Origin: Acidobacteriaceae bacterium
GTDB taxonomy: Bacteria; Acidobacteriota; Terriglobia; Terriglobales; Acidobacteriaceae
Length of the DNA: 64,000 bases
Assembly (NCBI GenBank): GCA_025355505.1
Contig: JANXZM010000100.1
Coordinates: 1-64,000 of the forward strand
Reading direction: 5' to 3'
Shown one piece after another: positions 1 to 64,000 of this stretch. The translations under genes and the position numbers were made by a program. How positions within the stretch are numbered: the first letter of the stretch is position 1; the number at the start of each line of letters is the position of its first letter. The notes under the pieces were generated by a model that saw only the letters and a list, made by a program, of their open reading frames with translations, did no database searches and was not told the DNA's origin.

Positions 1-205
1 CTCCGCTCGGACGGCAATGCCGTCGACCTGGGAAAAGTGTAAAGGATGTGGTGATAACGTTGTGTAAGGGATGTGGTGGAACTTTACACCTGAAGGCATA
101 CACCTGATACAAAACATACTTGCACCACGGGCTGTTAAGGATGATTCGAGGCCCGCGGTGTAAAATCAAGAGCACCGGTTCCCTGCGATGTGACTTCCGG
201 CGAAT

Positions 206-282
206 GGCCCCGTAGCTCAATTGGATAGAGCATCAGACTTCGAATCTGAGGGTTGGGGGTTCGACTCCCTCCGGGGTCACCA
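206..282 (+). tRNA. tRNA-Arg (anticodon TCG)
   Basis: Cloverleaf: acceptor GGCCCCG/CGGGGTC, anticodon stem TCAGA-CTTCGAA-TCTGA, T-arm GGGGGTTCGACTCCC, encoded CCA. Confidence 0.97.
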
Positions 283-378
283 TTCCAAAAGCCAGGTCGG
301 CATTCCTGCAAACACAACTCCAGATCATCCCAGCACCCGCACTCTGGTTACTTGCTCGGGGTTTGGTTTCGCGGTGCA

Positions 379-780
379 ATGGCAGTTAGGGAGCGAATTA
401 TGGGACGCGTTTTGGGGTTTCTGGGGACGATCATCACGATGGCGATCGGCATGTACATTTATTCTCTGCAGGTCAAGACTTTGACTCCGGGCGCCGGGAG
501 CGGCAGTCCTGAAGAAGTCGCTACCATCACGGGCGTGAAGAATGATCTGATCGGGATCGCTGGTGCCGAGCGCGGATACCTGGCGTCGCAAGGGAAATAT
601 GCTTCGCTGGATGAGCTGATTTCAGGCAACTACATCAGCATCAAGGGGGAGCGCCCGCCGTATATTTACGAGGTCGAAAGCACTGGCGACAGCTTTCGCG
701 CGACTGCCACCCGCACCACCAAAGGCGCTCCGGCACAGCTCTGGATTACGGAAACGATGCAGGTGCAAGCGTCGGACTGA
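379..780 (+). CDS. hypothetical protein with N-terminal transmembrane helix
   Basis: ORF; internal ATG at 379 gives MAVRERIMGRVLGFLGTIITMAIGMYIYSL. Confidence 0.7.
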   Translation: MAVRERIMGRVLGFLGTIITMAIGMYIYSLQVKTLTPGAGSGSPEEVATITGVKNDLIGIAGAERGYLASQGKYASLDELISGNYISIKGERPPYIYEVESTGDSFRATATRTTKGAPAQLWITETMQVQASD

Positions 781-873
781 AAGTCTTCGATGCCCCGCCC
801 CTAAAGGGGTTTCCTGGGAGCGGCCAGGCGACATCGCTAAAGCTAAAGCCATGCCCTGATACGAAACGTGAGG

Positions 874-1068
874 TCAGGTTTTTTTCCAGTCAGTCAAGGA
901 CATTAGTTCGTCCATGATTTCCTGCAATCTTTGCAATCGCCGTTCCTGATCGGATGCACCGATCATCTTTTTGCCACCTTGCAGGTACAGGCGGTTTGCT
1001 TCACTAATCTCGGCGATTTCTTCTCGCAACTTTCCCACGCGCTCTTTGACGGACTGCGGCATAAGCAT
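874..1068 (-). CDS. small hypothetical protein
   Basis: 64 aa ORF with coiled-coil-like composition. Confidence 0.5.
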   Translation of the reverse strand: MLMPQSVKERVGKLREEIAEISEANRLYLQGGKKMIGASDQERRLQRLQEIMDELMSLTDWKKT

Positions 1069-1141
1069 AGGCTAGCAGAGCTTTTCCGACCTGGGTAAAG
1101 TTGTTTTCCAACTTTGTGTCGTTGCAACGAGAGAATGTCGT

Positions 1142-1370
1142 ATTAACTGCAACGAGATTGTGTCACCCCGTGTCGATTAAGTAACGGTCGCAAGAGCAGG
1201 GCGACCGGAGAGGTTGTAGATGCGTGGGGTTGGGGGTTTTCGTTTTCGCGCGGTGGTGCGTGGATCTGGGCGACGGTTCGGGCGGCGATCCGCCGATTCT
1301 TCCAAGGGCAGCGGCAGGGTGAGCAGCAGATCGTCACCGCGATAGACGCGCAGCGTGCCATTGAGCGGTC
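1142..1370 (-). mobile_element. truncated ISNCY-like transposase C-terminus plus terminal repeat
   Basis: Minus-strand open frame ...LNGTLRVYRGDDLLLTLPLPLEESADRRPNRRPDPRTTARKRKPPTPRIYNLSGRPALATVT* followed by end sequence TAACTGCAACGAGATTGTGTCACCCC (rc), which matches the IS end at ~31.6 kb. Confidence 0.65.
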
Positions 1371-2087
1371 AACATCGCCAGCGATATCAGTTACGCGGAG
1401 GCGGGGAGCCTGCGGAGCGCCGGCTTGGCCTCGTCAGCGGTGGATGCCGCGGGCAAAGTGTATGTGATGTGGCCGGATTGCCGCTTCCGCACGAACTGCT
1501 CTTCGAATGACATCGTGTACAGCACGTCGACAAACGGGACGACATGATCGGCGGTGAAGCGCGTGCCGATCGATCCGGTTACGAGCACGGTGGGTCACTT
1601 CATCACCGGCGCGGCGATTGCGCCGGGCACAAAAGGATCTACGGCCCACATCGCGCTCGTTTATTACTTTTATCCGGTGTCGAATTGTGTGAACAACTGC
1701 TTGCTGAATGTCGGGTTCATTCAGTCTTCCACGGCAGGTTCAACGTGGACCGCGGCAGAAACCCTGGCCGGTCCTATGCAGCTCACGTGGCTGCCGAATA
1801 CGTTCTCCGGGACGATGGTGGCGGATTACATCTCCGTGGGATGTGCCGGCGGCAAGGCTTTTCCGGTGTTTGCCGCGGCGCAGGCGAAAACGGGATCTCT
1901 TTTCCACGAGGCGATCTACACCACGACATCGGGTCAGGTTTTGTCCACTCCGGAACTGGAACTGATGAGTGCGGTGAGGGATGTTGCGGTACCGAATGCG
2001 CACTCCGATCACGGGCCGATGGAATACCTGGACCAGGAGCACTTGATTCCGATTTCGGGGAAGCGGCCGCCGGAGCGAAACCGTTAA
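1371..2087 (+). pseudogene. sialidase/BNR-like protein, 5'-truncated and interrupted
   Basis: Continuous frame DISYAEAGSLRSAGLASSAVDAAGKVYVMWPDCRFRTNCSSNDIVYSTSTNGTT*SAVKRVPIDP...; in-frame TGA at 1545-1547 where Trp is expected; 5' end abuts an IS remnant. Confidence 0.65.
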
Positions 2088-2164
2088 CCACAAAGGCCAC
2101 GAAGGCACACGAAGCAACGGCCTGTGACCAAAAGCCTTCGTGATACTTCGTGGCCTTGGTGGTT
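2086..2164. repeat. long hairpin, arms AACCACAAAGGCCACGAAG / CTTCGTGGCCTTGGTGGTT
   Basis: Arms 2086-2104 and 2146-2164 with one mismatch. Confidence 0.85.
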
Positions 2165-2277
2165 CAGGGTTTTGTGGGTTGCATCGTGAAACTGACCCAC
2201 TACTTCTTGCCTCAACCGTTTGCTCCCCACCCCCGCCCAGCGATATATTTAGCGGGTACCGCTGTTTTGAGTGCCTT

Positions 2278-2640
2278 ATGTTCACTGACTTCACTGCGAA
2301 CGACCGCTGGACCAAGAAACAAGTCCACTGCCTTTACCAGGCTCTGATCGTGGCCATCGCCACCCGCCACGCCGATGCGGTGGACATCAAGTTCCTGGTG
2401 GACGGACGCCCGGTCTGGGTGGCCCTGCCGCACCCGGCCTGGGTGGAATACAAGAACCGAACCGGGAGACTGATCACCGACTCTCTTGCCAAAGAAATCG
2501 CAGGCCATTTTCTAAAAACGGCGTTGGAATCGGGCGAAGGGTTAGGTCGCGAGATGTATTCCCTTACCATCGCGGAGACTCTCCATCACCTGGAAGGCGT
2601 CGTGGCCGGAGCCGAGCCTCCCGTTCCTGCCACCCGCTAG
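2278..2640 (+). CDS. hypothetical protein
   Basis: ORF from ATG 2278 ([31 protein letters not shown]...). Confidence 0.65.
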
Positions 2641-2823
2641 CTGGAAAGAACCCTCGAAATGAAGGACAATGTCTGGTTTGTCTTTATCCTGGCGACACGG
2701 GCGGAATCTGTTTACGCAAACTCTCCTTTTTCGCCTGCCGACGCCATTTGCACCGCGCTCTATGGGGATCGCGCAGTTTGCTCTTCGAGAAAAGCGTTCT
2801 TATGTCCAGCCTAACCTCCGATA

Positions 2824-4643
2824 TGGAAACCATGACTGAAAAAAATACTGGAACGAAGCATAAACGGCTGAGCGCTTGGGTGGAAGAAGTTGCCCAGCTC
2901 TGCCAGCCGGATCGAGTGTACTGGTGCGACGGTTCGGACGAGGAATATCAGGCCATTCTACGGCGGATGGTACTGACGGGCACCGCCATCTGGCTGGCCG
3001 ACGAGAAGCGCCCGAACAGCATCCTGGTTCGGTCGAGTCCCGGCGACGTCGCACGTGTCGAAGACCGCACCTTTATCTGTTCGCGAATCCGTGAGGAAGC
3101 TGGGCCCACCAACAACTGGGAAGATCCCACGGCGATGAAGCAGAAGCTGCAAGGGTTGTTCGCGGGTGCGATGTCCGGCCGCGTCATGTACGTGATCCCG
3201 TACAGCATGGGCCCCATCGGCTCGCCAATTGCGAATATCGGTGTCGAGATCACCGACTCCCCTTACGTTGTGGCCAGCATGCACATTATGGCGCGGGTCG
3301 GCTCTCGCGTGCTCCAGGTTCTCGGAAGTGAAGGTGCATTTGTGCGCGGCCTGCACTCCATCGGCGCTCCCCTGGCTCCGAACCAGGCGGATTCGACCTG
3401 GCCCAACAATGCCCAGGAAAAATATATTTGCCACTTTCCGGAGACCCGCGAAGTCTGGTCTTACGGTTCCGGCTACGGTGGCAACGCTCTCCTCGGCAAA
3501 AAGTGTCACGCCCTGCGCATTGCTTCCGTGCAAGCTCGAGACGAAGGCTGGATGGCCGAGCACATGTTGATCCTGAAGATCACCGACCCCTCCGGCCGGG
3601 TCAAGTTCTTCACCGGCGCGTTCCCCTCATCTTGCGGCAAGACGAACCTTGCAATGCTGATCCCGACCATCCCAGGATGGAAAGTCGAAGCCGTGGGCGA
3701 CGACATTGCCTGGATGAAGTTCGGCGACGATGGCCGCCTCTACGCCATCAATCCCGAGCGCGGCTTCTTTGGCGTGGCTCCCGGAACCAGCATGAAGTCG
3801 AACCCCAACGCCATGCTCGCCGCCACGAAAAACGCCATCTTCACCAATTGCGCCATGACTCCCGACGGCGACATATGGTGGGAGCAGATGACTGCGGAAA
3901 AGCCCGCCGAATTGATCGACTGGTTGCGCCGTCCGTGGACTCCGGCTTCTGCTCGCAAGGCAGCTCACCCCAATGCCCGCTTCACCGTTCCCGCCAGCCA
4001 GTGCCCGGTGATTGCGCCGGAGTGGGAGGATCCCAAAGGTGTGCCGATCGACGCCATCCTTTTCGGCGGGCGGCGCGCTGGCATTGTTCCGCTGGTCACC
4101 GAGTCCTTCAATTGGCGGCATGGAACGTTTCTGGGCGCGACCGTCAGCAGCGAAACCACTGCCGCCGCCGCCGGCAAAGTCGGCGAACTTCGTCGCGACC
4201 CGATGGCCATGCTCCCCTTCTGCGGCTACAATATGGGCGATTACTTCGCCCACTTTCTCAAGATCGGCGCCACGCCCGGTGCCAAGCTGCCCAAAATCTA
4301 TTACGTGAACTGGTTTCGCACCGACGACAACGGAAAATTCCTCTGGCCCGGATACGGCGAGAACAGCCGCGTCCTGAAATGGATTTTTGAGCGCTGCGAT
4401 GGCAAAGTGCACGCGGTCGATACGCCCATTGGCAGGCTTCCAGAGCTTGCGGATCTTGATACCAAGGGACTCGACCTTTCTCCCGCGGATGTTGCCAAGT
4501 TGCTCAGCGTGGACTTGCAGGGTTGGCATGCCGAAATCCCATTGATCCGCGAGCACTTTGCCAGGTTCGGCAACCACCTTCCCGAAGGCTTGAACCGGGA
4601 AGTCGCCGAACTGGAAGACCGTCTGGCGAAGGCCAAAAAATAG
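2824..4643 (+). CDS. pckG: phosphoenolpyruvate carboxykinase (GTP)
   Basis: Full-length PEPCK-GTP signatures including [13 protein letters not shown]; alternative start at 2802. Confidence 0.95.
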
Positions 4644-4807
4644 ATCGACTGCTGTCACCTCCGAGACGCAGAGAGCGCCGAGAAAGTCTCGTGTCAAGTT
4701 TTCCTCGGGGTGAAACCGGTTGTCTTTCGAAACCGCTAAGATAAGGTGTTCTCGGCGGCCTCCGCGTCTCGGCCGTGAACAGGTCTCTCTAGGGGTAAAT
4801 CTAAAAA

Positions 4808-5065
4808 ATGTTCGCCCGGAAAATCCGCGTGGAATACCAGCACGAAGGACAGCTTCAACCTTGTCCTTTGAAATGGCTCGACAATTTCAGCATGCGCAAC
4901 TTCACCAACGCATCGGTCTTTGACGACACGCTGCCGGTGGCCGACGGCTGCCTGGAAATTGGAACGCATGTCCCGCTCGATCGACTCCGGGATGCGATGG
5001 AAGACTGGTTTCGCCGCAAGAGCTATCTGCCCAAAGACGCAACCCTGGTGCTGACCCTGAGCTAG
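4808..5065 (+). CDS. hypothetical protein
   Basis: 85 aa ORF. Confidence 0.6.
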   Translation: MFARKIRVEYQHEGQLQPCPLKWLDNFSMRNFTNASVFDDTLPVADGCLEIGTHVPLDRLRDAMEDWFRRKSYLPKDATLVLTLS

Positions 5066-5184
5066 CGGCGAGGCCGGGCTGCGCTCAGCTTGGACCCTTC
5101 GTCTTCGCTCAGGGCAGGCTCGCGAGCACGTCCGTCTCTCCACACAAAGGGAGGCTTTCAAAAATGCGCGTTTCTGCGCGGCAC

Positions 5185-5442
5185 TTACTCCTGTTTGGCG
5201 GCTTCGGGCTGCTTGGCAGCTGCTTCGGCTTTTCCTGCATCGCTTTTGGCGTACTTGCGGCGGAAACGCTCGATGCGGCCGGCGGTGTCCATAAGCTTCT
5301 GCTTGCCGGTAAAAAACGGGTGGCAGGCGGAGCAGATTTCTACGCTGATGCCGCCCTTGTGGGTGGAGCGAGTAGTGAATGCGTTACCACAGGCGCAATG
5401 CACGTTGATCTCGCCGTAGCTGGGATGGATGGCTGCTTTCAT
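5185..5442 (-). CDS. rpmE: 50S ribosomal protein L31
   Basis: [28 protein letters not shown]...[16 protein letters not shown]. Confidence 0.97.
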
Positions 5443-5544
5443 GTCGGTTCCTAAATCCTCGATTCAGACATTCGATTCTACCGGAGTTAAGAAGGATTCA
5501 GCAAGGCTGGTGTTGGCTCTTGCTCTTAGCTGACTATTCCCAAA

Positions 5545-5578
5545 GCAAAACGGCAGGGCCGACCCCCTGCCGTTTTGC
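5545..5578 (-). terminator. Rho-independent terminator downstream of HU gene
   Basis: Perfect 14 bp arms GCAAAACGGCAGGG / CCCTGCCGTTTTGC with 6 nt loop. Confidence 0.85.
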
Positions 5579-5603
5579 TCGTATCCGAAAATTCTGGGGC
5601 CCC

Positions 5604-5900
5604 TTACTTACCTTTATTGACTACTTTCTTAAGTTCATTCCCGGGAGTGAATTTGGCGACTCTACGGGCAGCGATCTTGATGGTGGCACCCGTCTGCGGG
5701 TTTCGGCCATTGCGGGCCTTGCGCTGCGAAACGGAAAACGTGCCGAAACCGATCAAGGCTACTCGGTCCCCTTTTCGAAGGGCAGCGGTAACGCTGTCCA
5801 CGGTGGTGTCGATCGCGGTCGTCGCCTGGGCCTTTGTAATGTTGCAGGCTCCGGCGATCCGGTCAACCAGATTAGCTTTATTCATGCTCTCTCCTAACAC
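5604..5900 (-). CDS. HU family DNA-binding protein
   Basis: MNKANLVDRIAGACNITKAQATTAIDTTVDSVTAALRKGDRVALIGFGTFSVSQRKARNGRNPQTG. Confidence 0.97.
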   Translation of the reverse strand: MLGESMNKANLVDRIAGACNITKAQATTAIDTTVDSVTAALRKGDRVALIGFGTFSVSQRKARNGRNPQTGATIKIAARRVAKFTPGNELKKVVNKGK

Positions 5901-6285
5901 TAGTCGTTACGGTTCCCGCGCATCAGCCGGGGAGGAAAGCTCAACGCGCGAGCACCGGCGATGGCAATTCTCGCCCATACTGCGGGATTGTCAAGGGGAA
6001 ACACGTGCCAGTTGCCGCTTTTAACACCTGAGGCGAACGGTTGGGTAGTGATTGGAGCATGAGTCGACGGCGCCAGTTCTGGTTTATTGATTGGCTACGC
6101 CTGCGAGCTACGGGCTGCGAGCCCGCGGTTTTCCTCGCTTCTCCTCGCTTTTCCTCGCTTCTCCACAATCTGGCGCTGCTCTCCACAGGATGTGCACAGA
6201 GAGGAAACGGTTTCCAGTTGCGGCGCAGGCGGGTTCGGGTGCAGAGTTTAATTACACAACTTGAGTTCAGAAGAAGTTCAGACCT

Positions 6286-7062
6286 ATGAAAACAGCAAGC
6301 GAAGTTTGCCCGGCGTGCGCGGGCTCAGGATGGAAGCCGGTTTCCGGAACGCCGGACGGCGGCGTCACCCGCTGCGATTGCCAGTTGCGGGCGCGTGGCG
6401 GCGCCATGATCGCGGCGGCGCGAATTCCCAAGAGATATGAACATTGCGAGCTGTCGAACTTTACGACGGATTTCCCGAGAGCCGATCGCTCGATTGCGCT
6501 GGCCCAGATCAGCGCCTCGCGCTTCGTGCAGGAGTTTGATCCCCGAGACGGGGCTGGCCTTCTGCTGGTCGGCGGGATCGGGACCGGCAAAACCCATCTC
6601 GCGGCGGGCATTCTCAAGGAACTCATTGCGGTCCGAGGAAGCGCCTGCCTTTTTTGCGACTATCGCGAACTGCTAAAACAGATTCAGAACTCCTACAACG
6701 ATTCCGTCAAGGCCACCGAGCTTCAGGTGCTGCGGCCGGTGTTTGAAGCCGAGGTGCTGTTGCTCGATGAACTCGGCGCCGTGAAACCGAGCGAGTGGGT
6801 GTGGGACACGGTCAGCCTCATCCTTAACACGCGCTATAACGACAATCGAACGACCATCATCACCACGAATTTTGCCGACGAGCCGGCTGCGAGTGTGGCT
6901 CGATCGTCGTCATTGTCGCCGGCGCGGGCAGCCGCTCGCGAAGAAACTCTCGGCGACCGCATCGGCGAGCGTATGCGCTCCCGCTTGCACGAGATGTGCC
7001 GCATTGTGAAAATGGACGGGCCCGACTTCCGCCAGAAGTTTAAGAGCGCCAGTTTCGGTTAA
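6286..7062 (+). CDS. DnaC/IstB-like ATP-binding protein
   Basis: N-terminal Cys pair (CPACAGSGW), Walker A GGIGTGKTHLA, Walker B LLLDELG. Confidence 0.9.
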   Translation: MKTASEVCPACAGSGWKPVSGTPDGGVTRCDCQLRARGGAMIAAARIPKRYEHCELSNFTTDFPRADRSIALAQISASRFVQEFDPRDGAGLLLVGGIGTGKTHLAAGILKELIAVRGSACLFCDYRELLKQIQNSYNDSVKATELQVLRPVFEAEVLLLDELGAVKPSEWVWDTVSLILNTRYNDNRTTIITTNFADEPAASVARSSSLSPARAAAREETLGDRIGERMRSRLHEMCRIVKMDGPDFRQKFKSASFG

Positions 7063-7155
7063 GGCGCTAACCACGAAAGTCCCTAACCACAGGGGACACG
7101 GAGGGCACAGGGGAACACCGGGAAAACAAGGCGTCCTCGGCTGTAGAATCGGCGA

Positions 7156-8337
7156 GTGCTGACCGAACGCATCGAGTTCCGGCCCGAAGTTGACGCCGAG
7201 GTCTTTTCCGGCGTCGCCGCCGCTCCGGCTGTGTTTCTTTTGCGCGGCGAGGACGCGAATTCCGAGCCTTACGTCAGCAAGACCGCGAACCTTCGGCGGA
7301 GGCTGCAGCGGCTGCTTTCCGCTCCGGAAGAGCGGACGAAACGCCTCAACCTGCGGGATCGCGTTCGATGGATTGAATACACGCTGACCGGCTCCGACTT
7401 TGAATCGGCATTCGTGCTCTATCAAGTCCTGCGCGCCTCCTTCCCCAAGACCTACGCGAATCGCCTGCGGCTGCGGTTCGCTCCGCTGGTCAAGCTGCAT
7501 CTGGAAAACGAATTTCCCCGCGCCTCGATCACCATGCGGCTGGGACGAATTTCGGGAAAGCGGATTTCGACAAAAAACGTTTACTACGGGCCGTTTGCTT
7601 CGCGCGTGGCGGCGGAAAAATTTATGAACGACGCGCTCGACTTTTTCAAGATGCGGCGCTGCGTGGAGGACCTCCATCCCGATCCGAAATTTCCCGGCTG
7701 CGTTTATTCCGAGATGAAGATGTGTTTGGCGCCCTGTTTTCGCGGCTGCAGCGATGACGAGTACCGCGCCGAGGTGGTGCGGGTCGAGAATTTTCTGGAC
7801 TCGCGCGGCGAATCGCTGAAGCGGCAGATGGCGGCGGAGCGCGAGGACGCGTCGGCAAAGATGGAATTCGAGACGGCTGCCGCCATTCATGCGCGCCTCG
7901 ACAAGCTCACCCCCGTGCTGCAGCAACTGCCGGAATTTGTCCGCCGGATTGATCAGTCGCACGCCGTGATCGTACAGAAGTGCGTACAGAAGTTCCTGCA
8001 AAAGTCAGCGCCCTCGGAGAGCGTCGCCTTGTTTCGCGTCGACAGTGGCGCAATCACCGGGCCGTTTGAGTTTCCGATCTCCGGCGGGGAACACACCAAG
8101 TCGCAGTCGATGGAAGCGCGCATCCAAGCTGCGCTCGCGGCATTTCCCGCGGCCCAGCCGGCGAGTGCGATTGAGCGCATGGAGCATCTGGCGATCTTGA
8201 AGCGCTGGTGCTATCGCGGAACCCGCGCGGGCGAAATTTTCTTTGCCGATCCCAAGGGAGAACTGCCAATGCGGCGGCTGGTACGGGGGATTGGACGAGT
8301 GTACAAAGGCGAAGCGCCAGAGATTCTTCCCGCGTGA
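7156..8337 (+). CDS. UvrC-like GIY-YIG protein lacking the C-terminal RNase H-like half
   Basis: GTG start; N-terminal UvrC-like region, Cys cluster CVYSEMKMCLAPCFRGC, UvrB-binding-like segment; 393 aa only. Confidence 0.8.
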   Translation: MLTERIEFRPEVDAEVFSGVAAAPAVFLLRGEDANSEPYVSKTANLRRRLQRLLSAPEERTKRLNLRDRVRWIEYTLTGSDFESAFVLYQVLRASFPKTYANRLRLRFAPLVKLHLENEFPRASITMRLGRISGKRISTKNVYYGPFASRVAAEKFMNDALDFFKMRRCVEDLHPDPKFPGCVYSEMKMCLAPCFRGCSDDEYRAEVVRVENFLDSRGESLKRQMAAEREDASAKMEFETAAAIHARLDKLTPVLQQLPEFVRRIDQSHAVIVQKCVQKFLQKSAPSESVALFRVDSGAITGPFEFPISGGEHTKSQSMEARIQAALAAFPAAQPASAIERMEHLAILKRWCYRGTRAGEIFFADPKGELPMRRLVRGIGRVYKGEAPEILPA

Positions 8338-8347
8338 CGACCTGTTT

Positions 8348-8409
8348 ACCGCCAAGACGCAGAGCGCGCCGAGAGACCCCAAAAAGGGTTTTCTCGGCGT
8401 CTCGGCGGT
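8348..8409. repeat. long intergenic hairpin (ACCGCCAAGACGC... / ...GCGTCTCGGCGGT)
   Basis: Imperfect inverted repeat downstream of the UvrC-like gene. Confidence 0.7.
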
Positions 8410-8417
8410 GATAAGCC

Positions 8418-9956
8418 TTACGCTGCTCGAACCGGGATGCGCTGCGGCTTCTTCCGGAACACGACCCTGATCTCTTCCCGCCAGCGTTCGTCAATTCCCA
8501 GCAGTTCCCAATCGATCTCCGGAGACAGATAACGCAGGATCGTATCGGTTGTGGGATGGACATGCAGAGCGGGCGCGACCAGCATGAGCAGAGGCTTTTG
8601 CTGCGAAATCTCCCGTCCAGGGAAATAGCCGAATTGCGCAAACTCTCCGCGGCTCTGGTGCCAGGCGACGCGCGACCAGTAATCCACGCCTTGCAAGGGA
8701 AGGTGGATATCCTCGTCGGCTTTGAGTTCGATGACGGCAAGGCGGCACTCGCGAGTGGCGGCCAGAATGTCAATCATCGCTCGATCCGCGGCGGCAAACG
8801 CGGGCACCTGCGCATACACCGAATCGGGTCGCAGCCGTCCGTCGAGCGCCGCGATGTTCCGGACGACCAGCGATTCCAGCCAGCGCTCGGGATGCATGCG
8901 CCACAAAGCGTGGTTCTTGGGACCATCCTGATGACGGACGGCTGCCGCCAGTCGCACCAGATCGGCAAACCGCGTTTCGTTCTCTGCATTGAGAACGCGC
9001 TCTTCCGGCCCCACCCCGAAAGCGATTTCCTCGCTGCTCTGGAAATTCCGCGGATCGTGGGCAATCCGCGCCTGGGCAAATTCCAGGCCATAACGCCGGA
9101 ATGAAACCGACGCGGGCGAAAGCACCACGACTTCGGATTGCGGCAGAATGCCGCGAATGCGCGCGATCGATTCCGCAAAACGTTCGCGCGCCTGGCCTTC
9201 ATCAATGGAGTGCACCAGCCGCGTTGCCATGTTGCCGCGATCGCCGGTATCCACCGGCACCAGCGCATCCTCCCCCTGATCGAATTCATACAAATGCCAC
9301 TTTGCCGCCGTTGGATGGAGGTGCGCCATACGCTGCCGGGTCAGGGCAACGGCGCCTTTCGGCACGACCATCGCCAGTCCCTCGACCACGCGGCGTTCCC
9401 GCTGTGCCACGCGGCAGACTTCGAGCCAAAGAATTCCGCAGGTCAGCGTGCCATCGACGGTCGATTGCGTTTCCTGGTCGTTCACTCCGACCACGGCGAG
9501 CGCGCGCTGTCCCTGGCGCAGCCAGCCGCGCAGGTAGGCCGGTCCGAAGGAGTGTTCGAGGTCCACGCTGGTAGAGAGCCGGACCACCGTCCATTCGGGG
9601 AAATTTCTCTCCAGTGCCCGGCGCAGTTTCGGCTCGTACGCGACCCGTGCCGCGCGCCGCGCCGCTGGCGAACGCTGATCGCGATCGCGGCAGATGTCGA
9701 GCCGGGTAGGATGATTCTGCCCCATGCGCTGCACCTGCAACCGCAGCGTCGTGGCCTTGACTTCCGCATCCAGCACACGCCGCACGAAATTCCGCTCGTT
9801 CGACCACAGATGCAGCAGGCATTTGTGATACTCGCCGGAAACCGAATACTTCGACTCGGCCAGATCGAACGCGATGGCGCCGTCTTCGACCACAACCGCG
9901 GCACGTGCGCCGTTGAGGAAGTCGGAGAGCATCTGGCTGAGCGAGTCTGGGGTCAC
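8418..9956 (-). CDS. hypothetical protein with candidate C-terminal PD-(D/E)XK nuclease-like motif
   Basis: 512 aa; motif ...RAMIDILAATRECRLAVIELKADEDIHLPLQGVDYW. Confidence 0.75.
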   Translation of the reverse strand: MTPDSLSQMLSDFLNGARAAVVVEDGAIAFDLAESKYSVSGEYHKCLLHLWSNERNFVRRVLDAEVKATTLRLQVQRMGQNHPTRLDICRDRDQRSPAARRAARVAYEPKLRRALERNFPEWTVVRLSTSVDLEHSFGPAYLRGWLRQGQRALAVVGVNDQETQSTVDGTLTCGILWLEVCRVAQRERRVVEGLAMVVPKGAVALTRQRMAHLHPTAAKWHLYEFDQGEDALVPVDTGDRGNMATRLVHSIDEGQARERFAESIARIRGILPQSEVVVLSPASVSFRRYGLEFAQARIAHDPRNFQSSEEIAFGVGPEERVLNAENETRFADLVRLAAAVRHQDGPKNHALWRMHPERWLESLVVRNIAALDGRLRPDSVYAQVPAFAAADRAMIDILAATRECRLAVIELKADEDIHLPLQGVDYWSRVAWHQSRGEFAQFGYFPGREISQQKPLLMLVAPALHVHPTTDTILRYLSPEIDWELLGIDERWREEIRVVFRKKPQRIPVRAA

Positions 9957-10178
9957 AGATCGGAATTATGCGCCCCGCCAAAACCGGCGTCAGTGATGGT
10001 TGGACCGCGAAATTGTTTGGTTTCGCTCCGGCACAGCACTCTGACTTCCGTACTCTCGCTCCTGATCCTGACGGCGTCCTGCTCGTGGGATAATAGTGGG
10101 GAGACCCGGCAAGCCGCGTCTCTACGCGGGAACAGATCTTCCGCTGCGAGTCGTCTGCAAAGCCACGCGCATCCAAAT

Positions 10179-11639
10179 ATGGTGACTGCCAATCAGGAAC
10201 GCTTCTTCTTCGAGCACTACGGGCTTACAAATCACGATCTTGAGACTTATCTGACCGCCGCGCTTTCGGCGGGTGGCGACTACGCCGACCTTTATTTCGA
10301 ATACCTGACCTCAACCTCGCTGATGGTGGATGAGTCGCTGGTGAAGTCCGCCTCGCAGGGGATTTCGGCGGGCTGTGGCGTGCGCGTCATTTCCGGCGAG
10401 CGCACCGGATATGCCTACACCGACGATCTTTCTCCGAAACGGATTCTGCATGCTGCTCGCACCGCGGCCTTGATCGCGAGTGCGCCCGCCAAGACGACCG
10501 TCGCCGGATTCCAGCAGAAACCGGCCCGCAGTTTGTACCCCGTTGCCTTGCCTTCAGTGGACGCGGACATTACCGCCAAGGTTGAATTGCTGATGCGCGC
10601 CGATCGCACCGCTCGCGGATACGATCCTCGAATCAAGGAAGTACGCGCCAGCTATGCCGACGAACTGCGGACCATCCTGGTGGTCGGCTCCGACGGCACG
10701 TTTGCGGAAGACTCGCAGCCCCTGGCGCGCCTGAATGTTTCCTGCATCGCGAAGACGGATGCGAGTTCGGGCCGCGGCACTTCCGGCGGTGGCGGCCGGG
10801 TTGCGCTCGACTTCTTTTTTGGCGACAAAACTCCAGAATTTTTTGCCAAAGAGTCAGCCCGCCAGTCAATTCTGCAACTCGACGCGCGCGAAGCTCCAGT
10901 CGGAGAAATGGAAGTCGTGCTCGGTCCGGGATGGCCCGGTGTATTGCTCCACGAAGCTGTGGGCCACGGGTTGGAGGCCGACTTCAATCGCAAGAAGACG
11001 TCCGCATTCGCCGGCCTAATCGGCAAACGAGTGGCCAGCGAAAAATGCACCGTGGTTGACAACGGCACCATGCCGTGGCGCCGCGGGTCTTTGAATGTAG
11101 ATGATGAAGGCCAGCCCACGCAGGAAACGGTGCTGATCGAGAATGGCATTCTGAAGGGATATCTCAGCGACAAGCTTTCCTCGAAGCTGATGGGCCTGGC
11201 CGATACCGGCAACGGACGTCGCGAGAGTTATGAGCACATTCCGATGCCGCGCATGACGAACACTTACATGCTGGCGGGGCAAGACGATCCTGGAGACATC
11301 ATTCGTTCGGTGAAGAATGGAATTTACGCGGTGAACTTCGGCGGCGGACAGGTCGACATCACGAACGGCAAGTTTGTTTTCTTGGCGTCGGAAGCGTATC
11401 TCATCGAAAACGGACAGATCACGGCCCCGATCAAAGGCGCAACCCTGATCGGCAACGGTCCCGATGTGCTGACCCGGGTTTCGATGGTGGGCAACGATTT
11501 GAAACTCGATGAAGGCGTCGGCACCTGCGGCAAAGATGGACAGGCTGTTCCCGTGGGTGTGGGCATCCCGACCATTAAAATTGACCGCCTGACCGTCGGC
11601 GGGACCGGAAAACGGGAAACCGGCGGCTTCATGCAGTAA
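10179..11639 (+). CDS. tldD: TldD family metalloprotease
   Basis: HEAVGHGLEAD motif; ATG at 10179 inside the over-extended ORF 9138..11639. Confidence 0.93.
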   Translation: MVTANQERFFFEHYGLTNHDLETYLTAALSAGGDYADLYFEYLTSTSLMVDESLVKSASQGISAGCGVRVISGERTGYAYTDDLSPKRILHAARTAALIASAPAKTTVAGFQQKPARSLYPVALPSVDADITAKVELLMRADRTARGYDPRIKEVRASYADELRTILVVGSDGTFAEDSQPLARLNVSCIAKTDASSGRGTSGGGGRVALDFFFGDKTPEFFAKESARQSILQLDAREAPVGEMEVVLGPGWPGVLLHEAVGHGLEADFNRKKTSAFAGLIGKRVASEKCTVVDNGTMPWRRGSLNVDDEGQPTQETVLIENGILKGYLSDKLSSKLMGLADTGNGRRESYEHIPMPRMTNTYMLAGQDDPGDIIRSVKNGIYAVNFGGGQVDITNGKFVFLASEAYLIENGQITAPIKGATLIGNGPDVLTRVSMVGNDLKLDEGVGTCGKDGQAVPVGVGIPTIKIDRLTVGGTGKRETGGFMQ

Positions 11640-11644
11640 CACCC

Positions 11645-11741
11645 ACCACGGTGACACGGAGAAAACCAATCTTTTTCTTATTCTCTCGCGGGGACACGGA
11701 TCAAGAATCAGTAAGTTTGGTTTTCTGCGTGTCTCCGTGGT
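11645..11741. repeat. long hairpin, arms ACCACGGTGACACGGAGAAAACCAA / TTGGTTTTCTGCGTGTCTCCGTGGT
   Basis: 25 bp arms, two mismatches. Confidence 0.9.
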
Positions 11742-11757
11742 AGATTTTGGCTTTGAA

Positions 11758-13143
11758 ATGACAACAACACTAGAAACCAGCGAAACAAAGCTCGCAACCG
11801 ATCTCAAGCAAATCGCCACCGACGTTGTCAGCCGCGCCATGAAAGGCGGCGCAACGGCGGCTGAGTGTGTCGTCCGCGAAGGCGACGAATTTTCCACCGT
11901 GGTGCGGTTGGGTCAGGTCGAGACGCTGAAGGAGTCCGGCTCGCGCGCCATCGGCGTCCGCGTTTTCTTCGGACTGCGCGCGGCCAGCACCTACTCCAGC
12001 GATTTTTCCGCCGCTGGTATCGAGCGCATGTTGAAGTCCGCGCTTGAACTGGCGAAGATCACTTCCGAAGATCCATACGCGGGAATTCCCGAAGCTGGCA
12101 ACTTCGGATCGCTTTCCGGCGACCTCCATCTTTATCACGAGGACGTTTACTCCTTGCCCGGCCCCGAGCGTATCGAGTACGCGCGCCGCGCAGAAAAGGC
12201 CGCGCTTGACGCCGATCCGCGCATCAAGAACTCCGAAGGCGGATCGTTCGACGCCGCGACCGGCAGAAAAGTGTTGGCGAATTCTCACGGGTTTGTTGGC
12301 GAATACCGGCGGTCGTACTGTTCGGTTGCGGTGGTGCCCATTGCGCAGGATGAGAACGGCGGCATGCAGCGCGATTACTGGTATTCGGTGGCGCGCAGCC
12401 TGGCCAAGCTCGACTCGGCGGAGCAGGTCGGAAAAGAAGCGGCGCGCCGCACGCTGCGGCGCCTGGGTGCGCGCAAGGTGAAGACTACGCACGTGCCGGT
12501 GGTGCTCGATCCCATGGTCGCAAGCTCCATGCTCGAACACATTTTCGAGGGCGTGAATGGCGACTCGGTCTATCGCGGCGCCTCGTTCCTGGCGGGAAAA
12601 CTCGGGCAGAAAATTGCCGGAGCGAACGTCAACGTCGTCGATGACGGCACCATGCCCGGCGGCTTCGGCACCACGCCCTTCGATGGCGAAGGCATTCCCA
12701 CGCGCCGCACGGTCGTGATTGAAAACGGAATTCTGAAGTCGTATCTCCTGAATACCTACACGGCAAAGAAGCTGGGGCTGGAGACCACCGCCAATGCTTC
12801 TCGTGGCCTGGCCGGGACGCCCGGAATAGGACCGGGAAATTACTTTCTCGAACCGGGAACGAAAACGCCGAACCAGATTATCGCGGAGATCAAAGACGGC
12901 CTTTATGTCACCGAGTTTCTCGGTCACGGTGCCAACTTAGTAACCGGCGATTACTCCCGCGGCGCCTCCGGTATGTGGATAGTCAACGGCGAACCGGCCT
13001 ATCCCGTCGAAGAGATTACAGTCGCCGGCAACCTCAAAGACATGTTCTGCAATATCTCCGAAGTCGGCAGCGACCTGGAATTCCGCGGCAGCGTTGCTTC
13101 GCCGACGATTCGCATCGACGGGCTTACCATAGGCGGAGAATAA
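11758..13143 (+). CDS. pmbA: TldD/PmbA family protein
   Basis: PmbA-like protein immediately downstream of tldD. Confidence 0.9.
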   Translation: MTTTLETSETKLATDLKQIATDVVSRAMKGGATAAECVVREGDEFSTVVRLGQVETLKESGSRAIGVRVFFGLRAASTYSSDFSAAGIERMLKSALELAKITSEDPYAGIPEAGNFGSLSGDLHLYHEDVYSLPGPERIEYARRAEKAALDADPRIKNSEGGSFDAATGRKVLANSHGFVGEYRRSYCSVAVVPIAQDENGGMQRDYWYSVARSLAKLDSAEQVGKEAARRTLRRLGARKVKTTHVPVVLDPMVASSMLEHIFEGVNGDSVYRGASFLAGKLGQKIAGANVNVVDDGTMPGGFGTTPFDGEGIPTRRTVVIENGILKSYLLNTYTAKKLGLETTANASRGLAGTPGIGPGNYFLEPGTKTPNQIIAEIKDGLYVTEFLGHGANLVTGDYSRGASGMWIVNGEPAYPVEEITVAGNLKDMFCNISEVGSDLEFRGSVASPTIRIDGLTIGGE

Positions 13144-13170
13144 CAACGCTTGCGCAGGGATAGCTCCCAT

Positions 13171-13250
13171 TAACAGCCTGCGGTGTAAGTGAGATTCGTA
13201 TCGGCGCGCCTTCAGGCGCTGGATTGTAAATTCGAGTTTCACCACAGGCC
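13171..13250. repeat. ~80 bp dispersed repeat, inverted copy of 30729-30809
   Basis: Reverse complement matches GCCTGTGGTGAAACTCGAATT...CAGCGCCTGAAGGCG...GATACGAATCTCACTT. Confidence 0.85.
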
Positions 13251-13251
13251 C

Positions 13252-13737
13252 TTAAACAAGATCCCGCAGTGCCCGCAGCAATTCCTCAATATCCGGCAAC
13301 TGGTCGATCGGGTAAACCTTGGCAAAGGCAATCTTCCCCGCTTTATCCACGATGAACGCGGCTCGCTCGCTGATGCCGGGCACTGGCGGGCCTTCGCGCA
13401 AAATGCCGAATTTGCGCGTCACCTCGGCATGCGGATAGAAATCGGAGCATAGGGGAACCTCGACGGGGCCAATTTCTTTTTCCCGCCATGCCATGTGGCT
13501 GGGGATTGAATCTACGCTGATGTCCATGACCTGGGCATTGAGCGCCGCGAACTCTTTTTTCCTAGCGTCGAGTTCCGGCACCTGCACCGCTCAAGTCGGC
13601 GTCCAGTCCAGCGGATGAAAGGTCAGGACCAGGTTCTGGCGGCCGAGATAGTCACGTGAGCACATCGTAATCTGGCGTTCGCCGGCAACGGCGGGAAGTT
13701 CAAAATCCGGCGCCGGATCGCCAACCTTGAGGGCCAT
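13252..13737 (-). CDS. AhpC/TSA-family peroxiredoxin, predicted selenoprotein (UGA at 13593-13591)
   Basis: MALKVGDPAPDFELPAVAGERQITMCSRDYLGRQNLVLTFHPLDWTPT-UGA-AVQVPELDARKKEFAALNAQVMDISVDSIPSHMAW...; the frame is open on both sides of the UGA. Confidence 0.85.
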
Positions 13738-13858
13738 AGTCGTTTTCCACTCCGAACAAGATTGTAATTGAGATTGCCGACGTCAAACGCTCTTCAGCCA
13801 AGCGATCTCACCCGAATTACCCTTGTATTAACATTCACTAGCCGCTACCATTTTCCGC

Positions 13859-14230
13859 ATGTCTGAGCTGCCGTTGCACATTGAAGATCTTCCCGCGACG
13901 CGGGATGGAATCCGCATTCTGCGCCTGGCGGGACCACTGACGCTTCCCAATCTATTAGGCTTTCAGTCCAAGCTGCGAGCCGACACCTCGCACGCGCTCA
14001 TTCTGGACTTTACGGCGGTCCCTCATATGGATTCGGCGGGAATTGGGACGCTGGTCGGTGCCTGCGTCGCTCGACAAAAAAATGGACGCAGCCTGGGATT
14101 GGTGGGCGTGAATCAGCGCATCCATCAGTCTCTGGGGATTACTCGGGTGGAAAGTTTCTTTCGTTTCTACGGCACGGTGGCCGAGGCCGAGCAGGCGGTG
14201 GGGGCTTTATCGGACTCAGCGTCGCTGTGA
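13859..14230 (+). CDS. STAS domain protein (anti-sigma factor antagonist-like)
   Basis: ALILDFTAVPHMDSAGIGTLVGA. Confidence 0.9.
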   Translation: MSELPLHIEDLPATRDGIRILRLAGPLTLPNLLGFQSKLRADTSHALILDFTAVPHMDSAGIGTLVGACVARQKNGRSLGLVGVNQRIHQSLGITRVESFFRFYGTVAEAEQAVGALSDSASL

Positions 14231-14301
14231 CCCCAGTCAATTGCCGAGGGCAGTTGACTCCCCCATTTGCATCTTCCTGGAGCCTCGTTCATCATCAAGC
14301 T

Positions 14302-15261
14302 ATGCGGATTCGAATGGGGCAGTGCGGCCTCGTTTTCGCCGGGATTCTTATTGGGATTATTTCCTGGGTTACACTTTCGTTCGCCCAATCGGACCTGATC
14401 GGGGATGTTCGCGCTCAATTGGCACAGAACTCTTTTTCCGCTGCCGAGTCTGAACTTCGCGCCTATAAGGTCCAGCATGCTGTCACGCCCGAGTACCTGG
14501 AAGCTTTGTCGTGGATGGCCCGCGCAGCGGTCTCGACCAAACACTGGGACCAAGCCGCCGCCTACGCCACCGAGGCTCGTAATCTCTCGGAGCTGCAACT
14601 AACGACGACCAAGCGCAAACTGGACGCCGAACCTTACCTGCCCATCGCACTCGGCGCCGCTTACGAAGTTCTTTCGCAAGAATTGGCGGAAAAAGGACAG
14701 CGCGCAAAAGCAGTCAGCTTGCTGCGCACGGCTTTGGCGCGCTATCGAAATACATCCCTTCAAGCCCGTCTGCAGAAAAACCTCAACCTGCTGGCTCTGG
14801 TCGGTCAAACCGCGCCGCCTTTGCAAGTGACCCAGTATCTCGGACCGAAGCCGCCAACTTTGGCGTCGCTGAAAGGTTCGCCCGTTCTTTTGTTTTTCTG
14901 GGCGCATTGGTGCGGGGACTGCAAAGCGGAAGGCTCCGTCATTGCCCGCTTGCGGCAGGAGTTCGCTCCCCAGGGCCTGGTCGTCATCGGCCCGACGCAA
15001 CTCTACGGCTATGCGGCGCAAGGGGCCGATGCCGCGCCCGAACACGAGCGCGCGTATATCGAATCCGTCCGCGCCAGATATTACCCCGGCCTGCGGGACA
15101 TGCCTGTGCCGTTGAGCAATCAGAACTTCAATGCTTACGGAGCGAGCACAACGCCTACTCTGGTTGTTCTGAATCGCGCCGGGCAAGTGGCCATGTATCA
15201 TCCGGGTGCGCTTTCGTACGAAGAGCTGCGCTCCGCTGTGCGGACGGCGGCCGCTCGCTAA
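14302..15261 (+). CDS. secreted TPR/thioredoxin-like (TlpA-type) protein
   Basis: Signal peptide; VLLFFWAHWCGDCKAEG. Confidence 0.88.
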   Translation: MRIRMGQCGLVFAGILIGIISWVTLSFAQSDLIGDVRAQLAQNSFSAAESELRAYKVQHAVTPEYLEALSWMARAAVSTKHWDQAAAYATEARNLSELQLTTTKRKLDAEPYLPIALGAAYEVLSQELAEKGQRAKAVSLLRTALARYRNTSLQARLQKNLNLLALVGQTAPPLQVTQYLGPKPPTLASLKGSPVLLFFWAHWCGDCKAEGSVIARLRQEFAPQGLVVIGPTQLYGYAAQGADAAPEHERAYIESVRARYYPGLRDMPVPLSNQNFNAYGASTTPTLVVLNRAGQVAMYHPGALSYEELRSAVRTAAAR

Positions 15262-15368
15262 ATGCTCCGGCCCGCCTGTAGAGACGGGGCTTGCGCCGTC
15301 TCTACCTTTGCTTCCTTTGCGTTCAGGTAAGATGTTGCCATCCTTGCATTCGCAGCCGCAGTCGGAAA

Positions 15369-16577
15369 ATGATCGCTCTCAACGACATCCAGTCGGCCTT
15401 GCGCCGCATTCGCGGCTCCATCTACCTTTCGCCCTGCGCGCGTTCGGAAACGTTTTCGGAGTCCACCGCCAACCACGTCTATTTGAAGCTGGACAACCTG
15501 CAGCGGACCGGCTCTTTTAAAGAGCGCGGCGCGCTGAACAAATTGCTCTCGCTTAGCGCCGAAGAACGTGCCCAGGGCGTGATCGCGGCCTCGGCCGGAA
15601 ATCATGCCCAGGGCGTGGCCTACCACGCCGGCAAACTCGGCATCCGCGCCCAGATTTGCATGCCGCTGACCACGCCTCTCATCAAGGTCTCAGCGACGCG
15701 CGGTTACGGCGCCGATGTAATTTTGCACGGCGCCAACTATGACGAAGCATACGAGGAGTCGGTGCGCCGCAGTCAGGCTGAGCACCTCACCTTCGTGCAT
15801 GCTTTCGATGACGACGCGGTCATCGCCGGGCAGGGCACCATCGGCCTGGAGCTCATCGAGCAGCATCCCGACCTCGAAGCTGTAGTCGTCCCCATCGGCG
15901 GTGGAGGCCTGATTAGCGGCATCGCCTGTGCGCTGAAAGAGTCGAATCCAAAGATTCAAGTTTTCGGAGTTCAGCCCTCGCGCCTGCCGTCCATGAAAGT
16001 TGCGGTCGCGGAAGGCAAGCCCGTGACGCTGATGGCGGCCTCCACGATCGCCGATGGCATCGCCGTCCGACGCGCCGGCGACCGTACCTTGCCGCTCGTT
16101 CAGAAGTATGTGGACGACATCGTTACCGTCGAAGAAGAAGAAATCGCCAACGCGATCCTGCTGTTGCTGGAGCGCGAAAAAACTCTGGCCGAGGGCGCCG
16201 GCGCGGCCGCCCTCGCTGCCCTGGTCAATCGCAAACTGTCCCTGGTTGGGAAGAAAGTTGCCGTGCTCGTATGCGGCGGAAACATCGACGTCACGCTGCT
16301 CTCACGCATCATCGAGCGCGGCCTCGTCAAAGACGGGCGTCTTGTGCGCTTGCGCGTCCACCTGCCCGACTATCCCGGCGCCCTGAATCGCCTCACATCC
16401 ATTCTCGCGGAGCACCGCGCCAATATCGTCGAGACGGACTACGACCGAGCCTACCACGGCGTGGGCCTGAGCGAGACCGCGATTGAAATCACCATGGAAA
16501 CTCGCGGGCCGGACCATATCGCAGAGATCATTTCGGCTTTGGGCGCAGCGGGCTATGCGCAGGAACGGGTGCTGTAG
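15369..16577 (+). CDS. ilvA: threonine ammonia-lyase
   Basis: PLP motif TGSFKERGA, GGGGLISG, C-terminal ACT-like domain. Confidence 0.93.
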   Translation: MIALNDIQSALRRIRGSIYLSPCARSETFSESTANHVYLKLDNLQRTGSFKERGALNKLLSLSAEERAQGVIAASAGNHAQGVAYHAGKLGIRAQICMPLTTPLIKVSATRGYGADVILHGANYDEAYEESVRRSQAEHLTFVHAFDDDAVIAGQGTIGLELIEQHPDLEAVVVPIGGGGLISGIACALKESNPKIQVFGVQPSRLPSMKVAVAEGKPVTLMAASTIADGIAVRRAGDRTLPLVQKYVDDIVTVEEEEIANAILLLLEREKTLAEGAGAAALAALVNRKLSLVGKKVAVLVCGGNIDVTLLSRIIERGLVKDGRLVRLRVHLPDYPGALNRLTSILAEHRANIVETDYDRAYHGVGLSETAIEITMETRGPDHIAEIISALGAAGYAQERVL

Positions 16578-16702
16578 AGCTTTTTCACCGCCGAGACGCG
16601 CAGGTCGCCGAGAAGAATCAAAACCTTAACCACTGGGGACACTGGGTAGCACAGGGGAATGCAACTAGTTTCTCAGCGTACGGGGCGTCGTGGCGGTGAT
16701 AT

Positions 16703-17368
16703 TCACTCAAACTGCTTCCGGAATCTTTCCAGCTGATCCTTCACTTCCGAAAACTCTCTCCGCAGCTCAGCCACTTCTTCTTCCAGCCGCGCGATGCGCT
16801 CCGCATCTGCCGGATTGCGGTCAACCGCTACGCCCGCCTGCACCGGCGCTTCCGCTTCCACCACATCCCCGGCCAGCAGATGCGCATAGCGAGATTCTTT
16901 CGTTCCCGGCTGCCGCGGCAAAACCTTCGCCAGCGGCGGTTCGCGCTGCATTAACTTCTGCAACGCCGATTGCACATCCTCCAGCGCTTCGAAGCGGTGC
17001 AGGCGTTCGGTGCGCCCGCGCAACTCTCCCGGAGTTTGTGGACCGCGCAGCAGCAGCACGCACAGCACTGCAATTTCCGCTCGTGTGAAATTAAAAACCT
17101 CCTGCAAACGCTGCTCATACTTGGTCACGCGGCTGTCGGCGCCGCGTGCGGGTCCGGCCATGCGCTGCTGTTGCAGGCCGTCCAGCGCGTCGCGCACCGC
17201 GTCTTCGTCCAACTGCATCACCGGATCGCGATTCGTCTTCTGATTGCACGCGTTCACCAGCGCGTTCAGCGACAGCGGATAGTACTCCGGCGTGGTGATG
17301 TCCTTTTCGATCAGCGACCCCAGCACGCGCACCTCGGATTCCGTCAGCTTGATATCCATGGATTCCAT
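16703..17368 (-). CDS. YceH family protein (DUF480)
   Basis: RVLGSLIEKDITTPEYYPLSLNALVNACNQKTNRDPVMQL. Confidence 0.93.
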   Translation of the reverse strand: MESMDIKLTESEVRVLGSLIEKDITTPEYYPLSLNALVNACNQKTNRDPVMQLDEDAVRDALDGLQQQRMAGPARGADSRVTKYEQRLQEVFNFTRAEIAVLCVLLLRGPQTPGELRGRTERLHRFEALEDVQSALQKLMQREPPLAKVLPRQPGTKESRYAHLLAGDVVEAEAPVQAGVAVDRNPADAERIARLEEEVAELRREFSEVKDQLERFRKQFE

Positions 17369-17537
17369 TCATTGTATAGAGTGCTTGCGTGGACCGGACA
17401 CTCCTGTCCGCTGCCGTCGACTCTGCCTTTCACCTGGTTGCGAGACCGAGATCCAAGCCCGGAAGGGGCCCGGAAGGACTGCGAACCTGAGCGACCCGCC
17501 CGCACACGGTATACTCAGTAGTTTGTCGAACCCATCT

Positions 17538-18125
17538 ATGAGTGAGCTGACCGTACCACCGCGCGTCTCCATTGATGAACTGGTCGGGGAACTTCACGCG
17601 CTTGCCGCATCGGCCTTCGATAAAACGGAAGAGGTCCGTTCCTTACTGGCGCGGATGCCCGTCGAAGAGGCCAGTCTCGCGCCCTATTTGAGCTGGGACC
17701 GGCAGCACTACACGCGTAACTTGATCGACAAAACAGACCTCTACGAACTGATCGCCATCTGCTGGGAGGTTGGGCAGGGCAGTTCGGTGCACAATCATCG
17801 CGGCCAAAATTGCTGGATGGCGGCGGCGGTGGGAAAGCTGCTGGTCGAAAACTTTTACGTCGGATTTCAGGATATCGAGGCAGGCAAGTGCCAGTTGGCA
17901 GCATCTAACACGGTGGAGTTGACGGCGGCCAATCCGTGCGCCGTCGATCCGCGGGAACCGGTGCACCGGGTGTTGAATCCGCGGGAAGCGAACCAGCGCG
18001 CAGTCACGCTGCACGTCTACTCGCGGCCCTTTGATACCTGCGTGGTCTATTCGCCCGAGCAGGGAACATGCGGAGACATCCAGCTTCACTACAATACAGT
18101 TTTCGGAAAACCAGTTGCCCCGTAG
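17538..18125 (+). CDS. cysteine dioxygenase family protein
   Basis: Cupin motif QGSSVHNHRGQNCWM and RAVTLHVYSRPFDTC. Confidence 0.9.
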   Translation: MSELTVPPRVSIDELVGELHALAASAFDKTEEVRSLLARMPVEEASLAPYLSWDRQHYTRNLIDKTDLYELIAICWEVGQGSSVHNHRGQNCWMAAAVGKLLVENFYVGFQDIEAGKCQLAASNTVELTAANPCAVDPREPVHRVLNPREANQRAVTLHVYSRPFDTCVVYSPEQGTCGDIQLHYNTVFGKPVAP

Positions 18126-18259
18126 TCAGTAGGACTTGTTTCATAAATCGCTTTCGGGGGGACGGACAGTTCCCTCAAGGGCTAAAGCCCAGTGTTTATG
18201 CGGCTCGTAGCGGCCTGGCTGAAGCCGGGCCCATTCAAGGAACATTTCAAGGAGGAATC

Positions 18260-19042
18260 GTGAGGAAATATCTGGGAGTTCTAGCTGGCGTGGCTGCGTT
18301 GTGCGTGATGTCGTGGGCACAAGCTCCGACTCCAACGCAAACTCCCGCCCAAGCTCCGGCTCAAACTCCTGCCCAGACTCCAGCCCCCGAGCTCGCTGAT
18401 ATTCCAGCTCCAACCGCCAACCCCGCGCCGCCTGCGACCCAGTTTCCCCGCGTCGAATTTTTTGCTGGCGGCTCGTATGCCGAGGCTGGCCTTTTCAACG
18501 CCGGACACTGGGCGGGGCTGCCCGGTTGGGACGCTTCTCTCGGCCTGAACGCGACCAGCTGGCTGGGGTTCATCGTGGAAGGCGGCCAATACTTCGGAAC
18601 CTCGAAAATCCCGACAGCCGTACCCACGCCATTTCCAACCTGCGGGGATTTCTGCCCGACGCCTCCCACATTCAACGTGACCACCCGAGAGTACAACATT
18701 CTTTTCGGCGCGCAATTTTCACGCCGCAAGTATGAACGTTGGACGCCGTTCGGAGAGCTTCTCTACGGACATCAGGGCACCCGCGGCAAGGCGACCGCGG
18801 GGGTTGTTACCGAGACGGAGATCGGAACTGGGCGGGCGCTAGTGGCCGGCGGCGGCGCCGACTTCAAAATCAATCAACGTTTCGCATTGCGGTTCAAGGC
18901 CGATTACTTGCAGACCGCCTCCCAGTTTCCGTCTTTTGCCAAGAAGAAGCAGGACAACGTCCGATTCTCGGTCGGCATTGTCATCCGCAGCGTGCACAAG
19001 AAGAAGCGCAGGCTCGAGGACGAAACTCAGGTCGAACCGTAA
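18260..19042 (+). CDS. outer-membrane beta-barrel protein
   Basis: GGAGG ribosome-binding site then GTG; signal peptide, Pro/Ala/Gln/Thr-rich linker, beta-barrel C-terminus. Confidence 0.8.
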   Translation: MRKYLGVLAGVAALCVMSWAQAPTPTQTPAQAPAQTPAQTPAPELADIPAPTANPAPPATQFPRVEFFAGGSYAEAGLFNAGHWAGLPGWDASLGLNATSWLGFIVEGGQYFGTSKIPTAVPTPFPTCGDFCPTPPTFNVTTREYNILFGAQFSRRKYERWTPFGELLYGHQGTRGKATAGVVTETEIGTGRALVAGGGADFKINQRFALRFKADYLQTASQFPSFAKKKQDNVRFSVGIVIRSVHKKKRRLEDETQVEP

Positions 19043-19089
19043 GACCACGTCTTACCCAACGACTAGCGACGAACGACCAACGCCGCAAT

Positions 19090-19380
19090 TTACGAGCGGC
19101 GCAGCAAGTCGCTCAGCGGCTTGGTTTTGGCCCGCAGTTCGTCGGCGAAGTCACCGCTTTTTTCGACCACGTCATCCAAGCGCTCTTTCGCTTCCTCGGT
19201 CCAGTCGGAGGCGGTTTCCAGGGCGTCATCGTAGGAGCGCCTCAGGTCTTTCCGCAGTTGCCGCCCAGTCTTCGGAGCCAGCAACAGACCGAGGGCGGCG
19301 CCCACGCCAAGCCCGATCAGCAGAAAAGTGACTGCTGTCCCGGTCGTACCATCAGAACTCTCGTATTTTCCAGTGCGCAT
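19090..19380 (-). CDS. YtxH domain-containing protein
   Basis: TAVTFLLIGLGVGAALGLLLAPKTGRQLRKDL. Confidence 0.92.
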   Translation of the reverse strand: MRTGKYESSDGTTGTAVTFLLIGLGVGAALGLLLAPKTGRQLRKDLRRSYDDALETASDWTEEAKERLDDVVEKSGDFADELRAKTKPLSDLLRRS

Positions 19381-19642
19381 ATGAACCTCCTGATCAGTCT
19401 CTATTCTAGACCCGAATATTGAATTGGTAATTTTGTAATCTGTAATTGGAAGCTCTGCAAGTCCTGGGTTCCAAATTGCCAATTTACACAATTGCCAAAT
19501 TACAAATTCCCCAGCGACCCGTTTCCCACAACCCTCTCCCCCTGTGTAAAATAAGCTGTTAACCCCAAGTGCGGCGGAAGCCCCGGCGACCTGCCTTGCT
19601 GCCCAGAATTGCTAGCAGAGTGTAAGGAGATGTAAACCAGCA

Positions 19643-20203
19643 ATGTCGATTCCAGCGACCCAACTCCGCCCCGGCATGATCATCAAGCACAACAATGATT
19701 TGCATTCCGTGTTCAGCGTCGAGCACCGCACCCCGGGCAACCTGCGCGCCTTCATCCAGGCCAAGCTGCGCAACCTGCGCACTGGCGCCATGTTCGAGCA
19801 CCGTTTCCGCTCGCCCGACCCCATCGACAAGGTCAACGTCGATGAGGTCAACATGGAGTTCCTGTACGCCGATGGCGACAGCTACTACTTCATGGACACG
19901 GAAAGCTACGAGCAGACCCACCTCACTCGCGATACGCTGGGCGACGCGGTGGATTACCTGACGTCGAACCTCCAGATCAAGGTGGAGTTTTTCGATGGCA
20001 AGGCCGTTGGTATCGAGTTGCCGCAGACCGTGGTGCTGACCGTGGTGGAGGTCGAGCCCGGCCTGAAGAGCGCAACCGCATCCAGTGTGACCAAACCGGC
20101 GAAGACCGAAACCGGACTCGTCGTGCAGGTGCCTCCGTTCATCAATGAAGGCGAGAAAATCAAAGTCGACACGGCGGAAGGCACGTATCTGTCCAGAGCG
20201 TAA
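19643..20203 (+). CDS. efp: elongation factor P
   Basis: EF-P KOW/OB domains, ...EHRTPGNLRAFIQAKLRNLRTG... Confidence 0.97.
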   Translation: MSIPATQLRPGMIIKHNNDLHSVFSVEHRTPGNLRAFIQAKLRNLRTGAMFEHRFRSPDPIDKVNVDEVNMEFLYADGDSYYFMDTESYEQTHLTRDTLGDAVDYLTSNLQIKVEFFDGKAVGIELPQTVVLTVVEVEPGLKSATASSVTKPAKTETGLVVQVPPFINEGEKIKVDTAEGTYLSRA

Positions 20204-20286
20204 GAATTGAAAATGAGTAATTTGTAATTGGTAATTTGAACCCATCCATGGGTCCGGTTTTTCCAATTGCAAATTAGAAATCACAA

Positions 20287-20589
20287 ATGCCTCCACCCGC
20301 TGAACGAATTTCCGTCCAGGCCCGTCGCTTTCTCATTCGCGGACGCGTCCAAGGCGTTGGCTTTCGCTGGTTTGTTGAACGCGAGGCACACATCCTGCAA
20401 ATTGCCGGATGGGTGCGCAACCATCCCGATGGCAGCGTCGAAGTGCTGGCCATGGGAAAGCGCGACCAGTTGGAGGGGCTGCGGTCGCGTTTGCAGGATG
20501 GGCCGCGAGCGGCCCGGGTGGATGGCGTAGAAGAATCCGAGGCCGAGCCGGTCGCGGGACTCAATTCATTTCAAGTTCTAGGAGCTTAA
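20287..20589 (+). CDS. acylphosphatase
   Basis: RRFLIRGRVQGVGFRWFVEREA. Confidence 0.95.
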   Translation: MPPPAERISVQARRFLIRGRVQGVGFRWFVEREAHILQIAGWVRNHPDGSVEVLAMGKRDQLEGLRSRLQDGPRAARVDGVEESEAEPVAGLNSFQVLGA

Positions 20590-20595
20590 CTTACG

Positions 20596-21138
20596 ATGTC
20601 GACCAAGCCAGTAGATTGCGACGGGCTGAAAAAGCTGATCCGGGAGGTGCCCGACTTTCCGAAGAAAGGGATCCTGTTCTACGACATCACCACGTTGCTT
20701 AAGGACAAAGTTGGTTTCGCGCGGCTGATTGACGCGCTCTCGGAAAACTACATCGGTAAAGACATTGACCTGGTGCTCGGCATGGAGGCCCGCGGATTTA
20801 TCTTCGGCCCGGCGCTCGCCTACCGGCTGAATGCGGGATTCGTTCCTGTCCGCAAGCCGGGAAAGCTGCCCGCCGAAACGGTGAAGATCAGCTACGAGCT
20901 CGAATACGGCAGCAACGCGCTGGAGGTCCACAAGGATGCCATCGAGAAAGGCCAGCGCATTCTGATCGTAGACGATCTGCTGGCCACCGGCGGAACGGCT
21001 GTCGCGACGGCGGAACTGGCCAGCGGCCTGGGCGCACAGATTGCAGGACTGGCGTTTGTGGTCGAACTGGATTTCCTTAGAGGTCGCGAGAGACTGGCAA
21101 AGTACGACGTCTTCTCGCTGCTGCACTATGACCGGTAA
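20596..21138 (+). CDS. apt: adenine phosphoribosyltransferase
   Basis: PRPP motif [14 protein letters not shown]. Confidence 0.97.
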
Positions 21139-21220
21139 TTTGCAAAACTCAGCGTCAGCGGCTTCCGGACTTAGCGCCGGCGCCGCGTACTGCCAGATCC
21201 TTACCGCTTAGCTTTCCGTC

Positions 21221-21352
21221 TTACTTTACTAAGTATCCAGCGGCTCGGAATACGCCTCTCCAGATCGCCAGGCTCACAGCCAGCGACGCTGCATAAGAGA
21301 AGATCGCAATCCAGTTCCAATGAACATACCTGTCACTTTCACGAGTCCACAT
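21221..21352 (-). CDS. small predicted membrane protein, 43 aa
   Basis: MWTRESDRYVHWNWIAIFSYAASLAVSLAIWRGVFRAAGYLVK*; AGGAG upstream; below the size cut-off of the ORF track. Confidence 0.65.
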   Translation of the reverse strand: MWTRESDRYVHWNWIAIFSYAASLAVSLAIWRGVFRAAGYLVK

Positions 21353-21616
21353 GGGGGAGGGCTCCTTGTTGCGCCTAATGGGTAGCAATTATTTACCCGT
21401 TCAATGTTTTTTGCAAGTGATTGGAAAGATTCCCTGGACCTTGCGGCCCGCTTGTTGAAAGTGGGTCAAATCTTCGTGTTACCCGAAAAACTTGCCCGGT
21501 CCGCGACGAAATCCGGTGCTGAAATCTCGACCTTGCAGCCGCTCGCCCGTTCTGCCTGCCCAACACTCGGGGACGCCTCTCGATGGTGGTAAGCTAAGCT
21601 CTTTGACGGATGCTCC

Positions 21617-22453
21617 ATGGGCGCAGTCTTGAGTTCGATCCAGATTACGATGCAAAGCTCGACTAGACTTTTCTTTTTGCTGGCGGCCACAGTGGTAGGC
21701 GCGTTCGGGGCTGGCGTTGATTCCAGTTCGCTCCCGCCTTCCATCACTACGGCGCCACTCTCGGTCGATCAGGTCGTGGACAATCTCGTCCGCAAGGATG
21801 GAGAGCGGGCACAAGCTCTGCGCCACTACGAATCCACTCGCATTTATCGCCTTGCGTATCGCGGATTTCCCGGCGATCGCGAAGCCGAAATGACCGTGGA
21901 GGCCACTTACGACAGTCCTTCGACCAAGAGCTTTAAGGTCATCTCCCAAAGCGGATCGAAGCTGATCATCGACCGCGTATTCAAACGGTTGCTGGAGAGC
22001 GAAAAAGAAGCCGTGGAGCCGGGAATGCACGCTCGCACCCTGCTGAACCGCGACAACTACGACTTCGCGCTGATCGGATTCGTCTCCTCGGGCGTCAATA
22101 TCGCGGACCAGGGCAGCCAATACGTGCTCGCCGTCTACCCGAAAACGAAAAGCAAGTACCTCTATCGCGGCAAAGTGTGGGTTGACGGCACCGATTTCGC
22201 CGTCACCCGGATTGACGCCGAGCCCGCGCAGAATCCTTCATTCTGGACGAAGAAAAGCGAAATTCGGCACGAGTACATGAAGGTGCAAGATTTCTGGCTT
22301 CCCCGGCGCAACGAGTCTGTAAGCTACATTCGGCTTGGCGGGCGCGCCACGCTGACGATCGAATACAACCACTACCGTGTCTCCGATTCGCGGCTATCGG
22401 GGAACGCCACGAAAGCATCATCTTTCGCCGAGGGCTCGCTAGTTTGCGTATAG
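21617..22453 (+). CDS. secreted hypothetical protein (outer-membrane lipoprotein-sorting-like)
   Basis: Signal peptide; KYLYRGKVWVDGTDFAVTRIDAEP... Confidence 0.75.
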   Translation: MGAVLSSIQITMQSSTRLFFLLAATVVGAFGAGVDSSSLPPSITTAPLSVDQVVDNLVRKDGERAQALRHYESTRIYRLAYRGFPGDREAEMTVEATYDSPSTKSFKVISQSGSKLIIDRVFKRLLESEKEAVEPGMHARTLLNRDNYDFALIGFVSSGVNIADQGSQYVLAVYPKTKSKYLYRGKVWVDGTDFAVTRIDAEPAQNPSFWTKKSEIRHEYMKVQDFWLPRRNESVSYIRLGGRATLTIEYNHYRVSDSRLSGNATKASSFAEGSLVCV

Positions 22454-22531
22454 GGACAGCCGAAACTGAGTGCAGCTCGGCCTCGCCTCTGGCGGCATCA
22501 CCATAGCAGGCGACGGTAGTACAATCCGGCC

Positions 22532-23041
22532 ATGGATGGCCTGATCCAGCCGAACGCAAATCCCGCGATGGAGCGCCAGAGCTCCAGCCTGCGTCCGATT
22601 CTGATTGGGATCGTCATCGTAGGCATTGTGGTCGGCATCCTCGCGCTGATTTTCCGGGCTGAGCAGAAAAAACCGGCCGTTCCTCCAGCTTATGCCGCGC
22701 ACCTGAAATTTTCGGACCTGAAGACTAGCGCCGCGCAGAATTTTGTCGGTGCTACGGTCAGCTACATCGATGGTTCCGTGACCAACGCGGGCGATCGAAC
22801 CGTCATTCATGCAGTGGTGCAGGTCACGTTCAAAGATGAAATCGGACAGACGGCGCAGCGCGAGGAACTTCCCATCCGCGTTTTGCGCACTGGAGGTCCG
22901 TACGATGAAGCCGTGGACCTTAACCTGTCGCCGCTCGCTGCGGGCGAAAGCAAACCTTTCCGGCTGACCTTTGAGAATATTTCCGCGCAGTGGAACCACG
23001 CTTATCCCGATCTGGAGATCACGCAGGTCACGGTGAAGTAA
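22532..23041 (+). CDS. hypothetical membrane-anchored protein (DUF2393-like)
   Basis: One TM helix, extracellular beta domain. Confidence 0.6.
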   Translation: MDGLIQPNANPAMERQSSSLRPILIGIVIVGIVVGILALIFRAEQKKPAVPPAYAAHLKFSDLKTSAAQNFVGATVSYIDGSVTNAGDRTVIHAVVQVTFKDEIGQTAQREELPIRVLRTGGPYDEAVDLNLSPLAAGESKPFRLTFENISAQWNHAYPDLEITQVTVK

Positions 23042-23084
23042 GAAGTCGCCTATTTACTCTGGAGTTACTAACTTACTAGTAAGC

Positions 23085-23258
23085 TTTGTACCCCCCCCCC
23101 CCAATTCCCGCCAGGTAATTGATTTTAAAAGACTTAGCTGTAAAGTGTTCCAGAATAAGGACTTAGCTCCTCGAATCGCGCTGAAAATGGGTTTGGGGCA
23201 GCTTCGAGGGCCGTCTTAGTTGACGGGTACACCTCTGGCTACCCCAATCAGATTCCTA
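23085..23258. repeat. dispersed intergenic repeat copy A (inverted relative to copy B, 45648-45852), includes C12 tract
   Basis: Reverse complement aligns block-wise with copy B (CTGATTGGGG, CCCTCGAAGCTGCCCCAAA, CCTGGCGGG, G-tract-GTAC). Confidence 0.85.
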
Positions 23259-23322
23259 TTATCACGCATTGCGAGTTGGATGTCTGTGATGGCGGTCGCT
23301 GGTTGGGTGTGATGAAAAATAG

Positions 23323-25914
23323 TTAGGAGTCAAACCGCAGAAGCGGGCTGGGGACCAATGCCGCTAGGTCGGCGAAATGCTTGGGCTGGAGAACTTCGAA
23401 TCCCTTTTGCAAAATTTTCACGTAACGCCATGGAGTCTTAGTAAGAGTGGACGCGTTCTCGCACCAGTTCGCCGCCGCTGCGTCCTTCTGCGAGACTTCC
23501 GCCGATTCCATGCCTTTGGTCTCGATCAGCCAATGCTGCCCTGACGAATCCAGGGCCACGAAATCGGGGTAGTAGGAACGTAGGTTCATCCCGAAGTCCA
23601 CGTAGTCAATCGAGAAACCAAACGGTTGTGGGAGCTTGGCAAATGCGGTGATGTCATCCGCCTTGTCAAGAAAGCGCGCAAAACTTTTCTCGAAATCGTT
23701 GTCACAAGGCACCATGTTGAAGACGCAATGAACGGCTTCGTACACTTTCCGCGACCAGGGAAAAGGCTGGCAGGTTGAAAGCATGCGGGCCGCCGTCGAG
23801 AGTTCCGGCACCTGATCGGCGATGCTCGCCTGTTTCAATACTCGACTGAACTCCTGTATGCACACGTACGAGGCTACCTGGGTGCTCATCGCGCGAACTG
23901 TGAGCATGTCGCTCAAATCCACCCATCGACCGAATGCCTTGTTTTCAAAGAAGTCGCGGACCTTCGGAGCCAGCGCCGCGAATTGCGAGGGCAGCTTTAC
24001 CTCCTGGGCAATTCGGCGCGCATAGAATCCGATCAACTCCTGCGCAGTCTGCGGCTCCGGCACTTTATAATCGCGCTCAACAATTTTTTGCAGCGTAATG
24101 ATGTCGTGGCCTTCATAACGGAAAGTTTGGTTGTTGGGGTCGTCCGGGGTCAACGGTAACAGCATCGTCTGGAAAGTCATTACGTCGAGGGCCGCGATTT
24201 CCTCGGCCAAACTTTTTTTCCGGACCAGAATTGGCGTGAGCACCGGCATGCCGATGTCGAATGCCCTCCGCTCTTCGAGCGGCATAATGGTGAGGATACG
24301 CAGTTTGTCTTTGCCGATTTCGAAGGTTTCCAGTTGCAGGTCTTCCAGCTTTTCGAGGTCGTCGACGAAGTCGAGAAATTTCTGGTTGCCGATGATGTCC
24401 ACGTGCTCGGTATAGTCCGGCGTCAGGTCGCGGAACATCAGGCGTAACCCGCGGCCGATTGCCTGCTCAGGAAGGATGTTAGCTTTCGCGGTGTACGGCC
24501 TCAGCCCCACGACCACGGTCACATTTTTCACATCCCAACCTTCGCGAAGCATTAGCACGCTAACGATCGCGTTGATCGGACTGTCATCGCGATCCACGTT
24601 CTTGACGGTTTCTCTGGCTTTATCGAGCTCTTTATCGCTGATCTCGCCCGTCTTTTTCGTGTGGATAGTCTGAGTCCTTCCATCTCCGAATTCGGCGGGA
24701 TAAGCTTTCGCCAGCCAATCGGCCACGTCATCGGCTTCTTCGGTGCTATTCATCATGACGAAGAGGACAGGTTTGCGGCGCAGAAGTTTAAGCTGTTCGC
24801 GATACTCCTTCCACCGCTCGACTGCGGCGGTGAGATATCCGCGATAGCGCACGCTGGCATGGTCCGACTTGGGCTCGGGAATTTTAGCTACGCCTTTCAC
24901 CGGACGCTTGACTACACCTTCGATGATCGCTTGCTTCAGCGGATAGTCGGAAACAGTCCAGGGAAAGATGGTGCCCGTCTTGCTAAACCGTGGCGTCGCG
25001 GAAAAATCGAGCTGCGCGACCATCGCGGTCTTCTCATGCAACTTACCGATCACGGCGTTCCACTCGCTGCCTTCGTCGTGCGTGTGATGGGCTTCATCGT
25101 TAATAACGAGCAACCGTCCAGCGCGGCGCGAAATACGCTCGGCAAAATCGACCTGCTCGATCTTTTGGGTGGGAGGCCTCGGCCCGAGCATCGCCGTCAT
25201 CGCATCCGGCTCGTCATCCTGGGTTCGATCCGGCCTTTCATAGAACTGCTGAATGTTGGTTAGAAAGAGGACGCCTTCGGAGTGCGCCCGCTCGCCATCG
25301 CCGCGCATCACGCAGTCGAAGTCCCAGAAGATATCGAATTCCTTTGGCCGAATGGGGTCTTCACGGAAAACCTTGCCGCCGGAAAAGTCTGATTTGAGGC
25401 GTTCCAGAACGATTAGGTTCGGCGCGATCACCAAGAAGGTCTTGGCATAGTCTTTGGCGATTTCATCCTGCTCGCGGCGGGCGTTGAAGTATTGCCACGC
25501 AACCGCCAGCGCCATGACTTTTGTCTTGCCACTGCCCGTGGCCATTTTGGTGCAATAGCGGGCGAAGCCGTCGTCGGGAGGCAGATGAAGGTCGGTTACG
25601 TTCTGGGCGTAGCGTTCCAGCAGGTCTTTGCGCGTGCGCACCTTCTCTACTTCCCAGACATAGATCAGAGTCTCAATCGCTTCTCTTTGAAAGTCGTAGT
25701 ACTTGAACGGTGTGCCGGTGCGGGTTTTGTGGCTGGCCTCGAACCAGTAATTCAAGAGAGTGCGCGTGGTGTCGGTGATGCCTTTGCGGCCGCCCGCTTT
25801 CCACGATTTGACCGCCTCTCGGAGCGCCGGGACGCAAGCTCCCGAACGCAGCTTCGCCGTGATGTCGAGAAGGCTAGGCTGATCGTCATCCGCAGATTGT
25901 TTGCGTCGCGGCAT
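23323..25914 (-). CDS. type III-like restriction subunit (DEAD/DEAH helicase-nuclease)
   Basis: Walker A MATGSGKT, DEAH NDEAHH, C-terminal YYPDFVALDSSGQHWLIETKG nuclease motif. Confidence 0.9.
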   Translation of the reverse strand: MPRRKQSADDDQPSLLDITAKLRSGACVPALREAVKSWKAGGRKGITDTTRTLLNYWFEASHKTRTGTPFKYYDFQREAIETLIYVWEVEKVRTRKDLLERYAQNVTDLHLPPDDGFARYCTKMATGSGKTKVMALAVAWQYFNARREQDEIAKDYAKTFLVIAPNLIVLERLKSDFSGGKVFREDPIRPKEFDIFWDFDCVMRGDGERAHSEGVLFLTNIQQFYERPDRTQDDEPDAMTAMLGPRPPTQKIEQVDFAERISRRAGRLLVINDEAHHTHDEGSEWNAVIGKLHEKTAMVAQLDFSATPRFSKTGTIFPWTVSDYPLKQAIIEGVVKRPVKGVAKIPEPKSDHASVRYRGYLTAAVERWKEYREQLKLLRRKPVLFVMMNSTEEADDVADWLAKAYPAEFGDGRTQTIHTKKTGEISDKELDKARETVKNVDRDDSPINAIVSVLMLREGWDVKNVTVVVGLRPYTAKANILPEQAIGRGLRLMFRDLTPDYTEHVDIIGNQKFLDFVDDLEKLEDLQLETFEIGKDKLRILTIMPLEERRAFDIGMPVLTPILVRKKSLAEEIAALDVMTFQTMLLPLTPDDPNNQTFRYEGHDIITLQKIVERDYKVPEPQTAQELIGFYARRIAQEVKLPSQFAALAPKVRDFFENKAFGRWVDLSDMLTVRAMSTQVASYVCIQEFSRVLKQASIADQVPELSTAARMLSTCQPFPWSRKVYEAVHCVFNMVPCDNDFEKSFARFLDKADDITAFAKLPQPFGFSIDYVDFGMNLRSYYPDFVALDSSGQHWLIETKGMESAEVSQKDAAAANWCENASTLTKTPWRYVKILQKGFEVLQPKHFADLAALVPSPLLRFDS

Positions 25915-26083
25915 ATCTCTTAATAAGCCTGATCTCTCTTAACAACTGTCATCCTGAGAACGTGCAATTGTTTGAACTGTCATCCTGAGCGAAGCGAAGG
26001 ACCTGCTGTCTCCTCCTCATCCACACCGTGTCACGCCCTCAGTTCCCACCCGCTAAAGATTTTTCATCTCTTATCTTTTTAAC

Positions 26084-26169
26084 AACTATCATCCTGAGCG
26101 AAGCGAAGGACCTGCTTTCCTGGCGAACCCGAAGAAAGCAGGTCCTTCGCTTCGCTCAGGATGACAGTT
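26084..26169. repeat. 36 bp-arm hairpin of ATCCTGAGCGAAGCGAAGGACCTGC repeat, with a further copy at ~25978
   Basis: Arms 26084-26119 and 26134-26169, one mismatch. Confidence 0.92.
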
Positions 26170-26193
26170 TCATAGAGGGACAAGCTTCAGTTG

Positions 26194-28053
26194 CTATTTC
26201 ACTTCCACCATCAACATCTTCGTCGTGTCATTCCCCAAAATATCAATCACCTTCACCACCACCGTGTATTTCCCTGCCGCCCCATACTCATGCTTCACCG
26301 ACAACTCCAGCTTCGGATTCTTCCGCGTCCGATACGACTGCCACTGGTTGTGAAAGGTGTCGTCTTTGAAGTCCCAGTCCACGGCCCAGTAGTCCACCAT
26401 CTGGCTCCAGTGCTTGATGGCGCTGCGCACTTCCGCGGGCACGTCGTCGGAGGGAATCACAAAATCGGAAAGCGTCAGAGTGAGCTCGCGCTTCTTGATC
26501 TTGTTGTCCACCGCGAGCGCGCCCAGTTCGAAGAAATAGACATCGCCCTGCTCGACGGCTTTCTTCTCCAGCACCTCGCGGGGAATTTTCTTGAAGGCCG
26601 CATCCACCCGAGCTTCGGCGGCCACTTGCTTGGCGGTTTCGTTCATGTCCAGCGCGAACTCCCAGCCGAGCACATCGACGGCGGGCTTCTGCGGAGAGTT
26701 GGGGCCTTTGCCGCTGGCTCTCCAGACTTCGGCGGCGATGGCGTTCACGTCGGCGCGGGTGACGGGCGCGTCCACGGCGGCAACGTGCACCATGCGTCCG
26801 GCTTTCACGCCATGCAGCCAGACGTGGCCGCTGACGGGAGTAGCGTGGTAAAGCTCAAGGATGAACTTACGGTAGGCGGTTTCGCGTTCTCTCTGTTCTT
26901 CGAGTCTGTTTTTGCCATTTGCGGGAAACTCGGCCACCTGCCATTGCTGGCGCTCGTATTTGCCTAGGTTCTGGACGATGAAGGGCTTCACGTTAGCGGT
27001 GTCGAGTAGGCGCTTGCGAGTCGTATGGATAGCAAAGCGTCCGAGATCACAGGTAATCCAGCGGCGGTTGAGCTTTTCGGCAACGGCGGCAGTGGTACCG
27101 GAGCCGCAGAAGCAATCGAGAACCAAGTTGCCCTCGTCCGAAGAAACTTCCAAAATGCGTTCTAGGAGAGGTTCGGGTTTCTGCGTGTCGTAACCGGTAC
27201 GCTCGTGAGCTATTGGATGCACTATCGGGATAGTCCAGACGCTGCCCATCAGCTTCTCGGTCCGTGTCTCATAGATGATGTCACCATTCTCGTCACGCTT
27301 GGCGACTCGTTTCTTTAGGACCGGATCCCAACCAACTATTGCCTGTTCTTGCACTCGTTTGACGGGCACGAGTTGATGGTGAAAAGTATGAGTGCCGATC
27401 GTGTGGGCATAAGCAAGAACGCACTCCCAGTCACGCGGAAGGAGTTTGGAAAAACTAAACTTTGGCTTGTTTTCAAAATACCAGATGACGTCGTTCAGGT
27501 GGTTGCCGGCTCCGAACACTTCGTCCATTAGGCATCGGAGATACGGGAGCATCGTCTGATTGCAGTGAACATAAATCGTGCCGGTGTCGGCGAGCAACTC
27601 ACGGAGCAGTATGACTGTTTCGCCGAACCACTTTAGGTAACGGTCCTTGGATCCCACGCCTCGCGCCCTGTCCTCAGTACTCACTCCCCACGTGTCCCGA
27701 TAGGCCTTCTGTTCTAGGATTGATGGTTCTTTTTCGAGCAATAGATCCGTGCCCGGGACGGTTGTCGTGAACGAGAAATCTGCACCCGTATCAAACGGGG
27801 GATCAATGTAGATCAAATCCACCTTGCCGGCGAACTCGGGCAGGAGCGAGGGCAGGACGTACTTCTTGTCGCCCCAGATGAGGCGGTTGCGCCACTCCGG
27901 GTCATGGCCGGAAGAAGACAGCTCCAGCGTGCGCTGCCGCTCCTGCACGCTCTCGTTGACAGTCTCGACGGTTTGAAAAGGCAGCTCGATACGAACCGGA
28001 GCGCGCTTGTTGCCGTGCTCGTCGTACTTGCCGTCCCAGATGAGTTCGGCCAT
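26194..28053 (-). CDS. site-specific DNA-methyltransferase (adenine-N6, type III-like)
   Basis: DPPFDTG and DCFCGSGTTAAVAEKLNRRW motifs. Confidence 0.92.
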   Translation of the reverse strand: MAELIWDGKYDEHGNKRAPVRIELPFQTVETVNESVQERQRTLELSSSGHDPEWRNRLIWGDKKYVLPSLLPEFAGKVDLIYIDPPFDTGADFSFTTTVPGTDLLLEKEPSILEQKAYRDTWGVSTEDRARGVGSKDRYLKWFGETVILLRELLADTGTIYVHCNQTMLPYLRCLMDEVFGAGNHLNDVIWYFENKPKFSFSKLLPRDWECVLAYAHTIGTHTFHHQLVPVKRVQEQAIVGWDPVLKKRVAKRDENGDIIYETRTEKLMGSVWTIPIVHPIAHERTGYDTQKPEPLLERILEVSSDEGNLVLDCFCGSGTTAAVAEKLNRRWITCDLGRFAIHTTRKRLLDTANVKPFIVQNLGKYERQQWQVAEFPANGKNRLEEQRERETAYRKFILELYHATPVSGHVWLHGVKAGRMVHVAAVDAPVTRADVNAIAAEVWRASGKGPNSPQKPAVDVLGWEFALDMNETAKQVAAEARVDAAFKKIPREVLEKKAVEQGDVYFFELGALAVDNKIKKRELTLTLSDFVIPSDDVPAEVRSAIKHWSQMVDYWAVDWDFKDDTFHNQWQSYRTRKNPKLELSVKHEYGAAGKYTVVVKVIDILGNDTTKMLMVEVK

Positions 28054-28289
28054 GTTTGGAAGTAAGAGGGGGAGACGGAGAACATCTTACACGAAAGGTG
28101 TTAGAGGAAATACGTCTGCGGCTGGTGGCCCAGCCTATCGAGAAATCCCAAGAGGGCGGCGACTGTGGAATCCCACCCTTGCGCAAAAGACCGCGCAAGA
28201 ATGGGGCACCCGCGGAAGGACCACACCAACCCCAAGGTCAAGGGCAGCGGACAGGAGTGTCCGCTCTACACGTCCGTTACAATGGCCTC

Positions 28290-29426
28290 GTGCCTGAAAC
28301 AAAACCATTCCGTCTTACGGAGTCTGTAAAAGCGGCGGGTTGAGCGTCCAAGCTGAGTCCGGCGGTGCTGGACACGGTGCTTGGGAAATTAGCCCGGCAA
28401 CAGGATCCGAATGTACTCGTTGGCTTCGATCATGCCGACGACGCGGGCGTGTATCTGCTCACGCCGGAGATGGCGCTCGTCCAGACGGTGGATTTTTTCA
28501 CGCCCATCGTGGACGATCCCTACGCCTTTGGGCAGATCGCCGCCACCAATGCGCTCAGCGACGTCTATGCCATGGGTGGAAAGCCGCTGACTGCGCTCGC
28601 GCTTGTCTGCTTTCCCGATAAGGCCGATATCGAGATTCTGGAGCGCATTCTTGCCGGGGGCTTGTCGAAGATGATCGAGGCGGGATGCACGGTGGTGGGC
28701 GGGCACAGCATCCGCGATGAAGAAACGAAATTCGGATATTCGGTTACCGGGGTGGTTCATCCCCAGCGCGTGCTTGCCAATCAGGGCGCGCAAGCCGGCG
28801 ATAGGCTGCTGTTCACCAAGGCGCTGGGGACAGGCGTGATTTCGACGGCGATCAAGAAAGGCGTCGCGAAGCAGGAGTGGATCGACGCCGCAGTGAAGGC
28901 GATGACAACTTTGAACAAGGCGGCGGCGGAGGTCATCACCGGCGGGCGTGTGGGGCCGGGTGTTGGACCGGGCGCGGCGGAGGGCGGCTCCACGTCTCGA
29001 AAACCGCTAGACGTGGGGCAGTTAGTCGATGGCCGGTTTGCCGTGCATGCCCTCACCGACGTCACCGGCTTTGGACTGATCGGGCACGCGCGTGAAATGG
29101 CGCTCGCCTCGAAGGTCAGCGTCGTCTTACAATCCGCCAACATTCCCGTGCTTGAAGGGGCGCTGGACTGCATCCAGGCAGGCCACATTCCGGGCGGACT
29201 CAAAGCGAATCGTGACTTTGCCGAGTGCGCGGTCGAATATGATGCGTCAGTCCCGGCCGACATCCGCTCGCTTCTGTTCGACCCGCAAACCGCAGGGGGT
29301 TTGCTGATTTCGGTTTCCGCCGAAGATGCCGGCCCGCTCATACGGGCGCTGCGGGATGCCGATGTTCCCGCCGTTGAAATCGGCGAAGTGCTTCCGGCGG
29401 CTAAGGCCGTGATCATGGTCCGTTAG
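28290..29426 (+). CDS. selD: selenide, water dikinase, Sec-containing (UGA at 28341-28343)
   Basis: GTG start; [36 protein letters not shown]...; frame open on both sides. Confidence 0.93.
28357..28373 (+). promoter_or_regulatory. candidate bacterial SECIS element
   Basis: GUCCGGC-GGU-GCUGGAC, 7 bp stem with GGU apical loop, 13 nt after the UGA. Confidence 0.75.
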
Positions 29427-29584
29427 CGAACGCTTCGGGCGGGCACTTTCGATTCCCTGGTTTTCCACACAGGTTCCCGGGGTCTGGTCGAGGGAATCCT
29501 ATCCGAACCTTCCAGCATCTATACATTCGTTTGTTGCTTTGTAAAAAATCGTTTCACTTTTTTTTTGCGGATAAGGAGTACTTC

Positions 29585-30574
<990 letters not shown>

Positions 30575-30728
30575 GGCGGGTTTACGGGAAGTGTCGTCGG
30601 TGTTTGTCGTTGCAAATGCGAAAGCGCTTAACCACGGGGAACACAGGGGTACCCTGGATGCGAAGGGCTGGGTTTGATGCGCGCGCGGCAGAGTTGGTTT
30701 TACGCTATTTGTGAAACTGGTTTCGGCC

Positions 30729-30809
30729 GCCTGTGGTGAAACTCGAATTCAAAATCCAGCGCCTGAAGGCGTGCCCTGATACGAATCTCACTTGCACCAC
30801 GAGCCGTTA
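30729..30809. repeat. ~80 bp dispersed repeat (see 13171-13250)
   Basis: Near-identical inverted copy. Confidence 0.85.
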
Positions 30810-31508
30810 GGCCGCCGTCCGTTCCATCCGCCGCGCTTCGAAGCCATCCAGCGCGCGCCATAAAGCTTTGGCCGCAGTCTCCGCGGCAGCCAATGCTTTT
30901 TGGGCGGTCTCGGGATTGGCCTTGACCCGCTTCTGCAGCTGATTACGCCACACGTTCGCGTGGTGCACGTCGGCGGTGGCGTGCAAAGTGAAATAGCAGC
31001 GGGTCTTCTCGTCGAAGGCGTAGAGTTCGCGCAGCACGCGATCTTTTTCTTGCGCCACGCGCGGCACCTGCGATTCGTAGGCATAGAAAGCCGCCAGCGC
31101 CTCTTCCGGAGTGCCCTCGCTCGATACACGTTGGAACCAGGAGATGAGCTTGCGAACTTCCCCAACCGGCCGCCGTTTTGGAACGCGGCTTCCCCCCACG
31201 CCCTCCACAAAGTCCAGCCACAGTTCGGAGTGCGAACGTTCCGGCTCGCCGAAGGAATCTTCTCCGCCCTTTTCATCGGTCATGCTGGCCAGAACGGCGC
31301 GACGCAAATCTCCTTCTTCCAGGCGGACGCCAAGCTGAGCCAGGTAGCCCGGGAATGCGTCCACGTGCGGGTAGTAGTCCTCAGCGTATTCGCGCAGATC
31401 GTCGCGCGTCAGCTCGCCCGCCGACCAGGCTTTGTAAAACGGATGACTGAGCAAGTCGTATTGAAGAATGCGTTCTTCCAGCAGAGACAGAAATGCCTTC
31501 GTTTCCAT
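30807..31508 (-). CDS. CADD/PqqC-like diiron-fold protein
   Basis: HPFYKAWSAGELTRDDLREYAEDYYPHVDAFPGYLAQL... Confidence 0.8.
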   Translation of the reverse strand: METKAFLSLLEERILQYDLLSHPFYKAWSAGELTRDDLREYAEDYYPHVDAFPGYLAQLGVRLEEGDLRRAVLASMTDEKGGEDSFGEPERSHSELWLDFVEGVGGSRVPKRRPVGEVRKLISWFQRVSSEGTPEEALAAFYAYESQVPRVAQEKDRVLRELYAFDEKTRCYFTLHATADVHHANVWRNQLQKRVKANPETAQKALAAAETAAKALWRALDGFEARRMERTAA

Positions 31509-31557
31509 AATTACCTCGGAACCCTCCCACTATACGGGTTGGGGCGGCAGAAGAACA

Positions 31558-31702
31558 AGGAGTCTCGTTGCAGTTTGTAGATACTCCAAGATAATGTCAC
31601 CCCCTAACTGCAACGAGACTTTGTCACCCGTTAGGGATGGTGATGATGAGTCAGAAACAGTTGCAACGGGTGAAAGTGATTGAGAATGCAGCAGGCGGGT
31701 GG
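31558..31702 (+). mobile_element. truncated ISNCY-like element: left end plus first ~18 codons of transposase
   Basis: TAACTGCAACGAGACTTTGTCACCC then ATG at 31646: MSQKQLQRVKVIENAAGG, then homology lost. Confidence 0.65.
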
Positions 31703-31906
31703 CCCAGGTTTTGCGGTTTTCGAGACCCGGGATTTTGCGGGACAATCTTTTTTGGGATTTCAAGGATGCAGCTTGAGCCGCCCTAACAACGTCAACACAA
31801 CCTACACCTATGGACCTCGGGTGGAACCAGCTCACCACGCTAACAACGTTGTTACAATTAACCAAGCAGTGTTCCCGCCGTTGTTGTGGGTTCTGAACCA
31901 GCGCAC

Positions 31907-34012
31907 ATGCAGCCGTTTGACGAACATTTCGAGGTCGTGATCGTCGGCGCCGGCCATGCCGGATGCGAGGCCGCGATGGCTGCGGCACGCATGGGGCTGA
32001 AGACTGCTCTCTATACGTTGAACGTCGATCTGATCGCGCAGATGTCGTGTAATCCTGCCATCGGCGGCATCGCGAAAGGGCACCTGGTGCGCGAGGTGGA
32101 TGCACTGGGCGGCATCATGGGCGAAATCACGGACGCGGTCGGAATCCAATTCCGCCTGCTTAATACTTCGCGTGGACCCGCGGTCTGGTCGCCGCGGGCG
32201 CAGTGCGACAAGCAGGGCTATCGCCTGAAGATGCGCGAAGTGCTTGAGTCGCAGGCGAACCTGAAGATCAAGCAGGCGGAAGTAACGGATGTGATTCTGG
32301 AGTCGTTGGAGGATGGTGGTCGGTCGGTCGCGGGTCCCGATGAAAGTGGCGGCGCAACTGCCAACGACCGACGGCTAACGACCAACGACGCCCCGCGCAT
32401 TATTCGGGGCATTCTGCTGCGCGATGGGCGGCGCGTTTCGGCCGACGCGGTCATTATTACCACCGGGACTTTTCTGAACGGGCTGATCCACTGCGGCGAG
32501 CAGCAGTATCCGGCGGGACGGTCGGGAGAACCAGCGGCGGTTCTGCTGGGCGAAGCGCTGAAGAAGCTCGGCCTGCGCGGATGCCGCCTGAAGACGGGGA
32601 CGCCGCCGCGTCTGGACGGGCGCAGCATTGACTGGTCGCGGTTTGAGCGGCAGCCGGGCGATGTGGATCCTACGCCATTCAGTTTTCGCACGCGGCGCGT
32701 TGCGCATCACGACTCGCAAGTCCCGTGCTACATCGCATTTACGACTGAAGAGACGCATCGCATCATTCGCGAGAACGTGCATCGCTCGCCGATGTACAGC
32801 GGGCAGATTCAATCGACCGGGCCGCGTTACTGTCCGTCGATTGAAGACAAGATCGTCAAGTTTCCGGACAAACTGACGCACCAACTTTTTTTGGAACCCG
32901 AGGGGCTGAGCACGCACGAGATCTACGTCAACGGCATGAGCACTTCGCTGCCGATTGATGTGCAGCTCGCGATTCTTAAGTCGATTCCGGGGCTGGAAAG
33001 CGCGGAGATGATGCGGCCGGGCTACGCCATTGAGTACGACTCGATCGATCCGACGGAGCTCAACCGCACGCTGGAAACTAAAAAGATTGCCAGCCTGTTT
33101 CTTGCGGGGCAGATCAATGGCACGTCGGGCTACGAAGAGGCGGCGTGCCAGGGAATCATGGCGGGGATCAATGCGGCGCTGAAGGTGAAGAAAGAGTCTC
33201 CGCTGGTGCTCGACCGGACGGAAGCGTACACGGCGATACTTATCGACGACCTGATTTCGAAAGGCACCAACGAGCCTTACCGGATGTTCACGTCGCGCGC
33301 GGAGTTTCGTTTGCACTTGCGAATCGATAATGCCGACCGCCGTCTGACTCCGCACGGCCGGCGGGTGGGCCTGATCCGGGATGAAGCGTGGTCGGAATTC
33401 GAGGCGAAACAGGGGCGGCTGGAGGAAGTGAAGCAGGTGCTGGAGAGAACGAAAGTGACGGCAGGAATGGCGGAGGAAATTGAGCGGGCTGCCGTGGGCG
33501 CTGGCGAGAATTCGCGGACAGGAGTGTCCGCGCCACGCGATCTGTCTTCGGCGGTGGGGCAGCCCTTGGCGCAACTGCTGAAGCGTCCGGAAATCACAAT
33601 AGAGCAACTGGCGCCGGTCCTAAGTAATCTAGTGCCCGGATTTTTTGGAAGAGATTTTTCGGCAAACTCGGCGTCCTCTGCGGTTGACGTTTTTCCAATT
33701 CCACTTTCGTCGGAAATCCGCAACGAGCTCAAGTCCGTCGAAACTGAAATTAAGTATGCCGGATACCTTGACCAGCAGCAGCGGGCGATTGAGCGACTGA
33801 AGAAGGCGGAGCAGCGCCGCATCCCGGATTGGTTCGATTACCGGGCAGTCAGCGGATTGTCGCGCGAAATGCAGGAGAAGCTTGGAAATGTTGTTCCACA
33901 GACGCTAGGCCAGGCTTCGCGCATCCCCGGCGTGACGCCAGCGGCTGTTTCGCTGATCTACGTATATATCGAGATTCAGGGGCGACGCCGCGAACAGGGC
34001 GCTGCGCTCTAG
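31907..34012 (+). CDS. mnmG: tRNA uridine-5-carboxymethylaminomethyl modification enzyme MnmG
   Basis: [42 protein letters not shown]; contains unusual repeat-derived insertions. Confidence 0.96.
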
Positions 34013-34048
34013 TCCTCCGCGGTTAAATTTCCGGCGATAAAATTCAGG

Positions 34049-34096
34049 CTTTGTATCAGGGTATGGCTTCAGGTGAAGGCATACTCCGATACGAAA
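34049..34096. repeat. palindromic element (TTTGTATCAGGGTATGGCTTC-AGGT-GAAGGCATACTCCGATACGAAA)
   Basis: Imperfect hairpin built from two opposed copies of the CCTGATAC repeat motif. Confidence 0.8.
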
Positions 34097-34276
34097 TGCG
34101 GTGGTTTTCGAAGGTTTCGAGGCTAGAGGCAGAAACGAAGGGAGCGTGGGTAACGGGTCGAGGTACAACTTCCGTAATGGCACTATTGGACAGGGGCTAA
34201 GCCCTTTGGAAACCTATGCAACCGTTAAAAGGCACGTCAGAATGGGGTTTTAGAGGAGTTCACCCCGCTGGGACTG

Positions 34277-34987
34277 ATGACTACATCGACAGGTATCGTT
34301 CTCGCCGCCATCCCGGTGCATCGAAAGACGGCTGCGCGCGTCGCGCTGTTTGACTTGCCCGAGACGTCTGAGAAACTAGTGACGGAGTGTTTCCGTCAAT
34401 TTGGAATCGAGACGGTTTCGATTGCGCGCGAACACGCGGAACGACTGCAACACGAAAAGTTCGAGGCCTGCGTCTTGCCTTTGGGAGAAACAGCGGGCAG
34501 CATCATCGAGCTGGCACGAGGATCGGCTTCCAACAGCCGGCTGATCATTTACGGGCTGGGGGGGACGGCGCAGGATGCGATGCGTTATTCGAAGTTGTGC
34601 CTCAACGCGGTGTTTCACGAACCGTTAGAGCGGTCAGCGGCGATGAAATTGGTGCGGTCGACTCGAATGCTGGTGCTGCACGAATTCCGGCGCTACGTTC
34701 GAATCCCGTTGATGACGGAGGTTGGGATCGTGATGGCCGACGGTGGCCGCATCACCGCCACCAGCCAGGAGATCAGTTCGGGTGGGATGTCGCTCAAGGG
34801 TAATCACGTGCCCGAACAAGGAAGTCAGGTGGAAGTGTCGTTTTCATTGCTGACGCTGCCGCGCGTCTGGGTGCGTGGGCAGGTCACGTGGAAGAAAAGT
34901 AATAAAAGCTTCGGGATTCGCTTTGATTCTAGCGACGAGCGGCGGCAACGGCTGAAAGAGTGGATCGTGGCGTATCTGGAAGCGTAG
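34277..34987 (+). CDS. PilZ domain protein
   Basis: C-terminal EISSGGMSLKGNHVPEQGSQVEVSF. Confidence 0.8.
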   Translation: MTTSTGIVLAAIPVHRKTAARVALFDLPETSEKLVTECFRQFGIETVSIAREHAERLQHEKFEACVLPLGETAGSIIELARGSASNSRLIIYGLGGTAQDAMRYSKLCLNAVFHEPLERSAAMKLVRSTRMLVLHEFRRYVRIPLMTEVGIVMADGGRITATSQEISSGGMSLKGNHVPEQGSQVEVSFSLLTLPRVWVRGQVTWKKSNKSFGIRFDSSDERRQRLKEWIVAYLEA

Positions 34988-35057
34988 GCAAGCCGCTCTC
35001 GGTTGTCCGGCTTTCATCCTTCAGTTAAAACCTTTCTGACCCGGCTACAATATCGGC

Positions 35058-35810
35058 GTGAGTTCTTCTTCAGCCGCGGTCGAGCCTGAGCAGCCCCCTG
35101 TATTGGAAGCGCGGCGATTTTCGCTGCGACAAAGGATTTTTTTGTGGCTCATCAGCTGGGCGGGTTATCTGGCGATAGCGCTGATTGGCCCGACTCTGCG
35201 CTATTCAGTGTCGTGGGAGGAGTTGTCTTCGCCGGCGGACACGATTTACGAAAAACGGGTGATTTACGCTTTCTGGCATCGGGCCGTGTTCGCGGGCGCG
35301 TGGTTGTGGAGAAAAGCCGGTGCCGCGGTGATGGTGAGCCGCAGCTTCGACGGGGAATACATCGCCCGAACCATAGAAAAACTTGGGTTCGTCGCGGTGC
35401 GAGGATCGAGCAGCCGCGGGGGCGCGACGGCACTGCTTGGATTGAAGGGTCAGCTGGAGCAGGGGATTCCGGTGGTGTTTACGATCGACGGTCCACGCGG
35501 GCCGAAATATGTGGCCAAGCCGGGTCCGGTGTTATTGTCGCGTGCCAGCGCTGTGCCGATGGCGGCATTCTACGTGGCGCTCAGCGATGCGTGGGTGCTG
35601 AATACATGGGATGCACTGATGATTCCGAAGCCATTTTCGAAGGCGCTGGTGCGGTTCAGCGCTAAAGTGCAGGTTCCCGCCGAAGCTGACGATGCGCAGA
35701 TGGCAGAGTTTCACCGGCAGTTGCAGGGTGCGCTCGAACGCGTCACTCGGTTCGCGGAGGAGCACGTTGCACGGGTGGGATCGGGGGAATTTCCCATCAT
35801 CAAGAGCTGA
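35058..35810 (+). CDS. DUF374/lysophospholipid acyltransferase-like protein
   Basis: VMVSRSFDGEYIARTIEKLGFVAVRGSSSRGGATAL...FTIDGPRGPKYVAKPG. Confidence 0.92.
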   Translation: MSSSSAAVEPEQPPVLEARRFSLRQRIFLWLISWAGYLAIALIGPTLRYSVSWEELSSPADTIYEKRVIYAFWHRAVFAGAWLWRKAGAAVMVSRSFDGEYIARTIEKLGFVAVRGSSSRGGATALLGLKGQLEQGIPVVFTIDGPRGPKYVAKPGPVLLSRASAVPMAAFYVALSDAWVLNTWDALMIPKPFSKALVRFSAKVQVPAEADDAQMAEFHRQLQGALERVTRFAEEHVARVGSGEFPIIKS

Positions 35811-35884
35811 CGTTTGACTTGTGTCGGGGTGGCCAGTAGATTTACTGGGCTGCTGTTTCTGCTCTTTCTCAAAATTAGGTTCGC

Positions 35885-36087
35885 GCATGATCGTAGGCCG
35901 GCGAAACGCCGGCGCTATGGGAAGCGGGTGAAAATCCCGCGCTGCCGCGCAACTGTAAGCGAGGACAATGGCGGACGTCCACTGGGAGCAATCTTCGGTA
36001 AGAAGATCTGAAGTTTCTGGGAAGGACACCGCAGCAAGCCGGATTCGGTAAGAGTCCTTACTCGCAAGCCAGGAGACCGGCGTGAAC
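35885..36087 (+). promoter_or_regulatory. cobalamin (AdoCbl) riboswitch
   Basis: GGTGAAAATCCCGCGCTGCCGCGCAACTGTAAGCG core and B12 box AGCCAGGAGACCGGCG, upstream of a TonB receptor. Confidence 0.92.
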
Positions 36088-36125
36088 CATCACCTACAAC
36101 CCTTTCGCGTGTGAAGGAGGATGGT

Positions 36126-38393
36126 ATGCGTCACTGTGGTTTTCTGCTGCTGATTTTCTTCTCTATCTCTACGGCGTCGATTTCTGGGGCGTCGGCCGTT
36201 GATCTCCACATCAAGGTTGTCGATCCGCACTCGGTTGCGGTGGCCGGGGCGCAAGCGTCGATCTACCGGCAGGGCGAGGCCAGTCCGCTGCAGGTTCGAA
36301 GCACGTCGGGTGAGGGCGAGGCCATTTTTCATGTGGACAACGCAACCGGTCTGCGGGTGCAGGTTCTCGCTCCGGGATTCGCGCCGGCCTGGTCGGAGGC
36401 GGCAAACTCCTCGTCGTCGGTAACGCTGATCAAGCTTCAAATAGCGACCGCTTCGGAAACGGTGGTGGTGACTGCGACGCGCACGCCGACGGCGGAGCAG
36501 GAGACGGCCAGCAGTGTCTCGCTTTTAAGCGGCGCAGCCATCGAGACCATGCAGCCGACTTCGGGTGCCGACGCTCTACGTTTCCTGCCGGGAGCTGTCG
36601 TCAATGTGGCCGGCCAGCGTGGCGGACTGGGATCGCTGTTCGTGCGCGGCGGAGACTCCCGATACAACAAGGTGCTGATCGACGGTGTACCCGTAACCGA
36701 TCCGGGGGGCACATTGAATGCTTCGACAGTGCCCCTGGCGGAGAGCGACCGGTTGGAGTTCTTGCGGGGCGCGCAGAGCACACTCTACGGGTCCGACGCG
36801 ATGACCAGCGTGGTGCAGATCTTCACGCGCAACGGAACAACGGAGACCCCGGAACTGCGCTTCGGCGCCGATGGTGGCACTTTCGGAACGGCGCATGGAT
36901 TTGCTTCGCTGGCGGGGGCGCGGTCGCGCTTCGACTACAACGCGTTTGCCGACCAGTTCAACACCCACGGGCAAGGGCCGAACGCGGGTTACACCAATGC
37001 CCTGCAGGGCGGCAACGTTGGCGTGCAATTGAACCAGCGCGTGCTGATTCGACTGCGGGCGCGGCATTCGAACAGTCGCACCGGAGTTCCAGGAGAATGG
37101 GACTTCAACGGGCAGCGTCTGCTGGCGCCGGACATCGATCAGCGGGCGCGCGCCAACAATTTTCTGGCTAGCGGAGAACTGCTGATCTCAGCTCCAGCCC
37201 GATGGCAGCACCGTCTGACGGGGTACGAATACAACACGCGGCGGCTGAATGAGGACGACCTTCCAGACCGGGGGTGCGACAACACACTGTTCATTTTCAC
37301 AGACTGCCCGTTCCTTGCTACGGCGCATATCAATCGCGTTGGCTTCCTGTATCAGGGGGACTACACACCGCGAAGTTGGGCGCAGACGACTGTCGGATAT
37401 GAGTTCGAGGATGAAAACGGGCGGTTTTTTACGGACTCGAAGTCATTCAATCCCTTTATGGAATTCTCGCAGCTTGTACCGGGTTTGCGGCTTAATAACG
37501 CGGTATTCGTGCAACAGCATGTGACATGGAAGCGGCTCTCGGCGACTGCTGGTGTGCGGTACGTGCACAGCGGAACGTCCAGCAGTGTTGTACCGGTCGC
37601 TGGGAACACAAGCAAGGCCGTGCCGCGTGTGGCGCTCACGCTGCTGGCGGTAAAGGGCGGCGAGATTTTCTCGGGAACGCGGCTCCGCTTTTCGTATGCA
37701 ACCGGTATTAAAGAAGCGCGCTTTGAAGAATTGTTTGTTTCCGACCCTCCCTTTGTCTTTGCGAATCCCAATCTGAAGCCGGAGGAGAACCGGGCATTCG
37801 AGGCGGGATTCGAGCAGGGGCTCTTCGGCGGCAAGTACCAACTGTCGGGCGTCTATTTCAACAACCTGTTCCGTGACCAAATCGATTTCGCGATCATCGA
37901 TCCGAACACATTCGCGGGACAGTATGAAAACATCAACAAGTCCATGGCGCATGGGGCGGAGTTGGAGCTCGCGGGAAGGCTGACGTCGCGACTCACGCTC
38001 ACCAGTGCCTACGTGTACACGTCATCACAGATTCTCGTGCAGCCGTCCGCGTTTGATTCGCTGCATCAGCCGGGGCAACCGCTGCTGCGCCGTCCCAAGC
38101 ATTCGGGAAGCATCCTGATGACTTACCTGGGATCACACTGGGGAGCGAACCTGGGTGGAAGCTTTGTGGGCAGGCGGGCGGACTCGGACTTCCTCTTCAT
38201 GGGGTTCAACATTACGCATGCGGCGGGCTACGCTCGCGTTGATCTGGGCGGATGGTATGCCATCAATTCGCGAATTACGGCCTACGCGAATGTCGAGAAC
38301 GCGCTTAACGATCACTACAACGAAGTGGTGGGATACCCGGCGTTGACGGCCAACTTTCGGTTGGGGATGAGGTTTCGGATCGGCGGGGAGTAA
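36126..38393 (+). CDS. TonB-dependent receptor (BtuB-like)
   Basis: Carboxypeptidase-like N-domain, plug FVRGGDSRYNKVLIDGVPV, C-terminal beta-barrel; B12 riboswitch upstream. Confidence 0.9.
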   Translation: MRHCGFLLLIFFSISTASISGASAVDLHIKVVDPHSVAVAGAQASIYRQGEASPLQVRSTSGEGEAIFHVDNATGLRVQVLAPGFAPAWSEAANSSSSVTLIKLQIATASETVVVTATRTPTAEQETASSVSLLSGAAIETMQPTSGADALRFLPGAVVNVAGQRGGLGSLFVRGGDSRYNKVLIDGVPVTDPGGTLNASTVPLAESDRLEFLRGAQSTLYGSDAMTSVVQIFTRNGTTETPELRFGADGGTFGTAHGFASLAGARSRFDYNAFADQFNTHGQGPNAGYTNALQGGNVGVQLNQRVLIRLRARHSNSRTGVPGEWDFNGQRLLAPDIDQRARANNFLASGELLISAPARWQHRLTGYEYNTRRLNEDDLPDRGCDNTLFIFTDCPFLATAHINRVGFLYQGDYTPRSWAQTTVGYEFEDENGRFFTDSKSFNPFMEFSQLVPGLRLNNAVFVQQHVTWKRLSATAGVRYVHSGTSSSVVPVAGNTSKAVPRVALTLLAVKGGEIFSGTRLRFSYATGIKEARFEELFVSDPPFVFANPNLKPEENRAFEAGFEQGLFGGKYQLSGVYFNNLFRDQIDFAIIDPNTFAGQYENINKSMAHGAELELAGRLTSRLTLTSAYVYTSSQILVQPSAFDSLHQPGQPLLRRPKHSGSILMTYLGSHWGANLGGSFVGRRADSDFLFMGFNITHAAGYARVDLGGWYAINSRITAYANVENALNDHYNEVVGYPALTANFRLGMRFRIGGE

Positions 38394-38395
38394 TT

Positions 38396-39127
38396 CTAGC
38401 GGCGGCTGCCGGCGGTCTCTTTCGGCTCGCCATCGGATTGAAGATCGTCGGTTGCAACCGGCCTGCGGGGCGGAGCCGGGTTCGCTCCGCTGTTGTAGCG
38501 GTGGCGAACTTCGTGAAGTTTCTGCACCTCTTTTTCACCGAGCGGTTGCTCGTTGCCGAGCAGGTGCGTGACCAGCGCGATTTTCGCGAAGTGCTCTACT
38601 GTTTCCATTTTCATGTAAGCACTTTCGAGCGAGGAGCCAAACGTGACGACCCCGTGGTTGGCCATCAGGATGGCGTCATGGTTCGGAATGAGGGGCTCGA
38701 GGGCATCGGTCAGTTCGGGCGTGCCCGGGGTGCCGTAGCGGGCCAGCGGGATGGAGCCCAGGCCGACGACGACTTCGCAGACCAGCGGCCGGTTGAGATC
38801 GTAACCGGAAGCGGCAAATCCGGTGGCGGTCGGAGGATGCGCGTGGACGATGCCATACACGTCGGGTCGCAGGCGATAAATCAGCAGGTGCATCTCGATT
38901 TCGCTTGAAACCCTGCGCTTACCGGCGAGGCGCTTTCCCGCCATATCCACAATCACCATGTCGGAAGCGCGCATCCTGCCCTTGCTTAAGCAGGTGGGAG
39001 TCACCAGCAGGCGGTTTTCGTCGAGACGGACGGATAGGTTTCCATCGGTGGCTGCAACAAAACCGTTTTGGTGCAGCATGCGGCCGAACTGCACAATTGC
39101 AAGACGATTTTGACGGTCGCTGGCCAT
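38396..39127 (-). CDS. class II aldolase/adducin family protein
   Basis: ATDGNLSVRL, GIVHAHPPTATGFA, MANHGVVTFG. Confidence 0.92.
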   Translation of the reverse strand: MASDRQNRLAIVQFGRMLHQNGFVAATDGNLSVRLDENRLLVTPTCLSKGRMRASDMVIVDMAGKRLAGKRRVSSEIEMHLLIYRLRPDVYGIVHAHPPTATGFAASGYDLNRPLVCEVVVGLGSIPLARYGTPGTPELTDALEPLIPNHDAILMANHGVVTFGSSLESAYMKMETVEHFAKIALVTHLLGNEQPLGEKEVQKLHEVRHRYNSGANPAPPRRPVATDDLQSDGEPKETAGSRR

Positions 39128-39270
39128 TGAAACCCTGCGCGGTCATGGTACAGCACACCTCGTAACCCTTACAACCACTAGAAGATCAAAATGTGTAAAA
39201 AGTGGGGGACGGGTTGCCGGCAGACACAGCGGCGGGTTGGAGCCGGTCATCAAACCTTATAATCTCCTCG

Positions 39271-40422
39271 ATGCTTGTCTCGGACTTCCAGTATGATCTG
39301 CCGCCCGAACGGATTGCGCAGGAGCCGTTGGCGGACCGGGCGGGATCGCGCGTGCTGCACCTTAGCCGGTTGAACTTGAATCGCCTGGCTGGGAGTTGGC
39401 AGGATCGGAGGTTTTGCGAATTCCCCGACTTGCTGCGGTCCGACGACCTGCTGGTGGTGAACAATACGCGGGTGTTCCCGGCCCGGCTCTATGGCCACCG
39501 GAGCGGACTGCGGGCCCAGCCGCTGAGGCCGGAAAATCCGGCGGCACGGGAATTTCTCCTGGGGCGGATTGAAGTTTTATTGACACGCCAGGTGGCAGAC
39601 GATCCGAATGAGTGGGAGTGCCTGGTACGGCCGGGGCGGAAGATCGGGATTGGAGAAAAACTCTACTTTAGCCATCCCCCCGGCGGCCAACCCGAACTGG
39701 AAGCCGAGGTCACGGAACGCGGCAGTTTTGGGGAGCGGCGAATCCGCTTCGCCCCGGTCGCCGATTTCTTTGCTTGCGTCGAGCGCCTTGGACACGTGCC
39801 GCTTCCGCCCTACATTCACCGCGACTTTGACCCAGACGATCGGGCCGGGGAGCGGGACAGAGACCGTTACCAGACTGTGTACGCCCAGGCGCGGGGATCG
39901 GTGGCGGCGCCTACGGCTGGTCTGCACTTCACGCCCGAGATACTGGAACAGATTCGTGGGCGTGGGATTGAAATTGCCGAGATCACGCTGCACGTTGGAC
40001 TGGGCACTTTTCAGCCGGTACGCGTAGAAAAAGTAGAAGATCACAAGCTGCATCGGGAGTGGTACGAAATTCCAGCGGAGGCGGCGCGGGCGATCAACCT
40101 GGCGAAAGCCGAGGGACGGCGGGTGGTGGCGGTGGGCACAACCACGGTCCGAACGTTAGAGTACGCTGCGAAGTACGCTGAGGAACGAACCGGCGGAAAT
40201 AGCGTAGAGGCTGGGCGAGGCGAGGCGGACGTGTTTATCTATCCAGGCTATCGGTTTCGCATCGTGGACGCGCTGCTGACAAACTTTCATCTGCCGCAAT
40301 CTACCCTGTTGATGATGGTGTGCGCGCTGGGTGGGAAAGATCTCGTGATGGGCGCTTACCGGCACGCGGTTGAGGCAGGGTACCGGTTTTATTCTTATGG
40401 GGACTGCATGTTCGTGGAGTAA
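39271..40422 (+). CDS. queA: S-adenosylmethionine:tRNA ribosyltransferase-isomerase
   Basis: [41 protein letters not shown]. Confidence 0.96.
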
Positions 40423-40473
40423 CGGTCCGGCGCGCGATTTGAAAACGTATGTAAACTTGTCGTTGATTTAGTT

Positions 40474-41106
40474 ATGCAGGTCCATATCCTCATGCATTGC
40501 CGGCTAGCTACGATTGCAGTTGTGACTCTGGGCCTAACCCTCACAGCGCAAACGCAACGCAAGACTGCGCCAGTGGCAACGCCGGCCAAGCCCGGGGCCA
40601 CGCACAACGGAGACGCACAGCTTTACCGCAACACCAGTTTCGGATTCCGCTATCAGATTCCCTACGGCTGGGTGGATCGCACCAAGGAGATGCAAGAGGG
40701 GGATGAGGCAGGCAAAGCAGAAGTCTTGCTCGCGGTTTTCGAGCGTCCTCCGAAGGCCACGGGAGAAAGCATCAACTCCGCGGTTGTGATCGCGTCCGAA
40801 AGCGCAGCGTCCTATCCCGGCCTCGAGAAAGCTGAAGACTACCTCGGCCCGCTCACGGAACTCGCGACCTCCAAGGGCTTCAAAGCCGAAGGCGAACCGT
40901 ATGGGCTGGAAGTTGAGTCGCGGCAACTGGTGCGCGCTGATTTCGTCAAGACGCTGAGCGATAAACTTACCATGCGCCAGTGCACGCTTGTGCTGCTCGC
41001 GAAGGGTGAGATAGTGTCGTTCACCTTTATCGCCGGCAGCGAAGAGGAACTCGACGACCTGATGGACGGGCTGCATTTTGGCGTCGCAAAAACGATCGGG
41101 CATTAG
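40474..41106 (+). CDS. secreted hypothetical protein
   Basis: Signal peptide-like N-terminus; YRNTSFGFRYQIPYGWVDRT. Confidence 0.7.
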   Translation: MQVHILMHCRLATIAVVTLGLTLTAQTQRKTAPVATPAKPGATHNGDAQLYRNTSFGFRYQIPYGWVDRTKEMQEGDEAGKAEVLLAVFERPPKATGESINSAVVIASESAASYPGLEKAEDYLGPLTELATSKGFKAEGEPYGLEVESRQLVRADFVKTLSDKLTMRQCTLVLLAKGEIVSFTFIAGSEEELDDLMDGLHFGVAKTIGH

Positions 41107-41274
41107 AATTAGAATTCGTCCGTGCGTGGGTGGCGCTACCCTCCAAGCGACGGCCCTAAGGGCAACAAAACCGGCGGTTTATGGACTCGATTCCGGCCTT
41201 AAAATGAGCACTTTTTGTGTTAAAATAAAGCAAGCTCCGGTGATCGCTAAATAGCAGACAATTCAATCAGTTGA

Positions 41275-44019
<2,745 letters not shown>

Positions 44020-44152
44020 GTTGTGTAGGGCGGACACTCCTGTCCGCCGCCGTTGCTTTTGATTGTGGAGGGACGGGCGCCCGCGCCCGTCCAAGCCGAG
44101 CGCAGTTCGGCCCCATTGCAACGGACAGCGCAACGACCTAACCCTAACCCAG

Positions 44153-44328
44153 ACCCTCGCCGCGATTGACGAAGGGACGCGGGACGCTGAAGCCGGTCGA
44201 ACCTAGCTCGCGGAAGAAGTCCGACGGTTCTTACCAAAGTGGACTACCGCCTCGTCTACACGCAAAAGGCGCTAAACGATCTCGGGACTAACCTTCGCGC
44301 CCACAATGATCGGCGATTTGAGTTGTGA
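44153..44328 (+). pseudogene. remnant of an antitoxin gene and N-terminal fragment of a ParE-like toxin
   Basis: TLAAIDEGTRDAEAGRT*LAEEVRRFLPKWTTASSTRKRR* (TAG 44204-44206) overlapping VDYRLVYTQKALNDLGTNLRAHNDRRFEL*. Confidence 0.55.
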
Positions 44329-44346
44329 ATTTTGTAGAATCCGCGC

Positions 44347-44593
44347 ATGCCGACTGTGCTCCGGTCCGGCCCTTACCGGTTCTATTTTTAAAGCCACGAA
44401 CCGAGCGAACCGCCTCACATTCATGTCGATCGCGACGACCTGTCGGCTAAGTTCTGGCTCGACCCACCCCCAACTGGCGCGCAATTTTGGGTTTCGCGCC
44501 AACGAACTGCGCACGATGCAATCGATGGTGACCGGGCACAGGGAAGAATTCCTGGAGGCATGGCATGAGTTTTTCGGCATCGGCGGCAGATGA
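44347..44593 (+). pseudogene. DUF4160-like gene, nonsense and frameshift
   Basis: MPTVLRSGPYRFYF*SHEPSEPPHIHVDRDDLSAKFWLDPP then +frame PQLARNFGFRANELRTMQSMVTGHREEFLEAWHEFFG. Confidence 0.8.
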
Positions 44594-44837
44594 ACGCGTG
44601 CTCGACGTGCAATCCACGGACGACACGCTTAGTGTGAGTCTGCGGGACGGCCGCGTCATTGCGGTGCCGCTGGTATGGTATCCGCGTCTGCTGAATGCCA
44701 CGCCGGCGCAACGCCGGAATTGGGCGATTGCCGGCGGCGGATATGGTATCCATTGGCCCGACCTGGACGAGGACCTGAGCACGGAAGGATTGCTACGCGG
44801 CGCGCCCGCCCCCAAAACATCAGTTCACGCGAAATAG
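44565..44837 (+). CDS. DUF2442 domain-containing protein
   Basis: DTLSVSLRDGRVIAVPLVWYPRLLNATPAQRRNWAIAGGGYGIHWPDLDEDLS. Confidence 0.88.
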   Translation: MSFSASAADERVLDVQSTDDTLSVSLRDGRVIAVPLVWYPRLLNATPAQRRNWAIAGGGYGIHWPDLDEDLSTEGLLRGAPAPKTSVHAK

Positions 44838-44869
44838 ATCCGCCGAATCTCTTCTCTTCACGGAAAGCG

Positions 44870-45154
44870 CTAAACTTCCCTGCGCTGTGCCCCATGCCAG
44901 ATCGTGCCGATAATAACGCGCTGGCCCTGCACGCGGTACAACACGATGTACGGGGTGCTTCCGATCACCAGCTCTCGAATTCCAGGCTCGCCCCCGACCC
45001 GGCCCAGGTGAGGATGATTTCGTAGAGCTTCAACCATGGCGACAATCCGCATGGCGAGCCGTTGCGCCGCCTCCGGCTTGTCCCGAGCCACGTAAGCGCG
45101 AATTTCCCGCAGGCGGGTTCGTGCCAAAGCAGACCAGACAATTTCTACTGGCAC
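44870..45154 (-). CDS. RelE/ParE family toxin
   Basis: VWSALARTRLREIRAYVARDKPEAAQRLAMRI...GTIWHGAQRRE. Confidence 0.92.
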   Translation of the reverse strand: MPVEIVWSALARTRLREIRAYVARDKPEAAQRLAMRIVAMVEALRNHPHLGRVGGEPGIRELVIGSTPYIVLYRVQGQRVIIGTIWHGAQRREV

Positions 45155-45456
45155 AGCGCCTCGTCATTGTGTTCTTTGCCGCAGGCGCACTTCGGGACCG
45201 GCAACTCGCGATCGGTTCCCCAGGACAACAGCCACGCCTTCATGTCCTCGTTCTTGATGTAGTGTCCCGATTGCACCTGGCGATCCGCCTGACGAACCTC
45301 GGCCAGCATTCGCTCCTGATCGGAGACGTAAACTTCCACCGCGTCCGCAATCAGAAAATTCGAACTGCGCCCCGAGGCCTTCGCCAGCCGCGCCAGCCGT
45401 TTCTTGGTTTCCGGCTTGAGCCGAATGCTAAGGGTTGCGCTCCGTGTGTTTGCCAT
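45145..45456 (-). CDS. ribbon-helix-helix antitoxin
   Basis: SATLSIRLKPETKKRLARLAKASGRSSNFLIADAVEVYV; overlaps the toxin ORF by 10 bp. Confidence 0.88.
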   Translation of the reverse strand: MANTRSATLSIRLKPETKKRLARLAKASGRSSNFLIADAVEVYVSDQERMLAEVRQADRQVQSGHYIKNEDMKAWLLSWGTDRELPVPKCACGKEHNDEALCQ

Positions 45457-45464
45457 GAACACAC
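45444..45464. promoter_or_regulatory. candidate TA operator palindrome
   Basis: GTGTGTT-TGCCATG-AACACAC spanning the antitoxin start codon. Confidence 0.6.
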
Positions 45465-45647
45465 TTTACCACGACGCGAGATCGAAAGGGGTAGGCTGCA
45501 CGGATACGATATGCGCTGGGAAACCACTGGAGCCCCAACGACGCGTCCCGCACCAGTTCATTCACACACGATGACCTTCGCAAATCGATTTTTCATCACT
45601 TATCATCCGTGAGCCCCGTCACAGACATGCCCATCGGTCCGGTGCGA

Positions 45648-45852
45648 CAATAGCCGTCTGATTGGGGCAGTATGCGAGTGTGCCCGTCTTCCAAGACGAC
45701 CCTCGAAGCTGCCCCAAAGCCATTTGCAGCGCTCTTTGACAACCCAAGTTATGGATTCTGAAAGACTTTAGCTGTAAGTCCTTTCAACCCAAAGACCTGG
45801 CGGGGATTTCTCCCTAACTCTATGATTCCACAAGGCCGGGGGAGGGGGGTAC
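45648..45852. repeat. dispersed intergenic repeat copy B
   Basis: See copy A at 23085-23258. Confidence 0.85.
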
Positions 45853-45996
45853 TTCCATCAGTACCAACTGGTAAATAACCACCGCGCAAGTCTTCCCGCA
45901 GTCCCCGTTCTCTCTACAAGACGCGGCAACCCGCGTTTCTACGAAAGCGGCGGCCTCCCCCGGCCATCGCTACAATGATTCAGAGGAAAAGGGGAT

Positions 45997-47490
45997 ATGC
46001 AAAAACTTTTCGCCGCGCTATTGAGTATTAGCCTTACGCTTTCCGCCGCCGCACAGGACAACGTCGGCACCGCGCCTTCACTCACGATTTACAACCAGAA
46101 TTTCTTCGTCGCCCGCGATCACTTAACGCTGGACCTGAAAACTGGCGCCAACCGCGTCGAGTTTGCTGGAGTCACTGCCCACCTTGAGCCTGATTCGGTG
46201 ATTCTGCGCGACCTTACCGGGCGTCCGCTGCAGATACTTGAGCAGAGTTATCGCGCCGATCCGATCTCGCAGGAAATGCTGCTTTCGTATTACGAGGGCA
46301 AGACGATTGATTTCCAGGTGCAGCGCGGGGACAAGTTTTTAACTTTCCCCGGCAAGATCATTCGCAGCGGTTACGCATCGGGCGCGAGTTACGTCAACGG
46401 ATATCCTCAGGGAGTGGCGGCGCAGCCCATCATCCAGGTCAATGGCGTCCTGCAATTCGGGTTGCCGGGGCAGCCGCTATTTCCGGCGCTCAGCGATGAT
46501 TCTGTCCTCAAGCCGACGCTGACCTGGCAACTCGCGACTACCCAGGCCGGCCGGAGCGAAGCTGAGATTTCCTACGTTTCCGGCGGGATGACCTGGCAGT
46601 CCGACTACAACCTCGTCGTCTCCGATGGGGCGAAGAATTCCAGCATGAACTCGCTCGATCTTGTGGGATGGATCACGATGCAGAACCACAGCGGGACGAC
46701 TTTCGAGAATGCGCGCATCCGGCTGATGGCTGGCGATGTCAGCAAGCTTCAGGACCCGCGCATCTCCGGCCGCATGTACCGTGCCGAAAAAGCTGCCGAC
46801 ATGAACGCCGCCGCGCCCGTGGTCAGCGAGAAGTCCTTCGACGAATTTCATCTTTACACGCTGGAGCGTCCCGCCACCCTGCACGACAATGAAACGAAGC
46901 AAGTCGAATTTGTGCGCTCGACCGGCATCCAGTCGCAACGGCTTTACATCTACGATGGGGCGCAGGTCGAGCAGTACGGCTACTACTCGCCCGAGCAGAT
47001 CCGCAACGAGCCCGGATACGGCACGGCTTCGAACCCGAAGGTTTGGGTGATGCAGGAACTGAAGAACTCCGAAGCCAACCATCTCGGCATGGCGCTGCCC
47101 AAGGGGCGCCTGCGCTTCTACCGCCGCGACACCGACGGCAGCTTGCAATTCATCGGCGAGAACACCATTGACCACACGCCGAAGGACGAAATGATCCGCG
47201 TTTACACGGGCAACGCCTTCGACATTGTCGGCGAACGCAAGCGCACCAATTTTCACGTCGAGTCCAATCAGCACTGGATGGACGAGACTTTCGAGATCCG
47301 CGTGCGCAACCACAAGAAGGAAGCCGCGAACGTGCGCGTGGTCGAGCACTTGTATCGCTGGAACAACTGGAAGCTCACCGAGCAATCGCACCAGTCAAAG
47401 AAGCGCGACGCGCAGACGATAGAATTTCCGGTGGGAGTCGCAGCCAACAGCGAGCAGGTCGTGACTTACACGGTTCACTATTCGTGGTGA
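45997..47490 (+). CDS. DUF4139 domain-containing secreted protein
   Basis: Signal peptide; LTIYNQNFFVARDHLTLDL...TWQSDYNLVVS. Confidence 0.88.
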   Translation: MQKLFAALLSISLTLSAAAQDNVGTAPSLTIYNQNFFVARDHLTLDLKTGANRVEFAGVTAHLEPDSVILRDLTGRPLQILEQSYRADPISQEMLLSYYEGKTIDFQVQRGDKFLTFPGKIIRSGYASGASYVNGYPQGVAAQPIIQVNGVLQFGLPGQPLFPALSDDSVLKPTLTWQLATTQAGRSEAEISYVSGGMTWQSDYNLVVSDGAKNSSMNSLDLVGWITMQNHSGTTFENARIRLMAGDVSKLQDPRISGRMYRAEKAADMNAAAPVVSEKSFDEFHLYTLERPATLHDNETKQVEFVRSTGIQSQRLYIYDGAQVEQYGYYSPEQIRNEPGYGTASNPKVWVMQELKNSEANHLGMALPKGRLRFYRRDTDGSLQFIGENTIDHTPKDEMIRVYTGNAFDIVGERKRTNFHVESNQHWMDETFEIRVRNHKKEAANVRVVEHLYRWNNWKLTEQSHQSKKRDAQTIEFPVGVAANSEQVVTYTVHYSW

Positions 47491-47506
47491 TTGGATTGAG
47501 CGTCGA

Positions 47507-47539
47507 CCCCACTCATCGCAAAGTACGCGATGAGTGGGG
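47507..47539. terminator. bidirectional terminator-like hairpin between convergent genes
   Basis: CCCCACTCATCGC / GCGATGAGTGGGG, 13 bp perfect arms. Confidence 0.7.
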
Positions 47540-47552
47540 CACTCGCGTATTT

Positions 47553-48590
47553 TTATGGACGTACGCGGACTCCGTACTTCACATCCGGATACGCGCGGTC
47601 AAACACGAACCACAATGCAGCGATCACCGCGAAAACCAGGTAGCTTCCCTCCGGCCCAACCGAGCCGCCGGTCAGCCAATCTGGCCCGTGCAAAGTGGAG
47701 TTGATGAGGTGCCCGGGCAGGACAGTCCCGCTGTCGGGAACGGAATACAGGTAGCTTTCGCCCCAGTCCCAGGCCATGTGAAAGCCTACAGCCCACCACA
47801 AATCGCCAGTCCGGCGCAGGGTCAGACATAGGAAGAAGCCAATCAATCCCGCGGCCACGAGGCCAGTCTTGGCTTCGCCCGGATTGTTGCCGTGGATGTA
47901 ACCGAACGCAAACGAGAGAAGGGCCGCCGCGGGCCAGAAATTGATTCCCTGGGAAAGCACCCACTGTGAATAGCCGCGCATAAGAAAATCTTCAAAGAAT
48001 CCCGTCAGCAGAAAAAGCACGGCGTAATACGTAGCAAATTTCCAGATGCGCGCACCGTGCAAAGCTAACGCGCCGAACTCAAAGGCGCCCGCGACGCGCA
48101 ACGCCAGCATGAGGACGCTCAGCGACCCGATGCCCCACAGCGTTCCCACCCAGAAATTTCGTCCGAATGCGCGCCGCGCCGGCAGGCCGAAGTGGCCGAA
48201 CGGCCGATCCTCGATCCGGGCCATCACAAAACCCGGCAGGATCGCGGCCAGCATCATGCCGGCTTCAATCATGATGCGCCACCAGAGGACGCTCAGATAG
48301 GGCCGGAGCGACAGTGCCAGCCAGCCTTCCACCTGGAAAATGACAAACGCCATCGCCAGGTAAATTAACCAGCGGGCGCCGGGGTAAATTCCCTGCGGAC
48401 CGAGAAAAACATCGCGCAGCGGAGACTCGTCGCGGGCGCCCTTCGTCGGTAGGGAGGATGGTAGAGACGACAAGAAAGAGGCAGGTAAAAGCGAAGACGC
48501 AGGTGGCTTTGCGTCATCCATCGGCACTGGCGGCTCCGGCTCCTCCCCAGAAGGTGGCAACGGTTTGTTATCCATCATCGTCCCGGACAT
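47553..48590 (-). CDS. CPBP family intramembrane metalloprotease
   Basis: LTGFFEDFLMRGY, AFGYIHGNNPGE, VGFHMAWDWGES. Confidence 0.88.
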   Translation of the reverse strand: MSGTMMDNKPLPPSGEEPEPPVPMDDAKPPASSLLPASFLSSLPSSLPTKGARDESPLRDVFLGPQGIYPGARWLIYLAMAFVIFQVEGWLALSLRPYLSVLWWRIMIEAGMMLAAILPGFVMARIEDRPFGHFGLPARRAFGRNFWVGTLWGIGSLSVLMLALRVAGAFEFGALALHGARIWKFATYYAVLFLLTGFFEDFLMRGYSQWVLSQGINFWPAAALLSFAFGYIHGNNPGEAKTGLVAAGLIGFFLCLTLRRTGDLWWAVGFHMAWDWGESYLYSVPDSGTVLPGHLINSTLHGPDWLTGGSVGPEGSYLVFAVIAALWFVFDRAYPDVKYGVRVRP

Positions 48591-48621
48591 GGTAAAACAC
48601 TCGGTCCCCCTTGTTAGGAAA

Positions 48622-49866
48622 ATGTTGCGGAGAATTTTTCATTTCGAGGCTTTCCGCGCTCCGCAGTTTGCCGCGGCCGCGCTGCTGCTGGTCTATCTTC
48701 TGCAGTGCGTCTGGCTGGTGCGCGTGCAAACGTTGCATGCGTCGGTGCGGGACTCCGACCAGGCTCTGCGCATCTACCAGGGGCTTGAGCAATGGAACAG
48801 CGGCGTCATCGCGGGAACTCCTGAATCATTGCGCTCGGAAGCGGCCACTGGCGTGCCATCTGCGGGCCGGTCCGGTCATCTCCGCGTGCGCGACGGTTAC
48901 GATCAGGATCGCTCGCCCCTCTACTATCTTGTTGCCGGCGCGCCGCTTCTGGTGCGCCCCGGTTGGTGGTTGCCGGAATCACTCCAGCCGATGTTGGCTG
49001 CGACCCCGTACTTGTTCTTCGGCATCATGCTCGGAGCCTCGCTCTGGTATGTTGCGCGCCGTCTCTACGGCAACGCTGGTGGATACATCGCGCTCGCACT
49101 CTATTGTTTTTCGCCGGCCATGATTGTGAACGTGGCCGGGGCGAAGAGTCTGGGTGAAATGGGCGGTGTGTGGGGAGCGTTCGGAACCATGTTCACCGCA
49201 ATCGCAGTGGCGCATACGCTCTACGCTCCTCGCGAAGTTGTGCTCTGGAACTGGCGACGCATTCTGCTTCTGGGATTGTCTCTGGCACTGGCGGCAGGCA
49301 ACCAGTTTTCTTTGGCGCTGCTGGCGCTGGTGATTTTGCCGCTCATGCTCTGGGTGGCGCCAGTCCGGCTACGCGCCGTGCTCGTTATCTGGACTACCGC
49401 AATCGGCGTCGCCGTGGTGCTGCTGTTTGCCGCTTACTTCTTCGAACCTGCGTTGTTTTTGAAGGGAATGCTGCACGCCCGCTGGATAAACTTCGAACCC
49501 GCTGGGTTTCGCATGCTTGTCTCCTACCGCAGCGCTTTGCAAACAATTTTCGTCAGCAGCCCGCCGCTGATGCTCGCCTTGCCGGTGGCGTTGATCGCTT
49601 ACTTTGGATGGAAGCGCACCCGCTATTTCGGCAACACCGCGCCGCTGCTGATCGCGGCGCTGTTGCTTATTTTGGCTTTGGGCGCTCCCAATTTTCCGGG
49701 ACAAGGATTCCATCTGGCCATGCTTGTGTTTCTCTTTGTATTCGTCGCCGGAGTGTTCGCCGATCTGCTGGAGACTCAACAAAGCCTGCTGGTAACAGCT
49801 GGGCTGTGCGGATTGTTGAGCGCGTCGGCCATCTGGAACCTGCTGCAACTGGCGCGTCTGATGTAG
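48622..49866 (+). CDS. polytopic membrane protein (glycosyltransferase/mannosyltransferase-like)
   Basis: Multiple predicted TM helices. Confidence 0.6.
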   Translation: MLRRIFHFEAFRAPQFAAAALLLVYLLQCVWLVRVQTLHASVRDSDQALRIYQGLEQWNSGVIAGTPESLRSEAATGVPSAGRSGHLRVRDGYDQDRSPLYYLVAGAPLLVRPGWWLPESLQPMLAATPYLFFGIMLGASLWYVARRLYGNAGGYIALALYCFSPAMIVNVAGAKSLGEMGGVWGAFGTMFTAIAVAHTLYAPREVVLWNWRRILLLGLSLALAAGNQFSLALLALVILPLMLWVAPVRLRAVLVIWTTAIGVAVVLLFAAYFFEPALFLKGMLHARWINFEPAGFRMLVSYRSALQTIFVSSPPLMLALPVALIAYFGWKRTRYFGNTAPLLIAALLLILALGAPNFPGQGFHLAMLVFLFVFVAGVFADLLETQQSLLVTAGLCGLLSASAIWNLLQLARLM

Positions 49867-50054
49867 CGCCCCGACAAATCCGGCAGGGTAAAATAAGTAG
49901 ACGCCGTTCCATAATGAAACGCGGGGTCAACTGCCGGGATTTTTAGGGGCTTAAGCCCGCGTATTTATAGGCTCTGGGCGGCACGGCTGAAGGCGCGCTT
50001 CTCCCGGAGCATTTTATGAGACAGCTTCTACTCACAAGTTGGCAAGGATCAATC

Positions 50055-50717
50055 ATGAGCATCCCGAGTCAGACTCCAATATCGAAGACGATCTATGTAA
50101 CCCGCACCGGCCTGCCGCTCAGTTTCAAGCTCGAATGGCCGTTCCGCCACGCCACATCCGGCGCGGACTGTGACGTCCTGCACACGGTGATCACGCTGGA
50201 AAATTCCGAAGGCCTGCGGGCACTGGTGGCGGTGAATCTTTCGGTCACGCTGCGGGAGGCGCTGCCTTCGCTCGAGCCGAAAGACACGGAAGCGCCCATC
50301 ATCAATGCTCTGCGCAAAGAGGTGGACCACAAGCAGACGGAGTTCGTGAAATCCGGCAAGCTGGTGCCGCTGCCCTTGTCCAGCCGCCAATACAGCTTCA
50401 AACTCAAGCAGTGGGTTTTCGGCAAGGCCACCGACGAAGAAATTGCCCGCCTGATCGAGCGCAAAGTCTATTGGCAGACGCGGTTAGTCGGCGGAGATGT
50501 GTGGCTGGGCGACCCGACCGAGGCTCTCTACGTCGATACCACCACCGATCACATCGCCGAAATCGCCGCCGGACTGGCGCAGCAAGGGTTCTTCACTCTG
50601 GCGCGGCGTTACGCCACGGCGCTTCCCGCACTGATGGATCAAAAGGAGCGCTTCGAATCCGAGATGGCCGCAGCGCGTCAGCAACTGGAAGAAAAACACG
50701 CCTTCGAGCGCGGCTAG
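50055..50717 (+). CDS. hypothetical protein
   Basis: ORF; ATG at 50055 with coding-like composition. Confidence 0.6.
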   Translation: MSIPSQTPISKTIYVTRTGLPLSFKLEWPFRHATSGADCDVLHTVITLENSEGLRALVAVNLSVTLREALPSLEPKDTEAPIINALRKEVDHKQTEFVKSGKLVPLPLSSRQYSFKLKQWVFGKATDEEIARLIERKVYWQTRLVGGDVWLGDPTEALYVDTTTDHIAEIAAGLAQQGFFTLARRYATALPALMDQKERFESEMAAARQQLEEKHAFERG

Positions 50718-50880
50718 AGTTTCCCGTACAGACGGGGACTCGGGTGTGTGGGGCGGACGCTCTTGCCCGCCGACTTTAATTTTGTGTTTTATCGAGGGTG
50801 CTATTTGATCTCGATTCGTTAATTATTAGGAGCAACGTCAAAGGCAGCGGACAAGAGTGTCCGCTCGACACTAGCCGGCG

Positions 50881-52929
50881 TTACCACACGCGGCAGGCGT
50901 TTTCCCGCACCATCGGCTGACCCGGCTTACAGTGGAACGCGGCGCGAAATTCCGTTATGTTCGCGACCACACCATTCGCCCGATACTTCTCCGGCGAGTG
51001 CGGATCCACCGTCGCCCGCAGCCGTTTATTCTCGTCGCGCTCGTTCGTGCACCAGCTCTGCCCGTAGGCGACGAAGAAGCGCTGCTCCGGCGTCAATCCA
51101 TCCAGCGGCTCCAGTTTTTGATCCTTCGTGTCTTCCTTCCACGCCAGATACGCCAACAACGTCCCGCCCAGATCCGCCAGATCCTCGCCGTTCGTCAGCT
51201 TGCCGTTGATCTTGATGTCGTCGATGATCGTGTATCCGGAGTATTGGTCCACCACGCATTGGGCACGCTGCTCAAATTCCTTGCGGTCGGCCTCCGTCCA
51301 CCAGTTGCGCAAATTTCCCTGCGCGTCGAACTGGCTGCCCTCGTCGTCAAACGCATGAGTTAGTTCGTGGCCCATGGTGGCGCCGGTGTCACCATAGTTG
51401 GGCGCGGCATCCGAGAACGGACTGAACAACGGGGGCTGCAGCACTCCGGCGGGAAAGTTGATGTCGTTTTTCTGCGGATCGTATTCCGCATTGACGGTGG
51501 GCGGCGTCATGCCCCACTCCTTGCGATCCACCGGCTTGCCGATTTTCGCGAGCCAGCGATGAAACTCGAACCAGGACGCCCGTTGCGAGTTCCCGATTTC
51601 GTCTCCGCGCACGATCTTCAGCGCGCTGTAGTCCCGCCACGTGTCGGGATAACCGATCTTGTTTGCGATCGCGTGCAGCTTGGTGAGCGCCTGCTCCTTG
51701 GTCGCCGCTCCCATCCACGGCAACGCCTGGATCTCGCTCTGCATGGCCGCTTCGACCTCTTGCACAACCTTCAGTGCCGCCTGCTTCGCCTCGGGACTGA
51801 AGTACTTCGCCACATACGCCTGGCCCAGCGCCTCTCCCAAGTCGCCATCCACGTCATTGGTGCAGCGCTTCCAGCGTGGTGGCAGTTCCTCCTGGCCCCG
51901 CAGAGTCTTGCGATAGAAACTGAAATTCTCTTTCACGAACGCAGCGGATAAGTCTTTGGCTGCATCGTGCGTAGCGTGCCAGCGCAGATACGTTTTCCAA
52001 TCCGCCAGACTCTCTTTTTCAATTTGTTCACTGAGGACGTGGAAATAGTCTGGCGTCACCACGTTCAAAGTTCCGAGGGGAGATGCGAGCGATCCCACCC
52101 CGGTTTTTGTGAAATACGTATTCCAGCCGAAAGCCGGTGCCAGCTTTTGCAGTTCCTCCACGCTCATCTTGTGATAGAGCTTGGGCGGATCGCGTCGTTC
52201 GACGCGGGTCATCTGGCCCCTGGCGAGCGCGGTTTCGATGCGCATCACCGTGACTGCTTCCGCGGCCGCATGGGCCGGCTTGTCTCCGAGCAGCCCGAAC
52301 ATTTTTGCGAGATGTGCGAGGTAAGCCTTGCGTAGTTCTTCGGATTTGGGATCGTCCTTCAAATAGTAATCACGATCCGGCAGCCCGAGTCCGCCCTGAT
52401 CGGCCTCGGCGATCACCTGCGTCGAATCCTTGAAGTCCTGATTCGAGCGGAAGGTGAACAGCGTTCCTCCGCCGTCGAGCGAGGGCGGGAACTGGGTGGT
52501 CGCGGCATATTCCGCCAAATCGTGCTTCGACTTGAGACCCGCGATGCGCTTCAGTTCCGGCAGCAGAGGCTTGGCTCCAAGCTTGTCAAGGGCCGCCTCA
52601 TCCATGCACGACGCGTAGTAATCGCCGATCTTTTGTGTCACCGCGTCCCGCGCGGAGGTGGCTTTCGCCGCTTCTTCCAGAATCGTTCTCAACTGCGCGC
52701 GGTTATCGTCCTCGATTTTGCTGTACGTACCCCAGTTCGACTGGTCCGGCGGAATCGGGTTTTTCTTGATCCACCCGCCGCAGGAGTAGGTGTAGAAGTC
52801 CACGCATGGGCCAACGGTTTTATCCATGGCGGAAACATCCAGCACCGGCTCGGAAGAGGAAAGTTGGGCGCAAGCGGGCAGAGCCGCCGAAAGCGCCGCC
52901 AGAAGCAGAGCGGAGATTGTCCAGTTCAT
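50881..52929 (-). CDS. M13 family metallopeptidase (neprilysin-like)
   Basis: Signal peptide; MGHELTHAFDDEGSQFD, NGEDLADLGG. Confidence 0.96.
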   Translation of the reverse strand: MNWTISALLLAALSAALPACAQLSSSEPVLDVSAMDKTVGPCVDFYTYSCGGWIKKNPIPPDQSNWGTYSKIEDDNRAQLRTILEEAAKATSARDAVTQKIGDYYASCMDEAALDKLGAKPLLPELKRIAGLKSKHDLAEYAATTQFPPSLDGGGTLFTFRSNQDFKDSTQVIAEADQGGLGLPDRDYYLKDDPKSEELRKAYLAHLAKMFGLLGDKPAHAAAEAVTVMRIETALARGQMTRVERRDPPKLYHKMSVEELQKLAPAFGWNTYFTKTGVGSLASPLGTLNVVTPDYFHVLSEQIEKESLADWKTYLRWHATHDAAKDLSAAFVKENFSFYRKTLRGQEELPPRWKRCTNDVDGDLGEALGQAYVAKYFSPEAKQAALKVVQEVEAAMQSEIQALPWMGAATKEQALTKLHAIANKIGYPDTWRDYSALKIVRGDEIGNSQRASWFEFHRWLAKIGKPVDRKEWGMTPPTVNAEYDPQKNDINFPAGVLQPPLFSPFSDAAPNYGDTGATMGHELTHAFDDEGSQFDAQGNLRNWWTEADRKEFEQRAQCVVDQYSGYTIIDDIKINGKLTNGEDLADLGGTLLAYLAWKEDTKDQKLEPLDGLTPEQRFFVAYGQSWCTNERDENKRLRATVDPHSPEKYRANGVVANITEFRAAFHCKPGQPMVRENACRVW

Positions 52930-53263
52930 AAAGTTTTAAGGCGCGAATTGCTCTTTGAGACTATCGCTTCGCTCAAAACTTATCCAGCGTCACCGACCGG
53001 TCGCTGGTGCGTACGGTCAATCGGATTCCGCCGCCATTCATATTGCCGTGTATTTCGTGACGGACGAGGCTGCCTTGGACCAATCGTCCGCGTGAGCGAA
53101 GGCTGTAAGAGCCGTGAAGGAGAGTATGGCAACGAACAAAGGCAGGCAGGTTTTGAGCATGGCGGCAGTCTCCAGTACCTGGACACACGCCGGTCCAGAT
53201 AGCCAGACGTAGGTACGGAGCTTTGGTTAGGGAAATTCCAGAAACAATCGGCAGGGTATTACG

Positions 53264-53583
53264 CTACGGGTGATTCACCCCGCTAAGAAATCCTCCCAGA
53301 TGTCCAGTCATCGCCACCACCGCCACGGCCAGAACCTGCAGCACCCACCGCAAAGCCGGAAGCTTGCCGCCGCGGCGTTTGTACCTCCATTGCAGCCACC
53401 AAACCGCCGCGATCAGCACCAGCGATGCGCACCCGAAGGCCAGATGCATCAGCAGGATTCCTTTCAGCCTTCGTCCATCCAGTTCCCACTGCCAAGCCAG
53501 CAAACCGGTCAGCACCGCCGGCACGGCCGCCAGCAGCGCGCCGCAAAAGTTACAGTACGCAACCAGCGCCAGATCTTTTCGGC
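53264..53583 (-). pseudogene. N-terminally truncated DUF2231-like membrane protein
   Basis: LVAYCNFCGALLAAVPAVLTGLLAWQWELDGRR...HLAFGCASLVLI...; 5' end runs into the antisense of a sigma-factor remnant. Confidence 0.5.
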
Positions 53584-53587
53584 GAGT

Positions 53588-53664
53588 CCAGGTCGCGGTT
53601 GTCCCGCGCACGCCGGGCGCTGCGCGACGCGGTGCAGCAGAAGCTGCACAGGAATTCACCATGA
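53588..53664 (+). pseudogene. C-terminal remnant of ECF sigma factor
   Basis: ...SRSRLSRARRALRDAVQQKLHRNSP*; TGA overlaps the anti-sigma ATG (ATGA). Confidence 0.65.
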
Positions 53665-54455
53665 CCGAAGATAGGACCGAAGAGATGACAGGAGGGGCGA
53701 CCCACGAATCGTGGACCGGAAAGCTGGACGCCTACCTCGACGGTGAACTCGATTCCAGTCAGATGCACGAACTGGACCGGCACCTGCGCGAGTGTTCAGC
53801 ATGCACTGCGGAAGCTCTGCGCCGGCTGCAGTGGAAACGCGCGATTCATTCGGCGGGCCAGTGTTACCTGCCCGATCCTGCACTGCGCGAGCAAATTCAA
53901 AAAACCATTTCCCCCGCTAAGCCGGTGTGGTGGCAGTGGCGGCCAGCGTTTGCCGCCGCAGCGGCCGTCTTGCTGCTGTTCGCTGGAGCCAGAATGGTTC
54001 AGCAGAAAATAGTCTGGCCGAAAGAACATGTGGTTCAAGAAAGCAGGATCGTGAGCGAATTGGCCGATTTGCACGTTGCGACCCTGGCGAGTGCGAATCC
54101 AGTCGATGTCGTATCCTCCGACCGACACAACGTCAAACCCTGGTTTGCCGGAAAGATTCCCTTCAGCTTCGACCTACCCGAGTTAGAGGGTTCGCAATTT
54201 GAGTTGATTGGAGGAAGAGTCAGTTATCTGGAGCAATCGCCCGGCGCGCAACTACTTTTTCGAGTCCGCAGGCACCAGATCTCGATGTTCATTTTTCAAG
54301 TAAGAGCCCTGCCCGTGGATTTCGCGAGTGCGGGGGAGATAAATGCGCGGTCCTTCCATCTGAAAAGCTGGCAGCGCGACGGCCTGCAATATTTCCTGAT
54401 CGGCAACGTGGCGACGGAAGACCTGGGCACGTTAAGCAATCTTTTGGGCAAATAG
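53661..54455 (+). CDS. anti-sigma factor with zinc-finger-like (zf-HC2) N-terminus
   Basis: LDAYLDGELDSSQMHELDRHLRECSACTAEALRRL, single TM helix. Confidence 0.85.
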   Translation: MTEDRTEEMTGGATHESWTGKLDAYLDGELDSSQMHELDRHLRECSACTAEALRRLQWKRAIHSAGQCYLPDPALREQIQKTISPAKPVWWQWRPAFAAAAAVLLLFAGARMVQQKIVWPKEHVVQESRIVSELADLHVATLASANPVDVVSSDRHNVKPWFAGKIPFSFDLPELEGSQFELIGGRVSYLEQSPGAQLLFRVRRHQISMFIFQVRALPVDFASAGEINARSFHLKSWQRDGLQYFLIGNVATEDLGTLSNLLGK

Positions 54456-54593
54456 TGGAGGACCTTGCGGGGACGCCCGGCGCACCACCAGAAGGATTGG
54501 ATCGCAGCGGCAGCGGCGCCAGCCCGCAATACCCTACGTTAGTACACCCCGCGTTAGTATCCCCTCTGGTTGTTACACCCCACTTAGTGCGCT

Positions 54594-55235
54594 CTAAGTA
54601 TCGGTCCCAACGTAGCACACTCGGCCCACGATACAGTCGCCGGGCTTCTGGCCGTCTCCCAACATTATTACTTCACTCGGGTAGGCCGGGTTGTGCGGGC
54701 GGAGGATCAAGTGATCGTTTGCGGTTTCGACATACTTGATCGAGCAAGTCTGATTCTTGCGCGCGGCGTAAATGTTGCTTTCGTCCTTGCGGTAGCGAGT
54801 CGTCGAATTATAGTGGCGGTCAAGCAGCAGGGTAGCGCCGGGCGTGATGCGGGGATCCATGCTCATTCCTTCGTGCGCGTCGGCTTTGACGATCACAAAG
54901 CGTTCCCAGGCACTGCGGTTGCCTTCCATTTCCGCCTTCAAGCGCTTCAGAACAATCTTCCTAAACTTCAGCATCTCCTTGACGTGCTTGCTCATAATCA
55001 CCGCTTCGCAGGCTGCGATTTGCGGGTCGGCGACCATGACGTTGTCGAATTCGTCGTCGCTCGGCGGAAGGATTGAGGCGCGCTTGTTGACTTCGGCGGA
55101 ATCGATGAGATCCAGCACCGAAAAATGCTGCACGTTTAAAATTTTATTTATGCCTTCCAGGCTAAGTCCGCGCTTGCTGTTGAGGAAGTTAGAGACGTGC
55201 GCTTGCTTGAAGCCGGCCTGTTCCGCCAGCCGCAA
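54594..55235 (-). CDS. XRE-HTH / S24 LexA-like phage-type repressor
   Basis: GFKQAHVSNFLNSKRGLSLEGINKIL and C-terminal S24-like domain; coding homology continues upstream to 55298 through an in-frame TAA. Confidence 0.8.
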   Translation of the reverse strand: MRLAEQAGFKQAHVSNFLNSKRGLSLEGINKILNVQHFSVLDLIDSAEVNKRASILPPSDDEFDNVMVADPQIAACEAVIMSKHVKEMLKFRKIVLKRLKAEMEGNRSAWERFVIVKADAHEGMSMDPRITPGATLLLDRHYNSTTRYRKDESNIYAARKNQTCSIKYVETANDHLILRPHNPAYPSEVIMLGDGQKPGDCIVGRVCYVGTDT

Positions 55236-55330
55236 GCCAGTGAGTTCCCCTGCGTCAATGCGTTTCCAAAGGGCCTTGCGGAGATTTTCTTAAAGCATGC
55301 GAAATTTCATCGCGGGAGTGTAACGCGCTG

Positions 55331-55349
55331 CAATAGCACATTGCTATTG
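55331..55349. promoter_or_regulatory. candidate repressor operator
   Basis: CAATAGCA-CAT-TGCTATTG perfect palindrome between divergent genes. Confidence 0.65.
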
Positions 55350-55426
55350 TTTACATAAGTATAACATCCATAAGGAAATGCACTTCTTGACTTAGCGGTT
55401 ATTGAACTATAGGATGATGTTCTTAT

Positions 55427-55696
55427 ATGTCTCAAAATGCACTTATACCGCAGGAAAGGTTATCAGCCATGATAGAAGTACAATCCCCCGAAACCGAAGA
55501 AAGAAGCTTTGGACAGTTCCGCCGGAAGGTACGCTCGGCGGAAGTGCTCTCGTCAGCCATGGAACGGTTGTTGCAGGTCATTCACTTCAGCGGGCGTTTG
55601 AGCGTGGTAGTTCAGAACGGGCAAGTGCTCAAATCTGGCTATGAGGAAGGTTACTTCCGGCAGCATGAGTCTGGAGTAGCCGCCAGGCTGCAGTAA
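55427..55696 (+). CDS. small hypothetical protein (DUF2292-like C-terminus)
   Basis: IHFSGRLSVVVQNGQVLKSGYEEGYFR. Confidence 0.55.
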   Translation: MSQNALIPQERLSAMIEVQSPETEERSFGQFRRKVRSAEVLSSAMERLLQVIHFSGRLSVVVQNGQVLKSGYEEGYFRQHESGVAARLQ

Positions 55697-55745
55697 AAGC
55701 TTTAATCCCAACTAAATAGCAATACAGGTCATCGTAAGAGAAACG

Positions 55746-55783
55746 AGCCCTGGGCCGAGAAAATCGGTGCCAGGGCTTTTTAT
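55746..55783 (+). terminator. Rho-independent terminator
   Basis: AGCCCTGG-GCCGAGAAAATCGGTG-CCAGGGCTTTTTA. Confidence 0.85.
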
Positions 55784-55820
55784 TGGTTCAAGGTTTTTCA
55801 TTTCATAGAAAGAGGCAATC

Positions 55821-56117
55821 ATGAACTTTACAGGCAGGATGGAAGGCCAGGAAACCCAAGTTAGATTGAAGTATTGCGAGCGGTGCGGGGGATTGTGGCT
55901 GCGTCCGCAAGGAACAGAGGGCGTGTATTGCGGCAGCTGCCGGGTCCGTTTGGAGGGAATGGCAAACCCTGAAGAGGCGCCGCAGCGCAAGACGCGCCGC
56001 CGCAAAGCGCGCGCGCGGGGAAGGGATTTTCAAGCAAATGCTCAAGGAGCAGACCTGCAGATTTCGGCCCGGATTGACTATCTGCAGGGCGTGGCTGCGA
56101 TGGAGGTGCGGGCATGA
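55821..56117 (+). CDS. small zinc-ribbon protein
   Basis: YCERCGGLWLRPQGTEGVYCGSCR. Confidence 0.75.
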   Translation: MNFTGRMEGQETQVRLKYCERCGGLWLRPQGTEGVYCGSCRVRLEGMANPEEAPQRKTRRRKARARGRDFQANAQGADLQISARIDYLQGVAAMEVRA

Positions 56118-56698
56118 CAAGGGCGCAGACGACGAAACCACAAGGATGGAGTCTGATGGGGCAGGCGGAACCTCCGCCGTCCGTGGTATTTGGCGAAACG
56201 GAGATGGAGCTGTCTCCCTACCGCAGGCGCACAGTGGCGCTGCTGCGGCGGTATGCGCGGGCCTCGGTGGAGGTGGGAAGGCTGCCGTCGCTGCTGGGGC
56301 GCGAGTTCTTCCGGACGCGGGTCACCTCGTACACGATGAGGAACTTTGAGGACGTTGTGATCTTTGTGGCCGACATGGAGAAGGCGATCGAGAAGCTGAG
56401 CGCAATTGAAAAAAAGCTGTTGGGCATGAACATTCTGGAGGAATACAGCGTAGACGAGGTTGCGCGGCTACTCGGTTGTAACCCTAAAACGATCCGACGG
56501 ATCCTCCCGGATGCGCTCGACCAGCTGTCGCGGATACTGCTGGCGGGTGGTTTGATGGATAAATTACCTTTGGTTACAAGGGGTCGGGAAAGTTGTCAAG
56601 AGGGTAAAAACCACAATTTTGAGGTAAGTGACTCAAAGGAAGGCGAATATAAATATCGGAAAAATGTCCATCCAGCCCCTTCCAATTTGATATCCTAA
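56114..56698 (+). CDS. sigma-70 region 4-like HTH protein
   Basis: LSAIEKKLLGMNILEEYSVDEVARLLGCNPKTIRRILPDALDQLSRIL; ATGA overlap with upstream gene. Confidence 0.75.
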   Translation: MTRAQTTKPQGWSLMGQAEPPPSVVFGETEMELSPYRRRTVALLRRYARASVEVGRLPSLLGREFFRTRVTSYTMRNFEDVVIFVADMEKAIEKLSAIEKKLLGMNILEEYSVDEVARLLGCNPKTIRRILPDALDQLSRILLAGGLMDKLPLVTRGRESCQEGKNHNFEVSDSKEGEYKYRKNVHPAPSNLIS

Positions 56699-56730
56699 AC
56701 ATAAGAGTCGAGAAACAAATAAAAGTTTTG

Positions 56731-56760
56731 AGGGGCGCGACGCAAATCGCGCCCTTTTTC
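56731..56760 (+). terminator. Rho-independent terminator
   Basis: GGGCGCGA-CGCAAA-TCGCGCCCTTTTTC. Confidence 0.8.
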
Positions 56761-56775
56761 TATTTAGGCGGGCAG

Positions 56776-56916
56776 ATGGCGAAGGCAAGGAAGAGTCGAT
56801 CGGAATCGCGTAAGTCGAAGGGAATGACGGCGGAGCCCAAGACGGCGGACGAACTGCGGAACGCGCATGACCACGGGATCGCCGGGAAAGGTGACGTAGA
56901 ATCAGAATCATCGTAA
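56776..56916 (+). CDS. small hypothetical basic/acidic protein
   Basis: 46 aa MAKARKSRSESRKSKGMTAEPKTADELRNAHDHG... Confidence 0.45.
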   Translation: MAKARKSRSESRKSKGMTAEPKTADELRNAHDHGIAGKGDVESESS

Positions 56917-56960
56917 AACGCAGATTGAGGATTGGGACGGGAAGGCGAACGGAACGCAGC

Positions 56961-57425
56961 ATGGACATGACGTGGGTCACGGAACGAGTGGCGCTGGGCG
57001 GCGGGATATGGAATGCGCGAAACATGGAAGAACTGGCGCAAGCCGGGGTTACGCACGTGCTCAACATGCAGATCGAGTTCGATGACCGGCCGCTGGCGGA
57101 GCCGCTCGGGGTTCGAGTGCTGTGGAATCCGACCGACGACGATTTTTTGCCGAAGCCCGTCGAACTGTTGAAGCGCGGCGTTGATTTTGCGCTGGCGGCG
57201 CTGGACGAGCCGGAGGCGAAGGTTTATGTTCATTGCGCCGCAGGGGTACACCGGGCTCCGATGATGACGCTGGCGGTACTATGCGCAATGGAGTGGGAAA
57301 TAGAAGCGGCCATGGTGCTGATCGAAACGCGAAGGCCGGTGGTTGACTTCGCGGATGTGTATGTAGAGAGCGTGCGGCGATTTTTGGAGTCGCGAGTTGA
57401 GAGCAAGCCGCAGAGTTCAAACTAA
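56961..57425 (+). CDS. dual-specificity protein phosphatase family protein
   Basis: VYVHCAAGVHRAPMM (HCxxGxxR P-loop). Confidence 0.88.
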   Translation: MDMTWVTERVALGGGIWNARNMEELAQAGVTHVLNMQIEFDDRPLAEPLGVRVLWNPTDDDFLPKPVELLKRGVDFALAALDEPEAKVYVHCAAGVHRAPMMTLAVLCAMEWEIEAAMVLIETRRPVVDFADVYVESVRRFLESRVESKPQSSN

Positions 57426-57533
57426 CAATCGAAATTGAGTGAGGGGAATGTGCAAAAAAGGCGCCGCTCGGCAGGGCGGCTTTCTTATTGGCCCGAATTG
57501 GGGTTGCATGCGCTCACGAGGAGAGAACAAGAG

Positions 57534-60500
57534 ATGCCCAGATCGTTGGGGTTGAAAAAGAATTGTCCGATGGCAGCGGAAGTGATGATATGCGTTTTGC
57601 TGGCGCTGTTGATGACGTTGACCTTGTCGAGTAAGTTGCAGGCGCTAGGGCCGGCGCTAACGACGATCAGCGATACGGTGTATCGGGCTGACGGAAGCGC
57701 CGCATCGGGTACGGTGCTAATTTCATGGCCGTCGTTTCAGACCGCCATGGGAGATGCGGTGGCGGCTGGCAATCTAGCTGTGACCTTAGGGCCATTAGGC
57801 GCGTTCAGCGCGCAACTGGTTCCCAATGTAGGGGCGTCTCCGGCGGGAACTTACTATGTCGTGGTTTTCCAACTGAACGACGGAAGCGTCCGGACGGAAT
57901 ATTGGGCAGTTCCCGCGACTTCGCCGACGACGATTGCCTTGGTGTTGACGACACCGGGTACAGGGCTTGGGAACCTCGCCGTGACGCAGCAATACGTGAA
58001 TGCAGCGGTGGCGAATCGCGCGCTTGACGCAACGGTGGTGCACTTGGCGGGAACGGAGACGATCACCGGCACGAAGCAGTTTGCAGTTCCTCCAGCGCTT
58101 CCGGCGCCGAGCGGGGCCAATGACGCCGCGAACAAGATTTATGTGGATACGGCAGTGGCGAACGTGGGTTCGGGAGCATTCGTCCCCCTGGCGGGCGGCT
58201 CGATGACTGGTCCGTTGACCCTGCCCGGAGATCCGACCGCACCTAACCAGGCCGCCGACCGGCACTATGTGGACAGTGGGCTGTCGGTGAAAGCGGACCG
58301 GGTGAATGGAACTGTTCCGCCCGGGGAATTGGGAGCGGGAATCGCCAGCGCGGCTACTTGCTTAATCGGTAACTCGACGTGGGGATCTTGTGGTGGCGGC
58401 GCGCCGGCCGGGATTACTTATGCTACGACGGCGCTGAATTGGACGCAGGTCATCTCCAGCTCTTTAACAGGAGGGTCGCAGGCAACAGTTACGCTAACTC
58501 CTTGTCCGATTGGCATTGATACAACGAGCGGAGCCGGGTATCAGATTTTTCTTTCCGGGGGAGGAAACAGCGAAGCTGTCAGCGTAATCACCACCCCCGG
58601 GGGATGCACGTCAGGAGCAGCGTCGGGAACGATCAAGTTCACTCCATTCAATTCCTATGGGGCCGGATACACACTGGGTTCGGCCTCCTCCGGTATTCAG
58701 GAGACGTTGAATGCGGGTTGCGGAGTCGATACAACCGCATACAAAAACAGCCAATGCAATGTAACGATTCCAGCAAGCGGGCCGAACGGGACTGTCACCA
58801 CTTACAACGTGTTGGGCACGATTTATTTGCATTCCAACCAATCTGTTTTAGGCGGTTACGGAACATCGCTTAACTGCCTTGAACGCGGCGCCTGCTTACA
58901 GATTGGCGATCTGCAGAATTCCAACAACTATACCAGCAACACCGTTACTGGGCTGAGCTTTCGCACGCCGGTGAATCTCGCAAGCAACCCGGCATTTGCT
59001 GGAGTCGCAATCACCCAAACGCGAAGGACATCCCAGGTTGCAACCATCACGACGGCCAGCGCGCATGGCTTTCGGGTGGGAGATATGGTGACGATCCTGT
59101 TTACCGACAGCAGCAGCTACTGGGGCGATGCGACGATCACGGCGGTGCCGAGCTCAACGACGTTCCAGTACGCACACTCTGGCGGTGACATCGCGGTGCA
59201 GGCAAGTCCCGGCGTAGTGGCGCTGGCGTATGTAGCGGTGTTAGATAACGCTGTAAATACTCATCTGATCGACATTTCATACGATAAGGTGGGAGAGAAT
59301 GGCGCGTTCAACAATTTTTTCGATTTATGGGACGACGAGAACGTGACCATCGAGCATTTCAACAATCAAGCTATACCGCTGAACAACAATGCGAACTGGA
59401 CGGGGTCGTTTGTGTTCTCGGCAGGAAACCAGAGCACTCAGATTGCTCCGGTGATCACGCTGCGCGACTCGAGCATTACCGCGAATTACTCGAACGGGGT
59501 GACTGTCTACAATTCAAACGGACTCTATATTGAAAATACCGTCCTTCAAGCGACGGGTCCGTGGCAGGTGTATTCATCCAACACCACCGGAAACTTTCAA
59601 GGAGCCTACCTTAAGAATGTGTATTCCGAGAGCACCACTGCTCTAAACCCGCTCTCTCCACCGCGGTCTCCCTTTCCAGGTCTTGGAATTGCCGGCTTAA
59701 TAGCCGGAATATCGAGTGGAGCGGCTAGTTTTCAGATTGCGGGGAATGGCGGTGTTCTGGGAGCGTTTGCAACGGGGGGGGCAGGTTCTACGCCCTATTC
59801 ATACTTCATCGTAGCCAATGATACGACTGCCGGGACGCAAACCTCTCCGATGCAGATTCTCAATTGGCTTTCTACCGGAAGCGATTCTATTCCAGTTCGT
59901 TGGCCGAGGGTAGCGAACGGGAATGATGCCATCACTTATGACGTGATCCGGATGACGACACCATCTGGAGTCGGTGCAGTCTATCCCTACAACGGGGGAT
60001 GCGTTGGTGGATCGGGCGGGGCATGTGGATATGTCGCAACGGGAGTTCTGCAATCTGCGGCGTGTTCTGGTGGATTAGTGTGTACTTACACAGATAACGG
60101 AGCGTCGTCCACCTCCGCGTACACGATCAAGCAGGCTAGTTACGGTGGAAACCTGAACTTCTGGCCTGGTTCGGTGGTATCGGTGAACACGAGCATCAAG
60201 GTAGATGTAGAGCAATCGAGCGTCGTAGGAGTGGGGCTGAATGGAAATCCGCTTCAAATCGCGAATCAGTGCACGAACTACGGAACAACGTCGCCGGGAG
60301 GCTATACAGCATGTCTAGCGAGCGTGACAGCCGCCAACAATAGCGTTCCCAATCAATCAGCCACGATTATCACCGATGGGACAGAGGCAGGAGGCGGCCT
60401 TACGCTATCCAAGGGGCGACTGAATTTCTCCACCAGTCCGGGAGCGAGTCTTACCGCGCATCACATCATTACGCTGATTGATTCCCAGCCAGCGTTGACG

Positions 60501-63500
60501 CAAGCAACGTGGGGATATCGTCCGCCGGCGAGCGCAAATGATACATGGATCGGAACAGATTTGCCGAGCGGCGGAGTGGGTCTGGGTTCGGGGCAGCTTG
60601 CGTTTGGAGCCCCGATTACGATCACAAATTACATCGCCCAGACGGGGGATGGCATCCACGCGAACTGGTCGGAAAGATTAAGCGCATCGCTGAAAGAGTT
60701 CAACGTTGCAGCGAAGTTCGATCAGAGCGTTACGATCGCCGGACTGTCGAATGGCTGCCTCAATATTGCTTCGGGCGTGATTACATCCACCGGAGCTGCT
60801 TGCGGAACCGGGGGTGGGACTGTTAGTTCGGTGTTTGGGCGCTCGGGTGCGGTTGTCGCGGCGAGCGGCGACTACGCGGTATCTCAAGTTACAGGGGCGG
60901 CTGTGGATGCATCGGTGGTCCATAACACGGGCGTCGAGACGATAGCTGGGGCAAAAGCTTTTACAAGCAATGTCACTATAAGTGGAAATTTACTATTGCC
61001 GCAGGGGAATGCCTTCGTTCCCGCGGCTGGCGGCATTGGGCTGGATACAGCGGCAGGGTTACCAGTGGTAAACATAGGCGGCACAACGCACCAGGTTGCT
61101 TTTACAAGTTCGAATATCAGCGGACAGGCAGGGAGCGCTCTTGCGCTAGCGGCCGTTCCGACGCAGTGCAGCGGGTCGTTTGCGACCGGCATTGCGGCGA
61201 ACGGGAATGCGAATTGCACAACGCCTAATGTAATCCAGCTATCTGAAACCACGCCACCCGCGGGAATTCCTAACTGGGGTGTTTTCTGGTTTGATTCAGC
61301 GACTCATACTCCACGGGTTCTTGAGAATAACGGGCAAGTTATTCAACTAGGAATGACTAACTTGTTTAACTCGGATCCTGGCGGCGATCCTGCGGACAAC
61401 CTCGAGGAACGCAATGGGGCCGTTGCGCAAAACTTGCGCGTGTATTCGAGCTTTGTGAATAACACAACGTGGCAGCGGACATCTTTGGGATTTGATGCGA
61501 CGGACAACTACGCTGTGGTACGAAGCGAGAACGCGACATCGGCGACGGCGCCAGGGTTGGGCTTTTGGATTGGGAGCGGGCTGAAATGGGTGGTAGACGC
61601 CGCGGGCAATCTTAAACCCTTCACAGACAATACCTTCAATCTAGGTAGTGACGGCGGGAACGCAGCAAAAAGCATCTTTGCGAAGACTTCGTTCAACTCG
61701 GTTGTATTCGGGCGCAACGATTTCGAGATTCCGAATGATGTGCCGACGGGGACGGTGGTTAACCAACTGGCAGTGTTCAATACAAACAGTCCGTCGCAGG
61801 CGGTGGTTGCGAGTACATCGTCGACTAATGGCGTGATCGGCCTGGTGCAAGGCGGAGCCGGTAAGAGCGGAAACGCAGTGATTACGTGGCGCGGCTACGC
61901 CTATTGCATTTTCGACAATGCGACTACCGCGGGAGATGCGGTCATAGCGAGCACCGGCACAGCGGGCGATTGTCACGACTCTGGGTCGGGGGCGCAACCA
62001 GCGGCACAGCTCATCGGCTATGTAGATGTTACGAATGCGATATCTGGACAAACGAACGGAATCCGGGTCAGCATACAGCCTCCGCAAGGTGGTGGTGTCG
62101 GCACCGTGGCTTCTGTATTCAGCCGTACCGGTGCAGTGACGGCCGCTAGTGGCGACTATTCCGTGTCACAAGTTACGGGGGCTGCGGCAGACTCTGCTGT
62201 TGCTCACCTGGCGGGCGCTGAGACGATTACTGGGCCGAAAACATTTTCCAGCGACGTGACGCTCAGCGGGAACCTGAACGTGGCGGGAAATATCAACCAG
62301 ACGGGCACAGGGCCGACGCAGTGGTCGGGGAAGAAATGGGCGGGAACGACGGTCACGGTGCCGGGCGGAATGGATTTTTCGCTAGGAGTTGGATCGGACA
62401 ACACGTTCAAGTGTCAGTTGACGAGCGGGGCATCGTGCATGGGTGGGGGCGTTGTTGCGAGCGTGTTCGGGCGGACGGGCGCGGTAGTGGCTGGCAGCGG
62501 CGATTATTCGGTGGGGCAAGTTACGGGAGCGGCGGCTATTGCATCCCCGACATTTACCGGAACGGTGGCTGGGGTTACGGCGACGATGGTTGGGCTGGGA
62601 AGTGTTACTAACAACGCGCAGACCCAAGCGTCAATTGTACCCAATACCGTACCGTCAGCGGGTCAGATTCTTGTGGGCAACGCGGGGGGAACGGCGTTTG
62701 GGATCGTAACTACGAGCGGCGATGAAACAATGAGCGCCGCTGGAGTTACCACGAACACGAAGATCAACGGTACGACAGTGCCGACGAACTCCGCAGCCGA
62801 TCAACTTATCGGAACGTCGGCATCCGCTACTGGCATATGGCTCACGGTTCCGGCGTGCGCCGATGCTAGTGGAAACCACCTCAACTTCACTCACGCAGGC
62901 GGCATTACTTGCGGCACAACGTCAAGCGGGGCAAGCGCGGTACTTTCCGTTTTCGGTCGCACCGGGGCGGTGGTAGCTGTAAGCGGAGATTATACCGTCG
63001 CGCAAGTAACGGGAGCGGCGTCGCTGGCGTCGCCTACTTTCACCGGGACGGTAATAACTTCAGCGTCAGTGGCCGGAGGATCGGGGCTCAATGTTCCCCA
63101 CGGTTCGGCTCCTGCGGCTCCGGTGAACGGCGACCTTTGGACGACCACGGCTGGCCTGTTTGGGCGCATCAACGGAGCTACGGTTGGACCATTTGGGTCT
63201 GGCGGCAGCATGACGTGGCCAGCCGCTGCGGGTATCGCAGTTTATGCCGGAGCGAGTGCTTGGGGAACGTCATTGACGGCACCAATGGGTCCGCTGGTTG
63301 GCACGACGGACACCCAGACATTGACTGGCAAGACTCTGGACGGAGTTAGCCCAGCCACGATGGCGTTCGTTGACGCCACATCTTCTATCCAGACTCAGTT
63401 GAACAACAAGGCTACCATAGCGTCGCCTACTTTCACCGGAACGGTAACAACCCCAGCGTCAGTGGTCGGAGGATCTGGTCTCAACATCCCCCACGGTTCG

Positions 63501-64000
63501 GCTCCAACGATCCCGGTCAATGGAGATATGTGGACTACGACCACAGGCTTATTTGCTCGGATCAACGGCGGAACGGTCGGGCCATTAGCAGCCACTGCCG
63601 TCAATAGCGTGTTTGGGCGAACTGGGGCAGTTGTGGCGGCATCGGGAGATTACACCGTCGCGCAAGTAACGGGAGCGGCGTCGCTGGCGTCGCCTACTTT
63701 TACCGGCACGCCGGTCGTGCCGGGATACGTGACCAGCGGCACGGCGGTGAACGGACACGCGCTTTCGTCAAATATAATTGTGTCCGCGTCGGACCTAACG
63801 ACTGGGACGGTTCCCACGGCTCAACTACCGGCGCCTACCTGCTCCTGGATCACAGTGCCTACGCAGGGCGGCTCGGGCAATGTGTTCTCGGGAACAAATA
63901 AGGCCATCGTGTGGGGTGTTTATAACCCCTATCCGTGTGTAACCAGCAATGTTGCCTACGTCGTCGGCACAGCGGATAACACGTCAGACAATTATGCGCT
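57534..64000 (+). CDS. giant secreted phage-tail-fibre-like repeat protein, incomplete at window end
   Basis: GAGGAG ribosome-binding site then ATG 57534; frame checked line by line with no stop to 64000 (at least 2,155 codons); signal peptide-like N-terminus; repeats SVFGRTGAVVAASGDYTVAQVTGAA and (G)xETITGxKTF. Confidence 0.9.
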   Translation, partial: MPRSLGLKKNCPMAAEVMICVLLALLMTLTLSSKLQALGPALTTISDTVYRADGSAASGTVLISWPSFQTAMGDAVAAGNLAVTLGPLGAFSAQLVPNVGASPAGTYYVVVFQLNDGSVRTEYWAVPATSPTTIALVLTTPGTGLGNLAVTQQYVNAAVANRALDATVVHLAGTETITGTKQFAVPPALPAPSGANDAANKIYVDTAVANVGSGAFVPLAGGSMTGPLTLPGDPTAPNQAADRHYVDSGLSVKADRVNGTVPPGELGAGIASAATCLIGNSTWGSCGGGAPAGITYATTALNWTQVISSSLTGGSQATVTLTPCPIGIDTTSGAGYQIFLSGGGNSEAVSVITTPGGCTSGAASGTIKFTPFNSYGAGYTLGSASSGIQETLNAGCGVDTTAYKNSQCNVTIPASGPNGTVTTYNVLGTIYLHSNQSVLGGYGTSLNCLERGACLQIGDLQNSNNYTSNTVTGLSFRTPVNLASNPAFAGVAITQTRRTSQVATITTASAHGFRVGDMVTILFTDSSSYWGDATITAVPSSTTFQYAHSGGDIAVQASPGVVALAYVAVLDNAVNTHLIDISYDKVGENGAFNNFFDLWDDENVTIEHFNNQAIPLNNNANWTGSFVFSAGNQSTQIAPVITLRDSSITANYSNGVTVYNSNGLYIENTVLQATGPWQVYSSNTTGNFQGAYLKNVYSESTTALNPLSPPRSPFPGLGIAGLIAGISSGAASFQIAGNGGVLGAFATGGAGSTPYSYFIVANDTTAGTQTSPMQILNWLSTGSDSIPVRWPRVANGNDAITYDVIRMTTPSGVGAVYPYNGGCVGGSGGACGYVATGVLQSAACSGGLVCTYTDNGASSTSAYTIKQASYGGNLNFWPGSVVSVNTSIKVDVEQSSVVGVGLNGNPLQIANQCTNYGTTSPGGYTACLASVTAANNSVPNQSATIITDGTEAGGGLTLSKGRLNFSTSPGASLTAHHIITLIDSQPALTQATWGYRPPASANDTWIGTDLPSGGVGLGSGQLAFGAPITITNYIAQTGDGIHANWSERLSASLKEFNVAAKFDQSVTIAGLSNGCLNIASGVITSTGAACGTGGGTVSSVFGRSGAVVAASGDYAVSQVTGAAVDASVVHNTGVETIAGAKAFTSNVTISGNLLLPQGNAFVPAAGGIGLDTAAGLPVVNIGGTTHQVAFTSSNISGQAGSALALAAVPTQCSGSFATGIAANGNANCTTPNVIQLSETTPPAGIPNWGVFWFDSATHTPRVLENNGQVIQLGMTNLFNSDPGGDPADNLEERNGAVAQNLRVYSSFVNNTTWQRTSLGFDATDNYAVVRSENATSATAPGLGFWIGSGLKWVVDAAGNLKPFTDNTFNLGSDGGNAAKSIFAKTSFNSVVFGRNDFEIPNDVPTGTVVNQLAVFNTNSPSQAVVASTSSTNGVIGLVQGGAGKSGNAVITWRGYAYCIFDNATTAGDAVIASTGTAGDCHDSGSGAQPAAQLIGYVDVTNAISGQTNGIRVSIQPPQGGGVGTVASVFSRTGAVTAASGDYSVSQVTGAAADSAVAHLAGAETITGPKTFSSDVTLSGNLNVAGNINQTGTGPTQWSGKKWAGTTVTVPGGMDFSLGVGSDNTFKCQLTSGASCMGGGVVASVFGRTGAVVAGSGDYSVGQVTGAAAIASPTFTGTVAGVTATMVGLGSVTNNAQTQASIVPNTVPSAGQILVGNAGGTAFGIVTTSGDETMSAAGVTTNTKINGTTVPTNSAADQLIGTSASATGIWLTVPACADASGNHLNFTHAGGITCGTTSSGASAVLSVFGRTGAVVAVSGDYTVAQVTGAASLASPTFTGTVITSASVAGGSGLNVPHGSAPAAPVNGDLWTTTAGLFGRINGATVGPFGSGGSMTWPAAAGIAVYAGASAWGTSLTAPMGPLVGTTDTQTLTGKTLDGVSPATMAFVDATSSIQTQLNNKATIASPTFTGTVTTPASVVGGSGLNIPHGSAPTIPVNGDMWTTTTGLFARINGGTVGPLAATAVNSVFGRTGAVVAASGDYTVAQVTGAASLASPTFTGTPVVPGYVTSGTAVNGHALSSNIIVSASDLTTGTVPTAQLPAPTCSWITVPTQGGSGNVFSGTNKAIVWGVYNPYPCVTSNVAYVVGTADNTSDNYA

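Follow-up and report, generated by a model that had tools for sequence, protein, structure and literature searches.

Phage-derived particle cluster in the Acidobacteriaceae

The window analysed here, a stretch of 64,000 nucleotides corresponding to contig bases 1-64000 (coordinates past 64000 are contig coordinates), carries the regulatory end of a phage-derived, vertically inherited particle cluster which was probably domesticated independently and works like a gene transfer agent (GTA), a tamed virus by which host DNA is moved. We prefer this assignment to that of an ordinary prophage because the cluster appears to have been handed from parent to daughter for as long as the family has existed. 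A first-pass annotation of the window had proposed a domesticated phage-like island and had named two outcomes that would speak against it, namely a gene order shared with no relative and a complete ordinary prophage on the right flank. The gene order turned out to be conserved family-wide, with the repressor and the sigma-like protein among the most widely kept parts. The right flank does hold virion genes, yet these do not make up a complete ordinary prophage, as there is no integrase, a single copy per genome, fixed loci and co-diversification with the host.

Regulatory end of the cluster

The repressor gene REP (54594..55286, minus strand) encodes a Cro/CI-type helix-turn-helix followed by an S24-like part, as had been proposed and as is supported by matches to Peptidase_S24 (PF00717, 2.3e-07) and to the PHROG transcriptional repressor family phrog_4 (5.2e-13). 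Its frame is broken near the 5' end, where codon 7 is a stop in the window genome (MKFRML*ENL); the frames of relatives are intact. Homologues occur throughout the family, that of the distant genome G069 still being 31% identical. The Ser-Lys dyad is kept within the window's genus, is Ala-Arg or Pro-Arg in G052, G040, G042 and G069 and is altered in G054 and G050. Since the linker of 13 of 16 REP proteins, including that of the window, lacks an Ala-Gly/Cys-Gly cleavage site, self-cleavage of the SOS type is unlikely, and with the dyad lost or altered in these six lineages we discarded an SOS-type self-cleaving repressor.

The palindrome reported between REP and the rightward genes is indeed present as an unstranded, operator-like inverted repeat (CAATAGC-ACATT-GCTATTG, ~55332..55350) which adjoins a TATACT element near the start of REP. 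Arms equal in length to its 8-bp arms arise in 3.6% of shuffles. The palindrome found at the same place in G010 has 12-bp arms, attained in 0 of 1000 shuffles; the arms AATAGC/GCTATT recur in G008 and G010, and half-sites are seen in other relatives. A scan further revealed a sigma70-type promoter-like site (TTGACT-17-TAGGAT, 55387..55415, plus strand) as a candidate for driving the rightward operon, the TTGAC of which is seen again in relatives upon comparison by eye.

All following genes of the window's module lie on the plus strand. The small conserved protein S21 (55427..55696, probable start 55469), found in the window's genus and several other genera, had been called DUF2292-like, an assignment which we abandoned: no such Pfam match appears at E values up to 1, and the best one, Ribosomal_S21, stays below its cutoff (E 0.043). 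The zinc-ribbon gene ZNR (55821..56117; CERCGGLW..VYCxxC) overlaps SIG by ATGA, in agreement with the earlier reading, and both of its CxxC pairs are retained in all 20 genomes examined. SIG itself (56114..56698) encodes the anticipated sigma-70 region-4-like helix-turn-helix, with 28.9 bits against Sigma70_r4_2 (PF08281; cutoff 25.7), preceded by an extra, conserved N-terminal half. Region 2 was not recognised in profile searches; with region 4 alone the protein falls outside the two-region definition of sigma-70 factors, and it may possibly act like a sigma4 recruiter. Of 120 relatives, 57 carry SIG, each of them once.

Further downstream follow SML (56776..56916), a small, charged and poorly conserved protein whose sole relative is an ORF of 116 aa in G008, and DSP (56925..57425), whose identification as a dual-specificity phosphatase is corroborated by a match to DSPc (PF00782, 2.4e-10). 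The HCxxGxxR catalytic loop reads HCAAGVHR in 17 of 17 genomes with DSP; the gene is missing from G040, G042 and G069. A candidate for a small terminase, located between SIG and GIANT in seven genomes, gave no convincing family match. Strong terminators had been said to separate several of these genes. Terminator-like hairpins were located by scan at 56730..56757 (plus strand), between SIG and SML, and at 57463-57480, and by eye after S21 (~55745-55784); the excess of scanned sites is modest, however, with 7 found against 3.6 expected.

The module runs into GIANT, a gene for a predicted exported, fibre-like protein, which extends from 57534 to the window's end at 64000 and on to contig base 64334. 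Its N-terminus is conserved and resembles a signal peptide, and the protein contains a TTISDTVYRADG domain and BppL_N/fibre repeats. The giant reading frame had been correctly recognised, but its start is probably the ATG at 57534 instead of 57435, because a terminator-like hairpin falls inside the N-terminus as originally listed.

Virion genes beyond the window

The first-pass annotation saw neither integrase nor capsid nor terminase. The integrase is indeed not recognised among the cluster ORFs examined; the lack of the other two was an effect of the window's edge, as a terminase and an inferred capsid gene are located on the right flank. GIANT is followed by BHEL (64348-66744), the terminase gene TERL (66772-68331; phrog_2, 1.7e-26), a HipA-like kinase (68595-69401), a DUF3037-S24 protein (69479-70252), a DUF3037 protein (70362-71165) and the portal gene (71395-72690; PF04860, 2e-41). 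Beyond two unnamed ORFs (72802-73365 and 73436-73867) come the capsid-like gene (74024-74995), named from its position only, a head-tail adaptor (75023-75712; 7e-12), two further unnamed ORFs (75709-76119 and 76208-76726), a tail tube recognised by fold (76648-77700), a tail-tip gene with a stop codon at 78057 (77808-80153) and a last unnamed ORF (80150-80446). In eight genomes the span from the regulators to the tail-tip gene amounts to 18.7-29.5 kb.

The ATPase and nuclease residues of the terminase are invariant, and its closest solved structure is T4 gp17. The capsid-like protein matched no Pfam or PHROG family even at E values up to 3-5 and none of 50,697 phage records; its AlphaFold model, calculated from too narrow an alignment, failed with a pLDDT of 32. 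Profile searches of the PDB with the tail-tip, tail-tube and capsid proteins returned nothing useful. Neither a replication gene nor a lysis gene nor a tape measure was found in the cluster, no toxin gene was recognised, and the cluster of the window genome contains no tRNA.

Distribution, inheritance and selection

The capsid gene is present in 25 of 31 sampled Acidobacteriaceae genomes and in none of 266 other genomes of the phylum. Among 249 genomes of the order it occurs in 157, exactly once in each. Fourteen genomes share an identical gene order, and in 11 of these, which is wherever the fetched stretch extends that far, the cluster faces the same host E2 acyltransferase gene; in a wider set this neighbour is found at 27 of 42 eligible loci having this order. 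A second gene order, seen in Edaphobacter/Granulicella-type genomes, has a left neighbour of its own which is common to 11 of 13. A tree of ten cluster genes shares seven of eight splits with that of rpoB (5000 shuffles: mean 0.23, maximum 4), and portal distances correlate with rpoB distances at r=0.86 (shuffles <=0.46). As to selection, dN/dS is 0.03 for the capsid, 0.05 for the portal and 0.12 for the terminase gene, compared with 0.10-0.11 for neighbouring host genes, and lies mostly between 0.03 and 0.3 for the structural genes. Comparative sequence data thus point to a cluster whose domestication probably preceded the radiation of the Acidobacteriaceae (Terriglobales, Acidobacteriota) and which has since descended vertically. 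The element is dispensable, since capsid or portal is missing in about one fifth of the family's genomes and in 16 of 24 of the window's genus. Some exchange with phages is indicated as well, because capsid relatives of 63-65% identity sit in large viral contigs.

GTAs are delimited by particle proteins derived from caudoviricetes, a fully endogenised genome and mostly vertical, host-congruent inheritance and, in addition, by the packaging of mostly random host DNA, a genome too large for the head and delivery of the DNA to cells (Kogay 2022, PMC9662315). As counterparts of the first three we find, at the level of genes, homologues of terminase, portal, adaptor and tail tube; a chromosomal location with fixed neighbours, where no integrase or replication gene was found; and the agreement with rpoB in splits and distances at one copy per genome.

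Relation to known systems and proposed mode of action

The closest likeness is to RcGTA of Rhodobacter capsulatus (Rhodogtaviriformidae). That cluster, too, stems from a phage, comprises head, packaging and tail genes, is passed on vertically and is common throughout one bacterial lineage; as a rule it is taken for a prophage in annotations, its phylogeny follows that of the hosts, and its capsid and terminase genes evolve slowly (PMC9662315). In contrast to RcGTA, the present cluster belongs to a different phylum, its capsid matches neither a solved structure nor a phage record in sequence, and its genes comprise a local CI/S24-type repressor, a sigma4-like regulator, an exported giant fibre and a HipA-like kinase. 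Formally classified GTAs of known genetic basis are confined to Alphaproteobacteria and Brachyspira (PMC9662315, PMC12946183).

Some of the loci have been described before, as "Cluster 153" prophages of Koribacter, Terriglobus, Terracidiphilus and KBS 89 (Eichorst 2018) and as group (ii) of the Terriglobales proviruses (Tunturi 2025). The loci are the same: the Koribacter interval (NC_008009, 5.15-5.19 Mb) coincides with our G054:C1 (5.158-5.198 Mb), and further matches lie at 150-180 kb in T. roseus and on the KBS 89 scaffold. There they are termed predicted active prophages or proviruses, and the accessible text reports neither fixed locus nor co-diversification, selection or single-copy status.

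Given that the right flank holds virion genes and yet does not make the cluster a complete ordinary prophage, the regulatory module most likely controls all of the particle genes, and the exported giant protein would be one of several products under its control. We infer the function of the operator, the role of SIG and the assembly of particles as follows. REP, bound to the AATAGC-GCTATT operator between divergent promoters, would keep the rightward operon off. Once repression is relieved, the sigma70 promoter would yield S21, ZNR and SIG, whereupon SIG, made together with ZNR, would bring RNA polymerase to the particle genes past the separating terminators. The terminase, a headful enzyme of the T4 gp17 type, would then load mostly host DNA via the portal into a small capsid, and the finished particle, equipped with a tail tube, would be released. 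Somewhat short of an even chance, in our estimate, is the more specific proposal of an independently domesticated GTA which most members of a dominant soil family of the Acidobacteriota carry and which is controlled by a local repressor and the two-gene ZNR/sigma4-like activator; this activator would also drive the giant surface protein, such that particle and surface would be co-regulated and regulator and surface protein could outlive the particle genes. A domesticated particle cluster spread throughout this family would mean that DNA exchange under host control arose in soil separately and long ago, and loci counted as proviruses in soil viromes would have to be regarded as host genes. It also directs attention to fully sequenced strains in culture, in which the question why cells keep such particles can be addressed.

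Alternative readings

PBSX of Bacillus subtilis is a domesticated defective phage which stands under a local repressor and packages host DNA. Compared by description only, the present cluster resembles it in being such a phage under local control, and a particle that packs host DNA without delivering it and kills or competes with relatives would equally be expected to show vertical inheritance, packaging genes, a terminase and a tail but no integrase; moreover, the search of the cluster yielded no tape measure, so that its tail may be unable to inject. Lysis and killing functions like those of PBSX were not found, however, and the strongest constraint rests on capsid and portal, which fits a role of packaged DNA better than tail-only killing, so that we consider this reading unlikely. 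Less probable still is that the function which survives is control of the exported giant protein and of the phosphatase by the regulatory module, with the virion genes optional. It draws on at least four relatives (G010, G016, G006 and G071) that have lost all virion genes yet keep S21, ZNR, SIG and DSP, and in G010, G016 and G071 also REP; the genes kept are under purifying selection, with dN/dS values of 0.04-0.66 for the pairs from G010, G016 and G006 that were compared. Furthermore, G010 and G016 retain long giant genes (dN/dS 0.05-0.22), the signal-peptide-like N-terminus is conserved, and within the window's genus SIG is present in 18 of 24 genomes, the portal in 8. On the other hand, most of the family keeps its virion genes under strong constraint, DSP is missing from the three genomes mentioned above, and the giant gene of G006 and G071 is a short remnant. 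The original idea that the regulators serve a surface protein therefore survives in part, as they outlive the virion genes and do so twice together with a long giant gene, whereas the genes on the right flank led us to abandon, for the greater part of the family, a self-contained island of regulators and surface protein.

To regard the cluster as an ordinary temperate prophage family infecting Acidobacteriaceae, as its published description as proviruses, its virion genes, its CI/S24-type repressor and fragments in IMG/VR would suggest, appears very improbable. The IMG/VR matches, at 73-97%, are mostly short and show the gene order of the bacterial element, no integrase was found among the ORFs examined, and the distribution is not patchy, multi-site or host-incongruent; rather, the cluster is single-copy, family-restricted and congruent with its hosts at fixed neighbours. 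Neutral decay of a prophage remnant is refuted for the family by the low dN/dS of its structural genes and by retention of the cluster across tens of genera, and we give it hardly any credence as a general explanation. It may apply to the window genome, in whose genus deletions occurred repeatedly: with nonsense codons in both REP and the tail-tip gene, the window's own copy of the cluster may be impaired.

Virion genes beyond the window

The window covers bases 1-64000 of contig 57 (126161 bases), and reading of its right flank reveals that the giant fibre-like ORF, which ends at 64334, is followed by a series of phage-derived genes. These encode a beta-helix/deacetylase-like secreted protein, a large terminase, a HipA-like kinase, a DUF3037-S24 fusion, a DUF3037 protein and the portal. 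Proteins of 187 and 143 aa come next, then a capsid-like one of 323 aa, the head-tail adaptor, a pair of small proteins, one of 350 aa and, last, a tail-tip-like protein; beyond it lies a host E2 acyltransferase gene of opposite orientation. Terminase (PHROG terminase, 1.7e-26), portal (PF04860, 2e-41) and head-tail adaptor (7e-12) yield matches, and the fold of the 350-aa protein, predicted with low confidence (pLDDT 54), best matches siphophage tail-tube proteins (E 6e-9). The 323-aa protein, to which no family library gives a name, is called capsid from its operon position and its conservation. The ATPase and nuclease residues of the terminase, whose nearest solved relative is the headful enzyme T4 gp17, are invariant. 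HipA-like kinase and DUF3037 (contig 68595-71165) separate terminase from portal in almost every genome of the same gene order; some members of the window's genus have one of the DUF3037 copies fused with an S24 domain that carries GD/ESM and AAG motifs. The cluster has no recognisable integrase, replication, tape-measure or lysis gene. Just past the start of the E2 gene (contig 82246-87348; L003:8346-13448) secreted proteins of 259, 726 and 237 aa and a papain-like peptidase are encoded; in three other loci (L111, L141, L146) proteins related to those of 726 and 237 aa are encoded within the cluster itself, ahead of the terminase.

Distribution and descent

Portal and sigma-region-4-like protein occur once per relative's genome, almost everywhere on a common contig and in conserved order; the few double portal matches come from genes divided between two contigs or fragments. 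The capsid gene is present in 157 of 249 genomes of the order, with exactly one copy in each; it is found in 25 of the 31 sampled Acidobacteriaceae genomes and is absent from 266 further genomes of the phylum. Among these relatives we take one to be Acidobacterium and another, supported by published coordinates, to be Koribacter. The facing E2 gene is present in 27 of the 42 loci which share the window's gene order and offer enough downstream sequence. Edaphobacter/Granulicella-type genomes display a second order (repressor, zinc ribbon and sigma-like gene, head genes, giant gene, terminase, portal), and 11 of 13 such loci have one left-hand neighbour gene in common. These shared neighbours point to two or more fixed ancestral sites, not to scattered insertions; the approximately one third of first-order loci with other neighbours have moved or had their surroundings rearranged. 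For 11 genomes, a tree based on the concatenation of ten proteins of the cluster has 7 of 8 splits in common with rpoB (shuffled labels: mean 0.23, at most 4). The portal-only tree (24 genomes) shares 6 of 21 splits (shuffles at most 3), while portal and rpoB distances correlate with r=0.86.

For the first-pass annotation, a complete ordinary prophage in the right flank would have counted against a domesticated island. Terminase and portal are indeed present there, but the element has no recognised integrase, is single-copy and sits at fixed loci; single copy, family restriction, fixed neighbours and rpoB-congruent trees together argue strongly against an ordinary prophage.

A split or rearranged cluster is seen in one genome (G066:C7), where 22 kb separate the portal from the sigma-like gene, which is encoded on the other strand. 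Copies in records titled Verrucomicrobia (L153) and Rhodanobacteraceae (L170) are most likely binning contamination.

The G+C content of the cluster agrees with that of the chromosome. When the window genome is compared with G008, the relative nearest to it, dN/dS amounts to 0.03 for the capsid and likewise for the HipA-like kinase, and to 0.05 for the portal; most head and tail genes fall at 0.09-0.15, and the tail tube reaches 0.22. Flanking host genes show 0.10-0.11, and dS of the cluster genes is similar to theirs.

Regulatory module and proposed switch

Every part named from the window alone is found there. The repressor (54594-55310, minus strand), composed of a Cro/CI-type HTH and an S24-like C-terminal domain, faces a rightward series comprising a small protein (S21, named from a weak best Pfam match), a zinc ribbon whose 3' end overlaps the sigma-region-4-like gene by ATGA, a small charged protein, a dual-specificity phosphatase (HCAAGVHR) and the giant ORF. 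Between repressor and rightward genes lies the palindrome CAATAGC-ACATT-GCTATTG; an 8-bp palindrome arm arises in 3.6% of dinucleotide shuffles, and G010 harbours a perfect palindrome with a 12-bp arm at the same position. Most genus members have a TATACT-like box about ten bases 5' of the repressor start codon, and the rightward operon is preceded by a TTGAC-17 promoter-like site. In G008 (L055; G008:C42, about 3440-7840) repressor and rightward operon are set apart by 4.4 kb of inserted DNA that includes a tRNA-Ile gene. To the left, a DUF2231 membrane protein (minus strand) and a zf-HC2 anti-sigma-like protein (plus strand) with overlapping starts (53264-54455) form the cluster's flank in several genus members.

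A CI-like switch appears the most economical scheme. The operator-bound repressor would hold the rightward operon down; its relief would allow zinc ribbon and sigma-like protein to be made, and the latter, possessing region 4 without region 2, would assist RNA polymerase at particle promoters. Since the Ala/Cys-Gly cleavage site is absent from 13 of 16 repressor homologues, the window's included, and the Ser-Lys dyad is lost in Acidobacterium-side lineages, the repressor is, judged from sequence, probably not of the SOS-type self-cleaving kind. The genus-level DUF3037-S24 fusion with its motifs could represent a damage-responsive piece.

In the window genome itself, probably a draft metagenome assembly whose near relatives are peat and permafrost bins, the repressor gene contains a stop at codon 7, and the tail-tip gene an early stop at contig base 78057 replacing a conserved Trp; both are intact in relatives, close ones included. 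Decay or de-repression of this copy is possible, as is an error in the consensus.

Regulators outliving virion genes

Of the 24 genomes in the window's genus, 18 have the sigma-like gene and 8 the portal. In G010, G016, G006 and G071 the facing E2 gene directly follows the phosphatase and fibre-gene remains, and neither a portal nor a tail-tip gene was detected elsewhere in these genomes. A giant ORF is retained in G010 (1905 aa) and G016 (1273 aa), and, in the pairs compared, the regulatory genes kept in virion-less genomes are still constrained. The giant protein combines a signal-peptide-like start with a conserved TTISDTVYRADG-type domain in almost every genome, those of distant genera included. 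As virion fibres are normally assembled in the cytoplasm, such a start is unusual for one. Persistence of the regulators and this start both fit a module with a surface-protein output of its own, as initially proposed; the domesticated island envisaged from the window extends into virion genes.

Classification and viral records

Of the six gene transfer agent (GTA) criteria of PMC9662315, three are testable by sequence and all three apply to the cluster; packing of random host DNA, head size and delivery are beyond sequence, for which reason we file it as a GTA-like candidate and not as an established GTA. In the literature searched, no acidobacterial gene transfer agent is described. Eichorst et al. 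2018 (PMC5900883) assigned the copies of Koribacter, Terriglobus, Terracidiphilus and KBS 89 to prophage 'Cluster 153', and relatives of the Koribacter copy were reported as Terriglobales 'group (ii)' proviruses in the Tunturi virus paper (PMC11924767); the sections of both texts considered here contain no test of fixed location or co-descent.

The phage collection searched holds no capsid relative. Four large IMG/VR contigs (L198-L201, 74-214 kb) encode a capsid-like protein of 63-65% identity in otherwise different surroundings, with tRNA-nucleotidyltransferase-like, ThyX-like and kinase-like ORFs (read by eye) and, except for a PROT relative in L199, no further cluster gene. Further IMG/VR contigs (L173-L197), 73-97% identical, share their gene order with the bacterial element and are therefore probably bacterial chromosome fragments mis-called viral, which may inflate soil virus counts.

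Follow-up and report, generated by a model that had tools for sequence, protein, structure and literature searches.

Close to the right edge of the window (the whole stretch of 64,000 nucleotides from an Acidobacteriaceae genome that was analysed) begins a module of phage-type genes that continues along the 126,161-bp parent contig. Its left border is a CI-like repressor on the minus strand (54594..55235; PHROG 4, E 4e-12; family in 18 mapped genomes), followed on the plus strand by a sigma-factor-like regulator (56156..56698; PHROG 1740, E 6e-8; family in 23 mapped genomes) and a dual-specificity phosphatase gene (56961..57425; Pfam DSPc, E 1.9e-10) that is co-located with the fibre in 11 mapped genomes. 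Next stands a giant fibre gene with an export signal (FIBRE; plus strand, 57534..64000 in the window), and 14 bp past its end, at 64348, starts the gene of a second predicted signal-peptide protein, a beta-helix gene with weak beta-helix and polysaccharide-deacetylase matches under the family cut-offs. Then come, in order, the terminase large subunit (start 66772), a HipA-like kinase, two genes that we take from their sequence resemblance to be of the DUF3037 type (neither with a library match, and one fused to a LexA/UmuD-type domain), the portal (start 71395), two small head-type genes, the capsid (start 74024), an adaptor, a putative tail-tube protein (T303), a hub-like protein (T692) and a small gene. 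The first-pass annotation of this DNA had proposed a search for structural phage genes downstream of FIBRE; they are there, and had been missed because the window ends inside FIBRE. Terminase, portal, adaptor, capsid and tail tube together form a Caudoviricete-derived structural cluster, and the module families, among them those of terminase, portal, adaptor and repressor, also include an endolysin; that no endolysin was seen within the module in most relatives counts against our main reading of the locus, given below.

The FIBRE frame is genuine. It had been described as open from the ATG at 57534 to the window edge, which is borne out, and on the parent contig it runs on without interruption to a stop at 64334, giving a protein of 2,266 aa; a GAGGAG-like ribosome-binding site lies upstream of the ATG, and mononucleotide shuffles of the region reach at most 255 open codons. 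Phrases of the tail-fibre type, noticed in the first pass, could be located at residues 175 (ETITGTKQF), 224 (MTGPLTL), 574 (VNTHLID) and 661 (SNGLYIENTVLQ), and tail-fibre collar repeats (ETITGTKQF, MTGPLTLPGDPTAPNQAADRHYVD) occupy 58056..58313 on the plus strand, where the constant N-terminal region ends. Farther along (60834..63690, plus strand) a FGRTGAVVAASGDY motif of BppL_N type recurs five times (residues 1101, 1529, 1645, 1807 and 2027), at the positions given also for the FGRTGAV-type motifs. Pfam BppL_N is significant on three stretches (E 2.6e-7) and PHROG 16348 matches five (E 1e-14), PHROG 10512 and 29292 being matched as well; in the N-terminal part no domain was found from Pfam or NCBIfam. 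The motif VFGRTGAVVAASGDYT, which recurs in the C-terminal half, is shared with the lower baseplate N-terminal domain of lactococcal phages (BppL_N, PF18338), but FIBRE has five copies along an exported protein of 2,266 aa, and the motif is absent from most relatives at the locus. An Asn-rich stretch (59253..59600, plus strand) had been taken to suggest a right-handed beta-helix; the stretch is real, while the helix is no more than hinted at by a weak CEMIP_beta-hel match (E 0.02) under the cut-off.

Residues 1-39 of FIBRE (MPRSLGLKKNCPMAAEVMICVLLALLMTLTLSSKLQALG; 57534..57650, plus strand) form a predicted signal peptide, with a hydrophobic core of 2.96 (mean Kyte-Doolittle value over 12 residues, H) and a net charge of +2 by our own feature count, in agreement with the first-pass impression of the N-terminus. 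A hydrophobic N-terminal segment with H of at least 1.8 occurs in 49 of the 58 module-locus proteins that bear the conserved N-terminal domain (ND) which follows it (residues 41-142; 57654..57959, plus strand), and in only 0-5 of 23-29 sequences for each of seven other module proteins, terminase, portal and capsid included. As predicted from sequence, the export signal thus appears genuine, being carried by essentially every full-length fibre relative and by almost no other module protein, and it seems to have been kept in the module fibre across about 20 genera. Tail fibres are normally assembled in the cytoplasm, and given this an exported fibre is unexpected; FIBRE, to judge from its sequence, does not have the make-up of a cytoplasmic fibre or tailspike that lacks an export signal. 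Most of the nine ND-bearing proteins that have no strong segment look cut short, either at the edge of the locus or because their start was called late.

The ND also occurs in stand-alone secreted proteins across the class, in which signal peptide, ND and a fibre-like part are combined, in other families, away from phage neighbours; FIBRE has the same three parts. Because of these stand-alone proteins, we consider that in the predicted exported N-terminus of FIBRE a secretion module of host type has probably been combined with parts of a phage fibre, a transfer that may have gone in either direction. Among relatives, the first ~250 aa of a fibre match fibres of about 14 other genera and the remainder those of about one on average, lengths reach about 3,000 aa, and the C-termini include a GDSL lipase, an F5/8C domain and a weak pectate-lyase-like match; the C-terminus is hypervariable and, by these matches, often carbohydrate-active. 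These modules, with the BppL_N, MTGPLTL and TKQF elements of FIBRE, are those of a phage tail fibre or tailspike.

The stand-alone proteins, and a genome that has no capsid gene but still has the fibre and beta-helix genes (G236), also suit another view, in which the fibre would serve the host as an adhesin or depolymerase of the cell surface, would be tied to the phage module by position only, and would have a function separate from that of the capsid locus. We think this unlikely, since in the mapped capsid-bearing genomes the fibre lies within the module (beside the terminase in family f1), in family f7 signal-peptide fibre and tailspike genes stand at the module's other end, adjoining the host gene E2, and the fibre is usually lost along with the capsid. 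In its simplest form, a lone secreted host protein, the idea is ruled out because the phage structural module follows directly downstream. The first-pass proposal of a tail-fibre or depolymerase-like architecture turned into a secreted or surface protein is partly borne out: it stands for the architecture and for the export signal, and missed the phage module, which shows that the gene is not a lone host protein. The first pass had also held that a phage module immediately downstream would make FIBRE an ordinary tail fibre; the module is present, the export signal is nevertheless there, and we do not regard FIBRE as an ordinary tail fibre because the module is passed on vertically, looks domesticated and retains that signal in its fibre.

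For the capsid, neither PHROG nor PDB yields a relative with a meaningful E-value, and no match was found among 50,697 phage records. Its homologue in a Paenibacillus phage-plasmid (36% identity, hhalign E 1.5e-42) lies between portal and tail genes, with the full tail machinery present, and since the AlphaFold model of the capsid (pLDDT 36) is uninformative, the identification is drawn from the place of this homologue. T303 is predicted to be a tail-tube protein from its modelled fold, the best Foldseek matches being tail-tube proteins (E 1.6e-7); profile comparison with the Paenibacillus tail-tube protein found nothing, so that the assignment follows from the fold search. The one sequence match of T692, to the gene that follows the tape measure in the same phage-plasmid, is weak (hhalign probability 11%, E 0.003), and the hub-like label is therefore a guess by position. 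The gap between T303 and T692 is mostly 10-250 bp in the Acidobacteriaceae, and no tape-measure gene was found there throughout the family, nor elsewhere in the module where T692 has moved; in the sister family f7 a candidate of 420 aa, tape-measure-like when its sequence is read by eye, lies between the two. The arrangement of a complete siphovirus tail, with a tape measure between tail tube and hub, is thus not seen, a functional long tail is doubtful for want of this gene throughout the family, and the particle may have a stub tail only.

Of 73 sampled Acidobacteriaceae-type genomes, 56 have exactly one copy of the capsid gene, and so do three genomes of family f7, with identities of 63-81%; across about 20 genera the capsid stays near 323 aa in length and at 68-81% identity; outside these two families it was not found in a sample of 396 genomes of the phylum. 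Named carriers, all Acidobacteriaceae, are Terriglobus, Granulicella, Edaphobacter, Acidipila and Bryocella. Gene order is largely conserved among mapped loci, the right end of the module being, in most mapped genomes including f7, the host gene E2 (lipoyl transacylase) followed by F16-F21, and the left flanks F15/F23/F24/F32 are common to the mapped genera and f7. A genome of an outgroup family (G281) has the E2-F16-F21 site empty of the element. Where a full capsid gene is lacking, the site mostly still holds part of the module: a stub of the fibre (G251), a fibre N-terminus fused to T692 (G245), a capsid stub with tail genes (G233, the 57th capsid genome), terminase and portal without capsid (G242), HipA and DUF3037 only (G290, G143, G155) or CI and purEK (G179, G200), with no remnant at the site in G135. 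Since such losses are frequent (17/73), the locus is dispensable.

To describe the inheritance of the module, seven of its proteins from 29 genomes were concatenated, and their tree was compared with the host rpoB tree. The two share 16 of 26 splits, where shuffled labels never give more than 3; among the rpoB splits with support of at least 95, of which there are 16, the module tree recovers 14, the two exceptions both lying inside genus g4. Distance correlations between module and rpoB range from 0.69 to 0.93 for the seven genes, and in Mantel tests 0 of 2000 permutations reach them for any gene. Conserved site, single copy and rpoB congruence are the marks of vertical transmission. Against close relatives, dN/dS is about 0.06-0.10 for the capsid, 0.07-0.15 for the portal, 0.14-0.32 for the terminase and 0.10-0.16 for T692, and at least 95% of sequences keep the residues of the terminase ATPase and nuclease motifs, whose positions are our own assignment. 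The module is accordingly a single-copy element that has one place in the host chromosome, is inherited along with it and is under purifying selection. The congruence, the selection and the conservation of the terminase motifs argue strongly against a recent prophage and make simple decay unlikely.

Two further explanations have to be weighed against this record. The repressor, the sigma factor and the phage structural genes would fit an ordinary temperate prophage family that integrates site-specifically beside E2, with the giant frame as its tail fibre, and related loci were indeed listed in 2018 as predicted active prophages (PMC5900883). Between CI and E2, where several small genes have no family match, neither an integrase nor replication genes were found; the module ends share no 14-base direct repeat that could mark attachment sites; phylogeny and distribution follow the host, where those of an inducible prophage would be independent of it; remnants occupy the same site where the full module is absent; and the tape measure is missing while the fibre has a signal peptide. 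On integrase, phylogeny and site we reject this explanation, which we hold to be very improbable. Just as improbable, in our judgement, is a decaying, functionless cryptic prophage retained by chance: several genomes do have partial deletions, and the hub-like gene of the window genome contains an in-frame TAG (an assembly error is possible), but dN/dS of the head and packaging genes stays at about 0.06-0.3, capsid length and identity are kept across genera, and the terminase catalytic motifs are conserved.

We hypothesize, with good confidence, that FIBRE is a fibre or tailspike-like protein of an ancient domesticated locus of siphovirus type in the Acidobacteriaceae. In such a locus, the CI-like repressor and the sigma-like factor would exert control, and stress would switch on a subset of cells, which would make capsids that package cellular DNA in the manner of a gene transfer agent. 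FIBRE would pass through Sec to the periplasm or the cell surface, where it could bind or trim exopolysaccharide of its own cell or of a neighbour, and would either join particles at lysis or work as a free enzyme or adhesin; we infer particle production, DNA packaging, export and the binding or cleavage of polysaccharide. Because the locus keeps terminase, portal and capsid without an integrase, it would most likely serve as a gene transfer agent, for which it is a candidate at chances that we put at about even. Possible, though we would call it doubtful, is a more specific form: an acidobacterial lineage of gene transfer agents, exapted independently of the three recognised groups, with a tail reduced to a stub and no tape measure, in which giant Sec-exported surface fibres, variable in the way of an adhesin repertoire, would decide the partners of DNA exchange by export and not by particle assembly.

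The Acidobacteriota rank with the most abundant bacteria of soil, and to our knowledge little has been learnt of how they exchange DNA; with the module, which about three quarters of one family carry, a new phylum would gain a candidate gene transfer agent. The recognised gene transfer agents form three groups (RcGTA/Rhodogtaviriformidae, BaGTA and BhGTA), which are alphaproteobacterial and spirochaetal, none being acidobacterial (PMC9662315). With these the module shares a phage-derived, single-copy cluster, vertical inheritance, purifying selection, the absence of integration genes and the retention of a terminase (PMC9662315); it differs in lacking a tape measure and in having a CI-like repressor and a predicted Sec-exported fibre. 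By analogy, the closest functional counterpart of FIBRE is TspA of RcGTA, likewise a tailspike of a domesticated phage particle, which is detachable, has an N-terminal beta-sandwich, acts on the extracellular matrix and is partly particle-free (PMC13420450, a preprint). TspA degrades biofilm and its release by lysis has been proposed, with a signal peptide unmentioned (PMC13420450), whereas the fibres here have a conserved predicted signal peptide and lengths of up to about 3,000 aa. A constant N-terminus with a swapped C-terminus, and a tail tube kept where the tape measure is lost, raise questions on how a domesticated particle functions.

Part of this locus family has been seen before as the acidobacterial prophage "Cluster 153", described by Eichorst et al. 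(2018) as predicted active prophages and a possible new viral group (PMC5900883). By coordinates, its member in Terriglobus roseus (NC_018014, 150-180 kb) contains our locus L098, and its member in KBS 89 (scaffold00005, 60-90 kb) overlaps L115 (PMC5900883); the text consulted speaks neither of vertical inheritance in single copy nor of a conserved site, of domestication or of export of the fibre (PMC5900883). No account of vertical inheritance or of a gene-transfer-agent role for the locus was found in the open-licence literature. The Terriglobales provirus groups described in 2025 (PMC11924767) may overlap with the module. Cultured strains of Terriglobus roseus and Granulicella carry it, which makes it directly testable.

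The phage-derived capsid, DNA-packaging and tail gene set (the module) carries, between its terminase and portal genes, a HipA-like kinase gene and a gene labelled DUF3037-type from sequence resemblance (68595-71165 of the window's parent contig, JANXZM010000100.1; locus L003:4595-7165), and this interval is occupied in the same way in nearly all module copies. G290, G143 and G155, three genomes from which the genes for head and tail have been lost, still have the pair. The genus of the window genome has two DUF3037-type copies (contig 69479-70252 and 70362-71165), one of them joined to a LexA/UmuD-like S24 domain.

Module order is altered in genus g4 (loci L045 and L050-L052), where the head genes are followed by the giant fibre gene, terminase, portal and T692, a protein tentatively called hub-like from its position; in several genera purE/purK separate the module from E2, the bordering lipoyl-transacylase gene. 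G245 (L228) has lost the entire head module through a deletion that joins the fibre N-terminus to T692. In the window genome T692 (contig about 77815-80153; L003:14075-16153) contains one in-frame TAG at a codon that is tryptophan in close relatives; either the gene carries a nonsense mutation or the assembly is wrong at this point.

In other families of the class, the conserved N-terminal domain of the fibre is found in stand-alone secreted proteins with tail-fibre-like C-termini (L211-L217 and L220), usually one match per genome, and no phage genes were found in the neighbourhoods of these loci. The module of the sister family (L224:1-20000; G110/G130) retains both a 420-aa tape-measure-like gene and a tailspike of pectate-lyase type that carries a signal peptide.

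Past E2, the window genome carries a second fibre-like gene, accompanied by genes for an M15 endolysin, a papain-like peptidase and possibly a holin, as well as by a lipoprotein-like gene (contig 83068-88162; L003:19068 to L004:4162); in its genus, the genes in this position look like module genes that were displaced or left there.
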